Of a stretch of 55,528 nucleotides of DNA, positions 1 through 55,528 are shown piece by piece. The stretch comes from a virus: IMG/VR virus record IMGVR_UViG_3300032236_001351, positions 1-55,528 of that record, one strand, 5' to 3'. The notes beneath the pieces are model-generated. The model saw nothing but the letters and a program-made list of their open reading frames with translations. It was not told the origin of the DNA and did not search any database. The position numbers and the translations under genes are program-made. How positions within the stretch are numbered: position 1 is the stretch's first letter; every line of letters starts with the position of its first letter.

Positions 1-297
1 AAAATCAAAAAATTTAGTACTGGTCAATCGATCACCTTCAAACATTACATTTGATGACGTTTCGCCAACAAATTTGATTGCTTCTGGCATAACTGCCATT
101 GACAATCTATCAGTACCCGCAAAAACTTCTCCTTCTTCGTATTTCCCTATAATATGAAGATCCAATTCTTTAGAATATTTTGTGTTTACCAACTTTACAG
201 GTTCTTGATCTTCCCAATTATAAAAATCCATAAAATTACGAACAATAGTAGTTTTACCTACTCCCGGTTCCCCGATCACACAAATAACTTTTCTCAT
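1..297 (-). CDS. P-loop kinase, partial (DNA-base kinase candidate)
   Basis: Only the first 99 residues are in the window; the gene runs off the left edge. The protein opens MRKVICVIGEPGVGKTTIV, a textbook Walker A (GEPGVGKT) on the first beta strand, so it binds a nucleotide. The ATG at 297 overlaps the stop of the upstream gene by 4 nt (ATGA), so the two are translationally coupled. Being last in a TET/glycosyltransferase/amidoligase operon, it may be a DNA-base kinase like the 5-hydroxymethyl-dU DNA kinases described in phage hypermodification pathways. That is inference from context; the P-loop is what the sequence shows. A dNMP kinase is the main alternative. Confidence 0.6.
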   Translation of the reverse strand, partial: MRKVICVIGEPGVGKTTIVRNFMDFYNWEDQEPVKLVNTKYSKELDLHIIGKYEEGEVFAGTDRLSMAVMPEAIKFVGETSSNVMFEGDRLTSTKFFDF

Positions 298-1313
298 AAA
301 AATGCCTCAAATCCAACTTTCAATTCTTCTTCATCAGCAAATAGCCATTCCATTCTTGATATCTTTTTTGAGTTAATAAATTCTGGGTATTTACCAACGT
401 TTATCATCGTCTTACCACTCAAACGACTATCTAAACATTCATTTCTTGCTTGCCAAAGAACATTCCAATCAATACCATTCCAAGAATCTTTTTCTACTTG
501 AATAATTTCTTCAGATTGTCTGTCTAGATAATATCCAAGGTATCTTCCGTGTTTTTCTCTGAATATTTTCTTAAAAGAACACAAAACAGTTTCCATAGTG
601 AATTCATTTATATCATTAATTAGATCTGGAAATCTATCCTTCATCTCATTCAATATTTCTTGCGCAGAAGATTCTAAATTTTGATATTCAGAAGAGGTTA
701 GCTTTTCATTGTATTTTTCATCCATTCCTAGAGCAAGAAGTAATCCATTTCTATGACTTTTTGATCCAGAATAATCTTTTAACATCAATGATGTTGGACT
801 TATTGGAAGATTTACAGTAGAATATAATTGTTGTAAATAAAACCACACAGAATATCTACCAAATCTATGAAAATTATTCAAAGTAAAATTCCATATATTA
901 TCGAAACTAGATTTTTCATTATCTAATAATAAACCAAAAAAGAAATCTTTTTGTAGTCTATTTCCGATAATGTTTTTATAACATACAAACTTTTCTGGTA
1001 ATTTACCTTTTTCATACTTCATATCAACTTGATATCGAAGTCTTTTATAGTTATTATCATTCCACCAATTAAGTCTATCAAATGTAACCAACTCATAATC
1101 TGGAAATTCATTCATTAGAATCCAGGAAGTCGGTAATTGATAGGTATTACCATATAACCAAGCAAACCAATATTTTTGTTCTATATTGTGCTCATATCTT
1201 CTATTAATATAATTGGCTAACCAAACGGCAGGATCACAATCTTTAAAAGTCAATGACCAAGCATACCAACGAATGAATAATTCTCTTCTATTGTTCTTGT
1301 TGCTGTAATCCAT
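294..1313 (-). CDS. Putative DNA hypermodification protein (aGPT-PPlase/ADDT-like)
   Basis: A 339-residue, aromatic-rich protein without membrane segments. Residues about 30-75 (WLANYINRRY, KYWFAWLYGNTY, then a MNEFPD motif) and the middle block FHRFGRYSVWFYLQ with GSKSHRNGLLLALGM resemble the glycosylase-fold alpha-glutamyl/putrescinyl-thymine pyrophosphorylase and amino-acid:DNA transferase families predicted in phage thymine hypermodification. I recognise the pattern by eye only. In those pathways the protein replaces a pyrophosphate on hydroxymethyluracil with an amine-bearing group. It overlaps the phosphatase gene by 26 nt and the kinase by 4 nt. A kinase next to such a protein fits this pathway. 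The family assignment needs a profile search. Confidence 0.45.
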   Translation of the reverse strand: MDYSNKNNRRELFIRWYAWSLTFKDCDPAVWLANYINRRYEHNIEQKYWFAWLYGNTYQLPTSWILMNEFPDYELVTFDRLNWWNDNNYKRLRYQVDMKYEKGKLPEKFVCYKNIIGNRLQKDFFFGLLLDNEKSSFDNIWNFTLNNFHRFGRYSVWFYLQQLYSTVNLPISPTSLMLKDYSGSKSHRNGLLLALGMDEKYNEKLTSSEYQNLESSAQEILNEMKDRFPDLINDINEFTMETVLCSFKKIFREKHGRYLGYYLDRQSEEIIQVEKDSWNGIDWNVLWQARNECLDSRLSGKTMINVGKYPEFINSKKISRMEWLFADEEELKVGFEAFL

Positions 1314-1734
1314 CGATAAAGACCTTTAAAGATTCTTCCAACATGATAATAACCCTCTTATGCAGTTCATTACCTTTAGCAAAATTAGGATCGGGAATTT
1401 TAGGAATTCCAATTAAACTACTCAATCGAACAGATTTAGTCAAAACAATACTACCAAATTTTTCTTCCAATTTATCTCTATTAGAATCGTCCATGTAAAA
1501 AATTACATCTGCCCAATCTATCAATTCCTGTGATACTGGAGTAGATCTGATTCCTTCATTCGGATAACCCATTTCACTGAGAGCATCTCTCATTTTTTTT
1601 GCGGTTATTTCATTGCCTTTAGTGTCTTTTAAAGCAGCTGATTTAATCATCCAAGTAGGTTTGATTGTTTTAAGAATTATTTCCCCAGCAGCACTTCTGT
1701 TTATATTACCATGACAAACAAATAAAATATTCAT
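1288..1734 (-). CDS. Low-molecular-weight protein tyrosine phosphatase family
   Basis: A 148-residue protein of normal family length. The N-terminus MNILFVCHGNINRSAAGE carries the C(X)5R(S) phosphate-binding loop (Cys7, Arg13), and the C-terminal half has IPDPNF, containing the Asp that acts as general acid in this family. The enzyme should hydrolyse phosphate monoesters through a phosphocysteine intermediate. An AAAGGAT ribosome-binding site precedes the ATG at 1734, which overlaps the amidoligase by 4 nt. A phosphatase locked between an amidoligase and a kinase in a modification operon may act on a phosphorylated base or sugar intermediate rather than on protein; that role is inference. Arsenate reductase is a family alternative but lacks support. 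Confidence 0.85.
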   Translation of the reverse strand: MNILFVCHGNINRSAAGEIILKTIKPTWMIKSAALKDTKGNEITAKKMRDALSEMGYPNEGIRSTPVSQELIDWADVIFYMDDSNRDKLEEKFGSIVLTKSVRLSSLIGIPKIPDPNFAKGNELHKRVIIMLEESLKVFIDGLQQQEQ

Positions 1735-2702
1735 AATCCTTTAGCTTTACATTCAAGCATATATGGATATACCATTTTTGCAGTAACTTCTTCAACATTG
1801 TCTATATCAATTAATTCTCTTAATCCAGATAACCTTTTTTCTATTGTTCCTTTATTGTTAGTATCGAAATTAGTCCATTGATAAATCTGTTCACATTCAA
1901 AATCATACGGAGCAAATTTAGGAAAAGTATATTGGTATGAATCATTCATATAAAATTCATTCGGTGAAATTTCATCATCCATAAGAGCATAATATAAAAA
2001 ATTCTTACACCACGTAATACATGATTCCATTTCCTTCATATCCAGAGTTCCAGGAAAATGCCTAAATTCTATTGTATTTGTTTCTTCCCACATTTGCCTA
2101 AGATTTATCCCAGCCCTTGGACTAAAATACCACATTCTACCTTTATCAGTCAATGGAGCATGTTCTTCATAAAATTCTTGAGTGGTTTTCGCTTCCAACA
2201 TACAAAGAACTCTATTTAATGGGAGCTTAAATTGATGAGATTTCTTCCTTCTTTTCATTCTCTTCATTTCCCATTCATATACTTCTGGAATAAGAATATT
2301 TTTATTTGGCACAGGAATAGTTTCTGTTATATCAAAAGCCTGTTGTTGGTAAGTATGTATATAATTCAATAATTTCTTACAATATGACAGATTATCACTT
2401 AATCCAGGAACTCTGATATGTATATGTAGATTACTTCTATAATTAATGAGAGGTGAAGGTGTTAGGATTTTATTAATCTCAGATATATGATCTATTTGTT
2501 CTTCAATACTAAATGTTGGTTTAGTATTGATTTCTCCACCATATTTGTATAATTTACCATCAGGATCGTTTGCAATTCCTGTTGAACTTACACAAGTATT
2601 GTCTTTATTATTCCAAGATGCTCCTTCTGGTAATTTACAAAAACGATATGAGTTACCGTATTCCAATTCAACTCCATAAGACCATCCATCACATGAAATC
2701 AT
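1731..2702 (-). CDS. COOH-NH2 ligase / amidoligase (glutamine synthetase-fold-like)
   Basis: A 323-residue protein with the signature of the phage/bacterial amidoligase family: an early GVELEY (metal-binding Glu pair, about residues 10-15), KYGGEINTKPT, the HIHIRV strand near residue 95, and the late EFRHFPGTLD block. These enzymes use ATP to join a carboxylate to an amine or ammonia, as glutamate-cysteine ligases do. Immediately upstream lie a glycosyltransferase and a free-standing glutamine amidotransferase, so the natural reading is amide formation on a carboxyl-bearing base or sugar substituent. It overlaps the glycosyltransferase by 14 nt and the phosphatase by 4 nt. The substrate is unknown. 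Confidence 0.75.
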   Translation of the reverse strand: MISCDGWSYGVELEYGNSYRFCKLPEGASWNNKDNTCVSSTGIANDPDGKLYKYGGEINTKPTFSIEEQIDHISEINKILTPSPLINYRSNLHIHIRVPGLSDNLSYCKKLLNYIHTYQQQAFDITETIPVPNKNILIPEVYEWEMKRMKRRKKSHQFKLPLNRVLCMLEAKTTQEFYEEHAPLTDKGRMWYFSPRAGINLRQMWEETNTIEFRHFPGTLDMKEMESCITWCKNFLYYALMDDEISPNEFYMNDSYQYTFPKFAPYDFECEQIYQWTNFDTNNKGTIEKRLSGLRELIDIDNVEEVTAKMVYPYMLECKAKGL

Positions 2703-3471
2703 CTAATCCCCCACTAACCACATTTTCATCATACGCTTTTTTGAAAGCTATTCTCATCTTCAAATCAACTATCAAATTTTGGTTTTTAGCACCAGTTTCT
2801 TCTTTCAGTGTAATATATTTTGGGTGCAGTTTCTGAAGATTATACATAGCTTGTTTATTTTTAACCCCATCTCTATTCAATGAACATCCACCATCTGCAT
2901 TAGCTTGTCTTTCTTTTGCAATATATTTACCAGATATTCTTAACCGTTTTCCCGATTCTAAAATAGACAAAGGAACATGAAAATCTTCAAAATAATCAAG
3001 AGTATCAAATCTAATATTATTACTAATTAAATAGTCTCTATTTAAAAAATGAGTAGCATATGGTTTTCCATAATAATATTCTTCTAAATTTTTATGGCTC
3101 ATGAACGTACTGGATTGAGTACAATAAACATCTCCTTCTTTCAACCAAGATTCCATCAAATCAAGATATTCTCTTATATCTTTTAATTTAATTGTTTTAG
3201 TTAAGTTTTCTGAATCCCTTTCATAAAAAGTCAAATCATCATCCATCATACCAACCAGATTAGATTTACTATTTTCAACTATAAACTGTCTCGTTTTAGA
3301 AATGCTTCCCATACAATATTCAGGAACATCTATCCTATTTTCCCATTCATGTTCTTCATTTTTTGGGCAAACTAAAAACACTCTAGACTTCCATTCTTCA
3401 GGTATAGATTTTAATGTTATTTGGTTGTTTTCTCTACCCAACGTAGGAATATACACTAATAGATCATTCAT
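2689..3471 (-). CDS. TET-associated-type glycosyltransferase (GT-A fold)
   Basis: A 260-residue protein opening MNDLLVYIPTLGRENN, the nucleotide-binding beta strand of GT-A transferases, with the metal-binding DDD at about residues 77-79 (VGMMDDDLTF). Length, opening and a triple-Asp motif fit the glycosyltransferases found beside TET/JBP dioxygenases in phages, related to the base J glucosyltransferase. It would transfer a sugar from an NDP-sugar to the hydroxyl made by the neighbouring dioxygenase on 5-hydroxymethyl-C or 5-hydroxymethyl-U. The ATG overlaps the stop of the amidotransferase (AATGAATGA), indicating coupled translation. Specificity for sugar and base cannot be read from the sequence. 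Confidence 0.75.
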   Translation of the reverse strand: MNDLLVYIPTLGRENNQITLKSIPEEWKSRVFLVCPKNEEHEWENRIDVPEYCMGSISKTRQFIVENSKSNLVGMMDDDLTFYERDSENLTKTIKLKDIREYLDLMESWLKEGDVYCTQSSTFMSHKNLEEYYYGKPYATHFLNRDYLISNNIRFDTLDYFEDFHVPLSILESGKRLRISGKYIAKERQANADGGCSLNRDGVKNKQAMYNLQKLHPKYITLKEETGAKNQNLIVDLKMRIAFKKAYDENVVSGGLDDFM

Positions 3472-4147
3472 TTTGTAAATCCAATTCTTTAGTATTTGCT
3501 TCTTGGTCAGTTAAACAAAAATCATAATATGTTTTATATGTAAAGGGTTCGATTTCATTAATATCAATCAACCCAGAACGTTTAAGTATATCAGATGAAG
3601 AAGAAACTAGTAATCCATTTTCGATAAATGAATAATACAAAGGTCTTTTTCCATTTCTATAAAATCTTAAAGTTTTATTTGTTTTTAATTCACATACTGA
3701 CAATGAAGAATCTTCCCAAACCTCGAAAATATCTTTTTCGTCACTTATTGTATGTAATAATAATTCAGTATCATTCTTACTGTTACATTCATATCCATAT
3801 AAAGACTTCCAATTATCATATAATTCTTGTGTAATAACACCATTATGAACTACTGATAATTTGCCATCAGATATTGGCTGATTGTATAATAAATCTGAAG
3901 TTGAATATCTACAATGACCAATCAAATATAAATTACCATCTTCATTGATGCAATTATGTAATTCATCTAAAAATTTGAATTTATCAGCTGGTACTGACTC
4001 TTTTATAGTATGAATGGTATTTCCTTTAATATATGAAAGTCCTGTTGAATGCATTCCTCTTATTTTAGATTCAATAAAAATAATCTTTATCCTATCTAAA
4101 TCATCAAAAGATGGACTTCTAAGAAAAGCTCCTATTACAGCACACAT
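3464..4147 (-). CDS. Class II glutamine amidotransferase, stand-alone
   Basis: A 227-residue Ntn-hydrolase-type glutaminase. After Met removal, Cys2 (MCAVIGAF) is the nucleophile. Downstream lie RGMHSTGLS, GHCRYSTSD, VHNGVI and NDTELL, which match the conserved RG...G, R-Y-S, HNG and (S)DTE glutamine-binding positions of GlmS, PurF and asparagine synthetase N-domains. There is no attached synthase or isomerase domain, so released ammonia must be used by a partner, most simply the amidoligase two genes downstream. The start overlaps the TET stop by 1 nt. A role in DNA modification is inferred from the operon; glutaminase chemistry is established for the family. Confidence 0.88.
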   Translation of the reverse strand: MCAVIGAFLRSPSFDDLDRIKIIFIESKIRGMHSTGLSYIKGNTIHTIKESVPADKFKFLDELHNCINEDGNLYLIGHCRYSTSDLLYNQPISDGKLSVVHNGVITQELYDNWKSLYGYECNSKNDTELLLHTISDEKDIFEVWEDSSLSVCELKTNKTLRFYRNGKRPLYYSFIENGLLVSSSSDILKRSGLIDINEIEPFTYKTYYDFCLTDQEANTKELDLQNE

Positions 4148-5496
4148 TAAAAGAATTCATCCATAGAAAAAGTTTTTTGTACACTTTCTGGGTGGTACTT
4201 TAATAGCATATCATAACCAAGATTCTTTTCTACATATTCGTACCATTCTTCAGATTTATACCATCCTGGAGATACTCCATTCCACATAGGCTTCCATAAT
4301 GGATGATCTTTATTCAGTCGTCTTTCTTCAATAAAATTATGCCGACAATCTTCATACACCTTTTCTCCAAGATTTAACATATTTTCTCTAAAATAACACA
4401 CAACAGAATATCTTTCAGCACCTTCATCAAGAATAATTGGTGTATTACCATGAATACCACCATGATTATTAATCAACAACAAATCAGAAGGTCTGATATT
4501 AATAGCTACTCTATATTCTGGCAATACCAAAAGTCCACCAGAATAATTCTTTCCATCATTTAATACTGTTAAATTGGAAAAACCTTTATGAAGATCGCCA
4601 CTATCACGATGAGCAGCAGTTTGAAAGCTTCTATTTACTGTAATTGTAGTAAAAACGGTATCAGGAACATGAAATTCTGGATCGATCTTTTCAATACAAG
4701 ATTTCTGAAAAGCCCATCTTTTGGGGAGTAACTCAGAAAAAGCTTTAGAAAGTTTTTGTAAAAGAGGAAAAGCTAATTTAAATTTATCAAAATTTTGTTC
4801 AGTATATGCTGTAGCTCTTCCGTAAGGAATTCTATCATACCTCCCATACCAACCGGCAACACCAGACACAGAAGAAGCTGCATAGTCAGTTTTTGACATG
4901 TATTCCTTTTCAACTCTTTCTGCTTCTTTTTTCTGTTCTTCTGGTGGAAGTTTCTTGGTTTCATTTACCCATCGATCAAATTCAAATTCATCTTTTTTCA
5001 TTTTAGAAGAAATCCAAGCATACCCTCTGAAATCAGATAGCATATCAATATTTTCATATTTCTTGTAAATCTGGTCTACAGGATCTTCTCCAAACAGATT
5101 TGAATTAGGAGATGAAAATTGTTTCAGAATTTCTCGTTGGAGTGGAGTTATCCATTCTCTATCAGGATCTGTTTCGCCTTTAGGTCCTGCGGCCAATCCA
5201 CGATTAAAAGAAATTTTAGCTGCTCCCTTCAACCCTTCAAGAGCATTCTTTTGTTCATCATCAGAAAAGAAATTTTTGCGGAGAATAAAAATAACAGATT
5301 CTTCATCAATACCTTTAGGACAATTCGAACAATCTTTAGATACACAAGAGCCGATTTCTTCTATACCACATGTAGGTACTCCGAAAAAATTACAATCTTC
5401 ATCAATGACATAATCATAATGACTTTCATTCAAAAATTGACCTAGAAGATGTTCACAATCTAATTTTTCATTTGCTACAATAGTTTTAACCATCAT
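4147..5496 (-). CDS. TET/JBP-family 2-oxoglutarate, Fe(II) dioxygenase
   Basis: A 449-residue protein. The double-stranded beta-helix core spans about residues 280-372: TTITVNRSFQTAAHRD (metal ligands His296 and Asp298), GGLLVLPEY, PSDLLLINNHGGIHGN (third ligand His349) and ERYSVVCYF (Arg362, the expected 2-oxoglutarate partner). This is the TET/JBP layout, so the enzyme probably hydroxylates the 5-methyl of 5mC or T in duplex DNA. About 270 N-terminal residues precede the core and include a cysteine cluster (Cys43, 51, 56, 59) that could bind metal. It is the first gene of the minus-strand operon. A GGGA precedes two adjacent ATGs (5496 and 5493); either may be used. The substrate base is undetermined. 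Confidence 0.88.
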   Translation of the reverse strand: MMVKTIVANEKLDCEHLLGQFLNESHYDYVIDEDCNFFGVPTCGIEEIGSCVSKDCSNCPKGIDEESVIFILRKNFFSDDEQKNALEGLKGAAKISFNRGLAAGPKGETDPDREWITPLQREILKQFSSPNSNLFGEDPVDQIYKKYENIDMLSDFRGYAWISSKMKKDEFEFDRWVNETKKLPPEEQKKEAERVEKEYMSKTDYAASSVSGVAGWYGRYDRIPYGRATAYTEQNFDKFKLAFPLLQKLSKAFSELLPKRWAFQKSCIEKIDPEFHVPDTVFTTITVNRSFQTAAHRDSGDLHKGFSNLTVLNDGKNYSGGLLVLPEYRVAINIRPSDLLLINNHGGIHGNTPIILDEGAERYSVVCYFRENMLNLGEKVYEDCRHNFIEERRLNKDHPLWKPMWNGVSPGWYKSEEWYEYVEKNLGYDMLLKYHPESVQKTFSMDEFF

Positions 5497-5504
5497 CGTC
5501 CCAT

Positions 5505-5512
5505 TATAAATA
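5505..5512 (+). promoter_or_regulatory. T4-type late promoter
   Basis: TATAAATA, the exact T4 late -10 element read by a gp55-type sigma. It lies 22 nt before the ATG of the tail-tube-like gene, as expected for a virion gene. Confidence 0.8.
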
Positions 5513-5526
5513 TTTGTATTTAGCAG

Positions 5527-5532
5527 ATTATA
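5527..5532 (-). promoter_or_regulatory. Possible minus-strand promoter -10 for the TET operon
   Basis: The complement strand reads TATAAT exactly, 31 nt from the first ATG of the dioxygenase. The best -35 is poor (TTTCTT with 16-nt spacing), so this may be a weak or activator-dependent promoter. No other minus-strand signal is seen in the 38-nt divergent gap. Confidence 0.3.
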
Positions 5533-5534
5533 AT

Positions 5535-6065
5535 ATGTCAGCTCTCACAAGAAATCCAGCGGTTACAAGTCCTCTTCAACCGACAAAATTTCAACTTCTT
5601 TTTCCTAGAATTAATACTGTATCATATTTTTGCCAAAAAGTCAATATTCCGGGTGTTTCAACTACTGCCCCATATCAACCTACTCCTTTTGCTAACATCC
5701 CAAGGCCAGGAGATAAATTAAAGTTTAATGAATTTAGTGTCGATTTTATCGTTGATGAAGAAATGTGGAACTGGCAAATCATTTATGATTGGCTTAGAGG
5801 TTTAACATTTCCATGTAGCTTTGAAGAATATAAAAATTTAAATAGACAATCGATTTATACTTTGCATTCTGAGCGTCCACAAGAGTCAGAAGGATATCTT
5901 AATATTCTTTCTGGCATAAATGTTCCGAAACTAAGGTTAAGTTTTGAAAATATGTTCCCAATTTCTTTATCTGATGTTTGGATGGACACAACTTCTAGTG
6001 CAGAAACCGTATTAGTGGCAACATGTACGTTTAAATATCATATATATAATATCGAACGATTGTAA
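5535..6065 (+). CDS. Tail tube-like protein (T4 gp19/gp54 type)
   Basis: I use the ATG at 5535 (MSALTRNPAV) because an upstream TTG in frame lies on the late promoter's transcription start. The 176-residue protein has the tail-tube layout: an N-terminal FQLLFPR strand, CQKVNIPG, a GDKLKFNEFSVDF strand and a DEEMWNWQIIYDWL helix, matching the order F-x-C-x-LPG / GD / DE...W in T4 gp19. It may be the major tube protein or a tube-initiator paralogue. In T4 the neighbouring uvsY also sits beside tail genes. It is driven by the late promoter at 5505. Confidence 0.55.
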   Translation: MSALTRNPAVTSPLQPTKFQLLFPRINTVSYFCQKVNIPGVSTTAPYQPTPFANIPRPGDKLKFNEFSVDFIVDEEMWNWQIIYDWLRGLTFPCSFEEYKNLNRQSIYTLHSERPQESEGYLNILSGINVPKLRLSFENMFPISLSDVWMDTTSSAETVLVATCTFKYHIYNIERL

Positions 6066-6080
6066 TGGAGACTTTATATT

Positions 6081-6518
6081 ATGTATAAACTTGACGAAAT
6101 TTTAACAGAATGGAACGAAGATTCAAATATCAATGACACTCAAATCAGCACTGAAATACTAAAAATCCCAAAAATCCACGCAAAATATTTGAAAATTCTT
6201 AATGATCATAAAATGGCTGCAATAAAAGCCAAGTTTGAATATGACAAAATGAAAACTATTAAAACAGAATATTATCTTGGACATTTAGACCAAGAAACTC
6301 TGGAACAATATGGATGGGAACAATTTGATATTAAAGTTAGTAAAGGTGGTGCTGAAAGATATTTGAATTCTGATGAACAATTGATCAAATTACTTCAAAA
6401 ACGATCTTATCATGAACAAGCGATTTCTGTCTGTGAATCTATCATGAAAGAATTAAATAACAGAACATGGCAACTAAAATGTCATACAGACTATATGAAA
6501 TTCCTCAATGGTAGTTAA
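6081..6518 (+). CDS. uvsY: UvsY recombination mediator
   Basis: A 145-residue, charged, all-helical protein of nearly the same length as T4 UvsY (137). Conserved features are the HAKYLKILNDHK helix, a KTEYYLGHLD turn matching the KLDYYSG-like segment of T4, and the C-terminal NNRTWQLKCHTDYMKFLNG. UvsY loads the UvsX recombinase on gp32-covered single-stranded DNA. It lies just upstream of an inserted homing endonuclease and then uvsW; T4 also groups uvsY and uvsW. No GGAG-type ribosome site is obvious; the leader reads GGAGACTT close to the ATG. Confidence 0.8.
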   Translation: MYKLDEILTEWNEDSNINDTQISTEILKIPKIHAKYLKILNDHKMAAIKAKFEYDKMKTIKTEYYLGHLDQETLEQYGWEQFDIKVSKGGAERYLNSDEQLIKLLQKRSYHEQAISVCESIMKELNNRTWQLKCHTDYMKFLNGS

Positions 6519-6530
6519 ATGGTTGATATT

Positions 6531-6538
6531 TATAAATA
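6531..6538 (+). promoter_or_regulatory. T4-type late promoter for homing endonuclease
   Basis: TATAAATA 66 nt before the GIY-YIG gene. The resulting leader contains a hairpin with GTAGAT (6542-6547) pairing to ATCTAC (6566-6571) and an inner GGAA/TTCC pair. Confidence 0.75.
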
Positions 6539-6604
6539 TATGTAGATCACGGAACCGACATTCCCATCTACTCTAAACATTTTTAACATAATCAGGAAAT
6601 TAAA

Positions 6605-7603
6605 ATGTCCAGCAAAAATATTTATACCATATATAGATTTACTAATAATAAAAACAATAAAGTTTATATAGGTAAAACTTCAAATTTCAGAGAAAGAATT
6701 AATAGTCATAAATTTAATTATAAAAATGGAGATACCGTATTTTATAAAGCATTAAGAAAACATGGTTGGGGGTCTTTTTGTATAGATATAATATATCAAA
6801 CGAAAAACCACGAACATTGTTTAGAAATGGAAACATATTTTATATATGAATATAATAGTTATATATCATTTGAAAATTCCAACGGGTATAATATGACTTT
6901 GGGTGGAGAGGGTTCATTGGGAGCAAATACAAAAACATACAACTTTTATGATATCTATGGCAATTATTATACAATCACCAATTTATATCAATTTTGCACA
7001 GAAAAGAATATAAGCAGTAAAGTTATGTATGATTTAGCTAACGGAAAACGACTAAAATATGATATATATATTTCCGCTTTAAAAGAAAAAAGGAAATTTA
7101 AAACATTTAAATTATACGATACGATAAAACAAGAGATAATAGAAATAACTGATCTTTCAGAATTTTGCGAAAAAAATGGTTATAATAAAGTAAATATGAT
7201 GAGATTAGTCACCAATGGGGTTAATCATTACGATATTTTTAAAAATATCAATAAAATTGATTATATTCCTATGGAGGAAAGAAAGTATTCATTTATTTTT
7301 AAAGGCCAAATAATAACTATAATAAATTTAAAGGATTATTGTGAACAAAATAATTTATCATATACTAAAATGAACGATTTATACAGAGGAAAGTGTAAAT
7401 CTCATGGAGATTATATTAATAATTATCCAGATTATATCCCCCCAAACAAAAGAATATTAAAATTGATTTCTCCATCCGGAGAAATATTAGAGATTAATAA
7501 TATTAAAAAATTTTGTATAGAAAATGGATTATCAGATTTATGTATCCAAGCCCTAAAGTCTAAAAAACAAAAACAACATAAAGGATACAGGTTATATGAG
7601 TGA
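6605..7603 (+). CDS. GIY-YIG homing endonuclease with NUMOD-type repeats
   Basis: A 332-residue protein. Residues about 4-90 are a GIY-YIG nuclease: IYTIYRFTN, NKVYIGKTSNFRERI (second Y and catalytic Arg) and a later Glu in LEMETYF. The rest contains four degenerate modules of about 60 residues that each have an (I)TNLYQFC / ITDLSEFC / IINLKDYC / INNIKKFC core, resembling the NUMOD DNA-binding helix. AGGAAAT supplies a ribosome site. The last 8 nt overlap uvsW. Such free-standing genes cleave intron- or endonuclease-free alleles and spread by recombination; here it splits uvsY from uvsW. Its composition is even more AT-rich than its neighbours. Confidence 0.85.
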   Translation: MSSKNIYTIYRFTNNKNNKVYIGKTSNFRERINSHKFNYKNGDTVFYKALRKHGWGSFCIDIIYQTKNHEHCLEMETYFIYEYNSYISFENSNGYNMTLGGEGSLGANTKTYNFYDIYGNYYTITNLYQFCTEKNISSKVMYDLANGKRLKYDIYISALKEKRKFKTFKLYDTIKQEIIEITDLSEFCEKNGYNKVNMMRLVTNGVNHYDIFKNINKIDYIPMEERKYSFIFKGQIITIINLKDYCEQNNLSYTKMNDLYRGKCKSHGDYINNYPDYIPPNKRILKLISPSGEILEINNIKKFCIENGLSDLCIQALKSKKQKQHKGYRLYE

Positions 7604-9101
7604 TCTATATATTGAAAAAATCGATGAAACATATATAAAAATAACAGCCGAAGAGTATATCCTCAGAGAACTTCAAGATAGATTTACATTTTATGCGGAT
7701 GGATATAAGTTCCAGAAAAAATTCCAACAGCGCCTTTGGGATGGTAAAATCAGGATGCTAAGAATTGTATCTAGAGGTACTGGATTGATTTATCTAGGAC
7801 TTCTTCATCAAATAATTTCTATTGCTAAAAATTCAAGTTACTCCATTGAATTAGATTCAAATTTAAAATATCAAAACGTTCCTTCAGAAGAATCACTTAA
7901 AAATTATTTAAAAAATCTTAAACCCGCAAGTAAAGGACAGGAACTGACCCCAAGAACCTATCAAGAAACGGGATTTATTGATGCTATCAGAAGAAAAAGA
8001 CAACTCCTTCTTTCAGTAACAGCATCAGGAAAAAGTCTGATAATTTATTCTATCATAAAATATCTGTATGATCAAGGTTTAAATGGCTTAATCATAGTCC
8101 CTAATGTAACTCTAGCTCATCAGTTATTTAACGATTTTGATGACTATTCTTCCGTAAATCAATGGAATGTTTATGATGATGTACATAAGATATTCTCCGG
8201 CCAAGAAAAAGTAACTGATAAATCTGTTACTATATCTACTTGGCAGAGTCTGATGAACATTAAGACAAAATCTTTTTTTGAATCATATGATTACGTCATT
8301 ATTGATGAAGCCCATGGTATCAAGGGAACTGAACTTACAAAAATTTTAGAAAAATGTTCTAATGCCAGTTACAGAATCGGATTAACCGGAACTACTGATA
8401 ATTGTAAGGCCAATATTAATACTATAATAGGATTGACCGGAGAAGTCAATAGATTAAATACAACAACAGAACTGATAGATAAAGGAGAGATTGCTAAGTT
8501 TGGTATCCAGTGTCTTGTACTAAAATATGATCAAGAAACTTCTAAATTATTAAAAAAAGCAAAATATCAGGATGAAATTAATTACCTGATAAGTAATCAG
8601 AAACGAAATAATTTTATTAAAAACCTAGCATTATCAACTAATACAAATACGATTGTTCTTTTTCAGTATGTAGAAAAACATGGTCAGGTTTTATATGATC
8701 TCATTAAAAATTCAAAAAAACTTGATCCTGATAGAAAAGTATTTTTCATTCATGGGGGAGTTGAAGGTGAAGAAAGAGAAAAAATCAGACAGCTTCTTGA
8801 GACTGAAACTAATGCAATTGTGCTGGCTTCTGTACAAATAATGGGAACCGGAACGTCAATTAAGAACCTGCATAATATTATTTTTGCTATTAATGGTAAA
8901 TCATCAATAAGAATTCTTCAGTCGATTGGTAGGGCATTAAGGTTACATCAAAGTAAACAATCAGCTGTGATTTATGATATTGTAGATGATTTATCTTATA
9001 AAGAAAACAAAAATCATACTTTAAATCATTTTCTAGAAAGAATCAAGATTTATTCTAAAGAAAATTTTAACTTCAAGATTAAAAAAATAGATTTTAATTA
9101 A
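7596..9101 (+). CDS. uvsW: UvsW DNA/RNA helicase
   Basis: A 501-residue superfamily 2 helicase of T4 UvsW length. After an N-terminal substrate-binding domain, motif Q/I is PRTYQETGF then SVTASGKS (about 140-147, with Ala in place of the usual Gly), motif II is DEAH (237-240), motif III GLTGTT, and the second RecA domain ends with the motif VI-like QSIGRALRLHQ. UvsW unwinds R-loops and branched recombination intermediates and helps switch from origin- to recombination-dependent replication. The ATG lies inside the end of the homing endonuclease gene. Confidence 0.93.
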   Translation: MSDLYIEKIDETYIKITAEEYILRELQDRFTFYADGYKFQKKFQQRLWDGKIRMLRIVSRGTGLIYLGLLHQIISIAKNSSYSIELDSNLKYQNVPSEESLKNYLKNLKPASKGQELTPRTYQETGFIDAIRRKRQLLLSVTASGKSLIIYSIIKYLYDQGLNGLIIVPNVTLAHQLFNDFDDYSSVNQWNVYDDVHKIFSGQEKVTDKSVTISTWQSLMNIKTKSFFESYDYVIIDEAHGIKGTELTKILEKCSNASYRIGLTGTTDNCKANINTIIGLTGEVNRLNTTTELIDKGEIAKFGIQCLVLKYDQETSKLLKKAKYQDEINYLISNQKRNNFIKNLALSTNTNTIVLFQYVEKHGQVLYDLIKNSKKLDPDRKVFFIHGGVEGEEREKIRQLLETETNAIVLASVQIMGTGTSIKNLHNIIFAINGKSSIRILQSIGRALRLHQSKQSAVIYDIVDDLSYKENKNHTLNHFLERIKIYSKENFNFKIKKIDFN

Positions 9102-9145
9102 ATTTCATTTGCTGGATTTTAGCCTGTACATCCAAAGGGGGCGCA

Positions 9146-9176
9146 GGGGGGGGGGTGTTGGTTGGTTGGTTGTACC
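9146..9176. repeat. G10 homopolymer and GGTT repeats
   Basis: Ten consecutive G, then TGTTGGTTGGTTGGTTG, in an otherwise AT-rich genome. The strand could form a G-quadruplex. A run of this length could also hide a sequencing error in its exact count. Confidence 0.7.
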
Positions 9177-9219
9177 TCGCTCCGCTCGGTATTAGCTCCT
9201 CACTTCGTTCGTCGCTAAT
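9173..9219. repeat. Tandem hairpins with CTCGCTCCGCTCG / CTCACTTCGTTCG cores
   Basis: First hairpin TACC (9173-9176) with GGTA (9188-9191); second ATTAGC (9191-9196) with GCTAAT (9214-9219). Their loops hold the related cores CTCGCTCCGCTCG and CTCACTTCGTTCG. Confidence 0.5.
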
Positions 9220-9270
9220 GTATCTATTTGTAGGATTAGTGGAGGTAGGGTTAAGGTCTAGTGGATGCCA

Positions 9271-9351
9271 GTAGTTGCTCAGTGGATTCTGGTGAGCACC
9301 AGTGCCCCCCTTGATGGTTTCTAAAGAAACTGCAACCGGGGGTTCGACTAC
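9271..9351 (+). ncRNA. Candidate structured RNA (three-way junction)
   Basis: GTAGTTG (9271-9277) pairs over seven positions with CGACTAC (9345-9351). Inside, CTCA (9278-9281) pairs with TGAG (9293-9296), and CCCCC (9306-9310) pairs with GGGGG (9338-9342), the latter enclosing a GTTTC/GAAAC hairpin (9317-9330). GCTCAGTGG and GGTTCGA are tRNA-like words, but there is no anticodon arm or T stem. Whether it is transcribed is unknown. Confidence 0.35.
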
Positions 9352-9442
9352 AAAAACATTTTAATTAAAATATGGAATATATATAATTTCAGGACACTTT
9401 AATCCCGACCTGCGGATTGTAGAGGAAGGAATCCAACCCCAT

Positions 9443-9464
9443 GTTTTAAGATAACACTTAAAAC
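9443..9464. repeat. Perfect hairpin GTTTTAAG / CTTAAAAC
   Basis: GTTTTAAG (9443-9450) is complementary to CTTAAAAC (9457-9464) over 8 bp with loop ATAACA. The right arm is the first copy of the CTTAAAAC repeat. Confidence 0.6.
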
Positions 9465-9624
9465 GCTTCACAGAATAGTAACTGTTTGGAGTCCAATGAT
9501 CACTTTTTTAAATACTAATCAAAAGATCCAACTTCAGAACTAGAATAGGTTTAGTTCTTGCACCAGCATTAGGAGGCTATGTAATCTATTTTTAAATTCT
9601 TACAGCGTATGACAATTTAATTAA

Positions 9625-9770
9625 CAACTTAAAACATAATTTTTTACTATATTTGTTATTCTTTAGACAACAAAAAATACAAAAAGTTCATTCTATCTGA
9701 TAATATTTTTTTATGACCAACTTAAAACAATCTTATACAACTACTTATAAAAAATTAAATTCTTAAAACA
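9625..9770. repeat. CTTAAAACA direct repeats
   Basis: CTTAAAACA occurs at 9628-9636, 9721-9729 and 9762-9770; the first two are in the longer match CAACTTAAAACA. A fourth copy (last base differs) is the hairpin arm at 9457. AT-rich words recur by chance, so iteron function is only a suggestion. Confidence 0.45.
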
Positions 9771-9850
9771 GCATTTTCCAGTATATTTTCTTATTGAGAT
9801 TCAGTATATCTTATATATTATTTAGATATATTCTATATATATTCTTAAGT

Positions 9851-9907
9851 GTATCATCAAGGGGGTACATACTTAGTGTCTCAAAGAGTCAAGTGAAAGT
9901 CAAGGAC
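9851..9907 (+). repeat. 57-nt intergenic element, copy 1
   Basis: Matches 44295-44351 at 53 of 57 ungapped positions, with a 31-nt identical core (9862-9892) beginning GGGGTACATACTTAG. It precedes the gene 55 promoter; copy 2 precedes the primase gene. Confidence 0.9.
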
Positions 9908-9938
9908 TTTTTAAAAAAATATTTATTTTAAATAATAC

Positions 9939-9966
9939 TTTACTTCTGAACCTTTAGTGCTATACT
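9939..9966 (+). promoter_or_regulatory. Promoter for gene 55 operon
   Basis: TTTACT (9939-9944), 16-nt spacer, TATACT (9961-9966) with an extended TG at 9958-9959. A sigma-70-type match located 37 nt before gene 55 and downstream of the 57-nt element. Confidence 0.55.
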
Positions 9967-10002
9967 TAATATTAAGGGATAGAATAATAACATGAGGATC
10001 TA

Positions 10003-10542
10003 ATGAAACCCGCTAATAATTATATCGACAATGTTGAATTTACAAGACAGCTAATAGAACATAAGAATAGAATACTTGAAGCCGAACGTCTGGGTCTTCC
10101 TAAACCAAGAGCCAACAACTATATAGGCGATTGCTTCCTTAAGATAGCTAACAATTTAGCTAAACGTCCTAATTTCTTTTCATACTCATATAAAGATGAA
10201 ATGATATCCGATGCGATTGAAAATTGCATTTTATATTACGAAAACTTTGATCCTGATAAATCCAATAAACCTTTTGCGTATTTCACCAAAATTTGTTGGT
10301 ATGCTTTTGTTCGTCGTATAGCCAAGGAGAAGAAACAACAGTACGTAAAATATAAAGCCAGTGAAAGTTTTGGTGTACTTGGCGAGGAGGAGATGGAAGA
10401 ACTTGATGATGCAACTAGAGCGCAGATTCAGATTTATGATAATATGTATGAATTTATTTCTACATACGAAGAAAAAAATCTAACAAAGAAAGAGCCTGTT
10501 AAGGAAGTTGCTAAAGGGGTTGAGAAATTTTTCGATGAGTAA
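10003..10542 (+). CDS. 55: Late sigma factor gp55
   Basis: A 179-residue protein close to T4 gp55 (185). The N-terminal NNYIGDCFLKIANNLAKRPNF and the central block YKDEMISDAIENC, NFDPDKSNKPFAYFTKICWYAFVRRIAKEKKQ match sigma region 2 as found in gp55: promoter melting and core binding. gp55 directs host RNA polymerase to TATAAATA, which occurs exactly five times upstream of genes in this window. The C-terminus is acidic and may contact the clamp. GAGG lies ahead of the ATG; the end overlaps gene 47 by 8 nt. Confidence 0.92.
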   Translation: MKPANNYIDNVEFTRQLIEHKNRILEAERLGLPKPRANNYIGDCFLKIANNLAKRPNFFSYSYKDEMISDAIENCILYYENFDPDKSNKPFAYFTKICWYAFVRRIAKEKKQQYVKYKASESFGVLGEEEMEELDDATRAQIQIYDNMYEFISTYEEKNLTKKEPVKEVAKGVEKFFDE

Positions 10543-11605
10543 GATTGTTATCCTTGGTGATACCCACTTTTCATATAAATCTGGATCCAGATTATTTTCA
10601 GATTATTTTGAAAAATTTTATACTAATGTTTTCTTTCCTTATCTCAAAGAGAATGACATCACGACCGTTATCCAAACCGGGGATTTAAATGACGAAAGAC
10701 GTGCTGTAAATAATGTTGGAATTTTCGAAGCCAGAAGATATTTCTTCGATAAGCTTTCTGAAGAAAATATTACAATGTATGTTCCTTTAGGAAATCATGA
10801 TATTGCATATAAAGATACCCTGAAGGTCAATTCTCCTTCATTGTTGTATAAGGATTATACAAATATTCATATTATTGATTCTCCAAGAACCATCGAAATT
10901 TTCGAAAAAAATGTTTGTTTCATTCCTTGGATCTGTAGAGAAAACGAAGAATCTGCTTTAAATGAACTTAAAAATAGTAGATCAAATATTTGTGTTGGTC
11001 ATTTTGAAATTTCTGGTTTTGCAATGTATAAGGGGATTATGAGTCATGGAGGTATGGATTCTTCCTTATTTGATCGTTTTGAGTATGTCTTCAGTGGACA
11101 TTATCATCACAGGTCAACCAAGCGTAATATTCATTACGTTGGCACTCCATATGAAATGACCTGGTCTGATTATGGTGATCCAAAAGGTTTTTATGTTTTT
11201 GATTTGAAAACACAGGAAATCGAATTCATTAAAAATCCATACAAAATGTATCATAAGATTTTCTATGATGATACAGATGAGCAAGGTGTAAATAATCAAA
11301 TTGAAGAATTTACTGAACTTGGGTTAAATTCGACTTATGTTAAATTGGTAATACAAAATAAAAATAATGTTTATCTTTATGATAAGTTCTTTGAGAGTTT
11401 GGAAAAACAAGAACCTTTCGATGTTAATGTTATTGAAGATATGCAGGATGTTTTTACTGAAGAATTGATTGAAATTGATGAAAGTGAAGATACTTTAACT
11501 ACTATTTACAAATTCGTTGATATAGCAAATAATGATGAATTTGATAATAATAGAGTGAAAAAGATTCTTGGTGAATTATATTCTGAAGCAATGGCGATTA
11601 AGTAA
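10535..11605 (+). CDS. 47: gp47 recombination nuclease subunit (Mre11/SbcD-like)
   Basis: The start is ATG 10535 (MSKIVILGDTHF), not an upstream in-frame TTG, because the first metal motif GDTH must be near the N-terminus. The 356-residue protein has the five calcineurin-type motifs: GDTH, QTGDLNDERR, LGNHD, GHFEISG and FSGHYHHRS. With gp46 it resects double-strand ends to make 3' tails for UvsX-dependent recombination and degrades host DNA. It overlaps gene 55 by 8 nt and gene 46 by 1 nt. Confidence 0.94.
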   Translation: MSKIVILGDTHFSYKSGSRLFSDYFEKFYTNVFFPYLKENDITTVIQTGDLNDERRAVNNVGIFEARRYFFDKLSEENITMYVPLGNHDIAYKDTLKVNSPSLLYKDYTNIHIIDSPRTIEIFEKNVCFIPWICRENEESALNELKNSRSNICVGHFEISGFAMYKGIMSHGGMDSSLFDRFEYVFSGHYHHRSTKRNIHYVGTPYEMTWSDYGDPKGFYVFDLKTQEIEFIKNPYKMYHKIFYDDTDEQGVNNQIEEFTELGLNSTYVKLVIQNKNNVYLYDKFFESLEKQEPFDVNVIEDMQDVFTEELIEIDESEDTLTTIYKFVDIANNDEFDNNRVKKILGELYSEAMAIK

Positions 11606-13326
11606 TGTATATTAAGTTTTTGAAAGTTCGAATGAAGAATTTCTTCTCAGTAGGAAATAGTTTTCTTGAGATTAATCTTGATTCACATAAAACCACATTA
11701 TCGAGTGGTACAAACGGTAGTGGAAAAAGTTCTTCTATAGTTGATTCTGTTGTTTTTGCTTTATTTGGAAAACCATTCAGAAAGACCAATAAACCAAATA
11801 TTATCAATTCTATCAATAAAGGAAATCTTGTAGTTGAATTAGAATTTGAAATTGGATCTAAGTTTTTTAAGATTGTTCGTGGATTGAAGCCTAATATTTT
11901 TGAAATTTACAGCGATGGTATTTTGTTAAATCAAGATGCCAGTTCTAGAGATTATCAAGAATATCTTGAAAAGAATATCCTTAGAGTCAACTATAAATCT
12001 TTTACTAATGTAGTGGTTCTTGGTTCTGCAAGTTATAATCCATTTATGCAAATGTCCGCTGCAGACAGAAGAACTATAGTGGAAGACCTTCTCGATATTC
12101 AAATATTTTCCTCTATGAACCTTTTGGTTAAAGATAAATTATCCAAGTTAAAAGAAGAAGAAAAAGAAGTTAATTATCAATTTGAATTGGTTAAAGAAAA
12201 GATCAAACTTCAAAAAGAAAATATACAAAATCAAAAAAGAAATAATGATGAGCTAATCAATAAAAAACTTGATGAAATTAAGTCTAATGAAGAAAGAATT
12301 TTTCAAATGACTTCTGAATCTGAATTATTGACAGATCTAGTTGATATCCTTAAAGCTGAAATTAATGATAAAGATGTAGTAGAAAGTAAGAGAAAGAATC
12401 TTATTACAATAGAAGGTAAGATAGAAGGAAATTTAAAAAAGATTAAAACCGAATCTACTTTTTATGAAAGTAATGATTCTTGTCCAACATGTAAACAAAA
12501 TATTGATTCACAGTTCAAAGATAGTAAGATTGATTCCATTAAAAGAAAGGAAAAAGAACTTAATGATGGATTAAAAAAACTTGAAGAAGAATATGAAAAA
12601 TTGAAGATTAGATTAGAAGAAATCGAATCCGTCAGTAAAACTATTATAGATAAACAATCTGAAATTATAAGAATCAATGCCTCAGTAAAAGAAATAGAAA
12701 GAGTCATACAAAAAGAAAATAATTTCATCAATGAAATAAAATCTAAAAATGTTGTCGTTGATGATGTTGAATTGAAAAAGTTATTGAAAGAATATAAGGA
12801 TTGTGATTCTAAACTCAAAGAAGTGGCCGATGAAAAATCTTATTATGAATATTCGGCTACATTATTAAAGGATGGGGGAATTAAAACTAGAATTATAAAA
12901 CAATATATTCCTGTTTTAAATAAGTTAATTAATTTATACTTGACTAAATTGAATTTCTTCGTAAACTTTAATATAAATGAGAATTTTGAAGAAGAGATTA
13001 AAAGTAGACATAGAGATGCATATGTGTATAACAATTTCTCCGAAGGAGAAAAGACCAAAATTGATTTATCTATTCTCTTTGCTTTTAGGCAGATAGCTAA
13101 GATGAAGAATTCTGTTAGCACCAATCTTCTCCTTATGGATGAAATTATGGGAGGAAGTCTCGATAAAGATAGTGTTGATCGATTTATTGATTTAATATCT
13201 GGACTTGATGATGAGATGAGAATTTTTATCATTGGTCATAATGAAGGAATGGAAGAGAATTTCGATAGAATTTTGAAATTTGAAAAGAAAAAGAATTTTG
13301 CTAGAATGACAGAGGTTATAGTATGA
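11605..13326 (+). CDS. 46: gp46 recombination ATPase subunit (Rad50/SbcC-like)
   Basis: A 573-residue SMC-type ATPase. Walker A GTNGSGKSS is at about 35-43; then comes a long charged coiled coil broken near its middle by DSCPTCKQNI, a CxxC zinc hook. The ABC signature is NFSEGEKTKIDLS and Walker B is NLLLMDEIMGG. Gp46 dimerises through the hook and controls gp47 nuclease access to DNA ends. The start overlaps the gene 47 stop (TAATG). T4 gp46 is of similar size (560). Confidence 0.95.
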   Translation: MYIKFLKVRMKNFFSVGNSFLEINLDSHKTTLSSGTNGSGKSSSIVDSVVFALFGKPFRKTNKPNIINSINKGNLVVELEFEIGSKFFKIVRGLKPNIFEIYSDGILLNQDASSRDYQEYLEKNILRVNYKSFTNVVVLGSASYNPFMQMSAADRRTIVEDLLDIQIFSSMNLLVKDKLSKLKEEEKEVNYQFELVKEKIKLQKENIQNQKRNNDELINKKLDEIKSNEERIFQMTSESELLTDLVDILKAEINDKDVVESKRKNLITIEGKIEGNLKKIKTESTFYESNDSCPTCKQNIDSQFKDSKIDSIKRKEKELNDGLKKLEEEYEKLKIRLEEIESVSKTIIDKQSEIIRINASVKEIERVIQKENNFINEIKSKNVVVDDVELKKLLKEYKDCDSKLKEVADEKSYYEYSATLLKDGGIKTRIIKQYIPVLNKLINLYLTKLNFFVNFNINENFEEEIKSRHRDAYVYNNFSEGEKTKIDLSILFAFRQIAKMKNSVSTNLLLMDEIMGGSLDKDSVDRFIDLISGLDDEMRIFIIGHNEGMEENFDRILKFEKKKNFARMTEVIV

Positions 13327-13931
13327 GTGATGTGATTACAATTGATACCGGATTGAATACAAATCAATCTATTAGTTATAAATACGAACCTTATGAATTG
13401 GTTTATGAAGGAGAACCAATTCTAAAGGAATACATTGATAAATTTGATTTTGAAAATAATGATATTGATATCAAAGAGTTATGTGGACGTATGAAAAAAA
13501 CACTTGAAGTTGAAAGAGGATTTGGATTAGCTGCTCCTCAATGTGGACTTCGGGTTCGTATGTTTGTCATGGGTGCTGAAGGAGATTACAGTGCAATGTT
13601 TAATCCCACCATAACTTGGTCTTCGGAAAACACCACCCATATGGAAGAAGGGTGTTTATCATTCAGTTATCTTACAGTTTCAATTACACGACCAGAAAGG
13701 ATTAAGGTTAAATTTCAAGATGAAACTGGAATTGAACATGAAATTGAATTTTCTGGTCTTACTGCTAGAATTATCCAACATGAAATTGATCATCTTAATG
13801 GTATTACTTTTGATACTATAGCCAAACCTTTAGCGTTAAAAGCCGGAAAAACAAGAAGAGAAAAGAAACTGAGTCAATACGCAAAAAGAATGAAAAATCT
13901 GAGGAAATACGTCAATGCTAAAACCAGCTGA
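13323..13931 (+). CDS. def: Peptide deformylase
   Basis: A 202-residue enzyme with all three PDF motifs: GFGLAAPQ (motif 1, about 67-74), EEGCLSF (motif 2, metal ligand Cys111) and QHEIDHLNG (motif 3, HExxH about 153-157). It removes the N-formyl group from new polypeptides using a bound metal. The C-terminal tail is basic (KTRREKKLSQYAKRMKN). Phage copies may maintain deformylation of abundant phage proteins when host synthesis stops; that role is inference. It overlaps gene 46 by 4 nt and the ligase gene by 17 nt. Confidence 0.93.
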   Translation: MSDVITIDTGLNTNQSISYKYEPYELVYEGEPILKEYIDKFDFENNDIDIKELCGRMKKTLEVERGFGLAAPQCGLRVRMFVMGAEGDYSAMFNPTITWSSENTTHMEEGCLSFSYLTVSITRPERIKVKFQDETGIEHEIEFSGLTARIIQHEIDHLNGITFDTIAKPLALKAGKTRREKKLSQYAKRMKNLRKYVNAKTS

Positions 13932-15237
13932 TATTATTGTTGAATTGGAATCTGATAATAGTAGACTTTTTAAAGAGTCTATTATTATTCGTGAGATGGA
14001 ATCTAATAATGAAGAATTCTTTAAGGGTGTTAATTTAGCCTTCAATAAAAGAATTACTTTTGGAGTTAATGAAAAAACTGTTCCTAACGATTGTAATAAT
14101 TCTGATAGTGATAATATTTCCAATGAACAATTTTACACATTAGTACAGGATTTAATTGATAGAAAGATTACTGGTAATGCAGCAAAGGATCTTTTGATTC
14201 ATATTGCTGTTAATACTTCTAAACATACATGGAATAATTGGTTCAGACGAATCTTATTAAAGGATTTAAAGTGTGGAGTCGATGTAAAGACAATTAATAA
14301 TTGTGCCAAGAAAAATTCAAAAACGCAATTTTCTGTTCCTGTGTTTTCATGTCAACTTGCTCACAATTCAACTGATCATCAAACTAAGATGGTAGGAGAG
14401 AAAATCATAGAATTAAAGTTGGACGGAAGCAGAGTAATTTCTATACTTTATCCAGATGGTAGAGTTAGTCAATTTACTAGAAATGGAAAAGAATTATTAA
14501 ATTTTACTAAAATTAGAGAACAATTAAGTAAAGCTACTCTTGATTTACCATTAATTCCTATGGTATTTGATGGAGAAGTGATGAGTAATTCTTTTCAGGA
14601 CTTGATGAAACAACTTCATCGTAAGGATAATGTTCAAACTGATGATGCTGTATTATATCTTTTTGATATGGTCACTTTAGATGATTTTGAATCCGGTATT
14701 TCCTATACTAAACAAACTGTAAGAAGTAAAGAATTATCCGATTGGTATAATAGTAATAAAGAAGTATTAAGTAATATTCAAGTATTAGATCAAGAAGTCG
14801 TTGACTTATCTACTGATGAAGGGCAAAATAGATATAAGGAAATTAATAAAGCAGCTATTGATGGTGGTTATGAAGGATTATTGATTAAAGATCCTGATGC
14901 GCCGTATGAAGTAAAACGTTCAGTAGCTTGGTTAAAATCTAAACCGTTTATTTCGGTAGATCTTAAAATTATAGATATTCAAGAAGGAACAGATAAGTAC
15001 GAAGGAATGTTAGGCGCTTTTATCTGTGCAGGCATTGAAGATGGTAAAGAAATTAATGTTAATGTAGGATCTGGTTTTACTGATAAACAAAGAATTGAAT
15101 ATTGGAATACCGATGTGGTGGGAAGAATTGCTGAAGTTAAGGCTGATGCAATTACTCAAAATCAAAACGGAACCTATTCTTTACGCTTTCCTGTTTTCAT
15201 GCGATTACGTGGATTTGAGGCTGGAGAAAAAATTTAA
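13915..15237 (+). CDS. 30: ATP-dependent DNA ligase (T4 gp30 type)
   Basis: A 440-residue ligase. The nucleotidyl-lysine motif I is IELKLDGSR (Lys168); motif III is VFDGEV; motif IV is GYEGLLIKDP; motif V is WLKSKPF, with an OB-fold domain after it. About 160 residues precede the catalytic core, as in T4 gp30 (487 aa). It seals nicks between Okazaki fragments and in recombination products. The start lies within the end of the deformylase gene, so the two are probably coupled. Confidence 0.94.
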   Translation: MLKPADIIVELESDNSRLFKESIIIREMESNNEEFFKGVNLAFNKRITFGVNEKTVPNDCNNSDSDNISNEQFYTLVQDLIDRKITGNAAKDLLIHIAVNTSKHTWNNWFRRILLKDLKCGVDVKTINNCAKKNSKTQFSVPVFSCQLAHNSTDHQTKMVGEKIIELKLDGSRVISILYPDGRVSQFTRNGKELLNFTKIREQLSKATLDLPLIPMVFDGEVMSNSFQDLMKQLHRKDNVQTDDAVLYLFDMVTLDDFESGISYTKQTVRSKELSDWYNSNKEVLSNIQVLDQEVVDLSTDEGQNRYKEINKAAIDGGYEGLLIKDPDAPYEVKRSVAWLKSKPFISVDLKIIDIQEGTDKYEGMLGAFICAGIEDGKEINVNVGSGFTDKQRIEYWNTDVVGRIAEVKADAITQNQNGTYSLRFPVFMRLRGFEAGEKI

Positions 15238-15252
15238 TAAATGGAATAAAAC

Positions 15253-16332
15253 ATGAATTGGACTAAACAAGAATGTATTAATGCATTAAAGGATTTATCT
15301 GAATTATATCCAGATGTCATTATTACTAGAGATTTTTTTAGACAAAATTCAGATTGTCCTGAATATTGGTGGACTCGATATTTTGGAACATTTTCTGAAT
15401 TTAAACAACATTGTGGATTAACAAAAACACGAGAACAGAATAAATTACTAAATCAAGTAGCTAAACATGCTTCTAAAGATTCATTAAGAAAGCTTAATGA
15501 AGAAAAGTCTGGTTATTCTGAAAAGTATCTTCGTCCTGATAGTAAACGATTTCAAACAATTGTTACTATAACTGATACTCATGATATTAGCCTTGATCCT
15601 TTCACGAGAAGAGTATATTTAGATACTTTAAAAAGGATTCAACCTGAAGTTATTGTATTCGGTGGTGATAATTTCGATCTTCCAGAATTCAGTAAATATT
15701 TTAATGATCCAAGAAATTATAATCTAATCGAACGTATTACTTGTGTTCATGAATTTCTAAGAGATATTAGAGAAATTGTTCCTGATGCGGAATTTAATTG
15801 GGTAGCTGGAAATCATGAATGCAGGCTAGTAAAATATCTTTCCGAAGCAAGTCCAAACATCATGGTACTATTATCGGATCTTCATGGCTTTACTGTATCC
15901 AAACTACTTGGACTGGATGAATTTGAAATTAATTACATTTCTAGAGAAGATTTAACTGTATTTAGTGAAACCGACCTTAAAAAGGAAATTGGTAAGAATT
16001 ATCTTGTTAAATTTGATTCCATTCTTTTCCACCATTATCCAGATGGAAAAAACTATGGTCTTCCTGGAGTTAATGGCCACCATCATGCTCATAGATGTGA
16101 AACTCTTCATAATCTGAATTTCGGTGCTTACGAATGGCATCAATTAGGTTCTGGTCATATTAGAAGAGCAAACTATTGTGAAGCACAAAGATGGTCAACT
16201 GGATTCATGATCAGTCATCATGATATATATAATAGAACTACTGTTTTTGAATACGTAGATACTACCAAGGATTTTACTATTGTTGGAGGTAAGTGGTATT
16301 CAAGAACTGAAGATGAAATTTATAAATTATAA
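15253..16332 (+). CDS. Calcineurin-like phosphoesterase with N-terminal repeat domain
   Basis: A 359-residue protein in two parts. Residues 1-60 (WTKQECINALKDL ... ITRDFFRQN ... YFGTFSEFKQHCGL) resemble the small repeat found next to HNH homing nucleases, a likely DNA-binding fold. From about residue 98 the metallophosphoesterase motifs follow: TITDTHD, GGDNFD, VAGNHE and NGHHHAHR. It may be a DNA or nucleotide phosphodiesterase. It is separated from the ligase by 15 nt and has its own ATG. The substrate is unknown. Confidence 0.7.
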   Translation: MNWTKQECINALKDLSELYPDVIITRDFFRQNSDCPEYWWTRYFGTFSEFKQHCGLTKTREQNKLLNQVAKHASKDSLRKLNEEKSGYSEKYLRPDSKRFQTIVTITDTHDISLDPFTRRVYLDTLKRIQPEVIVFGGDNFDLPEFSKYFNDPRNYNLIERITCVHEFLRDIREIVPDAEFNWVAGNHECRLVKYLSEASPNIMVLLSDLHGFTVSKLLGLDEFEINYISREDLTVFSETDLKKEIGKNYLVKFDSILFHHYPDGKNYGLPGVNGHHHAHRCETLHNLNFGAYEWHQLGSGHIRRANYCEAQRWSTGFMISHHDIYNRTTVFEYVDTTKDFTIVGGKWYSRTEDEIYKL

Positions 16333-16349
16333 AAAGAGGTGAATATATA

Positions 16350-17147
16350 ATGCAAATTCAAATTACAAGAGAAGAGCTGGCTAAGAAGAAACTTTTTATC
16401 GGAATGCCAACTTATGGTGGGATGATGACAACCCTAACTGCTAAGTCATTAATAGATTTAAATTCATTAATGGCACAGTATGGTGTTGAGGTGAAGTTCA
16501 GTTTTTTGATGAATGAAAGTTTGATTCAAAGAGCCAGAAACTATATCACTGACGAATTCCTAAATCGCTCAGATTGTACTCATATGATGTTTATTGATGC
16601 GGATATTGTGTTTAATCCGCAAGATATTATTTCTATGCTTGCTCTTGATAAGGAAATTATCGGTGGACCATATCCGAAGAAAAGCCTTGATTGGAAGCAG
16701 CTTAATAAGGCATTAAAGAAGAACGCAGAACTTCCTGTTTCTGAGTATGAAAAGCTGACTGGATCTATTGTATTTAATCCAGTTGGAGGTACAAGTAAGT
16801 TTAGTATTACTGAACCTCTTGAAATTATGGACCTAGGAACTGGATTCATGATGATTAAGCGTGAAGTATTCGAAAAATATCAAGAAGCTTACCCTGAAAA
16901 GATGTATAAACCGGATCATGTTGGTCAGGCTCATTTTGATGGTACTAGGGAAATTTGTGCATTCTTTGATTGTGTGATTGATCCAGATTCCAAGCGTTAT
17001 TTATCTGAGGACTACTTCTTTACCCAACAATGTAGGAAGATTGGTATTAAGACTTGGCTTGCTCCATGGATTAATCTTGGACATATGGGATCTTATGTAT
17101 TCCAAGGCAGTCTTCCTGCTGTGGCTCAATACATAGGTGAATTGTAA
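16350..17147 (+). CDS. Glycosyltransferase-like protein (GT-A)
   Basis: A 265-residue protein starting with a beta strand and a nucleotide-site loop (FIGMPTYGGMMT), then SLIQRARNYITDEFL and a DxD metal motif in MMFIDADIVF, followed by GGPYPKKSLDW and an acceptor-side LSEDYFF. Similar glycosyltransferase-like proteins are common in T4-like phages; donor and acceptor are unknown. AAAGAGGTG gives a good ribosome site. A terminator directly follows, ending this transcription unit before the clamp genes. It is distinct from the sugar island at 29-38 kb. Confidence 0.65.
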   Translation: MQIQITREELAKKKLFIGMPTYGGMMTTLTAKSLIDLNSLMAQYGVEVKFSFLMNESLIQRARNYITDEFLNRSDCTHMMFIDADIVFNPQDIISMLALDKEIIGGPYPKKSLDWKQLNKALKKNAELPVSEYEKLTGSIVFNPVGGTSKFSITEPLEIMDLGTGFMMIKREVFEKYQEAYPEKMYKPDHVGQAHFDGTREICAFFDCVIDPDSKRYLSEDYFFTQQCRKIGIKTWLAPWINLGHMGSYVFQGSLPAVAQYIGEL

Positions 17148-17166
17148 GTTATTGATTTATAACGAA

Positions 17167-17193
17167 AAAGGAGGATTTATCCCTCCTTTATTT
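17167..17193 (+). terminator. Rho-independent terminator
   Basis: AAAGGAGG (17167-17174) pairs with CCTCCTTT (17182-17189) around a 7-nt loop, followed by T residues. It separates the glycosyltransferase from the next gene. Confidence 0.75.
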
Positions 17194-17204
17194 AAGGAAG
17201 TGAC

Positions 17205-17483
17205 ATGGTAAAAGAAAAGTTTTCTCATTATTATAAAAAAGTTCCTGGTCAATACATTGATGTTTATCGTGTACTGCAATTATTTGAAGTAACTGACCCA
17301 TGTATTCAGCACGCAGTTAAGAAACTTTTGGTTGCTGGATCTAGAGGAGTTAAAGATATTAATAAGGATATCCAAGAAGCTATTGATTCTTTGGATCGAT
17401 GGAAGGAAATGAGGAACGAAGAAATAGGATCAGAAGTTAAATCTGAAACTAAAGTATTTGAAAAACCTCAATATAAGAGTTGA
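17205..17483 (+). CDS. Small conserved phage protein, DUF3310-like
   Basis: A 92-residue protein. The core HYYKKVPGQYIDVYRVL ... HAVKKLLVAGSRGVKDINKDIQEAIDSL has the spacing of the small DUF3310-type phage proteins (HY..idvy ... aikKLl.aG..g.KD..kDl.eAi..L). No catalytic motif is evident. The ATG follows AAGGAAG. It sits between a terminator and the clamp promoter, which overlaps its stop codon. Function unknown. Confidence 0.6.
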   Translation: MVKEKFSHYYKKVPGQYIDVYRVLQLFEVTDPCIQHAVKKLLVAGSRGVKDINKDIQEAIDSLDRWKEMRNEEIGSEVKSETKVFEKPQYKS

Positions 17484-17508
17484 TTTATAAGTTATACTAT
17501 TATATTAT
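17480..17508 (+). promoter_or_regulatory. Sigma-70-type promoter for gene 45
   Basis: TTGATT (17480-17485), exact 17-nt spacer, TATTAT (17503-17508), 29 nt upstream of the clamp ATG. The -35 overlaps the preceding stop codon. Confidence 0.6.
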
Positions 17509-17537
17509 AGTATTTTGATTATTAAAAAAGGTGAAAA

Positions 17538-18218
17538 ATGAAGTTAAGTGATCGTACAATATCAGTATTAAAGAATTTCTCTAATATTAATCCTAGTATT
17601 GCCTTTAAGCAAGGAAATGTAATTTCTACAGTATCTCCTGTAAAGAATATTCTAGCAGATTCCATTGTAGAAGAAACCTTCCCTCAAGATTTTTGTATTT
17701 ATGATTTGAATAATTTTTTGAGTCTCGTTAGTCTTTTTAAAGATGGAGCAGATTTGGAATTTGATGAAAATCATGTTTCTATTATTGGTATGGGTGGTCG
17801 TAGTAAGATTAAGTACCGTTTTACTAATCCTTCTATGATTGTTGCTGCCCCTGATAAGCGTCCAAATCTTCCTTCTGTTGATGTTACGTTTTCATTGACC
17901 GAAAAAGATTTTACATGGCTTATCAGAACTGCTCATGTTCTTGGTTCTCCAAATGTAGCAATTGAAAGTGATGGGACCACTGTTAATTTAATTACTTTTG
18001 ATATTGCAGATGATTCTGCCCATAGTAATTCTTTATCTTTAGAAAATGTTGATCCACACGGACATTCATTCAAACTTATTTTCAAAACTGAAAATCTAAA
18101 GATTATTCCCGGTGAATATGTTGTTGAAATTTGTTCTAAAGGAATTTCAAAGTTTAGTGATAATAATAATGGGTTAACATATTTCATCACTCTTGAAACT
18201 TCATCAACTTATAATTAA
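17538..18218 (+). CDS. 45: Sliding clamp gp45
   Basis: A 226-residue protein, the same length as T4 gp45 (228), with the clamp fold pattern: MKLSDRTISVLKNFSNINPSI, the FPQDFCIYDLNNFLSLVSLF strand and helix, SKIKYRF and the C-terminal FSDNNNGLTYFITLE. Three copies ring DNA and tether gp43; in T4 the clamp also activates late transcription through gp55 and gp33. AAAGGTG provides the ribosome site. It starts the clamp, DsbA-like, gp44, gp62, RegA series. Confidence 0.93.
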   Translation: MKLSDRTISVLKNFSNINPSIAFKQGNVISTVSPVKNILADSIVEETFPQDFCIYDLNNFLSLVSLFKDGADLEFDENHVSIIGMGGRSKIKYRFTNPSMIVAAPDKRPNLPSVDVTFSLTEKDFTWLIRTAHVLGSPNVAIESDGTTVNLITFDIADDSAHSNSLSLENVDPHGHSFKLIFKTENLKIIPGEYVVEICSKGISKFSDNNNGLTYFITLETSSTYN

Positions 18219-18229
18219 GGAGAAATATA

Positions 18230-18511
18230 ATGAGTAAGACAGTAGCTTCAACTTTTGGAACTTTTGATGAAGAACAGTTAAAGGTTCTAAAGTCTGGATT
18301 AAAAGAACTTTCTGATGTATTTACTATGCAAGAATCGCAGAAGGAAGTAGTGAAGGAAATTGTTAGTAATCTAAATGAAGAATTGAATATTCCAAAAAAG
18401 ATTATTTCAAAGCTTGCTAAGACTTACCATAAAAGGAATTTTGAATCCGTTTCTATGGAAAATGAAGAATTTGAACTTTTATATTCTGGAATTATTGAAG
18501 AAAATACTTGA
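18230..18511 (+). CDS. DsbA-like late transcription/dsDNA-binding protein
   Basis: A 93-residue protein close in length to T4 DsbA (89). The C-terminal half, LNEELNIPKKIISKLAKTYHKRNFESVSMENEEFELLYSGI, parallels the T4 segment with a KDELGV helix, LYHK and E..E..ELYD. In T4, DsbA binds double-stranded DNA near late promoters and enhances late transcription. Here it lies between clamp and clamp-loader genes, consistent with the clamp's role in late transcription. AAGGAGAAA is a strong ribosome site. The match is recognised by eye. Confidence 0.6.
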   Translation: MSKTVASTFGTFDEEQLKVLKSGLKELSDVFTMQESQKEVVKEIVSNLNEELNIPKKIISKLAKTYHKRNFESVSMENEEFELLYSGIIEENT

Positions 18512-18520
18512 TTTGTTTAA

Positions 18521-18551
18521 GGCCAAGGATGGCCATTGATGAGATTATATT
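18521..18551 (+). promoter_or_regulatory. Hairpin and leader before gene 44 (possible RegA target)
   Basis: GGCCA (18521-18525) pairs with TGGCC (18530-18534) around an AGGA loop. The leader after it, ending GATTATATTATG at the ATG, is A/T-rich. In T4, RegA represses gene 44 by binding such a leader around the initiation codon; here this is inferred. Confidence 0.35.
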
Positions 18552-19490
18552 ATGATTAATGATGAATTTATTTGGGCCGAGAAGTATAGGCCAAAAAGAA
18601 TCGAAGAATGTATTTTACCACAATCCACAAAGGAACTTTTCCAGTCGTATATAGATAATAAGAACATCCCTAATCTTTTATTATCGGGACAACATGGTAG
18701 TGGTAAAACTACTTCTGCCATAGCTATGTGTAATGAGATTGGATGTGATTATCTATTCATTAATGGTAGTTCTGAGAATGGCGTTGACGTTTTTCGTAAT
18801 AAGATAACAAATTATGCTTCTTCAGTTTCTATATCTGGTGGTAAAAAGATTATTATACTCGATGAGGCAGAAAGATTATCCGCTAATGCAATGGATGCTA
18901 TGAAAGCTGGGGTAGAAGCTTTTTATAAGAATTGTACTTTTATCATGACTACTAATCATAGGAATCGCATTCCTGGTCCTATTTTGTCTAGATTTACTGA
19001 AGTAGAATTTTCGATTACAAAAAACGAAAAGAAGACCTTGATAATGCAATTTTTTAAGAGAATTTGTACGATTCTAACTAAGGAAAATATTGAATATGAT
19101 AAGGAAGTTCTTGCTGTTCTTATTAATAAGTTTTTTCCTGATTATCGTAAATCATTAGTTGAATTACAGAGATATTCTATTAATGGTAAAATTGATTCTG
19201 GAATTCTTTCACAGGTTGGTGATATTCAACTCAAAGACCTTATTAAGTTTTTAAAAGAAAAAGATTATACAAAGACAAGAAGTTGGGTAGTAAGTAATCT
19301 CGACAGTGATCCCAATACTATTTACAGAAAGATTTATGATGGGTTATATGATTTCTTAAAACCATCATCTATTCCTAACATCATTTTGATCATGGCTCGA
19401 TACCAATACCAAACAAGTTTTGTTGTTGATCCTGAAATCCAATTATTATCTTTTCTCACAGAAGTAATGTTGGAAGGAGATTTTCTGTGA
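18552..19490 (+). CDS. 44: Clamp loader large subunit gp44
   Basis: A 312-residue AAA+ ATPase (T4 gp44 is 319). The opening WAEKYRPKRIEECILP is the RFC box; Walker A is GQHGSGKTT (about 46-54), Walker B IIILDEAERLS, sensor 1 MTTNHRNRI and the arginine-finger region ILSRFTEVEF. With gp62 it opens and loads the gp45 ring at primer ends. The stop overlaps the gene 62 GTG start. Confidence 0.95.
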   Translation: MINDEFIWAEKYRPKRIEECILPQSTKELFQSYIDNKNIPNLLLSGQHGSGKTTSAIAMCNEIGCDYLFINGSSENGVDVFRNKITNYASSVSISGGKKIIILDEAERLSANAMDAMKAGVEAFYKNCTFIMTTNHRNRIPGPILSRFTEVEFSITKNEKKTLIMQFFKRICTILTKENIEYDKEVLAVLINKFFPDYRKSLVELQRYSINGKIDSGILSQVGDIQLKDLIKFLKEKDYTKTRSWVVSNLDSDPNTIYRKIYDGLYDFLKPSSIPNIILIMARYQYQTSFVVDPEIQLLSFLTEVMLEGDFL

Positions 19491-19885
19491 GCTTGGATTT
19501 ATTTAAGGAATTACTTCCTTCGATATTACAAACGAAAGAATATATTCTAACAGAAGAAAATCAAAATGATTATAATCCATTTGTGGTTAATAAAGCATTG
19601 ACACAACATATGGATACTCTATATCATGCTAAAATGATGAATATGAATAGTCATTTAGATAATAAGATCCAATATGATTATTTGTTCCATGCTGTAAGAG
19701 GATATAAAAGACCTTATCAGAAATGGATTAAGAATGAAAATAATAAAGACCTTAAGCTCGTAATGGAGTATTATAATTGTTCATCTGATAAAGCAAAAAC
19801 ATTTTTATCAGTCTTAACACAAGATCAACTTAAGATTCTTGAAAAAAGAATGGATAAAGGTGGAAATCCTGGAAATACTAAATAG
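19487..19885 (+). CDS. 62: Clamp loader small subunit gp62
   Basis: A 132-residue protein beginning with GTG at 19487 inside the gene 44 stop (GTGA), typical coupling of the T4 pair. Conserved small-subunit features: YNPFVVNKALTQH, a MNMNSHLDNKIQYDYLFHAVRGYKRPYQKWIK block, and a C-terminal helical DQLKILEKR. T4 gp62 is longer (187), so this is a shorter form. It completes the 4:1 gp44/gp62 loader. Confidence 0.87.
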   Translation: MSLDLFKELLPSILQTKEYILTEENQNDYNPFVVNKALTQHMDTLYHAKMMNMNSHLDNKIQYDYLFHAVRGYKRPYQKWIKNENNKDLKLVMEYYNCSSDKAKTFLSVLTQDQLKILEKRMDKGGNPGNTK

Positions 19886-19919
19886 TTGTAATAATAACCA
19901 AAATTTGGAGTTTTTAATT

Positions 19920-20327
19920 ATGACTGATAATGATGTATTCAAAGGATATGGGATTCGTGTTACCTTAGCTGATGAAGATAGTTTTCTTTTAATAAAAGAA
20001 ACCTTAACTAGGATTGGAATCTCTTCAAAGAAAGATAAGATTCTTTATCCAAGTTGTTATCTCCTTCATAAAAGAGGAGAATATGCTATTATGCATTTCA
20101 AGGAACTCTTTTCTTTGGATGGTAAATATTCAGACATTTCTGAAAATGATATCGCCAGAAGAAATACTATTGCCTTGCTTCTTGAAGATTGGGATTTATT
20201 GGATATTGTAGATAAGAAAAGTATTGAAGTTAATACTGTGGAGATGAACCAGATTAAGATTTTATCTTATAAAGATAAAGAACATTATGAGATTCATCAC
20301 AAATATAGTATTGGTAGTAAAAAGTAA
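19920..20327 (+). CDS. regA: RegA translational repressor
   Basis: I use ATG 19920 (MTDNDVFKGYGIRV) rather than an upstream in-frame ATG at 19839, because GGAG lies just ahead and the upstream part runs through the gene 62 end. The 135-residue protein retains DSFLLIKETLTRIGI, LYPSCYLLHKRGEYAIMHFKEL, and NDIARRNTIALLLEDWDL, the hallmark RegA blocks. RegA binds mRNA near start codons and represses gp44, gp45 and itself in T4. The gene order 45-44-62-regA is that of T4. Confidence 0.95.
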   Translation: MTDNDVFKGYGIRVTLADEDSFLLIKETLTRIGISSKKDKILYPSCYLLHKRGEYAIMHFKELFSLDGKYSDISENDIARRNTIALLLEDWDLLDIVDKKSIEVNTVEMNQIKILSYKDKEHYEIHHKYSIGSKK

Positions 20328-20378
20328 TCCATCGGGGTGGGTCTTGTTTTTTTAATTACAAGTAAAAGAAATTAATTC

Positions 20379-20404
20379 AAAGGGGGTTTACCCCCTTTAT
20401 TTTT
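20379..20404 (+). terminator. Rho-independent terminator after regA
   Basis: AAAGGGGG (20379-20386) pairs with CCCCCTTT (20391-20398) over 8 bp around TTTA, followed by ATTTTTG. It closes the clamp/regA unit. Confidence 0.85.
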
Positions 20405-20445
20405 GTCTTGATATATTATATAATATATTTTTGGGAGATAAAATT

Positions 20446-20640
20446 ATGAAAAATTTGAACAAGAAAACCGAAAAGATCGTTAAGGTTAAGAGTATCTTTA
20501 ATAATGATTTTTATTATTCATCTGAATCATTTCCAACAAAGACCATCGATGGTGAATTATTTGTTGGAGTTAAAAAGAATAAAAATGATAATGAAACTTT
20601 CTTTATGAAGAAAGATAATCTGGAGATTTGTAATGACTGA
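20446..20640 (+). CDS. Small hypothetical protein
   Basis: A 64-residue basic protein read from ATG 20446 (MKNLNKKTEKIVKV), preceded by GGGAG at 8-nt distance; an in-frame TTG upstream is not needed. Pattern of short strands (IVKVKSIF, LFVGVKKN, TFFMKKDNLEI) suggests a small beta barrel. No family recognised. It follows a terminator and a TATAAT sequence at 20419, so it may begin a new unit; its end overlaps the next gene by 8 nt. Confidence 0.7.
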   Translation: MKNLNKKTEKIVKVKSIFNNDFYYSSESFPTKTIDGELFVGVKKNKNDNETFFMKKDNLEICND

Positions 20641-20986
20641 TGTAAAGGTTAAATATGTTCGAAATGAACAAAAGAGGATTGCATTAACACTTGTTACTTC
20701 TCTTGAACGTAGACAAGATGGTAATTTAGTTAAGTGTGGTTGGGCATTTGCATCTAATCATGATGTATTCAAAAAGAAGGAAGGTAGAGAATTAGCAACT
20801 GAAAGAATGAATTCAGATGATGTTGATTATAGTTATTCTTTTTTTATTGATGAACCGACTCATTATGGAATTACTGATCAGGCTCTTCGGATTGTAGAAA
20901 ATAATATAAAAACTCCAAGAAAATATAAGGAAGAAATTGCTGAATATCTTTGGTGGTTAAATTGGTATAAAAATAATGAAATCTAA
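20633..20986 (+). CDS. Hypothetical protein
   Basis: A 117-residue soluble protein (MTDVKVKYVRNEQKRIALTLVTS). The only marked features are the segments CGWAFASNHDVFKKKEGRELA and EYLWWLNWYK. I do not recognise the family. It overlaps its upstream neighbour by 8 nt and the deaminase gene by 11 nt, so it belongs to the same transcript. The position before a dCMP deaminase hints at nucleotide metabolism but proves nothing. Confidence 0.75.
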   Translation: MTDVKVKYVRNEQKRIALTLVTSLERRQDGNLVKCGWAFASNHDVFKKKEGRELATERMNSDDVDYSYSFFIDEPTHYGITDQALRIVENNIKTPRKYKEEIAEYLWWLNWYKNNEI

Positions 20987-21458
20987 AATGATTAATTATT
21001 ATATGGATATCGCTTTGCGAACTGCTCAACTTTCTTATGCAGAAAAGTTGAAAGTTGGAGCGATCCTAGTTAAAGATGATAAGATTATCAGCCATAGTTG
21101 GAATGGTAGTCCAAGAAATTGGGATAATGTTTGTGAAGATAAAATATATGTTGAAAAATTACATAATCCTTATTTAAACGAGATTATCCTTGAGGATGAA
21201 AATGGATTTTTCTATTTGAAGACCAAACCTGAAGTTACACATGCAGAAGAAGCTATGTTGATGAAGGTAGCTTCTTCAATGGAATCTACGGAAGGTTCTG
21301 TGCTATTCTGTACACATTCTTGTTGCATAAATTGTGCTAAGTTGATCTACGGAGCCAAGATCAATGAATTTTATTATCAAAATGAATACAGAAGTCAAGA
21401 AGGTATTGAATTCCTAAAAAAATGTGGAATTAAGGTTGAGAGAATTCCTCCTAAATAA
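20976..21458 (+). CDS. dCMP/cytidine deaminase family enzyme
   Basis: A 160-residue zinc deaminase. The zinc sites are THAEEAML (His ligand and catalytic Glu) and CTHSCCINCAKLIY (PCxxC-like, two Cys ligands). The segment VGAILVKDDKIISHSWNGSPR is the substrate-site strand. The length fits dCMP deaminases, which make dUMP for ThyX (encoded at 45443). The T4 enzyme (Cd) is 193 residues. The start overlaps the previous gene by 11 nt. Confidence 0.85.
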   Translation: MKSKMINYYMDIALRTAQLSYAEKLKVGAILVKDDKIISHSWNGSPRNWDNVCEDKIYVEKLHNPYLNEIILEDENGFFYLKTKPEVTHAEEAMLMKVASSMESTEGSVLFCTHSCCINCAKLIYGAKINEFYYQNEYRSQEGIEFLKKCGIKVERIPPK

Positions 21459-21487
21459 TTCTTTGTGTCTTACTTTAGGGGAATAAA

Positions 21488-21847
21488 ATGACCGAAAATA
21501 GTTGGGGATATCATCTAATTCTTGATGTAAAAGGTTGTGATTTAAATAAATCCAAAGATCCCATTTACATTTCTGATTTTGTTAAGGAACTTGTTAAACG
21601 TATTGATATGGTTCCTTTTGGAGAACCTCACGTCCTTCATTTTGGCGAAGGAGAGTTGACTGGGTGGACTGTATTACAATTTATTCAAACGTCAAATATT
21701 GTTGGTCACTTCATAGATTCTAACGGTGATTTGTATTTTGATGTTTTTTCTTGTAGATCATTTGAAAAACAAATTGTTTTAGATATGTTGGAAGAATATT
21801 TCTCTCCAGAGAATATTAAACATGAATTTTTAATTAGACAAGCATGA
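21488..21847 (+). CDS. speD: S-adenosylmethionine decarboxylase-like pyruvoyl enzyme
   Basis: A 119-residue protein similar in length to Bacillus-type AdoMetDC. The N-terminal GYHLILDVKGCDL matches the GxHLxxD..gCD start. The self-cleavage region reads IQTSNIVGHF: Ser69 would be the pyruvoyl precursor and His74 keeps the spacing of the processing His; FDVFSCR supplies Cys89, the proton-donor position. The usual Glu-Ser cleavage pair is Thr-Ser here. It would make decarboxylated SAM for spermidine, though some family members have become ornithine or arginine decarboxylases. No spermidine synthase is seen in the window. Confidence 0.75.
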   Translation: MTENSWGYHLILDVKGCDLNKSKDPIYISDFVKELVKRIDMVPFGEPHVLHFGEGELTGWTVLQFIQTSNIVGHFIDSNGDLYFDVFSCRSFEKQIVLDMLEEYFSPENIKHEFLIRQA

Positions 21848-21854
21848 GGTTATT

Positions 21855-22163
21855 ATGAGTGAAAAGATTAAGTGTGTTAGGTTGGTTACGGGTGAAGATA
21901 TCATTTGTGAATTAGTTGATAATGGTGAAACGTATATTTTCAGTAATCCAATTCAGTTAGGAATGGTCCCTTCGCAAACAACTGGACAGCCAACTTTTGG
22001 ATTTGTTCCATTCCCTGTTTATGGTAAGGATAGAAAGGATTTTTCTTTAGAAATTTCTAAGAGTCATGTAGTTTTCGTTACTGAAGCTGTCGATGAATTT
22101 ATTGATAGATATCGTTCCATGAATACTGGTATTGTTACTCCTCCAAAGGGTCTTATTATTTAA
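21855..22163 (+). CDS. Conserved small phage protein, Sm-like pattern
   Basis: A 102-residue protein with MSEKIKCVRLVTGEDIICELVDN, resembling the Sm1-like strand pair, then a PFPVYGKDRKDFSLEISKSHVVFV strand and a C-terminal tail. Similar small proteins occur next to the DNA polymerase in T4-like marine phages. An Hfq-like RNA-binding role is possible but not shown. The ATG follows GAGGTTATT. It directly precedes gene 43. Confidence 0.6.
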   Translation: MSEKIKCVRLVTGEDIICELVDNGETYIFSNPIQLGMVPSQTTGQPTFGFVPFPVYGKDRKDFSLEISKSHVVFVTEAVDEFIDRYRSMNTGIVTPPKGLII

Positions 22164-22178
22164 GACCCGGAGGGAGTG

Positions 22179-24767
22179 ATGAGTGACTTTTATTTGAGTG
22201 CCAAAGTATTTGGTGATTCAATTCTATATCGAGGAATACGGAATGGTAAGAAGATTAGTACCAAAATTCCGTATTCCCCCTCCATATTTGTTCCTACAAA
22301 TCAAGAATCTCAGTATAAAACCATTTATGGTGAAAACTTAAAAAAAATTAAACCCGGATCAATCAAAGAAACAAAAGAATATGTCAAAAAGTATGAAGCC
22401 GTAGAGAACTTTAAAATCTATGGTAATACTAAGTTTGAATATTGTTTAATTTCTGATTTATTCCCAGATAAAGTTGAATGGGATATAGAAAAGATTAGAA
22501 TTGGTATTGTTGATATCGAAGTAAATTCTGATCCAGAAATGGGGGGATTTGCTAAAGCAGATGATCCTTTCCAACCAATTACTTCTATTGCTTATAAAAT
22601 TTATGGTAGAAATGAATGCTATCTTTTTGGTTTATATGATTTCGATTGTCCAGAAGGAGTAAAGTATTATAAGTGTAGAGATGAATACGATCTTTGCGCT
22701 AGATTTTTAGATGTTTGGAGTGAAAATTATCCAGATATTTTGTCTGGATGGAATGTTCAATCATTCGATGTTCCGTATCTTGTGAATAGGTTTAAAAGAA
22801 TATTGGGTGATAAGGAAACGAAGAGGCTTTCTCCTTGGGGAATTCTTAGAGATAAAGTAACAAAAACATTCAATAAGAAGCTTAACCGCTACATCGAAGA
22901 TATAACATATACCATATATGGAGTATCAACCCTCGATTATATTATTCTATATAAGAAATACCAGAAGGATGGTGGATCTCAAGAATCGTATAAGTTAGAT
23001 TTTATTGCTGAACATGAGATTCAAGAAAAGAAAGTCGAATATGATGGTTCTCTTCATAAACTGTATATTGAAGATAAACAGAAGTTTTATGAATATAATA
23101 TTCAAGACGTTGTTCTAATTGAAAAATTAAATGATAAATGTCGTTTGTTTGAATTAGGATTGACGATGGCATATGACACAAAAACTAATCATGAAGATAT
23201 TTTCATGCAAACTGTAATGTGGGATGCATTAACTTATGATTATCTAAAAAAGAAGAATATCCAAGTTCCTCCGAATGTAATTGAAGAGGATAAAAAATAT
23301 GAAGGAGCTTATGTTAAACCTCCTTTGACTGGATTCTTTAAATGGATTTCTACTCTTGATGCTACCAGTCTATATCCATCTATCATGATGACAAAAAATA
23401 TTTCTCCAGAAACTATCATTCCAGTAGAACGGTATACTCCAGAGATGCGTAGTATTTTAAGTCAAGGAGTTGGAGTAGAATCACTTCTTAACAAGAAAGT
23501 TAATCTCGATGCACTAAAGGATCAAAATATTACAATCACTCCTAATAATCAATTTTTCACAAGAGAGTTTACTGGATTTGTTCCGGAAATGATCGAAAAA
23601 ATGTTTAATGAAAGAAAGGAATATAAAAAGAAAAAATTGATAGCTGAAAAAGAATATGAATCTATTTGCAAGAAATTGAAAGAAAAGGATGACCCAGAAT
23701 TAAAGGAAACAGCTAGACTTCTAAATCTCGAAGTAGTGAAATATGATAATCTTCAAAATGCAAAGAAGCTTTGTTTAAATTCTTGTTATGGTGCATTTGG
23801 TTCGAAATATTTCAGATTCTTTGATGTTAGAATCGCAGAAGCAATTACTCTCGATGGACAATTAGCAAATCGATGGACTGAAAAGAATATCAATAGATAT
23901 GTAAATGATATAACAAAAAAGAATTCAGATACTGTATTAGCCATGGATACTGATTCAGTTTTGTTTACATTGCAGGATATTATAGAAAAGGTTTGTCCAA
24001 AAGATTATACAACTGAACAAAAAATTAATTTTATTGTTAAATTAGTTGAAAAGAAGATTCAACCAGAAGTGGATTCATTTTGTGCTGAATTAATGGATTA
24101 TACTAATGCATATAAACAAGCGATATCATATAAACTAGAAAAGATTTGTTCTGCTGGAATTTTTGTTGCTAAGAAACGATATGCATTAAATGTTTTTTAT
24201 AATGAAGGTGTTGTATATTCTAGTCCTAAAATTAAAGTAACTGGATTAGAAGTTGTAAAATCATCAACTCCTGCTGTTATAAGAGATACTCTAAAGGAAT
24301 GTATTAAATTAATTCTTGATGAAAAGCAAGATGAGATGATTTCATTTTTAGAAGAGTTCAAGAAATATTTCATGACTTTAAATGTTGAAAAAGTTGCTTT
24401 TCCAAGAGGAGTAAATGGCCTAGACAAATATTACAGTTCATCTTCGATATATGCAGAAAAGACCCCCATGCATGTCAGGGCAAGTTTATTATTTAATCAT
24501 CATCTTGAACAATACAAGATTGATTCAGTATATGAGCAAATCAAAGACGGTGATAAAATTAAATATTGTTACTTAAGATTACCTAATCCCATAAAAGAAA
24601 ATGTTATTGCATTTCCTGATAAATTACCGAAGGAATTCAATCTACAGCAATATATTGATTATGAGAAGATGTGGAGTAAATCTTTTGTGGAACCACTTTC
24701 ATCATTAACAACATTGGTTGGATGGGACATGGAAAAGAAGAATAGTATTGATGATTTTTTTAATTAA
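22179..24767 (+). CDS. 43: Family B DNA polymerase gp43
   Basis: An 862-residue replicative polymerase read from ATG 22179 behind GGAGGGAG; a GTG three bases upstream is the alternative. Exonuclease motifs are VDIEVNSD (Exo I, about 111-118), NVQSFDVPY (Exo II) and EYNIQDVVL (Exo III). Polymerase motifs are DATSLYPSIMM (A), KLCLNSCYGAFG (B) and AMDTDSVLF (C, Met in place of the common Gly). The C-terminal end SIDDFFN looks like a clamp-binding peptide. It is slightly shorter than T4 gp43 (898). No inteins or introns interrupt it. Confidence 0.97.
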   Translation: MSDFYLSAKVFGDSILYRGIRNGKKISTKIPYSPSIFVPTNQESQYKTIYGENLKKIKPGSIKETKEYVKKYEAVENFKIYGNTKFEYCLISDLFPDKVEWDIEKIRIGIVDIEVNSDPEMGGFAKADDPFQPITSIAYKIYGRNECYLFGLYDFDCPEGVKYYKCRDEYDLCARFLDVWSENYPDILSGWNVQSFDVPYLVNRFKRILGDKETKRLSPWGILRDKVTKTFNKKLNRYIEDITYTIYGVSTLDYIILYKKYQKDGGSQESYKLDFIAEHEIQEKKVEYDGSLHKLYIEDKQKFYEYNIQDVVLIEKLNDKCRLFELGLTMAYDTKTNHEDIFMQTVMWDALTYDYLKKKNIQVPPNVIEEDKKYEGAYVKPPLTGFFKWISTLDATSLYPSIMMTKNISPETIIPVERYTPEMRSILSQGVGVESLLNKKVNLDALKDQNITITPNNQFFTREFTGFVPEMIEKMFNERKEYKKKKLIAEKEYESICKKLKEKDDPELKETARLLNLEVVKYDNLQNAKKLCLNSCYGAFGSKYFRFFDVRIAEAITLDGQLANRWTEKNINRYVNDITKKNSDTVLAMDTDSVLFTLQDIIEKVCPKDYTTEQKINFIVKLVEKKIQPEVDSFCAELMDYTNAYKQAISYKLEKICSAGIFVAKKRYALNVFYNEGVVYSSPKIKVTGLEVVKSSTPAVIRDTLKECIKLILDEKQDEMISFLEEFKKYFMTLNVEKVAFPRGVNGLDKYYSSSSIYAEKTPMHVRASLLFNHHLEQYKIDSVYEQIKDGDKIKYCYLRLPNPIKENVIAFPDKLPKEFNLQQYIDYEKMWSKSFVEPLSSLTTLVGWDMEKKNSIDDFFN

Positions 24768-24775
24768 GGAATATT

Positions 24776-25189
24776 ATGAGTAAGAAGAAAAATTTGATTG
24801 AAAGTTGGTCGGTATTTGGGGTTAGACAAATCGGTATATCTATGATTAGATATGAAGATGATGAAGGTGGATGTTTTTATAATCCACATATTACCTTCTT
24901 TCTTGAAGATGGTAAAGAATATGATAGTATCGCTGAAATGAAAGTCGTTACTTTAGTTCATGATATTATGATGGATTGTCCATTATGTTTAACAATCAAT
25001 ATGGTTGATATGTATTCAACTTTATATCATGATGCCGGTTTTGCAAAATCTGTTATAATATTAGATGAAGAGTATAATGAAATCGATGTTCTTGATATTG
25101 ATGAAGTTATGGAACATATAACTGAAATGGAAGATTCATCTGAAAATGAGGAGGATGTTGTTATTCCAAAGAACAGAGTATTGCATTGA
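24776..25189 (+). CDS. Hypothetical acidic protein
   Basis: A 137-residue protein opening with seven basic or polar residues (MSKKKNL) and ending in an acidic stretch (EDSSENEEDVVI). The middle (YNPHITFFLEDGKEYDSI, VVTLVHDIMM) looks like a compact alpha/beta domain. I recognise no family. AAGGAAT precedes the ATG at 8 nt, and the gene lies 8 nt after gene 43, before a homing endonuclease insert. Confidence 0.7.
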   Translation: MSKKKNLIESWSVFGVRQIGISMIRYEDDEGGCFYNPHITFFLEDGKEYDSIAEMKVVTLVHDIMMDCPLCLTINMVDMYSTLYHDAGFAKSVIILDEEYNEIDVLDIDEVMEHITEMEDSSENEEDVVIPKNRVLH

Positions 25190-25197
25190 TATAAATA
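25190..25197 (+). promoter_or_regulatory. T4-type late promoter before second endonuclease
   Basis: TATAAATA, 58 nt before the ATG of the gene at 25256. The leader holds a hairpin: AGTCAG (25202-25207) with CTGACT (25216-25221). Confidence 0.75.
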
Positions 25198-25255
25198 TAT
25201 TAGTCAGATTTGGACCTGACTCAAAATACGATAAATCCTATTTTAAAGAGAATAT

Positions 25256-26242
25256 ATGAATAGAGAAAAAAATAAAGCCCTTCCAGTATTAACGTTCAAG
25301 TTAATGCTAAAACAACACTGGGAAACAGGAATAAATTATCTATGTATAACAAAAAGAGATAATTGGTATGATTATACTGGTTCCGGTTCAAGATGGAAAA
25401 TTCTTTTAAATGCCCATGAAAGTGAAATATTAACACATTTGTTATTTACCACTGATTCATTGGAGGAATTTACTATAGCTTGTGAATATTACAGCAATTT
25501 ATTTGATGTAGTTAATAATGAAGATTTTGCTAATGTCGTTCCTGAATTGGGATATGAAGGAAATCAAGGAAATCTTCCTGAATGGTGGAAGACCGCTTCA
25601 GAAGAAGATAAAGTAGAAACTAGGAAAAAGATAAAAAATTCTAGAGAAAAAACTTGCTTGGAAAAGTATGGTGAAACAAATACCTTGCGATTAGCAAGGG
25701 AATGTTTGAACGAGTATGTTTTTGAAACATATGGTGTAGAAAATATCATGCAAGTACAAGAATTTGCTGACAAATGTAGAGAATCTGCTATAGAAACCTT
25801 GTTGGAAAAATATGGTGTTGATCATAATATGAAAATACCTGATGTAGCACTAAAGGTCGCAGAGTCTAGAAAACGGAGTCTTTTTGAAAAATATGGTGTT
25901 GAATATTATCTTCAAGTTGACGGAGTTGCTGAACAAGTAAAAAATAAAAGGGAAAATACCATGATGCGTAAATATGGAGTTCCCAACATTTCTATGGTTC
26001 CAGAACATAAAGAAACTGTAGGTAAATTAATAAGTGATGCTCTTCAGAAAAGAAAAGAAGAGACTTGCGAATTCTGTGATTTTGTTAGTAAAAATATTCA
26101 GCAGCACACCATTAGATGTAAATTTAATCCAAATAAGGTTGAAGAGGAAAAGGTTGAATGTCCGTGGTGTACTATTATTGTTGATAAACGTAATGCTGGT
26201 AGATGGCATTTTGATAATTGTAAATTTAAAAAGGTAGATTAA
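25256..26242 (+). CDS. Putative homing endonuclease with zinc-finger tail
   Basis: A 328-residue protein. Residues about 27-105 have a degenerate GIY-YIG-like plan: YLCITKR, YDYTGSGSRWKILLNAHE, then YYSNLFDVVNNEDFANVVPELG, a pattern common in T4-group endonucleases. Residues 125-255 contain repeated units with a YGVEN / YGVDH / YGVEY / YGVPN core spaced about 30 residues. The tail holds two C2HC-type fingers, CEFC...HTIRC and CPWC...HFDNC. It has its own late promoter and sits between gp43 and uvsX. Endonuclease activity is inferred. Confidence 0.65.
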   Translation: MNREKNKALPVLTFKLMLKQHWETGINYLCITKRDNWYDYTGSGSRWKILLNAHESEILTHLLFTTDSLEEFTIACEYYSNLFDVVNNEDFANVVPELGYEGNQGNLPEWWKTASEEDKVETRKKIKNSREKTCLEKYGETNTLRLARECLNEYVFETYGVENIMQVQEFADKCRESAIETLLEKYGVDHNMKIPDVALKVAESRKRSLFEKYGVEYYLQVDGVAEQVKNKRENTMMRKYGVPNISMVPEHKETVGKLISDALQKRKEETCEFCDFVSKNIQQHTIRCKFNPNKVEEEKVECPWCTIIVDKRNAGRWHFDNCKFKKVD

Positions 26243-26243
26243 A

Positions 26244-27323
26244 ATGAGTAAATTGTTAGAAAAACTTATTAAAAACAGTCCAACTAAACATACTTCAGTT
26301 CTTTCTGAATCGGTAATGTTCAAAGATAAAGATATTATCCCAACGGAAATTCCAATTGTTAATTTAGCATTTTCTGGTGAATTAGATGGAGGTATCAGTT
26401 CTGGATTAACACTTTTGGCTGGACCTTCAAAGGTTTTCAAGACAAATTTAGCATTAGTTTGTGTGAAAGCATTTATGGACAAATATGAAGATGGGGTTTG
26501 TATCCTTTATGATTCAGAAGGAGGAGCAACTCCCGATTATCTAAATTCATTGGGAGTTGATTCTAATAGAGTTATCCATGTTCCAATTGAGCATATAGAA
26601 ATGCTGAAGTTTGATATTGTCAAGCAATTGAAGGAAATTGATAGAACTGATAAAGTTATCATTGTTATCGATTCCATCGGAAACACCGCCAGCCTAAAGG
26701 AACTCGAAGATGCTATGAATGAAAAGAGTGTTGCTGAAATGCAACGTGCGAAAAGCATCAAAGGTCTTTTCAGAATGATTACACCATCTCTTGTTTCCAA
26801 GGATGTTCCTTGTATTGCTATTTGTCATACCTATCAAGAAATGGGTCTTTATCCTAAACAAATAATTTCGGGAGGTCTTGGTTTAATTTATTCTGCAAAT
26901 CAAGCATTTATCATTGGAAAAGCGCAGGATAAAGATGGAAATGAGCTTTCTGGGTTCAATTTTACATTAAATGTTGAAAAATCTAGATTTGTAAGAGAAA
27001 AATCAAAATTTACTTTTAGTGTTAATTTTGATAAAGGTATTAATAATTGGTCTGGTATTTTAGATCTTGCTCTTGAGTCTGGTGATTGTGTTAAACCTAA
27101 TATGGGTTGGTATCAATTAGTGGATAATGAAACTGGAGAATTGATTGGAAATAAAGTTAGAGCAAAAGATACAGAATGTGGAGAATTTCTTGGAGTGATT
27201 ATGAAGAGAAGGGCCTTTCATGAATTTGTTTCTAAAAAGTTTAAACTAGCAACTGGAACTCTTTTAAAAGACGAAGATATTGAAAAAGAATTTGATGACG
27301 TTGAGGATGAAAATGATGAATGA
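26244..27323 (+). CDS. uvsX: UvsX recombinase (RecA-like)
   Basis: A 359-residue recombinase; T4 UvsX is 391. The core begins PIVNLAFSGELDGGISSGLTLLAGPSK; Walker A is GPSKVFKTN (about 60-68), as in T4's GPSKSFKSN. YDSEGG and VIIVIDSIG correspond to catalytic Glu and Walker B, and CHTYQEMG to the L2 region. The C-terminus is acidic (EFDDVEDENDE), as in RecA. It catalyses homologous pairing with UvsY and drives recombination-dependent replication. Confidence 0.95.
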   Translation: MSKLLEKLIKNSPTKHTSVLSESVMFKDKDIIPTEIPIVNLAFSGELDGGISSGLTLLAGPSKVFKTNLALVCVKAFMDKYEDGVCILYDSEGGATPDYLNSLGVDSNRVIHVPIEHIEMLKFDIVKQLKEIDRTDKVIIVIDSIGNTASLKELEDAMNEKSVAEMQRAKSIKGLFRMITPSLVSKDVPCIAICHTYQEMGLYPKQIISGGLGLIYSANQAFIIGKAQDKDGNELSGFNFTLNVEKSRFVREKSKFTFSVNFDKGINNWSGILDLALESGDCVKPNMGWYQLVDNETGELIGNKVRAKDTECGEFLGVIMKRRAFHEFVSKKFKLATGTLLKDEDIEKEFDDVEDENDE

Positions 27324-27609
27324 ATCAAGATATGATTTGGTTGAAGGAACAGATTACGAATTTATTTACTCTGAAGAAGATCCAGAAGCAACTGTAAAGT
27401 TGCTCTCTGGAGAATATTCTGATGTTTGTATTAAATTTTCTAATGTTTCTGTTAAAGAAGATGATGGAGAAGCTTATTTGAATTTTAATTTTGATATTAT
27501 TGATGCAAATGGTTCCTTATTCCTTGAAGAAAATTTAGATTTTAAAAATTACATGGGAGATATATTGACTTCTATTATCTGGAAGAATATTATAGATAAT
27601 AAAGAATAG
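27313..27609 (+). CDS. Conserved small acidic phage protein
   Basis: About 98 residues if read from ATG 27313, which has GAGG eight bases upstream; ATG 27316 is also possible. The reading frame extends further upstream inside uvsX from a TTG, but this overlap is unlikely to be used. The pattern YEFIYSEEDPEATVKLLSGEYSDVCIKFSNVSV and NFNFDIIDANG suggests a beta-rich domain. No function is assigned. It overlaps uvsX and is followed at 12 nt by the helicase gene. Confidence 0.65.
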   Translation: MMNESRYDLVEGTDYEFIYSEEDPEATVKLLSGEYSDVCIKFSNVSVKEDDGEAYLNFNFDIIDANGSLFLEENLDFKNYMGDILTSIIWKNIIDNKE

Positions 27610-27621
27610 AAAGAGGTAATA

Positions 27622-28998
27622 ATGAGAATTGAACATGTTATTTTGAAATCTTTAATATTTAATGAGGATTATACGAGAAAAGTATTACCTTTTTTAAAAG
27701 ATGAATATTTTGGAGATAGAATAGAGAAGTTGGTATTTAAAGAAATAGAATCTTATATTACAAAGTATAATTCTACTCCAACATACGAATCTTTAGTTAT
27801 TGAAGTTAATAATAAGAATATTACCGAAGATGAATTTAAAGGTTCTATTGAACTTTTAGATGAATTGAATCAAAATAAGAATGAAAGAAGTAAAGAAGAT
27901 TGGTTAATTAATGAAACCGAAAGATTCTGTCAGGATAAAGCTATTCTTAATGGAGTAAGAGAAGCTATTTCTATTCTTGATGGTAAGAGTAAAACTCATG
28001 AAAAAGGTGCTATTCCTGATATTTTAACTAAAGCATTGGCTGTTAGTTTTGATAATAACATTGGTCATGATTATATTGATGATTTTGAATCTAGATATGA
28101 TTTTTATCACAGGAAAGAAGAAAAGATTCCTTTTGATTTGGATTACTTTAATAAAATCACTAAAGGTGGTCTTCCAAAAAAGAGCTTGAATATTATTTTG
28201 GCTGGTCCTGGTGTTGGAAAATCTTTGTTAATGTGTCATCATGCTGCTTCTTGTTTGACACAAGGTAAAAATGTATTATACATTACGATGGAAATGGCAG
28301 AACAAAGAATAGCTGAAAGAATTGATGCTAATTTGTTGAATGTTACTGTCGATGATATTCAAACACTCAGTAGAGAAGATTATTCGAGAAGAGTAGGTAA
28401 ATTAAAAACAGGTAATATAGGTAAATTGATAATTAAAGAATATCCTACTGCTACTGCTGGAGCCAATCATTTCAGAGCATTATTAAATGAATTAAATCTG
28501 AAGAAAAACTTTGTTCCAGATATTCTTATTATTGATTATATGAATATTTGTTCATCATCTAGATTAAAAATGGGAGCAAGCGTAAATTCATATACATTTG
28601 TTAAAAGTATTGCTGAAGAACTAAGAGGATTGGCTGTGGAATTTGATGTTCCTTTGTTGACAGCTTCCCAACTTACACGTAGTGGAGCATCAAGTTCCGA
28701 TCCTAATATGGATGATGTTTCTGAATCTTTTGGTGTTGCAGCAACTGCTGATTTAATGTTCGCCTTGATTTCCACCGAAGAACTCGAACAATTGAATCAA
28801 TTGATGGTTAAACAGATAAAGAATAGATACTATGATCCAACAAAGAATAAGAGATTCGTTATCGGTGTAGATAGAGCGAAAATGAAATTATATGATGCTG
28901 AAATGTCTGCCCAACAAGGAATAATAGATTCCGGTCAACCAGAATCAGATTCAAAACAAAAATTCAATAAGAAATCATTTGACGAATTCAAGTTTTAG
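27622..28998 (+). CDS. 41: Replicative helicase gp41 (DnaB-like)
   Basis: A 458-residue hexameric helicase (T4 gp41 475). An N-terminal helical domain (1-150) precedes the RecA-like core: Walker A AGPGVGKSL (about 194-202), ITMEMAEQRIAERI after it, Walker B ILIIDYMNIC and the motif 4 region SQLTRSG. It moves 5' to 3' on the lagging strand and forms the primosome with gp61 (44423). AGAGGTAA precedes the ATG. Confidence 0.95.
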   Translation: MRIEHVILKSLIFNEDYTRKVLPFLKDEYFGDRIEKLVFKEIESYITKYNSTPTYESLVIEVNNKNITEDEFKGSIELLDELNQNKNERSKEDWLINETERFCQDKAILNGVREAISILDGKSKTHEKGAIPDILTKALAVSFDNNIGHDYIDDFESRYDFYHRKEEKIPFDLDYFNKITKGGLPKKSLNIILAGPGVGKSLLMCHHAASCLTQGKNVLYITMEMAEQRIAERIDANLLNVTVDDIQTLSREDYSRRVGKLKTGNIGKLIIKEYPTATAGANHFRALLNELNLKKNFVPDILIIDYMNICSSSRLKMGASVNSYTFVKSIAEELRGLAVEFDVPLLTASQLTRSGASSSDPNMDDVSESFGVAATADLMFALISTEELEQLNQLMVKQIKNRYYDPTKNKRFVIGVDRAKMKLYDAEMSAQQGIIDSGQPESDSKQKFNKKSFDEFKF

Positions 28999-29010
28999 TT
29001 ATATACTAAA

Positions 29011-29430
29011 ATGATGAATATAGATTTAAATATTATTGAAAATTTAAAAATACTAACAAGAACGTCAACCCATCCTTCGGTTTGGGTTGCTTCTTGTTTG
29101 GTTCACAGAAATAAGATCGTATCATATGGAATAAATTGCATGAAATCTCATCCATACCAAAAGAAATACGGTAGAAACGAGGATGCTATTTATTTTCATG
29201 CAGAAACATCGGCAATTTATACTGCAGATAAGAAAATGGGATTTGATAAATTTGAGAATTCAACCTTGTATGTTTGTAGAATGAAGTATGAATCTACTGA
29301 AAAACGTTCATTGATTACAGGATTAGCTAAACCGTGTTCTGGATGTATGCGATGCATAAAGGATTATGGAATTAAATCTGTAATATATACGATGGATGAT
29401 ATTAATGATTATGGAGTTATGGTACTATGA
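29011..29430 (+). CDS. Zinc deaminase-family protein (second copy type)
   Basis: A 139-residue cytidine/dCMP deaminase-like protein: VWVASCLVHRNKIVSYGIN strand, FHAETSAIY (His and catalytic Glu) and PCSGCMRCIKDYG (Cys ligands). It differs from the deaminase at 20976 in spacing and sequence and is not a recent duplicate. Possible substrates are free (deoxy)cytidylate, nucleoside or a base in nucleic acid. Two ATGs (29011, 29014) start the frame. It overlaps the following glycosyltransferase by 4 nt and so heads the sugar island. Confidence 0.75.
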   Translation: MMNIDLNIIENLKILTRTSTHPSVWVASCLVHRNKIVSYGINCMKSHPYQKKYGRNEDAIYFHAETSAIYTADKKMGFDKFENSTLYVCRMKYESTEKRSLITGLAKPCSGCMRCIKDYGIKSVIYTMDDINDYGVMVL

Positions 29431-30173
29431 AGCAAGCGGCTATTATTATTCCAACTACTGGAAATCCAAAAGTCGGTAAAGCAATTGAATCTGCGTTAAA
29501 CCAAACCTATAAGAATACTAAAGTCTATGTTGTGGTTGATGGCGCTACATTTGCCTCCAAGACTATTGATATAATTAGTGAAAATAATCTGTGGGAGGAA
29601 AATGTCCTTCCAGATAATCAAAATTTGATATTTCAGGTTATTGATGAAAATACTGGAGCAAATGGAGAGAATGGACACAGAATCTTTGCAGCTATGTCAT
29701 TTTTATCTAGCGCTGATTACATGTTCTTTTTAGATCAAGACTGTTGGATTGATGATAATCATGTTGAATCTTGCATCAAACTAATCGAAGATAATAATTT
29801 AGATTGGTGTTATTCTTTAAGAAAAATCATGTCTGAAGATGAAAAATTTATATGTAATGATGTGTCAGAAAGTGTTGGAAAATATAACGTTCTTTTCGAT
29901 TATAAATTGGTTGATACAAATTGCTATTGTATTAAAAGAGAAATAGCTATGTTGACTGTCCCATATTTTGTTGGAAAGTTTGGGCACGATAGGAGATTAT
30001 ATTCTGTATTAGAAAATAATTTCAAAAATTTTGAAACTACTGGATTATTTACTACCAATTATAGACTTGGTGGAGATAATAATTTAAGTGGAGAGTTTTT
30101 TAAACAAAATAATCAAAGTGCTATAGAAAGATATAAAACAATGTATAATAAAGAGTTTCCTTGGAGTAATTGA
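29427..30173 (+). CDS. GT2-family glycosyltransferase
   Basis: A 248-residue protein with a family 2 opening: AAIIIPTTGNPKVGKAIESALNQTYKNTKVYVVVDGAT. The metal motif is DQD in MFFLDQDCWID. An acceptor-side ED-like segment follows (SVGKYNV, DYKLVDTNCYCIKREIA). It is soluble and probably uses a UDP-, TDP- or GDP-sugar. The ATG overlaps the deaminase stop, and its own stop overlaps the next ATG by 1 nt. Acceptor unknown. Confidence 0.78.
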   Translation: MKQAAIIIPTTGNPKVGKAIESALNQTYKNTKVYVVVDGATFASKTIDIISENNLWEENVLPDNQNLIFQVIDENTGANGENGHRIFAAMSFLSSADYMFFLDQDCWIDDNHVESCIKLIEDNNLDWCYSLRKIMSEDEKFICNDVSESVGKYNVLFDYKLVDTNCYCIKREIAMLTVPYFVGKFGHDRRLYSVLENNFKNFETTGLFTTNYRLGGDNNLSGEFFKQNNQSAIERYKTMYNKEFPWSN

Positions 30174-30556
30174 TGAGTAAGTATGAATTGAAAGGTGAAA
30201 TCAAGAAAGTAACCTATAAAAAGAATAAGATGGTAGTTGAAGGTGATTTGGAAGTTTCAGATGGTTATCATCATTTTGATGAATTATATGCTCATAGGAT
30301 TATTCTGTTTATTTCTTTAATGAAGTCTTATAAGGATATTTCTTGGAAGTCTAGATTACATAGCGATGGAACTTCGATTAAAGATTGGTTTATTGCTGGG
30401 ATGAGTCTTCCTGATGGTGATGTTACGTATCATATTCCCGATAGATTTTGGAGTTTGCTTGATTCCATTGAGCATAAAGAAAAAGCCCCTGAATGGGATG
30501 GTCATACCTCTGATGATGTTATTCGGAGACTTAATAATTGGAGCATAACATTATGA
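30173..30556 (+). CDS. Conserved phage protein of unknown function
   Basis: A 127-residue protein starting at ATG 30173 (MSKYELKGEI). Distinctive segments are LYAHRIILFISLM, WKSRLHSDGTS, WFIAGMSLPDGDVTYHIPDRFW and the C-terminal APEWDGHTSDDVIRRLNNW. That last motif recurs in small proteins of many tailed phages. No catalytic residue set is clear to me. It is embedded in the sugar island but may be unrelated to sugars. It overlaps the next gene by 4 nt. Confidence 0.7.
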   Translation: MSKYELKGEIKKVTYKKNKMVVEGDLEVSDGYHHFDELYAHRIILFISLMKSYKDISWKSRLHSDGTSIKDWFIAGMSLPDGDVTYHIPDRFWSLLDSIEHKEKAPEWDGHTSDDVIRRLNNWSITL

Positions 30557-31302
30557 ATATTTTATATTTTGTTTTTTCTTGGAAAGGACAATATGAAAAC
30601 GCTAAAGAATGGGAAATGAAACTTCTTCCTTATGGTAAAGTAGTTGTTATTAATTCTGATGATGATAATGAGGAAATAGGTTGGGTTAATATTGGAAATG
30701 AATGTTACTTTTCGGACCAATTCAAAAAAGCATTAGAAATCTATCAAGAAAATACAGATATTGATGCTATTTGTCATATACAAGCAGATGCATCTTTTGA
30801 TGATTTTGGTAAGATAATTGAATCAGCCAAGATTACTTTTGGTGAATATCATTGGGGTGTTTATGCTCCTCATGTGGATGATACTTTTTATACCTCCGAC
30901 AGAACAGACGTATTTGATTTAAAAGATGGTTTGGCAGTTGTTGCTACTACAGATAATACATGTTGGTTTATTCATAAGGATATGATTAATACTATGATTG
31001 AGAATATCCATCTAATGGAAGGAAATCATCTTGGTTGGGGTTGGGATTTATTGATTTGTTCTTTTGCTCATTTAAAAGAAAGAAAAGTCATCAGAGATTA
31101 TAATTTTATCATTGATCATCCGGCTTCTACTGGGTATATGAAAGATCAGGCAGAACAAGAAATGCAGGATATGTTTATTAAATGTGGTAATGATCTTAAA
31201 GAAGTGATTTACTATATTAAAATGCAACCAAAGACACTGACTAAGTATTACAATATTAAAAATGATGTTATTGTTTATGATACTTCAAGAGGATTGCTTT
31301 GA
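30553..31302 (+). CDS. Glycosyltransferase-like protein (GT-A)
   Basis: A 249-residue protein read from ATG 30553 (MNILYFVFSWKGQYENA), whose ATGA overlaps the previous stop; an upstream TTG is less likely. A QAD metal-type motif lies in DAICHIQADASFDDF. A later block, TTDNTCWFIHKDMI and NHLGWGWDLL, resembles the acceptor region of GT-A enzymes that check a W-x-W-D site. No signal peptide. The family number is not determined. Confidence 0.6.
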   Translation: MNILYFVFSWKGQYENAKEWEMKLLPYGKVVVINSDDDNEEIGWVNIGNECYFSDQFKKALEIYQENTDIDAICHIQADASFDDFGKIIESAKITFGEYHWGVYAPHVDDTFYTSDRTDVFDLKDGLAVVATTDNTCWFIHKDMINTMIENIHLMEGNHLGWGWDLLICSFAHLKERKVIRDYNFIIDHPASTGYMKDQAEQEMQDMFIKCGNDLKEVIYYIKMQPKTLTKYYNIKNDVIVYDTSRGLL

Positions 31303-32165
31303 AAATTTGTTATCTTGATTTTTGGCCTGGCTTTGATATTAAGAGTAATTGGTTTAATCTTGTATTCAGAGAATTTTTTAATGATATTGAAATAGAATTT
31401 TCCAATGATGCAACTGATGCCGATATTATCATGGCATCTAGTTTCGGACAGGAAAAAATCAAAACAAAAGATCTCAAGTCAATAAAAATATTCTACACTG
31501 GAGAAAATGAAAGACCAGATCTTTCTTGGGCTGATTATTCCATGAGTTTTGATTTTGACACCTATGGAGGAAAGAATTTAAGGCTTCCTCATTGGTTACT
31601 TTATGTTAATTGGTGGAATGAACCTAACTTTTCTCATGCTCAAATTTCACTAGACCAATTAAATCGTGTATGGGATCCAGAAGAGATTTGGAATCGAGAA
31701 GGGTTCTGCTCTATCATGATTGGAAATCCAGTTCCAAACAGATTAGAAGTTGCTAAATTGATTGATTCTAATTTTGGTTCAGTCCATGCCTATGGAAAAG
31801 TTTTTGGAAATCCTTATCATGGAGACAAAGTTAAACTTCTTGAAAATTATAAATTTAATATTTGTTTTGAAAACTCCATTACTGACGGTTATGTGACCGA
31901 AAAGTTTCTTCAGGCTAAAGTGGCTGGATGTATTCCAATATATTATGGACATTCCTCTGTATCAAAAGATTTCAATCATATGTGTGCAATAAATTATGTA
32001 GATAATGAAGATATGGAAGCTTTTATGTCTCAAATGTATTTTTTTAAAGACAAAGATAAATTTATTCTGAAAGCTAAAGAACCCCTATTCCATGTAAAGC
32101 CTAATTTAGATTTTCTATATGCATTTTTGAAGGTTGTTTTTAATGGAAAGTTTACAAAAAATTAA
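31299..32165 (+). CDS. GT10 fucosyltransferase-like protein
   Basis: A 288-residue protein starting with TTG (31299) inside the preceding TGA. It has the alpha-1,3-fucosyltransferase plan: IFYTGENERPD, FDFDTYGGKNLRLPHWLLYVNWW, and the donor motif YKFNICFENSITDGYVTEKFLQAKVAGCIPIYYG, which in GT10 binds GDP-fucose. It therefore probably uses a GDP-L-sugar such as GDP-fucose or GDP-colitose made by the genes at 33039, 35569 and 36504. Acceptor unknown. Confidence 0.85.
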   Translation: MKICYLDFWPGFDIKSNWFNLVFREFFNDIEIEFSNDATDADIIMASSFGQEKIKTKDLKSIKIFYTGENERPDLSWADYSMSFDFDTYGGKNLRLPHWLLYVNWWNEPNFSHAQISLDQLNRVWDPEEIWNREGFCSIMIGNPVPNRLEVAKLIDSNFGSVHAYGKVFGNPYHGDKVKLLENYKFNICFENSITDGYVTEKFLQAKVAGCIPIYYGHSSVSKDFNHMCAINYVDNEDMEAFMSQMYFFKDKDKFILKAKEPLFHVKPNLDFLYAFLKVVFNGKFTKN

Positions 32166-33033
32166 TAATAAAATTATAGGTTCGTTTCAAAAGAACGAAC
32201 CTTTTTCTTTGATAAGAGTTGGTAATACTGAAGGATATTTTATTCAGTCTATCCACAACAAAATAGAACCTAAAGCTGAGTTTTTTAATTGGTTATATGC
32301 AACAGCTGGTGTTTGGCCAGTCGATATGAATTTCCTTTCTGGTCCTTGGTACGATGTAAATATTCAAGGTATGAAGAACGCAGATTATCTTGGATTCGTT
32401 GATATTTCTGGTGAAATTAATCGTGACCATAATTTCATGAATAATTTCAAAGGAGAGAAGTTTTCTGGTCTTGAACAAATTGAAATACTTGATCCAGGTC
32501 TACTTCTTAATAAAGACAAAATTATTGATCCTTGGACAAAATCTTTGAAAGATAAAAAAGTTTTAGTTGTATCAAGCCATAAAAATACCATAGAACACCA
32601 ATGGAATAGAATCGATTCTGTATGGATGGATCATAAAGAAAAAATTGTTCCTTTCGATTTGATTGGAGTTGTTCGATCTCCATTTAATCCTTTTGTTGAT
32701 GATAGACAATATCCTAATTGTAATTCTTGGTATGATTCTCTCCAAGCTATGAAAAAAGAGATCGATAATTATGATTATGATGTTCTTTTGGTTGGTGCTG
32801 GTGCATATTCTCCTGCCTTGGCAGACCATGCCAAAAGAAATAATAAAATAGGAATTACTCTCTGTGGAGCAATTCAGATATTTTTTGGTATATTAGGTTC
32901 CAGATGGGTTGTTAATCAGCATCATTATTCATTTTGGAATAGCCTATATAATGAATATTGGACTTATCCGCTAGAATCGGATTTACCGACAAACAAAAAC
33001 AATTTTGAAATTTTTGAAAAAGCTTATTGGTGA
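32143..33033 (+). CDS. Putative GT-D-like glycosyltransferase
   Basis: A 296-residue protein from ATG 32143 ([13 protein letters not shown]); an upstream TTG exists. The segment [13 protein letters not shown] recalls the R-x-G-D/N-x-E start of GT-D (DUF1792-type) enzymes; a later block reads [22 protein letters not shown] and [19 protein letters not shown], like their C-terminal nucleotide site. It overlaps GT10 by 23 nt. The family call is a pattern match. Confidence 0.5.
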
Positions 33034-33038
33034 TTATT

Positions 33039-34055
33039 ATGAAAAAAGCGTTAATATGGGGTGTGGGTGGACAAGATGGATCATATCTTGCGGAATTTCT
33101 TTTAGAAAATGGATATGAAGTTCATGGGGTAAAGCGAAGAAGTTCTTCATATAATACTTCTAGAATAGACCATATTTTTGGTGATCCAAATTTCCATTTA
33201 CACTATGGAGATGTAACAGATTCTCTTAATGTTACTGCTCTTATTCAACAAATCAAACCAGATGAAATTTATAATCTGGCTGCTCAATCTCATGTTAAAG
33301 TTTCATTTGAAATTCCAGAATATACTGGAAATGTGGATGCCCTCGGAACTCTTCGGATTCTGGAATCTATTCGTCTTCTAGGTATTGAAGATAAAGTAAA
33401 ATTTTACCAAGCATCCACTTCTGAATTATATGGACTTGTTCAAGAAGTTCCTCAGAGTGAAACTACTCCTTTCTATCCAAGAAGTCCTTATGGTGTAGCA
33501 AAATTAGCCGGTTTCTGGTACGTTAAGAATTATCGAGAAGCCTATAACATTTTTGCATGTAATGGAATATTGTTTAACCATGAATCTCCAAGAAGAGGAG
33601 AAACATTTGTTACACAAAAAATCGTTCTTGGGTTGAATGATTTATTCAAAAAGAAATCTAAAATTCTTACCCTCGGTAATTTGAATTCTCTTCGCGATTG
33701 GGGACATGCATCTGATTATGTTAGAGCAATGCATTTAATGCTTCAGCATGATGTTGCTGATGATTTTGTTGTTTCTACTGGAGTCCAATATTCAGTTAGA
33801 CAATTTGTGGAATCTTGTGCTCCTTATTTTGGATTAAATATTGAATGGCAAGGTGAAGGTCTTAATGAAATTGGTGTCGATAGAACTACTGGAAAGACAA
33901 TTGTTAAAATTGATCCGAAGTATTTTAGACCAACAGAAGTAGAAACTCTTCTTGGTGATCCAACCAAAATTAAAACTGTTTTAGGATGGAAGCCTGAATA
34001 TTCATTTGAGGCATTAGTTGATGACATGTGTACGGCTGTGAGGAATAAAAAATGA
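33039..34055 (+). CDS. gmd: GDP-mannose 4,6-dehydratase
   Basis: A 338-residue short-chain dehydratase from ATG 33039 ([22 protein letters not shown]); a TTG frame start upstream is less likely. GVGGQDG is the NADP-binding loop, [13 protein letters not shown] binds the cofactor phosphate, STSELYG gives the active-site Ser/Thr-Glu, and [10 protein letters not shown] the Tyr-xxx-Lys pair; [13 protein letters not shown] is a Gmd hallmark. It makes GDP-4-keto-6-deoxy-D-mannose, the branch point to GDP-fucose and GDP-colitose. Confidence 0.95.
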
Positions 34056-34753
34056 ATAAAATTATTTCGATGAGCGTATGGGGTGATAACCCCAGATATA
34101 TTATCGGTGCAAAGCGTCAAATCGAACTCGCTAAAAAATATTATCCTGATTGGAAAATTAGAATTTATACTGATAACATTCTAAATTTTGAGGATCAATC
34201 TGGTATTGAATTGTGTTTTGGTGATTCTGGAATATATGGGATGTTCTGGAGATTTTTGCCTATGTTCGAAGATCCAACTAATATTGTAATGGTTCGTGAT
34301 GCTGATAGTAGAATCACTATTAGAGAAGCAAGAGCTATTAATGAATGGTTGGAATCTGATAAAAACTTCCATGTTTTTAGAGATCATGATGCACACTTTG
34401 AATTTCCAATTATAGGATGTGCGTTTGCTTATAAAGGATGCTTTGGTACTGACCTCGAAGATTTCATGATCAAGTATGCTACTGATAATAAATTTTACCT
34501 AAGTGATCAATTTTTCCTCCGAGATTATATTTGGCCATTAGTAAAAAATAGTTGTATGGTTCATTCTATGAATGATGAAGGATGGTTCAAAGAAACACGA
34601 AACAAATTAAGGAATCGATATTCATTCTGTGGTAACGGTTATGATGAAAATGATATGCCATTATATGCGCCCTCATTACAAGAAATGTCTAATTTCGATC
34701 CTAAATGGGTTGCAGATGAATATAAATTTGACGAAGGGTTGGTAGATGAATAA
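34052..34753 (+). CDS. Glycosyltransferase-like protein (GT-A, DAD motif)
   Basis: A 233-residue protein. It opens [34 protein letters not shown], a phrase frequent in small glycosyltransferase-like proteins; [10 protein letters not shown] leads to [12 protein letters not shown], with a DxD metal motif. [12 protein letters not shown] and [12 protein letters not shown] follow as acceptor-side elements. It overlaps gmd by 4 nt (ATGA) and the next GT by 8 nt. The donor is unknown. Confidence 0.65.
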
Positions 34754-35582
34754 AAGTTTTTATATTGTTCCTGTTCATAATAAAGAAGAATTAATTAAAA
34801 GTGTTTTAGAAGGAATTGTTGATAACCATCAACGTAATGATGATGAGTTAAATATCATTTGTATTTTGGATGGATGTATAGATAAAACTGAAAGTATCAT
34901 AACAGATTTCATGAGGAATTTCATAACATATGAAATTGGTAATTTTTATATCCTTTTCCAAGAGGATGTTCATGAAATCAAATGTTTAAATTTTGGATTA
35001 CAGTATATTAAAAATAATCTGAATCCACAACCAAACGATTTAATATTCATGGTTCAAGATGATGTTATTATTGAAGAAAAAGGAATTAATGTAGCATTTC
35101 GACGTTTATTCGAAGATAGAAAAGATCTTGGATATGTTTCAATGAGACTTGGAGTTTCGTTACATGTTTCTAATGGTGAAATTAAAGAAAATAGATATAT
35201 GGAATCTGAATTTGGTCATTGGAATCAATTAAACTGGAAATTCCATTCTACTGTAGATTATGGTGTTTTTGTAGAATCAGAAATTGCGATAAGAAGCCCC
35301 ACTTGTACTCAATGGAAAAGATTTGAAGAATGTGGATTTTTCGATGAAAATCTTGCTCCGTGTGGATATGATTGTCATGATTTTAGTATCAGAATGAATA
35401 AAGCTGGTTATACTAATGGTATTTTTGCTTTGAAATTTAAAAGTGATGTTAATTGGGGTACAATGAGATCAGATAAACCCTCAAATTTCAATGATAAAAT
35501 TTCCCCTATATATGAGAGGAACAGAAAATATGTTGCCTCTAAACATAGTGATTATTTTGGAGTTATTGATGGAAAAGAATGA
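34746..35582 (+). CDS. GT2-family glycosyltransferase
   Basis: A 278-residue protein with SFYIVPVHNKEELIKSVLEGI and NIICILDGCIDKTESII, the first nucleotide-site strands of GT2 enzymes, and the metal-site DD in FMVQDDVIIEE. The segment SPTCTQWKRFEECGFFDENLAPCGYDCHDFSIRMNKAGY matches the ED/Q-type acceptor region. Its end overlaps the next gene (ATG 35569) by 14 nt. Soluble; acceptor unknown. Confidence 0.78.
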   Translation: MNKSFYIVPVHNKEELIKSVLEGIVDNHQRNDDELNIICILDGCIDKTESIITDFMRNFITYEIGNFYILFQEDVHEIKCLNFGLQYIKNNLNPQPNDLIFMVQDDVIIEEKGINVAFRRLFEDRKDLGYVSMRLGVSLHVSNGEIKENRYMESEFGHWNQLNWKFHSTVDYGVFVESEIAIRSPTCTQWKRFEECGFFDENLAPCGYDCHDFSIRMNKAGYTNGIFALKFKSDVNWGTMRSDKPSNFNDKISPIYERNRKYVASKHSDYFGVIDGKE

Positions 35583-36507
35583 TAAAATTTATGTTGCTGG
35601 ACATACAGGATTAGTTGGTTCAGCTATTGTCAGAGAATTGCAAAAACAAGGTTATAGCAATATTATCACCAAGACAAGGCTTGGGCTCGATCTTACGAAT
35701 CAACAAGAAGTAGAAGATTTCTTTAAAGAATTTAAACCGAAGTTTGTATTCTTAGCTGCTGCTAAAGTCGGTGGAATAAATTATAATAAGACATATCCAG
35801 CAGATTTTATTACAGAAAACCTTTTGATTCAAACTAATGTAATCAAAAGTGCATATGAAAATGGCTGTGAAAAGTTGTTATTTCTTGGTTCAGCATGTGT
35901 ATATCCCAAAGTAACAGAGCAACCTATTAAAGAAGAATATTTAATGACTGCTCCGCTTGAACCTACTAATAATGCTTATGCGATAGCAAAGATTGCTGGC
36001 ATGACAATGTGTCAGAAATATAAGCAACAATATGGCTTTAATTGTATTAGTGTAATGCCAACAAATCTATACGGGATTAATGATAGATTCAATATAGAAA
36101 ATGGTCATGTGATTCCTGGACTTATTAATAAGTTTGTGAGCGCAAAAGAAAACAATGATTCTTCTATTACTTGCTGGGGTGATGGTTCTCCCACTAGAGA
36201 ATTCATGTTCTCTGACGATTTAGCAGATGCTTGTGTTTTTCTTATGAACAATTACGATTCTGAAGAAATTATCAACGTGAGTATAGAAAATGAAATCACA
36301 ATGAAAGAATTATCTGAAAAGCTTAAACAACTTGTTGATTTTAAAGGGGAAATTATTTGGGACACAACTAAACCAAATGGAACACCTCGTCGTGCAGTAT
36401 GTAATGAAAAATTATATTCTCTTGGGTGGCGTCCAAAGTATGAACTGGATGAAGGTTTAAAGATTACTATTGATTGGTATATGAATAATAGGGAGTCGTG
36501 CAAATGA
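35569..36507 (+). CDS. GDP-L-fucose synthase / GDP-colitose synthase-like epimerase-reductase
   Basis: A 312-residue enzyme read from ATG 35569 (MEKNDKIYVAGHTGLVGSAIV); longer in-frame starts run through the upstream gene and lack the loop at the N-terminus. GHTGLVGSA binds NADP; LLFLGSACVYPK and NNAYAIAKIAGMTM give the Ser and Tyr-xxx-Lys set of GMER; MPTNLYGINDRF is also conserved. It carries out 3,5-epimerisation/4-reduction of GDP-4-keto-6-deoxymannose in fucose synthesis. With ColD next door it may instead be the 5-epimerase/4-reductase ColC; sequence alone does not separate them. Confidence 0.85.
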   Translation: MEKNDKIYVAGHTGLVGSAIVRELQKQGYSNIITKTRLGLDLTNQQEVEDFFKEFKPKFVFLAAAKVGGINYNKTYPADFITENLLIQTNVIKSAYENGCEKLLFLGSACVYPKVTEQPIKEEYLMTAPLEPTNNAYAIAKIAGMTMCQKYKQQYGFNCISVMPTNLYGINDRFNIENGHVIPGLINKFVSAKENNDSSITCWGDGSPTREFMFSDDLADACVFLMNNYDSEEIINVSIENEITMKELSEKLKQLVDFKGEIIWDTTKPNGTPRRAVCNEKLYSLGWRPKYELDEGLKITIDWYMNNRESCK

Positions 36508-37676
36508 AGTGGCGTCTTATGGAGGATGCCATTACCTTCTCTGATAGAGTTAAAATGGCTACTTTTGCTTTGACAGCAAAACAATTTACTAATGGTCCTA
36601 AAGTTCGTGAATTTGAAAAGGAATGGAGTAAATGGTTAGGATGTGAGTATTCTTTATTTGTTTCTTCTGGGAGTACTGCTAATTTTCTTTTAGTTGCAGC
36701 TGCTATTGAATATTATGGTTTAAAAAAAGGAGATAAAGTTCTTCTTCCTGCTTGTACATGGATGACAAACGTTGCTCCAATTATTCAGTTGGGACTAGAA
36801 CCTATTTTTTGTGATATTCAGTTATCTGATTTTAGTTTTGATGAAAATGAATTAAAAAGAATCGCCAAAAAACATAAAGATATTAAATTAATTTTCGTTA
36901 CTCATTTATTGGGGTTTTCTTCAAAGAGCAGAATTAACGGAACACTCAAAGATCTTTTTCCTAAAGCACACATCATGGATGATATATGTGAATCTCATGG
37001 TTGTAAATTTGAAAATGGAAATAAGGTTGGATCAGATAATTCGAGTATTGGATCTACTTTTAGTTGCTATTTTGGTCATCATCTCACAGCAATAGAGGGT
37101 GGATTTGTTTCTACTAATAATCCAGAATTATATGATTTAATGAAGATGAAGCGTAGTCATGGAATGGCTAGAGAATCCGTAAATTATGAACACTACGCAG
37201 AATTCTATCCATACGTAGATAAACAATTTCTTTTTGTTACTGATGGTTATAATTTCCGAAATACTGAAATTAGTGCTGCTCTTGGGTTATCACAACTTAA
37301 AAGGCTGGATAAAAATATTGAGATTAGAAATAATAATTTCAAAGAATTTTGTGATATAAGAGATGATTTTTCTCACTTATTCATGCCAGTAGAGTTTACT
37401 GACACAGCTAGTAATTTTTGTTTTCCATTCATTTGTTTAAATGGAGATATTAAGAATAGACTTCAAAAAGCTTTTATTGATAATGGAGTTGAATATCGTC
37501 CGATTGTTTCTGGAAATTTATTGAGACAACCATTCCTTAAAGATTATAAGATGGAAACAAAACGAAATGTTACTAATGCCAATATCATTCATGACTTTGG
37601 TCTTTATATTGGTAACAGTCAATTTGTTGGAAAAAAACATATGAATTTATTAAGTGAAATTTTGGATAACCTATGA
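36504..37676 (+). CDS. colD: GDP-4-keto-6-deoxymannose 3-dehydratase-like PLP enzyme (ColD-like)
   Basis: A 390-residue DegT/ColD-family enzyme from ATG 36504, which overlaps the previous stop (ATGA). PLP-site features are SSGSTANFLL, LPACTWMTNVAPI, and DDICESHG (Asp to the PLP nitrogen). The Schiff-base region reads FSCYFGHHLTAIEGG, with His192 where aminotransferases have Lys. Loss of the Lys in favour of His is the hallmark of ColD, which removes the C3 hydroxyl using glutamate to regenerate PMP. Size equals E. coli ColD (388). It would act on the Gmd product. Confidence 0.82.
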   Translation: MKWRLMEDAITFSDRVKMATFALTAKQFTNGPKVREFEKEWSKWLGCEYSLFVSSGSTANFLLVAAAIEYYGLKKGDKVLLPACTWMTNVAPIIQLGLEPIFCDIQLSDFSFDENELKRIAKKHKDIKLIFVTHLLGFSSKSRINGTLKDLFPKAHIMDDICESHGCKFENGNKVGSDNSSIGSTFSCYFGHHLTAIEGGFVSTNNPELYDLMKMKRSHGMARESVNYEHYAEFYPYVDKQFLFVTDGYNFRNTEISAALGLSQLKRLDKNIEIRNNNFKEFCDIRDDFSHLFMPVEFTDTASNFCFPFICLNGDIKNRLQKAFIDNGVEYRPIVSGNLLRQPFLKDYKMETKRNVTNANIIHDFGLYIGNSQFVGKKHMNLLSEILDNL

Positions 37677-38455
37677 ACAATATGAAAGAATATTCAGTGG
37701 TATTTGTTGGACCAGTAAGAAATTGTGGTAAATATCTTAAAGACGTATTTAAAAATATCGAAAGAATTGGTGGACTATTTAAATCATATTCTTGTGTATT
37801 TGTTGAATCAGATTCATCAGATAACAGCTTAGAAATTCTAGAAGAATATTCTAAGAAAAATGACAATGTTTATGTAGCAAGTTTAGGTGATTTGGAACCA
37901 AGAATTAAATCAAGAACTGTTAGAATTGCTACAGCAAGAAACTGTGCTATTCAAATATGTGAAGAAAAAGGATTACTTGATACACATGATTTTTATATTC
38001 AAATGTGTGTTGATGATGTAATGGCCCAGGAAATGGATCTAGAAGGAATTAAAAGTTGTTTCAAGCATGATTTATCCATTTGGGATGTGATGACATCTAA
38101 TCAAAATACATATTATGATCTCTGGACTCTTCGTAAAAAAGGATGGGTAGATTACGATTGTTGGTATGAGGTTCAGGCTAGACCAGATTATATGTCTTTC
38201 GAAGATGCAAAGAACATATTTGTTCAGTCAAGATTTATTAAGATTCCAAAGGATTATGGATTAATTGAAGTGGATTCTGCTCATGGAGGATTCTCTATTT
38301 ACAAATCTTCAATTGTAAAAGGTTGTCGATATAGAGGTTATAATGAGAAAAATAATTTTGAAGAATCTGATATTATTTCCTTCTGTGAAGGAGTTAAGGC
38401 CAAAGGGGGAAGAATTTACATCAATTCTGAGTTAATTAATATTAAGGATAACTAA
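37673..38455 (+). CDS. Glycosyltransferase-like protein (CAP59-like pattern)
   Basis: A 260-residue protein with VVFVGPVRNCGKYLKDVFKNIERIGGLF and CVFVESDSSDNSLEILEEY, like CAP59-type mannosyltransferases; RIATARNCAIQICEEKG and MCVDDVMAQEM follow, the latter as the metal site. SAHGGFSIYKSSIV is a typical acceptor-side strand. The ATG overlaps the ColD stop. A GDP-sugar donor would fit its neighbours; this is inferred. Confidence 0.6.
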   Translation: MNNMKEYSVVFVGPVRNCGKYLKDVFKNIERIGGLFKSYSCVFVESDSSDNSLEILEEYSKKNDNVYVASLGDLEPRIKSRTVRIATARNCAIQICEEKGLLDTHDFYIQMCVDDVMAQEMDLEGIKSCFKHDLSIWDVMTSNQNTYYDLWTLRKKGWVDYDCWYEVQARPDYMSFEDAKNIFVQSRFIKIPKDYGLIEVDSAHGGFSIYKSSIVKGCRYRGYNEKNNFEESDIISFCEGVKAKGGRIYINSELINIKDN

Positions 38456-38458
38456 AAG

Positions 38459-38466
38459 CATAAATA
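38459..38466 (+). promoter_or_regulatory. Late-type promoter variant CATAAATA
   Basis: Differs from TATAAATA at the first base, 34 nt before ATG 38501. It overlaps the left arm of the hairpin at 38463. Confidence 0.5.
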
Positions 38467-38495
38467 CTATTATTGTCAAAATAATAGTATTTTTC
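38463..38495 (+). terminator. AT-rich 12-bp hairpin with T tail
   Basis: AATACTATTATT (38463-38474) and AATAATAGTATT (38480-38491) are perfectly complementary around GTCAA, followed by TTTC. It closes the sugar island and overlaps the late promoter of the next gene. Confidence 0.6.
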
Positions 38496-38500
38496 TATAA

Positions 38501-39547
38501 ATGAGTAATGTTATATTTCTAATTGGTGGGCCAGGATCTGGCAAAGATTTAATTATTAAAGAATTAAATAACAACTATGTTCTAAAGGAATATAATTTAG
38601 AGCAGGTTAAACATATCTCTTCGTTGGATGAGGATTGTATTATCTCATCCAACGCTTATAAACTTGATGATATTTTATCAGCACATAATTCATTAGCTGA
38701 AAGTCATAATATTTCAGCTATTTACGTTGATGTCACTGATGACGTTTCTAAAGAAAGATTATCATCAAGAAATCTAAATGAAGATGTTCGTATAGAACGA
38801 TTAGTTGAATCTAAACTCAATATTACTACGTTCGAAGAGACTTTTAAATCGATACATTATGTCGATAATAGTTTCGAAAAAGGATCTAATGAAATAAACA
38901 AACAAATTGCAGATCTTATTGAGTCTTATTCTGATACTTTTCTATCAAGTAAGAGAAGTAAAGGATTGGAATCAGCAAAAAGGAACAGAGTTCTTTATAA
39001 AAAGAAAATTCAAGCTGATACTAAAGCAAGTATAACGATGACTCCTCCTCAACTGGATAAACAAACTAAAGATTTTATGGATATAAAGTTGAGAAAAAAA
39101 CTTGGACATAATCTGAAAAAGGTAGAGGAAGATCAAGATTATTCGAATTTCAAGAACGACAAAGAAACAAAAAAACAAAAGAAGATTTCAAGAACAGATT
39201 TACTTTCAAAAATGATTCCAAAGAAAGGAATTGGTCCTGTGTATGATACCAGAGAAACTGGTGACACTGCATTGATTCATACATACAGTGGTGGAAAGGC
39301 ATTTGAATCTTATGACAATCTAGATGAATTTTTAGATGAGGCCGTAGATTCTCCAAACGCAGCAGATACTGGTTTATTTGGTGCTGTAAATAGTCCAAAT
39401 GTGAACCAGAGTAATGATAAACCTTTATTTGGATATCAAGTTTCGACAAAAAAGAATAAGAACAGAAAAAAGAATTTTGAAACTGATAAAGAAGTTCAAA
39501 AAGAATCGACAATTAAAAAAGTAAAGAAAATACTTTTCAAAGGGTAA
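38501..39547 (+). CDS. P-loop kinase-like protein with long C-terminal extension
   Basis: A 348-residue protein. Residues 1-145 form a P-loop domain: SNVIFLIGGPGSGKDLII (Walker A GGPGSGKD), then AIYVDVTDDVSKERLSSRN, like small nucleotide kinases. Residues 150-348 are polar and basic, with a low-complexity segment (VDSPNAADTGLFGAVNSPNVNQ). Similar P-loop proteins occur beside structural genes in T4-like marine phages. Substrate unknown. The ATG lies just after a TATAAATG sequence; no strong ribosome site is visible. Confidence 0.65.
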   Translation: MSNVIFLIGGPGSGKDLIIKELNNNYVLKEYNLEQVKHISSLDEDCIISSNAYKLDDILSAHNSLAESHNISAIYVDVTDDVSKERLSSRNLNEDVRIERLVESKLNITTFEETFKSIHYVDNSFEKGSNEINKQIADLIESYSDTFLSSKRSKGLESAKRNRVLYKKKIQADTKASITMTPPQLDKQTKDFMDIKLRKKLGHNLKKVEEDQDYSNFKNDKETKKQKKISRTDLLSKMIPKKGIGPVYDTRETGDTALIHTYSGGKAFESYDNLDEFLDEAVDSPNAADTGLFGAVNSPNVNQSNDKPLFGYQVSTKKNKNRKKNFETDKEVQKESTIKKVKKILFKG

Positions 39548-39551
39548 AAGA

Positions 39552-40319
39552 ATGTCTTTAGAAAAAAAGCTGTTAAGTAAAATCATTTCTGAGCAAGAAA
39601 TAGAAGAAATTTTTGAAGAGAGAGAAACCTCTCTTCGAAGATATATTAAAATGATTGGATTAAATTGGAAAAATTTATCACAAGAACAGATTGATAAAAT
39701 TTCTGATTCACAGGCATACAAACAATACAAAGCATTACGTTCAATCAAATACAAACAGCAACAAGCGGGAATTAAGGAAGACATTCCATCTATTGCTCCA
39801 AAGAAATATGAACCAAGCAAACGATACAAATATTCAGATCCAACACATGTTGCTCGTCAAGCTTATTATGCCGGATTAATTAATAAAGGTTATTCAGTAA
39901 TGAAAACACCTCCTTTGTATAAGAGTATTGGTCCAAAGGGGTATAAAGCACGTCCAGTAGGTAAAATTACTTTTGGAAAACTTGGTGTTAGTGCTTCTGG
40001 TCAACCAAAAACAGTAGATACAATAACACGAAGAGAACTAAAAAAGAAAAAAGAATATACTGGTAAAACTGCAAAATACGAAGAGTTTAATGGTCTTCAG
40101 GAAGCTGATTCTATCAAAAAGAAAGCTATTCCTAAGATGACTAACATGAAAGAAGTCAAACCAGAAGATGAAAAACAATGCGAAAAACAATATGAAATTA
40201 CAAAAACATTAACTGGCGAAAAACAAGAAACAAATACCATTCAGATTAATCCTAATATGAAAATAATTAGAAAATCTGATAAAGATAAAGAAGATAAAAA
40301 AGAAAAGAAGAATGATTAA
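39552..40319 (+). CDS. Hypothetical basic, low-complexity-rich protein
   Basis: A 255-residue Lys-rich protein. The N-terminal third is helical (SLEKKLLSKIISEQEIEEIFEERETS); the middle holds KRYKYSDPTHVARQAYYAGLINKGY, KSIGPKGYKARPVGKITFGKLG; the C-terminus is charged and ends KDKEDKKEKKND. It may bind nucleic acid or be a minor virion component; I do not recognise the family. It overlaps the nucleotidase gene by 8 nt. AAAGGGTAAA serves as a weak ribosome site. Confidence 0.65.
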   Translation: MSLEKKLLSKIISEQEIEEIFEERETSLRRYIKMIGLNWKNLSQEQIDKISDSQAYKQYKALRSIKYKQQQAGIKEDIPSIAPKKYEPSKRYKYSDPTHVARQAYYAGLINKGYSVMKTPPLYKSIGPKGYKARPVGKITFGKLGVSASGQPKTVDTITRRELKKKKEYTGKTAKYEEFNGLQEADSIKKKAIPKMTNMKEVKPEDEKQCEKQYEITKTLTGEKQETNTIQINPNMKIIRKSDKDKEDKKEKKND

Positions 40320-40803
40320 TTGTTCTATTTTTGTTGATATGGATGGAGTTTTAGTTGATCTGGATGCAGGTCTAAAGAAACTTGACAGATCATATAAAAT
40401 GGAAAATAAAGGACCATTAATTCCAATAGACCTAAAAACAAAAATTCTTAATACCCCAAAGTTTTGGGCTAATTTACCTAAAACTTCTGATTTTGATGAA
40501 CTATGGAATGTTGTTAGTGATTTAAATCCTAAAATTTTGACTGCTAATTCTATTTGGGACTCAAGAGCAAAGCAAGATAAATGGGAATGGGTACAGAAAA
40601 ATTGCGAAATACCTAATTATAATTTTTATTGCGTTTTAAGAAACGAGAAGCAATTATTCGCTAAAACAAATGGCCATCCTAATATTCTAATCGATGATTA
40701 TGATTTAAATTGTGAAGAATGGGAAAAACGAGGTGGAATATCCATTTTACATGAAAATTCCAAAAATACAATTAAACAACTCAAAATTCTTTTAAATATT
40801 TGA
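40312..40803 (+). CDS. HAD-family 5'-nucleotidase-like phosphatase
   Basis: A 163-residue protein with the HAD motif I SIFVDMDGVLVDLDAG (nucleophile Asp and acid/base Asp), motif II KILTAN, motif III around KQLFAKTNGHPN and motif IV NILIDDYDLNCEEW. This matches phage 5'(3')-deoxyribonucleotidase-like proteins, which hydrolyse nucleotide phosphates. It is read with the P-loop gene cluster and ends before a late promoter. Confidence 0.75.
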   Translation: MINCSIFVDMDGVLVDLDAGLKKLDRSYKMENKGPLIPIDLKTKILNTPKFWANLPKTSDFDELWNVVSDLNPKILTANSIWDSRAKQDKWEWVQKNCEIPNYNFYCVLRNEKQLFAKTNGHPNILIDDYDLNCEEWEKRGGISILHENSKNTIKQLKILLNI

Positions 40804-40807
40804 TTTT

Positions 40808-40815
40808 TATAAATA
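40808..40815 (+). promoter_or_regulatory. T4-type late promoter
   Basis: TATAAATA 45 nt before ATG 40861. It probably drives the structural and internal-protein genes through 44288. Confidence 0.8.
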
Positions 40816-40860
40816 ATAAGATATAAGCTTACCCAACAATTCAACTATAGGAAAACGATC

Positions 40861-41679
40861 ATGTCAGCATGGGGAAATACCGATAATCAACTCTCTACTC
40901 CTAAATTTCCGCTCGAAAGGAGAGCTAGAGATTTAGGACAAATTACTGTAAATGCAGCAACTTTAGCTGGTTCAAATACGCTTTTCATTGCTAATGCAAA
41001 TACTATTGGTATTACTACTGGTATGTATGTTAGCGGCAACAACCTCTATTTAAATAGTGCGGTTCCAGGTTTCTTCCTTGGTAATGTAACTGTGGTTTCT
41101 GTTAATTCAAGTGCTGTGGTTCTTTCTACTAATGTATCTGCTAATGTTAATATTGGTGATACCTTTGAGTTTGATACTGCAATTGCTTATCCAGTATCTA
41201 GACATATTGAATATAATTATTATGCTAATACATACCTTGTTGACGCAGGAAGAATTGCTAATGCAACATTTGGTAATGGAACTACTTTTGATAATTCTGT
41301 AGCTCATACTGGTTGGAACAAAGTAACTCATGGAAGGGGTTATGTATATGATATCGCGGTAGGTAACGTTAGTTCAAGTTTAACCTATTCTAATGCATAT
41401 ATCACTTTCAGTGCTCCTACTGGTTCCCCTAATGCAACCGTTGCTAATGGTTATATTACTGCATACGGTAACGTTGTAACAGCAACTTTAACTTCGAATG
41501 GTTCTTCTTATAACGCTATTCCAACTGCAAGTGTTTCTGGTGCTAATAATTCTACATTGACTTTCACTGTTGTTCCTGGTGGAAGATTAGGTAGAATTTC
41601 TGCTGAAACTCTTGTTGCTCTGAGTACACCAAATGTCACTAATGCTAATTCTGGCGGTGTTTACTTCCCAGGTCTATAA
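40861..41679 (+). CDS. Probable virion structural protein
   Basis: A 272-residue Asn/Thr/Ser/Val-rich protein with few charges beyond the N-terminus (MSAWGNTDNQLSTPKFPLERRARDLG). The rest is a series of short beta strands (TLFIANANTIGITTGMYV, VTVVSVNSSAVVLSTNV, VTATLTSNGSSYNAI), typical of tail, fiber or head-decoration proteins. The exact late promoter upstream supports a virion role. The specific location is unknown. Confidence 0.6.
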   Translation: MSAWGNTDNQLSTPKFPLERRARDLGQITVNAATLAGSNTLFIANANTIGITTGMYVSGNNLYLNSAVPGFFLGNVTVVSVNSSAVVLSTNVSANVNIGDTFEFDTAIAYPVSRHIEYNYYANTYLVDAGRIANATFGNGTTFDNSVAHTGWNKVTHGRGYVYDIAVGNVSSSLTYSNAYITFSAPTGSPNATVANGYITAYGNVVTATLTSNGSSYNAIPTASVSGANNSTLTFTVVPGGRLGRISAETLVALSTPNVTNANSGGVYFPGL

Positions 41680-41682
41680 TTT

Positions 41683-42078
41683 ATGAAAACTTTTAAACAG
41701 TTTATTACTGAACTCCAAGCTCATGTGCCTGTCGTATCCATCGACAGGCAATATGTCAATATTAATGATCCAGAAACTATCGATGAAATCAATAAGAATT
41801 TGGAAATTGAAATGGCTACTGGTTTTTCTGATGTAAGAAAAGCATTGAATAAGATTCGTAAGATTCTTGATATGTATCAATTAAATCTAGAAAAAACAGA
41901 TACATTACCTTTGGATGGTAAAGGTGGAAAAATCAATCTTCCTGTTAATATAGCGAGGGTTGATGGTGTTACTACTAATGCTAAAATTATCAAAGATGCC
42001 CATAAAGGATTAGTTTTAAATGTCCAATATAAAATGGATAATGGTGTTTATAGGGTAACTGCCGAAGTAGAAAAATAA
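41683..42078 (+). CDS. Probable internal head protein with capsid-targeting N-terminus
   Basis: A 131-residue protein starting MKTFKQFITELQAH, close to the T4 internal-protein targeting sequence MKTYQEFIAE. The I-T-E after position 10 fits the I/L-x-E cleavage rule of the T4 prohead protease. The rest forms a helical part (FSDVRKALNKIRKILDMY) and a beta part (LVLNVQYKMDNGVYRVTAEVEK). Such proteins are packed in the head and injected with DNA. Targeting is inferred from sequence likeness. Confidence 0.55.
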   Translation: MKTFKQFITELQAHVPVVSIDRQYVNINDPETIDEINKNLEIEMATGFSDVRKALNKIRKILDMYQLNLEKTDTLPLDGKGGKINLPVNIARVDGVTTNAKIIKDAHKGLVLNVQYKMDNGVYRVTAEVEK

Positions 42079-42081
42079 TTA

Positions 42082-42468
42082 ATGTTTCGTAATTTGATTG
42101 CTGAAAATTTTATGTTGTATGCGGCGAATAATTATATTTCGCCGCATTATATTGAAGAAGAGTTTTATGAGGATCTGAGAAGATTTAAATATATTAAAGG
42201 ATCTATTCAGAAATATTATTTAAAACATTCCATTAATGACAGACTTGTTTTAAATAATATTATAATGTCATATAACGTTTTTTATCCAGAATCTTGCACA
42301 AGAATGTTATTCTTCAAAATTAATCCAGAACAATATTCTGTGTTAAAAACATTTTTAGTTTATTTAAATTATATGCCTGATGTGGTGAAAGGGATTAATG
42401 GAAATGATATCTATTCCACTGATATCGAAATTCATACAGATTTAGCTAATATTTTAAGGAAAATATGA
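42082..42468 (+). CDS. Conserved phage protein of unknown function
   Basis: A 128-residue protein: MFRNLIAENFMLYAANNYISP, EEEFYEDLRRFKYIKGSI, INDRLVLNNIIMSYNVFYPES and LKTFLVYLNYMPD. The LIAENF.LYAA.NY and RL.LN.I...NVF patterns recur in T4-like marine phages. No enzyme motif is apparent. It lies among late genes and overlaps the next gene by 4 nt. Confidence 0.7.
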   Translation: MFRNLIAENFMLYAANNYISPHYIEEEFYEDLRRFKYIKGSIQKYYLKHSINDRLVLNNIIMSYNVFYPESCTRMLFFKINPEQYSVLKTFLVYLNYMPDVVKGINGNDIYSTDIEIHTDLANILRKI

Positions 42469-42665
42469 AAACTTATAAAGAATTTGTTGCAGATTTAAAA
42501 GAAGATGGTGTTACTGTTGGTGCTGGAGTAAGTGGTGGTGGTGGTCCAACCAACGTAGTTACTAGCGGTGCTATTGCTGGTGCTCCTCCTGATTCTCCTC
42601 CTGTAAATTTAAAGAAAAAGAAAAAGGTTGTTCTTGCTACTGTCAGAAGAAATCCTCCTAAATGA
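42465..42665 (+). CDS. Small Gly-rich protein with capsid-targeting-like N-terminus
   Basis: A 66-residue protein starting MKTYKEFVADLKED, similar to T4's MKTYQEFIAE. An L-K-E cleavage-like site follows at 11-13. The remainder is low complexity: GVTVGAGVSGGGGPTN, then SGAIAGAPPDSPPVN and a basic KKKKKV end. It may be a small packaged protein or a decoy scaffold. The ATG overlaps the previous stop (ATGA). Confidence 0.55.
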   Translation: MKTYKEFVADLKEDGVTVGAGVSGGGGPTNVVTSGAIAGAPPDSPPVNLKKKKKVVLATVRRNPPK

Positions 42666-42898
42666 AACTTGAAGATTTACCTAATGAGTTGAATAAAGTT
42701 TTTAATTTAAATTTTGATTATTATTTCGAAAATAGTAATTTATATTTAAGATTAGCTGGATTAGATTCAAGAAGTTTAAAAGAATATATCAATTACAATT
42801 ATAAGTTAAACGCAATCATTAGACAAAAGAAATGCGTCTCTAGAATAAGAGTAAATAATCAATATATAGAAATAAAGGAAGAAAATGAAAACATTTAA
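42662..42898 (+). CDS. Small hypothetical protein
   Basis: A 78-residue protein (MKLEDLPNELNKVFNLNFDYYF) with mixed helix and strands and a charged C-terminus (NQYIEIKEENENI). Its start overlaps the previous stop (ATGA) and its end overlaps the next gene by 14 nt, so it is in the same late transcript. No family recognised. Confidence 0.7.
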   Translation: MKLEDLPNELNKVFNLNFDYYFENSNLYLRLAGLDSRSLKEYINYNYKLNAIIRQKKCVSRIRVNNQYIEIKEENENI

Positions 42899-43298
42899 CG
42901 AATTAAAAGAAGCTTTAACACAAAATAATCTCATGGAAGGTAAAGCTAAAGCTACTGAATTTTTCTCACAGATTTATAGTTCTGTAGTTTCTATGCATTT
43001 CTTCCATCTGACTACAAGTTCATATGCAGCTCATGTTGCTAGTAATGAATTCTATACTGGTCTTCCTCCTCTTCTTGATAAATTGATGGAAACTTTTAGT
43101 GGACGTTATGGTAAGTTGGAAGTACCCCCAAAACTCAAAGTAGTTTCAACGGACGGATTAAGTATTGCCGTAAATCTTCTTCAGTGGGTTGATGCAAATA
43201 GAGCCATGTTATCTGATGATACAGAAATGCAAAACATCATTGATGAAATTACTGGCCTTATTAATTCTACTATTTACAAGTTACGCGAACTAAAATAA
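42885..43298 (+). CDS. Probable internal head protein with capsid-targeting N-terminus
   Basis: A 137-residue protein with N-terminus MKTFNELKEALTQNNLMEGKAKA. MKTF matches the targeting start, and L-K-E/A and L-M-E/G both fit the prohead protease rule I/L-x-E. The body is helical: TEFFSQIYSSVVSMHFFHLTT, LPPLLDKLMETFSGRYG, NLLQWVDANRAML, DEITGLINSTIYKL. A packaged, possibly injected, helical protein is the simplest reading. Confidence 0.55.
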   Translation: MKTFNELKEALTQNNLMEGKAKATEFFSQIYSSVVSMHFFHLTTSSYAAHVASNEFYTGLPPLLDKLMETFSGRYGKLEVPPKLKVVSTDGLSIAVNLLQWVDANRAMLSDDTEMQNIIDEITGLINSTIYKLRELK

Positions 43299-43329
43299 CT
43301 AAATATTTTTATTTTAAGAGGAAAATCCT

Positions 43330-43758
43330 GTGCCTCCTTCAGATCAAAATAAACAGGATATTTGGTCCAAAATCTATGTTATAGAAAGGGAATTGCTAGA
43401 AAAAGAAAAATCCCTAGATAGATTGGATGATTCTCTATTAGAGTTAAATAAAAAAATAGAGCAATTAAAGGATGATTTGAGAAATCTTAGGGTAATTCCG
43501 GATCTTGAAGAAAGGATTAAATATCTGGAAGAACAAGTAGATGCTATTAGGTTAGAACTACCAGAAATACGTTTAATTAAAAAACTGTTCATGGGAATGG
43601 TTGCATTTGTACTTACTGCGTTTTTGGGTTTAATTTGGAACACTGTTGTCATTAAATCTTCACAAGATACATCGATGAAATTGATCAATTCTTCTGAGGA
43701 ACAAATTGGTGATATTGCAAAAAAAGTAATCGATGAATATCAGAAAGGTAAAAAATAA
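43330..43758 (+). CDS. Coiled-coil membrane protein (holin- or XhlA-like)
   Basis: A 142-residue protein beginning with GTG (43330) behind AAGAGGAAAA. Residues 10-80 are a charged heptad coiled coil (ERELLEKEKSLDRLDDSLLELNKK and so on); one membrane segment follows (LFMGMVAFVLTAFLGLIWNTVVI, about 90-112), then a soluble tail. This is the plan of XhlA-type cell-surface or holin-associated proteins. It overlaps the next membrane protein gene by 1 nt. Lysis function is inferred. Confidence 0.6.
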   Translation: MPPSDQNKQDIWSKIYVIERELLEKEKSLDRLDDSLLELNKKIEQLKDDLRNLRVIPDLEERIKYLEEQVDAIRLELPEIRLIKKLFMGMVAFVLTAFLGLIWNTVVIKSSQDTSMKLINSSEEQIGDIAKKVIDEYQKGKK

Positions 43759-44288
43759 TGTCAACTGACAAAAAATGTAATCTCCTGGATCAGATTAAAT
43801 TATTTTCTATTGGTGTAATTCTCGGATGTATTGGAGGTATAATTTGGCAAGAATTATTATCTCCTATACACATAACTCCTAGTATGTCATCTCATGATGA
43901 ATACCATGTTCTTAAATCTGATACCGACGAACGTCTTCTGAAATATATAGAAGGACATTGGAGATCCTCTATTGGTGATCTTCTGATCAACATCAATGAT
44001 AGTGAAATTAATGGTAGTTTCATAGTCATAGAAAATTTATCTAAACCCAGTAAAGAAGAAAAGTATAGAATTGTTGAAGTCAGTAAAGTTGATGGGTTCT
44101 TTGGTATAGTCAGTTTGAAAATTTGTAACATAAACTCAAATTGTAATAATGAAGATAAACTCCCAATTCAAATCAATAAAGTATTTGGTATAGATAAAAC
44201 AATAGCAATTACATATGATACCAGATTATCATATTGTATACCTACTGATAATCAATGTACTAGAGCATTTAAATTAATAGATAATTGA
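43758..44288 (+). CDS. Membrane-anchored protein, probable periplasmic domain
   Basis: A 176-residue protein. A short cytoplasmic start (MSTDKKCNLLDQIK) is followed by one membrane helix (LFSIGVILGCIGGIIWQELL, about 15-35). The rest is a soluble domain with four Cys (KICNINSNC and SYCIPTDNQC), which could form disulfides outside the membrane. No lipobox. With the preceding coiled-coil protein it may work in lysis or superinfection exclusion. Function unknown. Confidence 0.6.
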   Translation: MSTDKKCNLLDQIKLFSIGVILGCIGGIIWQELLSPIHITPSMSSHDEYHVLKSDTDERLLKYIEGHWRSSIGDLLININDSEINGSFIVIENLSKPSKEEKYRIVEVSKVDGFFGIVSLKICNINSNCNNEDKLPIQINKVFGIDKTIAITYDTRLSYCIPTDNQCTRAFKLIDN

Positions 44289-44294
44289 TTTAAT

Positions 44295-44351
44295 GTATTA
44301 TCAAAGGGGTACATACTTAGTGTCTCAAAGAGTCAACTGAAAGTCAAGAAC
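44295..44351 (+). repeat. 57-nt intergenic element, copy 2
   Basis: Matches 9851-9907 at 53 of 57 positions; the identical 31-nt core is 44306-44336. It lies upstream of the primase promoter in the same orientation as copy 1. Confidence 0.9.
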
Positions 44352-44360
44352 ATTTTTCTC

Positions 44361-44389
44361 TTTACTTTTTTAGTAAAATAAAGCATACT
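44361..44389 (+). promoter_or_regulatory. Promoter for primase operon
   Basis: TTTACT (44361-44366), 17-nt spacer, CATACT (44384-44389). It shares the -35 and near -10 with the gene 55 promoter, and both lie downstream of the 57-nt element. Confidence 0.5.
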
Positions 44390-44422
44390 ATATTTTTGAT
44401 AATGTGAAAGTATAGTTTTATT

Positions 44423-45442
44423 ATGAGTTATTATCTTGATGTGAAATATTTGAAGATGGTATCCTTCAGACTAGAAGGATTTACCCAAAAGACAAATGAA
44501 CTCTATAATTGTAGATGCTTCCTTTGTAACGATTCATCAAAAAAGAAATCCAAGAAAAGAGGGTATTTCTTCCGCAAGAATAATGATATGTTTTATCATT
44601 GTCATAATTGTGGAGCTGGAATGACTTTTTATAATTTCCTTGAATATATTGATCCAAGTATAGCAAAAGAATATGCACTGGAAAGATTTGCTCAAGGTGA
44701 GACAGGTCATCATAATTATAAGAAACCGAAAAAGATCACTTCGTCTAAGCCGGTATTCAAAAAGAAGGAACAACTCAACATTCCTTCTATTCAATCTCTT
44801 CCTGAAGATAATATAGCTAGGAAATATGTCGAATCAAGGAAGATTCCAAAAGCAAGACAGTTTGACTTATTTTATGCTGAAGATTTTAAGAAATTTTTAG
44901 ATGAATTTCTTCCCGATCATGGTAAAGTCTTATATGAAAATGACAAGAGACTGGTGATTCCATTTAGAGATAGATTCGGAAAAATAATTGCTTTACAAGG
45001 AAGAACCTTGACTGATTCTAAACTTCGTTATATAACTATTAAAGTGGATGAAAATTCGAATAAAATTTATGGTTTAGATAAGGCAGATCTAAACAAACTT
45101 GTAATGGTTACTGAAGGACCGCTGGATTCAATGTTCCTTGAAAATGGTATTGCTACAGCTGATGCTAATCTTACTTCAGTAAAATCAGTTATAGATAATA
45201 TTAATAATATGGTTTTGGTTTTTGATAGAGAACCAAGAAATTTGTCTCTTATTAAACAAATAGAAAAGGCTATAGACCAAAATTTTAAAGTTTGTTTATT
45301 TCCTGATACATTTGAATATAAGGATATTAATGAAGCGATTATGGATGGGGTTACTTCTGAAGAGATAATGGATATCATAAGTAAGAATACCTTCTCTGAT
45401 CTGAGAGCAAAATTAGAAATTATAACATGGAGAAAATGTTAA
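44423..45442 (+). CDS. 61: DNA primase gp61
   Basis: A 339-residue primase (T4 gp61 342). The N-terminal zinc-binding domain holds CRCFLCNDSSKKKSKKRGYFF and FYHCHNCGAG (CxxC pairs); the TOPRIM domain has VMVTEGPLDSMFL with the catalytic Glu, and MVLVFDREPRN with the Asp motif. It makes RNA primers for Okazaki fragments in complex with gp41. It begins a transcription unit after the 57-nt element and is followed at 0 nt by thyX. Confidence 0.93.
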   Translation: MSYYLDVKYLKMVSFRLEGFTQKTNELYNCRCFLCNDSSKKKSKKRGYFFRKNNDMFYHCHNCGAGMTFYNFLEYIDPSIAKEYALERFAQGETGHHNYKKPKKITSSKPVFKKKEQLNIPSIQSLPEDNIARKYVESRKIPKARQFDLFYAEDFKKFLDEFLPDHGKVLYENDKRLVIPFRDRFGKIIALQGRTLTDSKLRYITIKVDENSNKIYGLDKADLNKLVMVTEGPLDSMFLENGIATADANLTSVKSVIDNINNMVLVFDREPRNLSLIKQIEKAIDQNFKVCLFPDTFEYKDINEAIMDGVTSEEIMDIISKNTFSDLRAKLEIITWRKC

Positions 45443-46255
45443 GTGATTGAAGTCAAAATTATATTGGATAGTATCTCCGAAAATGGAGATAGATTAACAA
45501 CTTTTGAATTGAAATACCCAAGATTTATTTTATCAGAATTTAACACACACAGAGTCTTTAGTCGTAATTCTGCTTCAAGTAGAGCAATTCCTGTGAAAAG
45601 AATGATTAAAGACGTTTTATCCGATCCCGTAGATCCGGTTTTTTGGGGAAAGAATAAATCAGGAATGCAGGCTTCAGAAGAACTTTCTGGAATTCGTCTT
45701 TTTTTAAGTAAACTGTTGTGGAAAACAGCTTCGATTTCTGCTATTTTCTTTGCTTATGGGTTAATGTTATTGGGCCTTCATAAACAAATAGCAAATAGAA
45801 TCATTGAACCTTGGATGTGGACTAAGACTATAGTATCTTCTACTGAGTGGGATAACTTTTTTACTTTGAGAGCGCATCCAGATGCTCAACCAGAATTCCA
45901 TTCTTTGGCAAATTTGATGTATGATGCATATTCAAGATCAGTACCAAAAATCTTAAAAATTGGAGAATGGCATTTGCCATATATAGATCATATGGAAAAA
46001 GTTACTTTCGTGAATGAAGATTTGATTAAAATGTCAGTAGCCCGTTGTGCTAGAGTGAGTTATTTGACTCATGATGGAAAAATCCCAGACCTAGATAAAG
46101 ATGCTTCATTATATGAAAAGTTGGTGGGATCAGAGCCTATCCATGCGTCCCCCACAGAGCATCAAGCTACTCCAAATAAAGATTCATCCTTTGATAAAAA
46201 TTTCAAAGGATGGCATCAACATAGAGCTGATATAGAATATAAATTTAAAAAGTGA
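45443..46255 (+). CDS. thyX: Thymidylate synthase ThyX (FAD-dependent)
   Basis: A 270-residue protein starting with GTG (45443) directly after the primase stop. The flavin/dUMP signature is THRVFSRNSASSRAIPV (the RHRxxSxNxxSxR-type motif with one change), with LRAHPDAQPEFHSLANLM and SVARCARVSY, HASPTEHQATP at the C-terminus. It converts dUMP to dTMP with methylene-THF and NADPH. In a phage with a hypermodification operon it could also be a variant making modified dUMP; nothing in the sequence shows that. Confidence 0.88.
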   Translation: MIEVKIILDSISENGDRLTTFELKYPRFILSEFNTHRVFSRNSASSRAIPVKRMIKDVLSDPVDPVFWGKNKSGMQASEELSGIRLFLSKLLWKTASISAIFFAYGLMLLGLHKQIANRIIEPWMWTKTIVSSTEWDNFFTLRAHPDAQPEFHSLANLMYDAYSRSVPKILKIGEWHLPYIDHMEKVTFVNEDLIKMSVARCARVSYLTHDGKIPDLDKDASLYEKLVGSEPIHASPTEHQATPNKDSSFDKNFKGWHQHRADIEYKFKK

Positions 46256-46842
46256 AAAATATGATTAATACAAGAGATGATGTTTTACGTTTTATGATTG
46301 CTGGGGATCAAACTGAATATGGTTTTGGTTCTCAATCAGATCTCTATTTGAAATTGATTACGGAAGAAGTAATTCATGAAACATTAAAAGGATTCGATAA
46401 AAACGACATTATAGAAATCGCTGATGGAATTGCTGATAGCATTTGGGTTATTGAGGGTATGGCAATTTCGTTAAAGTTAGATCTTCGTGATATTTGGGAT
46501 GATGTGAATTATATGGGACAATTTTATGATGTTCCACTAGACAAGAACGTAATAGTGAATACGCTAATTCGAGATTATGTTAATGTAAGAGAAAGTTATA
46601 GATTCTCAAATGAACATTTCCTCAAATCTCCCTTAGTTAATTTGATTAATGGTTTAGTACAACTAAGTAAATCTTATAATATTCCTCTTCAGGAAGTCTG
46701 GGATGAAGTTGCTAGAAGTAATTCTAGTAAGATTTCTGAAAATGGAAAAGTAATCAAGAATGAAAATGGTAAGATTATGAAGCCTGACACTTTTAGCCCC
46801 GCAAACGTCAGAGCAATTCTGGAAAAACATAATTTAGTTTAA
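46252..46842 (+). CDS. MazG/PRA-PH-like nucleotide pyrophosphohydrolase
   Basis: A 196-residue all-alpha NTP-PPase-like protein. The metal-binding EExxE-type helix reads LITEEVIHETLKGF, then IEIADGIADSIWVIEG (E/D residues). The C-terminal block WDEVARSNSSKISENGKVIKNE with KPDTFSPANVRAIL is typical of phage members. The family cleaves NTPs to NMP and PPi and may tune the dNTP pool beside RNR. GTG 46252 overlaps the thyX stop; ATG 46261 is an alternative start. Confidence 0.8.
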   Translation: MKNMINTRDDVLRFMIAGDQTEYGFGSQSDLYLKLITEEVIHETLKGFDKNDIIEIADGIADSIWVIEGMAISLKLDLRDIWDDVNYMGQFYDVPLDKNVIVNTLIRDYVNVRESYRFSNEHFLKSPLVNLINGLVQLSKSYNIPLQEVWDEVARSNSSKISENGKVIKNENGKIMKPDTFSPANVRAILEKHNLV

Positions 46843-46866
46843 ATACAAAAATAATAAGGAAAGTTT

Positions 46867-48693
46867 ATGGAATATATGGGAATTAATATCGATTTGAGTA
46901 GAGATGACCTTTTTGATTCTCTTGGTATCAAGCGATTAAAAGAATCTTATATGAGAGAAGATGAAGAATCTCCTCAACAAAGATTTGCATTTGTCTCTAA
47001 TGCTTTTTCGTCTAATATTGAACATGCTCAGAGATTATATGATTATTCTTCCAGACATTGGCTTTCTTTCGCTACGCCCATTCTTTCTTATGGGAAGTCA
47101 AAAAACGGTCTTCCTATTTCATGTTTCTTATCCTTCATGCAAGATTCATCTACTGGATTAGTGGATACCCTTTCTGAAGTTAATACTCTATCAATGCTTG
47201 GTGGAGGAGTTGGTATTGGAGTAGATATTCGTTCTGCTGACGATAAGTCTGTTGGAGTTATGCCTCATTTAAAGATTTATGATGCATCTTGTTTAGCATA
47301 TCGTCAGGGAAAGACCCGAAGAGGAAGTTATGCAACTTATCTTAGAATTGATCATCCTGATGTATTGATGTTTCTGGAAATGAGAAAACCTACTGGAGAC
47401 CAGAATATTAAATGTTTGAATCTCCATCATGGAATCATTATCACAGATAAGTTCATGAATATTATTGAACAATGTATGCTAGATCCTAATTTTGATGATA
47501 GTTGGGATCTTTATGATACACATAACCCAACGAATATTAAAGATACAGTATCAGCAAAAGAACTTTGGCAAAAAATCCTTGAGATGAGGATGCAAACCGG
47601 AGAACCTTATATTCTTTTTATTGATACTGCAAATGAAAAGTTGCCAGAATTCCAAAAGAATCTTGGATTAGAAATCAAACAATCTAATATTTGTACAGAA
47701 ATCCTACTTCCCACTAATGAAGAAAGGACTGCGGTTTGTTGTTTGTCTTCAGTAAATCTCCGTTATTATGATGAATATAAAGATAATTATCAATTTTTCA
47801 GAGATATTGCTGAAATGTTGGATAATGTACTCACTAAATTTATCGAAAATGCTCCTGATGCCATAGCTAGAGCAAAATTTTCCGCTATGAGAGAAAGAGC
47901 TATCGGGATTGGTACTCTAGGATTCCATACTTATTTACAACAGAACAATCTTCCTTTCGAATCTGCTATGGCTAAATCTAGAAATATGCAAATTTTTAAG
48001 AATATTCGTGAAAAGTTGGACCAAGTTAATGTTGAATTAGGTGAGGAAAGAGGAAATTGTCCTGATTTTGATGAAGGAATGAATTCCCTTTTGGACAACG
48101 GCCAGAGATTATATAAAAGATTTAGTCATATGGTTTCTATTGCTCCTACTGCTAGCACAAGTTTAATTATGGGTAATATTTCTCCTTCTATTGAACCATA
48201 TAGGGCAAACGCTTATAGACAAGATACCATGTCAGGTTCGCATTTGAATAAAAATCATGTTCTTGATGGGCTGATTAAGAAAAAAATAGAAGAAAATACA
48301 AAATTGAATTATGATGAAATTTGGCTTGATATAGTTACTACAGATGGATCTATCCAACATATGGATATTTTTACACAAGATGAGAAAGATGTATTCAAGA
48401 CTGCTATGGAAATTGATCAACGTTGGGTCGTAGAATTAGCATCAGATAGACAGGTTTACATTGACCAAACTCAATCTGTAAATTTATTTTTTAGGCCAGA
48501 TGCCCATATTAAATATCTTCATGCTATTCATTTTATGGCGTGGAAGTCAAAGCTTCCTACTCTTTATTATTGTAGGTCGGATAGTTTGAAGAAAGCAGAT
48601 AAAGTGTCTAAACAAATTGAAAGGCAGATAATTGAAGAGATTAATCTTCATGACCTAATTAATGGTGATGATTGTATCGCTTGCCACTCATAA
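46867..48693 (+). CDS. nrdA: Ribonucleotide reductase alpha subunit NrdA
   Basis: A 608-residue class Ia/Ib-type large subunit. Active-site features include the N-terminal Cys in GLPISCFLSF, the GGGVGIGVDIRS loop, the NICTEILLPTNEERTAVCCLSSVNL site (radical Cys and Asn-xCys-xGlu), and MSGSHLNKNHVLDG. The C-terminal redox pair is DDCIACHS. T4 NrdA has 754 residues; the N-terminal ATP-cone domain is missing, so activity may not be allosterically inhibited by dATP. AAGGAAA precedes the ATG. Confidence 0.94.
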   Translation: MEYMGINIDLSRDDLFDSLGIKRLKESYMREDEESPQQRFAFVSNAFSSNIEHAQRLYDYSSRHWLSFATPILSYGKSKNGLPISCFLSFMQDSSTGLVDTLSEVNTLSMLGGGVGIGVDIRSADDKSVGVMPHLKIYDASCLAYRQGKTRRGSYATYLRIDHPDVLMFLEMRKPTGDQNIKCLNLHHGIIITDKFMNIIEQCMLDPNFDDSWDLYDTHNPTNIKDTVSAKELWQKILEMRMQTGEPYILFIDTANEKLPEFQKNLGLEIKQSNICTEILLPTNEERTAVCCLSSVNLRYYDEYKDNYQFFRDIAEMLDNVLTKFIENAPDAIARAKFSAMRERAIGIGTLGFHTYLQQNNLPFESAMAKSRNMQIFKNIREKLDQVNVELGEERGNCPDFDEGMNSLLDNGQRLYKRFSHMVSIAPTASTSLIMGNISPSIEPYRANAYRQDTMSGSHLNKNHVLDGLIKKKIEENTKLNYDEIWLDIVTTDGSIQHMDIFTQDEKDVFKTAMEIDQRWVVELASDRQVYIDQTQSVNLFFRPDAHIKYLHAIHFMAWKSKLPTLYYCRSDSLKKADKVSKQIERQIIEEINLHDLINGDDCIACHS

Positions 48694-48703
48694 GGATAAT
48701 ATT

Positions 48704-49678
48704 ATGGTAAAAAAGAAATTAAAGTTGACTGACCCAAGAACTACATTTAAACCTTTTAGTCATCCTGAGTTTTATGAATATTGGTTAACACATGAAAAAA
48801 TGCACTGGATTCATTCTGAAGTAGAATTAGTTCAGGATATTAAAGATTGGCAGAATAATTTATCCAAAGAAGAAAAATATTTCCTTACTAATATTTTTAG
48901 ATTCTTTACTCAAAGTGATATTGATGTTGCTGGTGGTTATGTCAACAATTATTTACCAATTCTTCGCCAGCCAGAACTTCGTATGATGCTTCTCGGATTT
49001 GCTTCCAGAGAAGCCGTTCATATTGCTGCTTATTCGCATCTTATTGAAACTCTGGGTATGCCTGAGTCAACCTATAGTGAATTTCTTGAATATGAAGCTA
49101 TGAAAAATAAGCATGAATATATCGAATCATTTGTTGGTTTGGATAATAAACATATAGCACAACAAATAGCTTTATTTTCTGCCTTTACTGAAGGTATGCA
49201 ATTGTTTAGTTCTTTTGTTATGCTTCTGAATTTTCCAAGAAGAGGGAAGATGAAAGGAATGGGTCAAATCATTTCTTGGTCAATTTTGGATGAACAACTC
49301 CATTGTGAGGCGATGATCAAAGTATTTCGTATTTTTATTGAAGAAAATAGAGATATATGGAAAGATGATTTGAAATCCGAATTATATACTATTGCTGAAA
49401 AAATGGTTGAATTGGAAGATTCTTTTATTGATGCTTGTTATGAAATGGGAGAATGTGAAGGGCTTGATATTGATGATCTCAAGAAATATATTAGATATAT
49501 TTGTGATCGTAGATTAATTTCCATGGGACTAAAAGGAGTTTTTAAGGTTAAGAAGAATCCACTGCCTTGGGTTGATGAAATGATTTCTGCTCCACAACAT
49601 ACTAATTTCTTTGAAAATAGGGCTACTGCTTATGCTAAAGGAGCACTGAGTGGATCTTGGAGTGATGTTTGGGCTTAA
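48704..49678 (+). CDS. nrdB: Ribonucleotide reductase beta subunit NrdB
   Basis: A 324-residue small subunit read from ATG 48704 (MVKKKLKLTDPR) behind AAGGAT; the frame extends upstream into nrdA from an earlier ATG without a ribosome site. Metal ligands lie in a helix set: LVQDIKDW, SREAVHIAAYSHLIETLG (EX2H), FTEGMQLFSSF and LDEQLHCEAM (EX2H). It generates the tyrosyl radical that starts catalysis in NrdA. The C-terminus (TAYAKGALSGSWSDVWA) would bind NrdA. It overlaps nothing in nrdA by this start. Confidence 0.93.
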   Translation: MVKKKLKLTDPRTTFKPFSHPEFYEYWLTHEKMHWIHSEVELVQDIKDWQNNLSKEEKYFLTNIFRFFTQSDIDVAGGYVNNYLPILRQPELRMMLLGFASREAVHIAAYSHLIETLGMPESTYSEFLEYEAMKNKHEYIESFVGLDNKHIAQQIALFSAFTEGMQLFSSFVMLLNFPRRGKMKGMGQIISWSILDEQLHCEAMIKVFRIFIEENRDIWKDDLKSELYTIAEKMVELEDSFIDACYEMGECEGLDIDDLKKYIRYICDRRLISMGLKGVFKVKKNPLPWVDEMISAPQHTNFFENRATAYAKGALSGSWSDVWA

Positions 49679-49679
49679 T

Positions 49680-50063
49680 ATGAAAACAGTAGCATTTATA
49701 CGAGGTAAATTTGATCCTATTTGTACAAAACATCTTGAAATTTTCTCGGAATTAAGAGAAAAATATGATTTTATTAGTGTTTTGATTGAATCTGATGAAA
49801 ATGAATTTCCTATATTGAATTTAAGTGGAAGAATTAAAGTTCTAAATAGTTTGAATGTTGTCGATGATGTTTCTGTATATTGTATATTTAATCTTAAGTG
49901 TCTGGAAGAGAAATACAAACATAATATAAAGGATTATACTTTATTATCTGATGGAGAACTATATATGGAACAACCTGCAAAAATTGAATTTGTATATTTA
50001 ATGGAAGAAAATTATATTAAAAACGGAGAAATTAATGAAGAAAAAGATAAACATTATATGTGA
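49680..50063 (+). CDS. Cytidylyltransferase-like nucleotidyltransferase
   Basis: A 127-residue protein from ATG 49680 (MKTVAFIRGKFDPICTKHLEIF). The opening resembles GxFDPxHxGH of nucleotidyltransferases (NMN-, FAD- or CCTase-type), but the second His-Gly of HxGH is Lys-His here and the ISTSS motif is not seen. It may be a degenerate or adapted member. It lies 1 nt after nrdB and overlaps the zinc-ribbon gene by 29 nt. Confidence 0.55.
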   Translation: MKTVAFIRGKFDPICTKHLEIFSELREKYDFISVLIESDENEFPILNLSGRIKVLNSLNVVDDVSVYCIFNLKCLEEKYKHNIKDYTLLSDGELYMEQPAKIEFVYLMEENYIKNGEINEEKDKHYM

Positions 50064-50226
50064 TGAATGTGAATCTGAGTTTGATCTAAATTTTAATGAG
50101 AAATTTGTGAAAGATTACGAAGAAATTTACTGTCCTTTCTGTAAAGAAGTGATCGAATCATCTGATGAAAAAGAAGAAGACGATGATGAAGGTCCAATTC
50201 AGATGGACATGTGGGAAGAAGAGTGA
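50035..50226 (+). CDS. Small zinc-ribbon protein
   Basis: A 63-residue protein (MKKKINIICDECESEFDLNFN) with CDEC and CPFC pairs in a zinc-ribbon arrangement, then a long acidic tail (ESSDEKEEDDDEGPIQMDMWEEE). It may bind nucleic acid or protein. It overlaps the gene before by 29 nt and the next by 4 nt. Function unknown. Confidence 0.7.
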   Translation: MKKKINIICDECESEFDLNFNEKFVKDYEEIYCPFCKEVIESSDEKEEDDDEGPIQMDMWEEE

Positions 50227-50624
50227 GTCCTTGGACTTACGAAGGTGAAATTTTTACAGATCCACAAAATGCTTGGGGATTTGTATATGAAATTATTGAT
50301 TTAACCAATAATAAGCGTTATATTGGAAAAAAGCAGTTTCTATTTAAGAGAACAAAAACAGTCAAAGGAAAAAGAAAAAGAACTTTGGTTGAATCTGATT
50401 GGCAATCGTATTTCGGTTCCAGTGATACCCTAAAAGAAGAAATATTAACAAAAGGGATTGATAATTTTGAAAGAAAAATACTTAGAATCTGTTATTCCAA
50501 ATCTGAATGTAGTTATTGGGAAGCAAAATATCAATTTGAATATGACGTATTACTAAAACCAGATGAATTTTACAACGAATGGATTAGTTGTAAAGTAAGT
50601 AGAAGACATTTGGTAAAAAAGTAG
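50223..50624 (+). CDS. GIY-YIG-like nuclease family protein
   Basis: A 133-residue protein from GTG 50223 (MSPWTYEGEIFTD), where GTGA overlaps the previous stop; GTG 50211 is an alternative. GFVYEIIDLTNNKRYIGKKQFLFKRTKT is a GIY-YIG-type core, with basic residues, SDWQSYFGSSDTLKEEI and YSKSECSYWEAKYQFEYDVL (Glu). This short form is common in T4-like marine phages. Nuclease activity is likely but not proven; it is not clearly a homing gene since there is no DNA-binding tail. Confidence 0.7.
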   Translation: MSPWTYEGEIFTDPQNAWGFVYEIIDLTNNKRYIGKKQFLFKRTKTVKGKRKRTLVESDWQSYFGSSDTLKEEILTKGIDNFERKILRICYSKSECSYWEAKYQFEYDVLLKPDEFYNEWISCKVSRRHLVKK

Positions 50625-50653
50625 TTTACTTTATTGGCTGTTTATTATATTAT
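50625..50653 (+). promoter_or_regulatory. Sigma-70-type promoter, possibly leaderless
   Basis: TTTACT (50625-50630), 17-nt spacer, TATTAT (50648-50653). The ATG at 50660 is 6 nt after the -10, about where transcription would start, and no ribosome-binding site is visible. Confidence 0.45.
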
Positions 50654-50659
50654 TAAATT

Positions 50660-51019
50660 ATGGAAATAACTATTCGTGAAATTATTGATGATAAAAGGAT
50701 TGATGGTATCTGCTTTAGTCCGTTAGAGGCTGATGGAGATGTTGCCTTCAGTGGATTCTCTTATGAAAAAAAGAGTAAATATGAAAAAAGCAGTATTGGA
50801 AACAGGTATCATATCCTTTTATATAAAATTTGTGATGAAGGATTTGTTGAAAAGTTAGATTTATTCGAAGCAACTTTAACTGATCCTACAATTTATATTA
50901 AACATATAATTGATTGTGGTTTTTATGGGATTGTATTTAGAAAGACAAAGAAATCTCAAAAAATTGCAAACGATCTGCATAAAAAATATAAGATGTTAGA
51001 AAATGAGCAGAGTAACTAA
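50660..51019 (+). CDS. Hypothetical protein
   Basis: A 119-residue protein (MEITIREIIDDKRIDGICFSPLEAD) with a central FSYEKKSKYEKSSIGNRYHILLYKI and a KDLFEATLTDPTIYIKHIIDCGFYG block (here LDLFEATL). No known motif. It follows a promoter with almost no leader and overlaps the next gene by 17 nt. Function unknown. Confidence 0.65.
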   Translation: MEITIREIIDDKRIDGICFSPLEADGDVAFSGFSYEKKSKYEKSSIGNRYHILLYKICDEGFVEKLDLFEATLTDPTIYIKHIIDCGFYGIVFRKTKKSQKIANDLHKKYKMLENEQSN

Positions 51020-52091
51020 CCTTGAATACAAATATGTTGGTGGAGAACCAGATTGGAGCAAACCAACTACAACATTAATTAATGCCCTTTCCTGGTATTC
51101 TAATCAATGTGGTCCTAAAGAATCCAAAAAATATACACTAGATTATCTTAAAAAGAATAATTACAGTAAAAATATTATTGAAAAGATTTCATCGGTTGAT
51201 GAGTGGAAATTCAAAAATTTAGGTTTTTGTTGTAGAGTGATAATGAATGGTGCTATTCTTGAGGAAACGCAATTAAATTGGATTCATAGTAAAATTGATG
51301 AATTATCTAACTATAATGAATCTGATGAAAAGGTTTCTGAATTTGATAAGCCAAAAGAAACAGTAACTATTCAAGATAGAATCTATATTCAGTGTAATAA
51401 TTTTATATCTGAACTCGAAGATTTTGTTGATCAATTTGTCAAAACCAAGACTAAGATTGATTTTAATCCGTATGATTGGTTCATTAAGAATGAAATTAAA
51501 GCTGTTCATGCGAAACATATCATTGATCATTTCACACCATTAATTGAAGAATTGAAATTAGTTATTTCAAAAAAAGATGATGATCTTGTTGAGGGTTATT
51601 CAAATTTCAAAAAGACTGAATTGAAAAATTATTATGACTTAGTTCAATCTATACTTGACGATTGTTCAAAAATCATAGATAATAAGAAAATAACCAAAAA
51701 ACCAAGAAAGAAGAAAGCTGTTTCTCTTGACAAAAAGGTTGCTAAAGTTCAGTATAAGAAAGATGATAAAGACTTCAAGTTGGTGTCTATCAATCCAGTT
51801 GATATTATTGGATCAAAACAATTAGTAGTTTTTAATACCAAGACTAAAAAATTAGGAATTTATATTAGTAAAGATGATTCTGGTTTTTCGATTAAGGGTA
51901 CTACTCTCGAAAATTTCGATGATTTATTATCTGTAAGTAAGACTTTAAGAAAACCTCTTGATGTTCTCCCCTTGGTTTCAAAAGCAAAGAAAACAGAACT
52001 TAAAAAGATCATGAATGGAATTAATGCTAAAGATTCTCCTTTGAATGGTAGAATTAATTCCGATACAATTTTGATAAAAGTTATAAAATAG
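51003..52091 (+). CDS. Conserved T4-like phage protein of unknown function
   Basis: A 362-residue protein. N-terminal part YVGGEPDWSKPTTTLINALSWYSNQCGPKESKKYTLDYLKK; middle TIQDRIYIQCNNFISELEDFVDQFV; a Lys-rich hinge KKITKKPRKKKAVSL; then a C-terminal beta-rich domain VDIIGSKQLVVFNTKTKKLGIYISKD. Such two-domain proteins sit beside RNase H in T4-like marine phages. I cannot assign a role; DNA binding through the basic hinge is possible. Confidence 0.7.
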   Translation: MSRVTNLEYKYVGGEPDWSKPTTTLINALSWYSNQCGPKESKKYTLDYLKKNNYSKNIIEKISSVDEWKFKNLGFCCRVIMNGAILEETQLNWIHSKIDELSNYNESDEKVSEFDKPKETVTIQDRIYIQCNNFISELEDFVDQFVKTKTKIDFNPYDWFIKNEIKAVHAKHIIDHFTPLIEELKLVISKKDDDLVEGYSNFKKTELKNYYDLVQSILDDCSKIIDNKKITKKPRKKKAVSLDKKVAKVQYKKDDKDFKLVSINPVDIIGSKQLVVFNTKTKKLGIYISKDDSGFSIKGTTLENFDDLLSVSKTLRKPLDVLPLVSKAKKTELKKIMNGINAKDSPLNGRINSDTILIKVIK

Positions 52092-52098
52092 GTACAAT

Positions 52099-52941
52099 AT
52101 GACCGTTTTAATTGATTCCAACCAGTTATTCATTTCTGGAATCATGGCAAATCTCTCACCAAGAGATACATTAGAAGAAAATTTAGTAAAACATATTATT
52201 TTAAATACTCTTCGTTCTAATGTGAAAAAATTTAAAGAATATGGTGAAGTAGTTATTTGTTGTGACAGTAAAAAATACTGGAGAAAGGAAGTATTTCCAC
52301 ACTATAAAGCACACAGAGCAAAAGATAGAGAAAAATCCGATTGGGATTGGAATACAATCTTTAAAGTTATTAATTCTCTCAAGACTGATTTGAAAGATCA
52401 CTTTCCATACAGAGTAGTTGAAGTTGAAGGTGCTGAAGCAGATGATGTTATTGGAACCTTAACTCCAAGATTATCTTCATTTGAAAATGTATTAATCCTG
52501 AGCAGTGACAAAGATTTTGTTCAACTTCAGAAATATAAGAATGTTAAGCAATATAATCCGATGTTAGGAGTTTATGTTACTTCAGCAGATCCTATATCTG
52601 ATCTTAAAGAAAAGATCATCAAAGGAGATCGTGGAGACGGTCTTCCGTCCGTTGCCAATGGTGATACTGTCTTGGTTGAAGGTATTAGACAAAAACCAAT
52701 TTCTGCTAAAAAGTTACAACATTGGATGGAATCTGATGTTAAGACTGTAATGGACGAAGAAACTTATCGAAATTATCTTAGAAATGATCTTTTAATTAAT
52801 TTTGATAACATTCCAGAACAACTTCGTCAATCTATTGTTGATGAATATGATTCTGTGAAAGGTAATTCAAAACAAAAGCTATATAACTACTTGGTAAGTA
52901 ATAAAATGGTTTCATTACTTGAAGTTATTGATGAATTTTAG
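52099..52941 (+). CDS. rnh: RNase H / 5'-3' exonuclease (FEN-like)
   Basis: A 280-residue nuclease (T4 RNase H 305). Metal-binding acidic sites are LIDSNQLF, CCDSKKYWRKEVFPHYKAHR, VVEVEGAEADDVIGTL and LILSSDKDFVQLQ; the H3TH-like region is IIKGDRGDGLPSVANGD. It removes RNA primers from Okazaki fragments and flaps. It follows a hypothetical gene by 7 nt and precedes a conserved DUF-type gene. Confidence 0.94.
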   Translation: MTVLIDSNQLFISGIMANLSPRDTLEENLVKHIILNTLRSNVKKFKEYGEVVICCDSKKYWRKEVFPHYKAHRAKDREKSDWDWNTIFKVINSLKTDLKDHFPYRVVEVEGAEADDVIGTLTPRLSSFENVLILSSDKDFVQLQKYKNVKQYNPMLGVYVTSADPISDLKEKIIKGDRGDGLPSVANGDTVLVEGIRQKPISAKKLQHWMESDVKTVMDEETYRNYLRNDLLINFDNIPEQLRQSIVDEYDSVKGNSKQKLYNYLVSNKMVSLLEVIDEF

Positions 52942-52949
52942 AGAAAAAT

Positions 52950-53399
52950 ATGAAAAGATTCGCATATGAAATTTTAGAGAAGATTGAAAATGCTTCATCT
53001 AAAGACGAAAAGAAAAAGATTTTAGCTGAAAATGATGCTCCTTGGTTCAGAACATATCTTAAATGTGCTTTTGATCCAGATATTCAATTTTATGCTGATA
53101 AATTCCCAGATCAATACAAAGAACCAAAGGATGTTCTTCCTGGAATTAGTTATTCTGATATTCAATCTGAAATTAAAAGAGTATACTTATTCCAAAAAGG
53201 AAATCCAACTGCGGATAATTTGACTGAATCTAAAAGGAATATTCTATTAGTTCAGATGTTAGAATCATTTGAACCAAAAGAAGCTGTTGCATTTTATAAG
53301 ATGCTAAACAAAGACCTTAAAACCAAAGGTTTAACGTATAAACTTGTAGAGGAAATTTTTCCAGGACTGTTACCACAAAAAAATGAGCAAAAAGACTAA
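52950..53399 (+). CDS. Conserved T4-like phage protein, DUF6433-like
   Basis: A 149-residue helical protein with a ASSKDEKKKILAENDAPWFRTYLKCAFDPDIQFYADKFPDQYKEP segment, then RVYLFQKGN, SKRNILLVQMLESFEPKEAVAFYKMLNKDL and EEIFPGLLPQ. The pattern resembles a family common in T4-like marine phages next to RNase H. No function is established to my knowledge. It overlaps the small gene at 53383. Confidence 0.65.
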   Translation: MKRFAYEILEKIENASSKDEKKKILAENDAPWFRTYLKCAFDPDIQFYADKFPDQYKEPKDVLPGISYSDIQSEIKRVYLFQKGNPTADNLTESKRNILLVQMLESFEPKEAVAFYKMLNKDLKTKGLTYKLVEEIFPGLLPQKNEQKD

Positions 53400-53520
53400 A
53401 CTCAAAGATTTTGATCCAATCGAATCTAAGAAGAGAAAGAAAAACAAGGAAATCGATACTAAATTTGATCCTTCCCGTAAAAACAAGAAATATTTTTTAA
53501 AGACCCATGAATACATCTAA
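53383..53520 (+). CDS. Small basic protein
   Basis: A 45-residue frame from ATG 53383 to TAA 53520: MSKKTKLKDFDPIESKKRKK followed by more Lys-rich sequence ending in FLKTHEYI. It starts inside the previous gene and ends inside the next, as other small genes here do. It is short and Lys-rich, so coding status is likely but not certain. Confidence 0.5.
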   Translation: MSKKTKLKDFDPIESKKRKKNKEIDTKFDPSRKNKKYFLKTHEYI

Positions 53521-53701
53521 AGTAATTTTTGAATCTCTAAATTCCAAACCATTTTCTTATGGCGAAGCACTTTCTGTCATTCTAGAAAATAACGGAAAAC
53601 CAATCTCATCAATGCCAGAAGAAGATTTCGTATTTCCTGATAATTCAGTTATTCGATTGACCAATGAATCCGTTCGAATCGTTGGATTACTACAAGAATG
53701 A
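53507..53701 (+). CDS. Small hypothetical protein
   Basis: A 64-residue protein (MNTSKVIFESLNSKPFSYGE) with a compact alpha/beta pattern, SVILENNGKPISSMPEEDFVF and SVIRLTNESVRIVGLL. No family recognised. Its stop overlaps the next small membrane gene by 4 nt. Confidence 0.6.
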   Translation: MNTSKVIFESLNSKPFSYGEALSVILENNGKPISSMPEEDFVFPDNSVIRLTNESVRIVGLLQE

Positions 53702-53853
53702 AATATCTACTTGATTTATGTCTTGTTATTGGTTGGATTGCAGGAGTTTATGTGATCCAATCAATACCCCTCAAGATGCTTGCCTTCATTTTCCCTCCAT
53801 ATGCATGGTATGAATTTGTTGGCGCAATAATCACAAAATACAATCTACTTTGA
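53698..53853 (+). CDS. Small membrane protein
   Basis: A 51-residue frame from ATG 53698 to TGA 53853. Residues 4-24 (LLDLCLVIGWIAGVYVIQSI) form a membrane helix, and a second hydrophobic segment (MLAFIFPPYAWYEFVGAII) follows. The ATGA overlap with the previous gene supports coding. It may be a small holin or inner-membrane factor; the role is unknown. Confidence 0.6.
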   Translation: MKYLLDLCLVIGWIAGVYVIQSIPLKMLAFIFPPYAWYEFVGAIITKYNLL

Positions 53854-53869
53854 TTGTTTGTGTCAATCC

Positions 53870-53892
53870 GTCAGTTCAATCTGACATTTTTT
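53870..53892 (+). terminator. Short hairpin terminator
   Basis: GTCAG (53870-53874) pairs with CTGAC (53881-53885) around TTCAAT, followed by ATTTTTT. The stem is only 5 bp, so termination may be partial. Confidence 0.5.
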
Positions 53893-53910
53893 AACTTTAG
53901 GAGAAATATA

Positions 53911-54315
53911 ATGAGTAAAATCATTTCTATTATTTTTGCAGTTGCTTTTGTAACTGGTTGTTCAACTGTTTCTGGTTATAAGCCAACTGTTAATGAACGC
54001 GCATATACAAAAGCAGTTAGTCAAGAAAAGATTTCAAGTGATCTTGATTACTGTAAGGGTCTTGCTGCTGAAACGGCTGGTTGGACAAAAGAAACAGTCG
54101 GAGATGTTCTCGTAGCTTCTTCTGGTGCAGCTGCTGTTGGTGCATTATCTGGTGCTTTGATTCCTGGTGCTGTATCGGCTGGAACAGGCGCTGTTGTTGG
54201 TGCTCCAATTGGAGCTGTAGTAGGTCTTTATTATGGTCTATATGAGGCAGATGAAACCTATAAACGTTCATATAATAGTTGTATGAGCCAGCTTGGTCAT
54301 CCTGTAGTTTGGTAA
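53911..54315 (+). CDS. Glycine-zipper lipoprotein
   Basis: A 134-residue protein read from ATG 53911 behind AGGAGAAA; the frame's upstream part is not needed. The signal peptide MSKIISIIFAVAFVTGCSTV ends in the lipobox VTGC, so Cys17 should be lipidated and the protein exported. Residues 70-115 are a Gly/Ala-rich hydrophobic glycine-zipper (GAAAVGALSGALIPGAVSAG, GAVVGAPIGAVVGLYYGL). This can form a membrane-embedded helical hairpin. A role in superinfection exclusion or lysis is possible; no close family is recognised. Confidence 0.75.
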   Translation: MSKIISIIFAVAFVTGCSTVSGYKPTVNERAYTKAVSQEKISSDLDYCKGLAAETAGWTKETVGDVLVASSGAAAVGALSGALIPGAVSAGTGAVVGAPIGAVVGLYYGLYEADETYKRSYNSCMSQLGHPVVW

Positions 54316-54326
54316 TATAATCAAAT

Positions 54327-54348
54327 AAGGGACTTCGGTCCCTTTTTT
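54327..54348 (+). terminator. UUCG tetraloop terminator
   Basis: AAGGGAC (54327-54333) and GTCCCTT (54338-54344) close a TTCG tetraloop, followed by a T tract to 54348. This is the classical T4-type strong terminator. Confidence 0.92.
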
Positions 54349-54362
54349 AATACACTAAATTT

Positions 54363-54370
54363 TATAAATA
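54363..54370 (+). promoter_or_regulatory. T4-type late promoter
   Basis: TATAAATA 31 nt before ATG 54402, the last gene in the window. Confidence 0.8.
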
Positions 54371-54401
54371 CTTTTATTTAATCAAATAAGGTATTATTAA
54401 T

Positions 54402-55343
54402 ATGCAATCTTATAAACAATATGTTCTAAGTCTTATTTCCGAAGAAGTTGAACTTCTGGATGAATCTCATAAGAAGTTTGCTGAAGAAATGTCTCAAGAT
54501 GAAATGAATGATTTTGTTGATAAACACGTTGAAAAAACTGATGGTTTATCTGCATCTGAAACTCCTGATAAGTGGAAATCTCATTATCCAAATGCTCCAA
54601 GAATGGAACAAAAACATCTTGATGCCGTACTTGGTCATATTGCCGAAAGAATCGATAGTCATCCCCATGCAGTAAAAATTGCTCATCATCATAATGGATG
54701 GGTTGCTTCTAGGGCTGGAAAACAACAGAGACATCATACGAAGGAACTGGCAGCTGCATTAATGTCATCTCCTCATAGAAATCTTGGCTCCAAGGCTCAT
54801 AGAGAATATGCTGAACCACAAGGAAACGCAATAGTTCATTCTATTAGAACTGGTGAAAGTAATCAAAGTGAATTCAAAGTTCCTACTGCTAGAAAAGCAG
54901 ATGAAATTGGTGGTGGTTATAATCCAAGAAAGAAACCTTCTTCAGCAGTTCCTACTACCGATGACTCTTCCTATACTGTAGGAAAACAACCTTCATCTGA
55001 AGAAAAACCAAAAGCAAAAAAGATTATACAAAAGAAAGCACAAAAGAAGGTAACACCTGCTTCTCCAGTTGAACCAGTAAAGGCAGCTACAAAGCCTATT
55101 ACTAAGAAATCTAGTTCTTCTGAATTATCTTCAGAAGAAGTTCATCCTTCTAAAACCGATTGGGATAATGCTGATAAAGTAACCCATATTAAGAAAGGTG
55201 GAAAGGTTGTTGGTGCTGTTGTTTCAACTGGAAAAACCCACGCATCCTACAAAGTAAAAGGTAGAGATTTTGATTCAATGAAACCCGATCACGCTTCCCA
55301 TGAAGATGCTATTAAACATGCTATGAGTCAATTGTCCAAATAA
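54402..55343 (+). CDS. Probable internal head protein with capsid-targeting-like N-terminus
   Basis: A 313-residue protein beginning MQSYKQYVLSLISEEVELLDES. The MxSYKQY start resembles MKTYQEF, and the E-rich stretch with I-S-E and L-D-E fits I/L-x-E prohead cleavage sites. The middle is His/Lys rich (HPHAVKIAHHHNGW, KQQRHHTKELAA); the C-terminal third is low-complexity Lys/Ser (KAKKIIQKKAQKKV, TKKSSSSELSSEE) followed by KGGKVVGAVVSTGKTHASYKVKGR. It fits a large DNA-binding internal protein packed with the genome. It is under a late promoter. Confidence 0.55.
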   Translation: MQSYKQYVLSLISEEVELLDESHKKFAEEMSQDEMNDFVDKHVEKTDGLSASETPDKWKSHYPNAPRMEQKHLDAVLGHIAERIDSHPHAVKIAHHHNGWVASRAGKQQRHHTKELAAALMSSPHRNLGSKAHREYAEPQGNAIVHSIRTGESNQSEFKVPTARKADEIGGGYNPRKKPSSAVPTTDDSSYTVGKQPSSEEKPKAKKIIQKKAQKKVTPASPVEPVKAATKPITKKSSSSELSSEEVHPSKTDWDNADKVTHIKKGGKVVGAVVSTGKTHASYKVKGRDFDSMKPDHASHEDAIKHAMSQLSK

Positions 55344-55363
55344 CTAAAAATCTCATAAAAAGA

Positions 55364-55390
55364 AAAGCCAGCTTAATTGCTGGCTTTTTT
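55364..55390 (+). terminator. Rho-independent terminator
   Basis: AAAGCCAGC (55364-55372) pairs with GCTGGCTTT (55379-55387), 9 bp around TTAATT, followed by T residues to 55390. Confidence 0.92.
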
Positions 55391-55461
55391 GTCCAGTAAC
55401 AACCCCTAGACATCCCAACAATAACTGAACCATATCATTTACTCAGGTACGCAACAACCCC

Positions 55462-55490
55462 TTGACAAACACCCCAATATAACATATAAT
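55462..55490 (+). promoter_or_regulatory. Perfect consensus sigma-70 promoter
   Basis: TTGACA (55462-55467), exactly 17 nt, TATAAT (55485-55490). A full 12-of-12 match, typical of a phage early promoter, reading into a gene beyond the window. Confidence 0.85.
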
Positions 55491-55528
55491 AACAAAACAC
55501 TGGATCTATACAGCAAACTTGTTACTCC

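Follow-up and report, generated by a model that had tools for sequence, protein, structure and literature searches.

The window analysed here, the whole 55.5-kb stretch of an IMG/VR virus record, is a genome fragment whose base 1 falls inside a kinase gene. At that end lie seven minus-strand open reading frames in which neighbours overlap by 4, 26, 4, 14, 8 and 1 nt, counted from the kinase end to the TET end, just as the original prediction had described them (overlaps of 1-26 nt). That prediction had named the seven proteins by motif, and profile searches (Pfam, PHROGs) gave much the same names:

1..297, minus strand: P-loop base/nucleotide kinase, 99 aa, cut by the contig edge (Ploopntkinase3, 3.8e-6)
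294..1313, minus strand: ADDT, an amino acid:DNA transferase of the aGPT-PPlase type (PF18724, 2.4e-19, 70.4 bits, cut-off 26.2; phrog_3271, 1.8e-53)
1288..1734, minus strand: low-molecular-weight phosphatase, LMWP (LMWPc, 3.1e-14)
1731..2702, minus strand: Amidoligase_2, a glutamine-synthetase/GCS2-like carboxylate-amine ligase (PF12224, 1.9e-6, 28.4 bits, cut-off 22)
2689..3471, minus strand: TET-associated glycosyltransferase, TAGT (PF20691, 3.3e-8, 34.2 bits, cut-off 27.5; phrog_842, 8.5e-31)
3464..4147, minus strand: stand-alone class-II (Ntn) glutamine amidotransferase, GATase (GATase_6, 1.1e-11)
4147..5496, minus strand: TET/JBP 2OG-Fe(II) dioxygenase of the long phage type, 449 aa (Pfam Tet_JBP, 6.9e-21; phrog_24024, 3e-154)
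5505..5512, plus strand: TATAAATA, a late promoter motif of the T4 type that belongs to the divergent tail-tube gene and lies in the small gap ahead of TET

The plus-strand flank is T4-like, with genes for a tail tube protein and UvsY (Pfam, PHROGs) and, farther away, a UvsW-like helicase, a late sigma factor, a DNA polymerase, a DnaB-like helicase and a ribonucleotide reductase; the source is a T4-like virus of bacteria. The remaining long reading frames of the window are all on the plus strand, and the other minus-strand frames of at least 100 aa overlap larger plus-strand ones, so that the operon is, as had been claimed, the only block running opposite to the rest.

The TET protein has the HxD...H...R 2OG-Fe(II) motif in a TET fold, with H296, D298, H349 and R362 conserved in the alignment (the operon alignments took 13-33 relatives), and the best PDB matches of its structural model (pLDDT 84) were CcTET, NgTET1, CMD1 and TET2. 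The GATase possesses the N-terminal cysteine nucleophile (C2) and the Ntn motifs of class-II glutamine amidotransferases, C2, R80, N102-G103 and D126 being kept in 24 sequences, and it is probably the source of NH3. Assignment of the amidoligase to Amidoligase_2 follows from the PF12224 match, from conserved Glu and Arg residues (E12, E14, E57, E212 and R214, which together with H93 and H95 are invariant in 37 sequences) and from a GS/GCS-like fold; the 50 best Foldseek matches to its model (pLDDT 96) were all glutamine synthetase, gamma-glutamylcysteine/glutamate-cysteine ligase or YbdK folds, but weak ones (best E 0.012). In the LMWP a CX5RS motif at residues 7-14 and a DP motif at 115-116 are present, with C7, R13 and D115 kept in the alignment, and its best PDB matches were LMW phosphatases, the arginine phosphatase YwlE among them.

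The TAGT shows, in its alignment, a DDD motif near residues 77-79. The slot that it fills after the GATase holds a TAGT in the window and in four other loci (L006, L089, L090 and L105), and elsewhere either a GT-B enzyme (PF00534 or a relative) or nothing; the glycosyltransferase is thus an optional, swappable part. The Pfam name of the ADDT family is amino acid:DNA transferase, and the window protein shares 29% identity, across an aligned 291 aa, with homologues from Det7 and other Salmonella phages. For the kinase the predicted family held, the Walker A motif being GEPGVGKT with G14-K15 conserved in the alignment, but the gene is incomplete, cut at base 1. The full-length protein in the nearest relative, L006, has 179 aa (Ploopntkinase3, 4.2e-10), and 80 nt beyond its gene lies an amoC-like gene. 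Ploopntkinase3 is the nearest family, and for the window copy, incomplete as it is, no match to PF18748 (5hmdU DNA kinase) was listed.

Scans of IMG/VR yielded more than 100 loci, and the order TET-GATase-(glycosyltransferase)-amidoligase-LMWP-ADDT-kinase was found again in dozens of contigs; a scan of genome contigs gave two loci only, and the amidoligase of phage Simon, used as a scan seed, retrieved no relatives. The identical gene order, together with dN/dS values of 0.05-0.22 for each operon gene against L006, argues that the operon is not a product of chance; by these values all seven genes are under purifying selection, and the operon is functional as judged by selection. Simpler layouts also occur, namely TET-x-ADDT-kinase (L007-L013) and GATase-GNAT-ADDT-TET-kinase (L017, L019 and L022-L030). 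When the amidoligases were grouped at 70% identity, 28 clusters resulted, and LMWP, ADDT and kinase were each partners of the amidoligase in 24 of them.

The front ends of these 28 clusters fell into two kinds, TET in 11 and a TS-like protein in 10, with both in none and neither in 7; a check of whole contigs for 22 records likewise found TET in 10, TS-like proteins in 6 and both in none. One locus (L113) has GATase-ADDT-amidoligase-LMWP and a TS-like gene without TET, all identified by Pfam, and phage Simon has ADDT-DAO-amidoligase-LMWP-5hmdU-kinase-like-TS-like, again without TET. The TS-like proteins of the clusters score 53-80 bits against PF00303, compared with 373 for the TS of Caulobacter phage Cr30, and they would seem from these scores to be divergent, as hydroxymethylases should be. 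PF00303, the family of the TS-like dUMP hydroxymethylase, had no match in the window, itself a fragment, and among 26 long-TET records it matched only in Cr30, which carries TET, ADDT, a kinase and a TS that at 373 bits resembles an ordinary one; the part of Cr30 that was inspected gave no amidoligase match. The front end switched about four times along the amidoligase tree; few events lie behind the contrast, and Fisher p-values on cluster counts overstate the exclusivity of the two front ends. The contrast between TET and TS-like proteins is nevertheless real, though resting on few events, and suggests that a core of amidoligase, LMWP, ADDT and kinase takes interchangeable front ends.

That the operon is a DNA hypermodification system is very probable, and the proposal of a multi-step system is well supported, given that all of its parts were identified, that the operon is conserved and that its front end alternates with a TS-like one. 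Which base is modified was a separate question. Given that phage TETs have been described as oxidising 5mdC to 5hmdC (PMC11404850), a cytosine route had to be considered, in which TET oxidises 5mC that comes from the host or from a methyltransferase that escaped recognition, and the kinase, ADDT and amidoligase build on 5hmC. Two loci (L114 and L116) indeed unite a C5-methyltransferase and a short TET with ADDT and the amidoligase-LMWP module, and from their gene content this module may also act on cytosine. On the other hand, PF00145 (C5-cytosine methyltransferase) matched in none of 32 long-TET records, most of them fragments; these were the 26 records, including the complete genomes of Cr30, DLP6, C48C1 and S-CBWM1, and six further contigs, three of which measure 247, 201 and 167 kb. 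The search for this family works, since it detected the HhaI-like methyltransferase that adjoins the different TET of Melnitz-3, our positive control. The amidoligase module is also found behind TS-like and 5hmdU-kinase-like proteins, which speaks against the cytosine route. The absence of PF00145 and the swap with TS-like proteins both favour thymine; the modified base is probably T rather than C, and we consider the cytosine route unlikely.

The residues of the TET pocket were also considered as a test of T against 5mC. Asp301 of the window TET, which from the alignment and from the structures of those enzymes we take to stand at the position of NgTET1 D234 and TET2 N1387, resembles the NgTET1 residue, a point in favour of cytosine. 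Asp is found at this position also in the Melnitz TET adjoining the C5-methyltransferase, and kinase-linked TETs can have Asp or Asn there, so the pocket is not decisive.

With thymine as the preferred base, a pathway can be proposed. TET, in place of a TS-like dUMP hydroxymethylase, would carry out the JBP reaction, converting T in DNA to 5-hydroxymethyl-U by hydroxylation of its 5-methyl group, and the P-loop kinase, to judge from its family, would then place a phosphate or pyrophosphate on the hydroxymethyl group within DNA. There is precedent for this in phage DNA, where 5hmdU receives a phosphate from a 5hmdU DNA kinase ahead of further modification (PMC6449724), the kinase working on the base within DNA (PMC7653180). 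ADDT, again from its family, would replace the phosphate with an amino acid. Because an amino acid joined via its amine leaves a carboxylate, here on the base, the GATase and the carboxylate-amine ligase form a natural pair for amidation: the GATase would release NH3 from glutamine, and the amidoligase would use it with ATP to convert the base-linked carboxylate to an amide, a step in which the LMWP may take part. The TAGT, or the GT-B enzyme in its slot, would add sugar either to the side chain or to hydroxymethyl groups left over. What is predicted is thus an amino acid on the base, probably amidated. The order originally put forward, in which the base is oxidised, glycosylated and then given an amide or amine, is a poorer fit, as the presence of a kinase and ADDT suggests that an amino acid is transferred to a hydroxymethyl base that has been phosphorylated, the glycosyltransferase is optional and amidation probably comes after ADDT. 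We give the full thymine-plus-amide pathway, acting post-replicatively, about an even chance. Slightly short of even, in our estimate, is the more specific claim that a T-acting phage TET starts a kinase-ADDT pathway to an amidated and possibly glycosylated amino-acid-thymine, made by an amidoligase of GS fold that a separate GATase supplies. If so, the base would be new to DNA, and phages would have a TET devoted to the oxidation of T. The role of the modification is likely the masking of DNA from host nucleases.

The amidoligase might also work in the reverse direction, coupling a free metabolite, glutamate for example, through its carboxylate to an amine that the base carries, with the GATase serving some other step. 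In most TS-type loci the amidoligase homologues adjoin FAD-dependent DAO oxidases and there is no GATase, and a DAO oxidase could trim the amino-acid adduct to an aminomethyl base. TET-type loci, however, usually have the GATase (8 of 11 clusters) and never a DAO (0 of 11), and we regard the reverse direction as rather unlikely for the operon. We weighed the mutual exclusion of GATase and DAO as backing for the amine-source model, but it amounts to a single change on the amidoligase tree and is weak evidence either way. It is more doubtful still that a peptide, a protein or an envelope component is the substrate of the GATase, amidoligase and LMWP, and that these merely adjoin a TET-ADDT-kinase DNA system. 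In the examined part of the LUZ24-like phage UFV-P2, genes for an amidoligase, a GATase and an ATP-grasp protein do occur where neither TET nor ADDT is annotated, but the association of LMWP and ADDT with the amidoligase in the clusters counted above extends across TET and TS-like front ends, and the reading frames of the operon overlap.

The operon unites two phage DNA chemistries that are usually kept apart, in situ oxidation by TET and hypermodification by hydroxymethylase, kinase and ADDT. The first is reportedly represented by the phage cytosine systems of C5-MTase, TET and glycosyltransferase that Burke and colleagues are said to have described in 2021, with which the operon shares its TET and TAGT families; it differs from them in having a kinase-ADDT-amidoligase branch and no detected C5-methyltransferase. 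The second is represented by thymidine hypermodification of the M6/ViI type (Lee 2018, 2021; PMC6449724), which likewise employs a kinase and ADDT on a hydroxymethyl pyrimidine in DNA; compared with these pathways the operon has no detected TS-like dUMP hydroxymethylase, places TET first and has amidoligase, GATase, LMWP and glycosyltransferase in addition.

A related cluster lies in Rhodococcus phage Tonitrus, where the 2025 annotation names ParB, a TET/J-binding-like protein, aGPT-PPlase2 and a 5hmU kinase and suggests that they may hypermodify thymidine (PMC11955845). The trio of TET, aGPT-PPlase and kinase is thus already known, but the Tonitrus cluster has a ParB-like protein, and no amidoligase, GATase, LMWP or glycosyltransferase is named in it. 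Arthrobacter phage Ottawa (OQ938580) resembles the operon in having a carboxylate-amine ligase, GATase, TET and kinase close together, and differs in its divergent TET (24% core identity), in its ParB-like genes and in that ADDT was not found. For the proposed amidation there is a parallel in the CmoA-CmoX-CmoY system of 5-carboxymethylcytosine, where one cluster of CmoY homologues, which have a glutaminase domain, is suggested to use glutamine-derived ammonia on a base-linked carboxylate (PMC12783734). In that system CmoX is C5-MTase-like, the carboxylate comes from Cx-SAM and the ligase is asparagine-synthetase-like, whereas the operon has a GS-fold amidoligase of PF12224 with a separate GATase, and no PF00145 match.

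Both the amidation module and the exchange of front ends appear to be new. Our search of the open literature turned up nothing that joins amidoligase and LMWP to thymidine hypermodification, though parts of the operon may have been predicted earlier, and the resulting DNA base would, as far as we found in the literature, be as yet undescribed. Cr30 and other cultured phages now allow a direct test of whether phage TETs act on T, and the operon is a possible source of new DNA-labelling enzymes.

Because it runs against the rest of the window, the operon had been suggested to be regulated separately. The window showed no clear sigma-70 promoter ahead of TET, and TATAAATA is no commoner there than chance would give. 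Separate regulation is all the same plausible: the late promoter motif, present in the corresponding gap in several relatives, faces the other way, and in L007 a sigma-70-like promoter lies ahead of TET.

Several loci compared with the window operon carry sugar or polyol genes close to TET or ADDT, as in those of Caulobacter phage Cr30 and of C48C1:

Cr30 locus L002, 13293-14474: myo-inositol-1-phosphate synthase-type gene, 3' of ADDT
C48C1 locus L004, 10345-11355: UDP-galactopyranose mutase gene, two genes past TET

The synthase-type gene likewise lies downstream of ADDT in L008, L009, L012 and L013, and where a locus shows both ADDT and the kinase it is placed between the two; an inositol-bearing base is conceivable. 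The mutase near TET suggests a galactofuranose donor in C48C1.

Genes at other loci:

L030, 8287-8940: GNAT acetyltransferase
Vibrio phage 2.275.O locus L082, 9866-10978: relative of the window amidoligase
Vibrio phage 2.275.O locus L082, 13512-14126: Ntn-type amidotransferase
Phage Simon locus L081, 8614-9984: 456-aa ORF, overlapping a DAO-like ORF

The acetyltransferase exemplifies the GAT-ADDT-TET-kinase variant (L017-L030), where it sits between GATase and ADDT. Both Vibrio phage genes are housed in a 7-deazaguanine gene cluster. The phage Simon ORF had no match in Pfam or NCBIfam. Amidoligase, LMWP, kinase and a short TET share one metagenome-assembled contig (L132) titled Candidatus Parcubacteria, which, though so binned, is possibly a phage contig.

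In L006, the nearest relative, the kinase gene is followed by an AmoC/PmoC gene:

L006, 15822-16589: AmoC/PmoC (PF04896, 1.8e-119)

This gene hints at an ammonia- or methane-oxidising host. Outside the window operon, uvsY and a uvsW-like helicase gene flank a homing endonuclease gene:

Window, 6605-7603: GIY-YIG homing endonuclease
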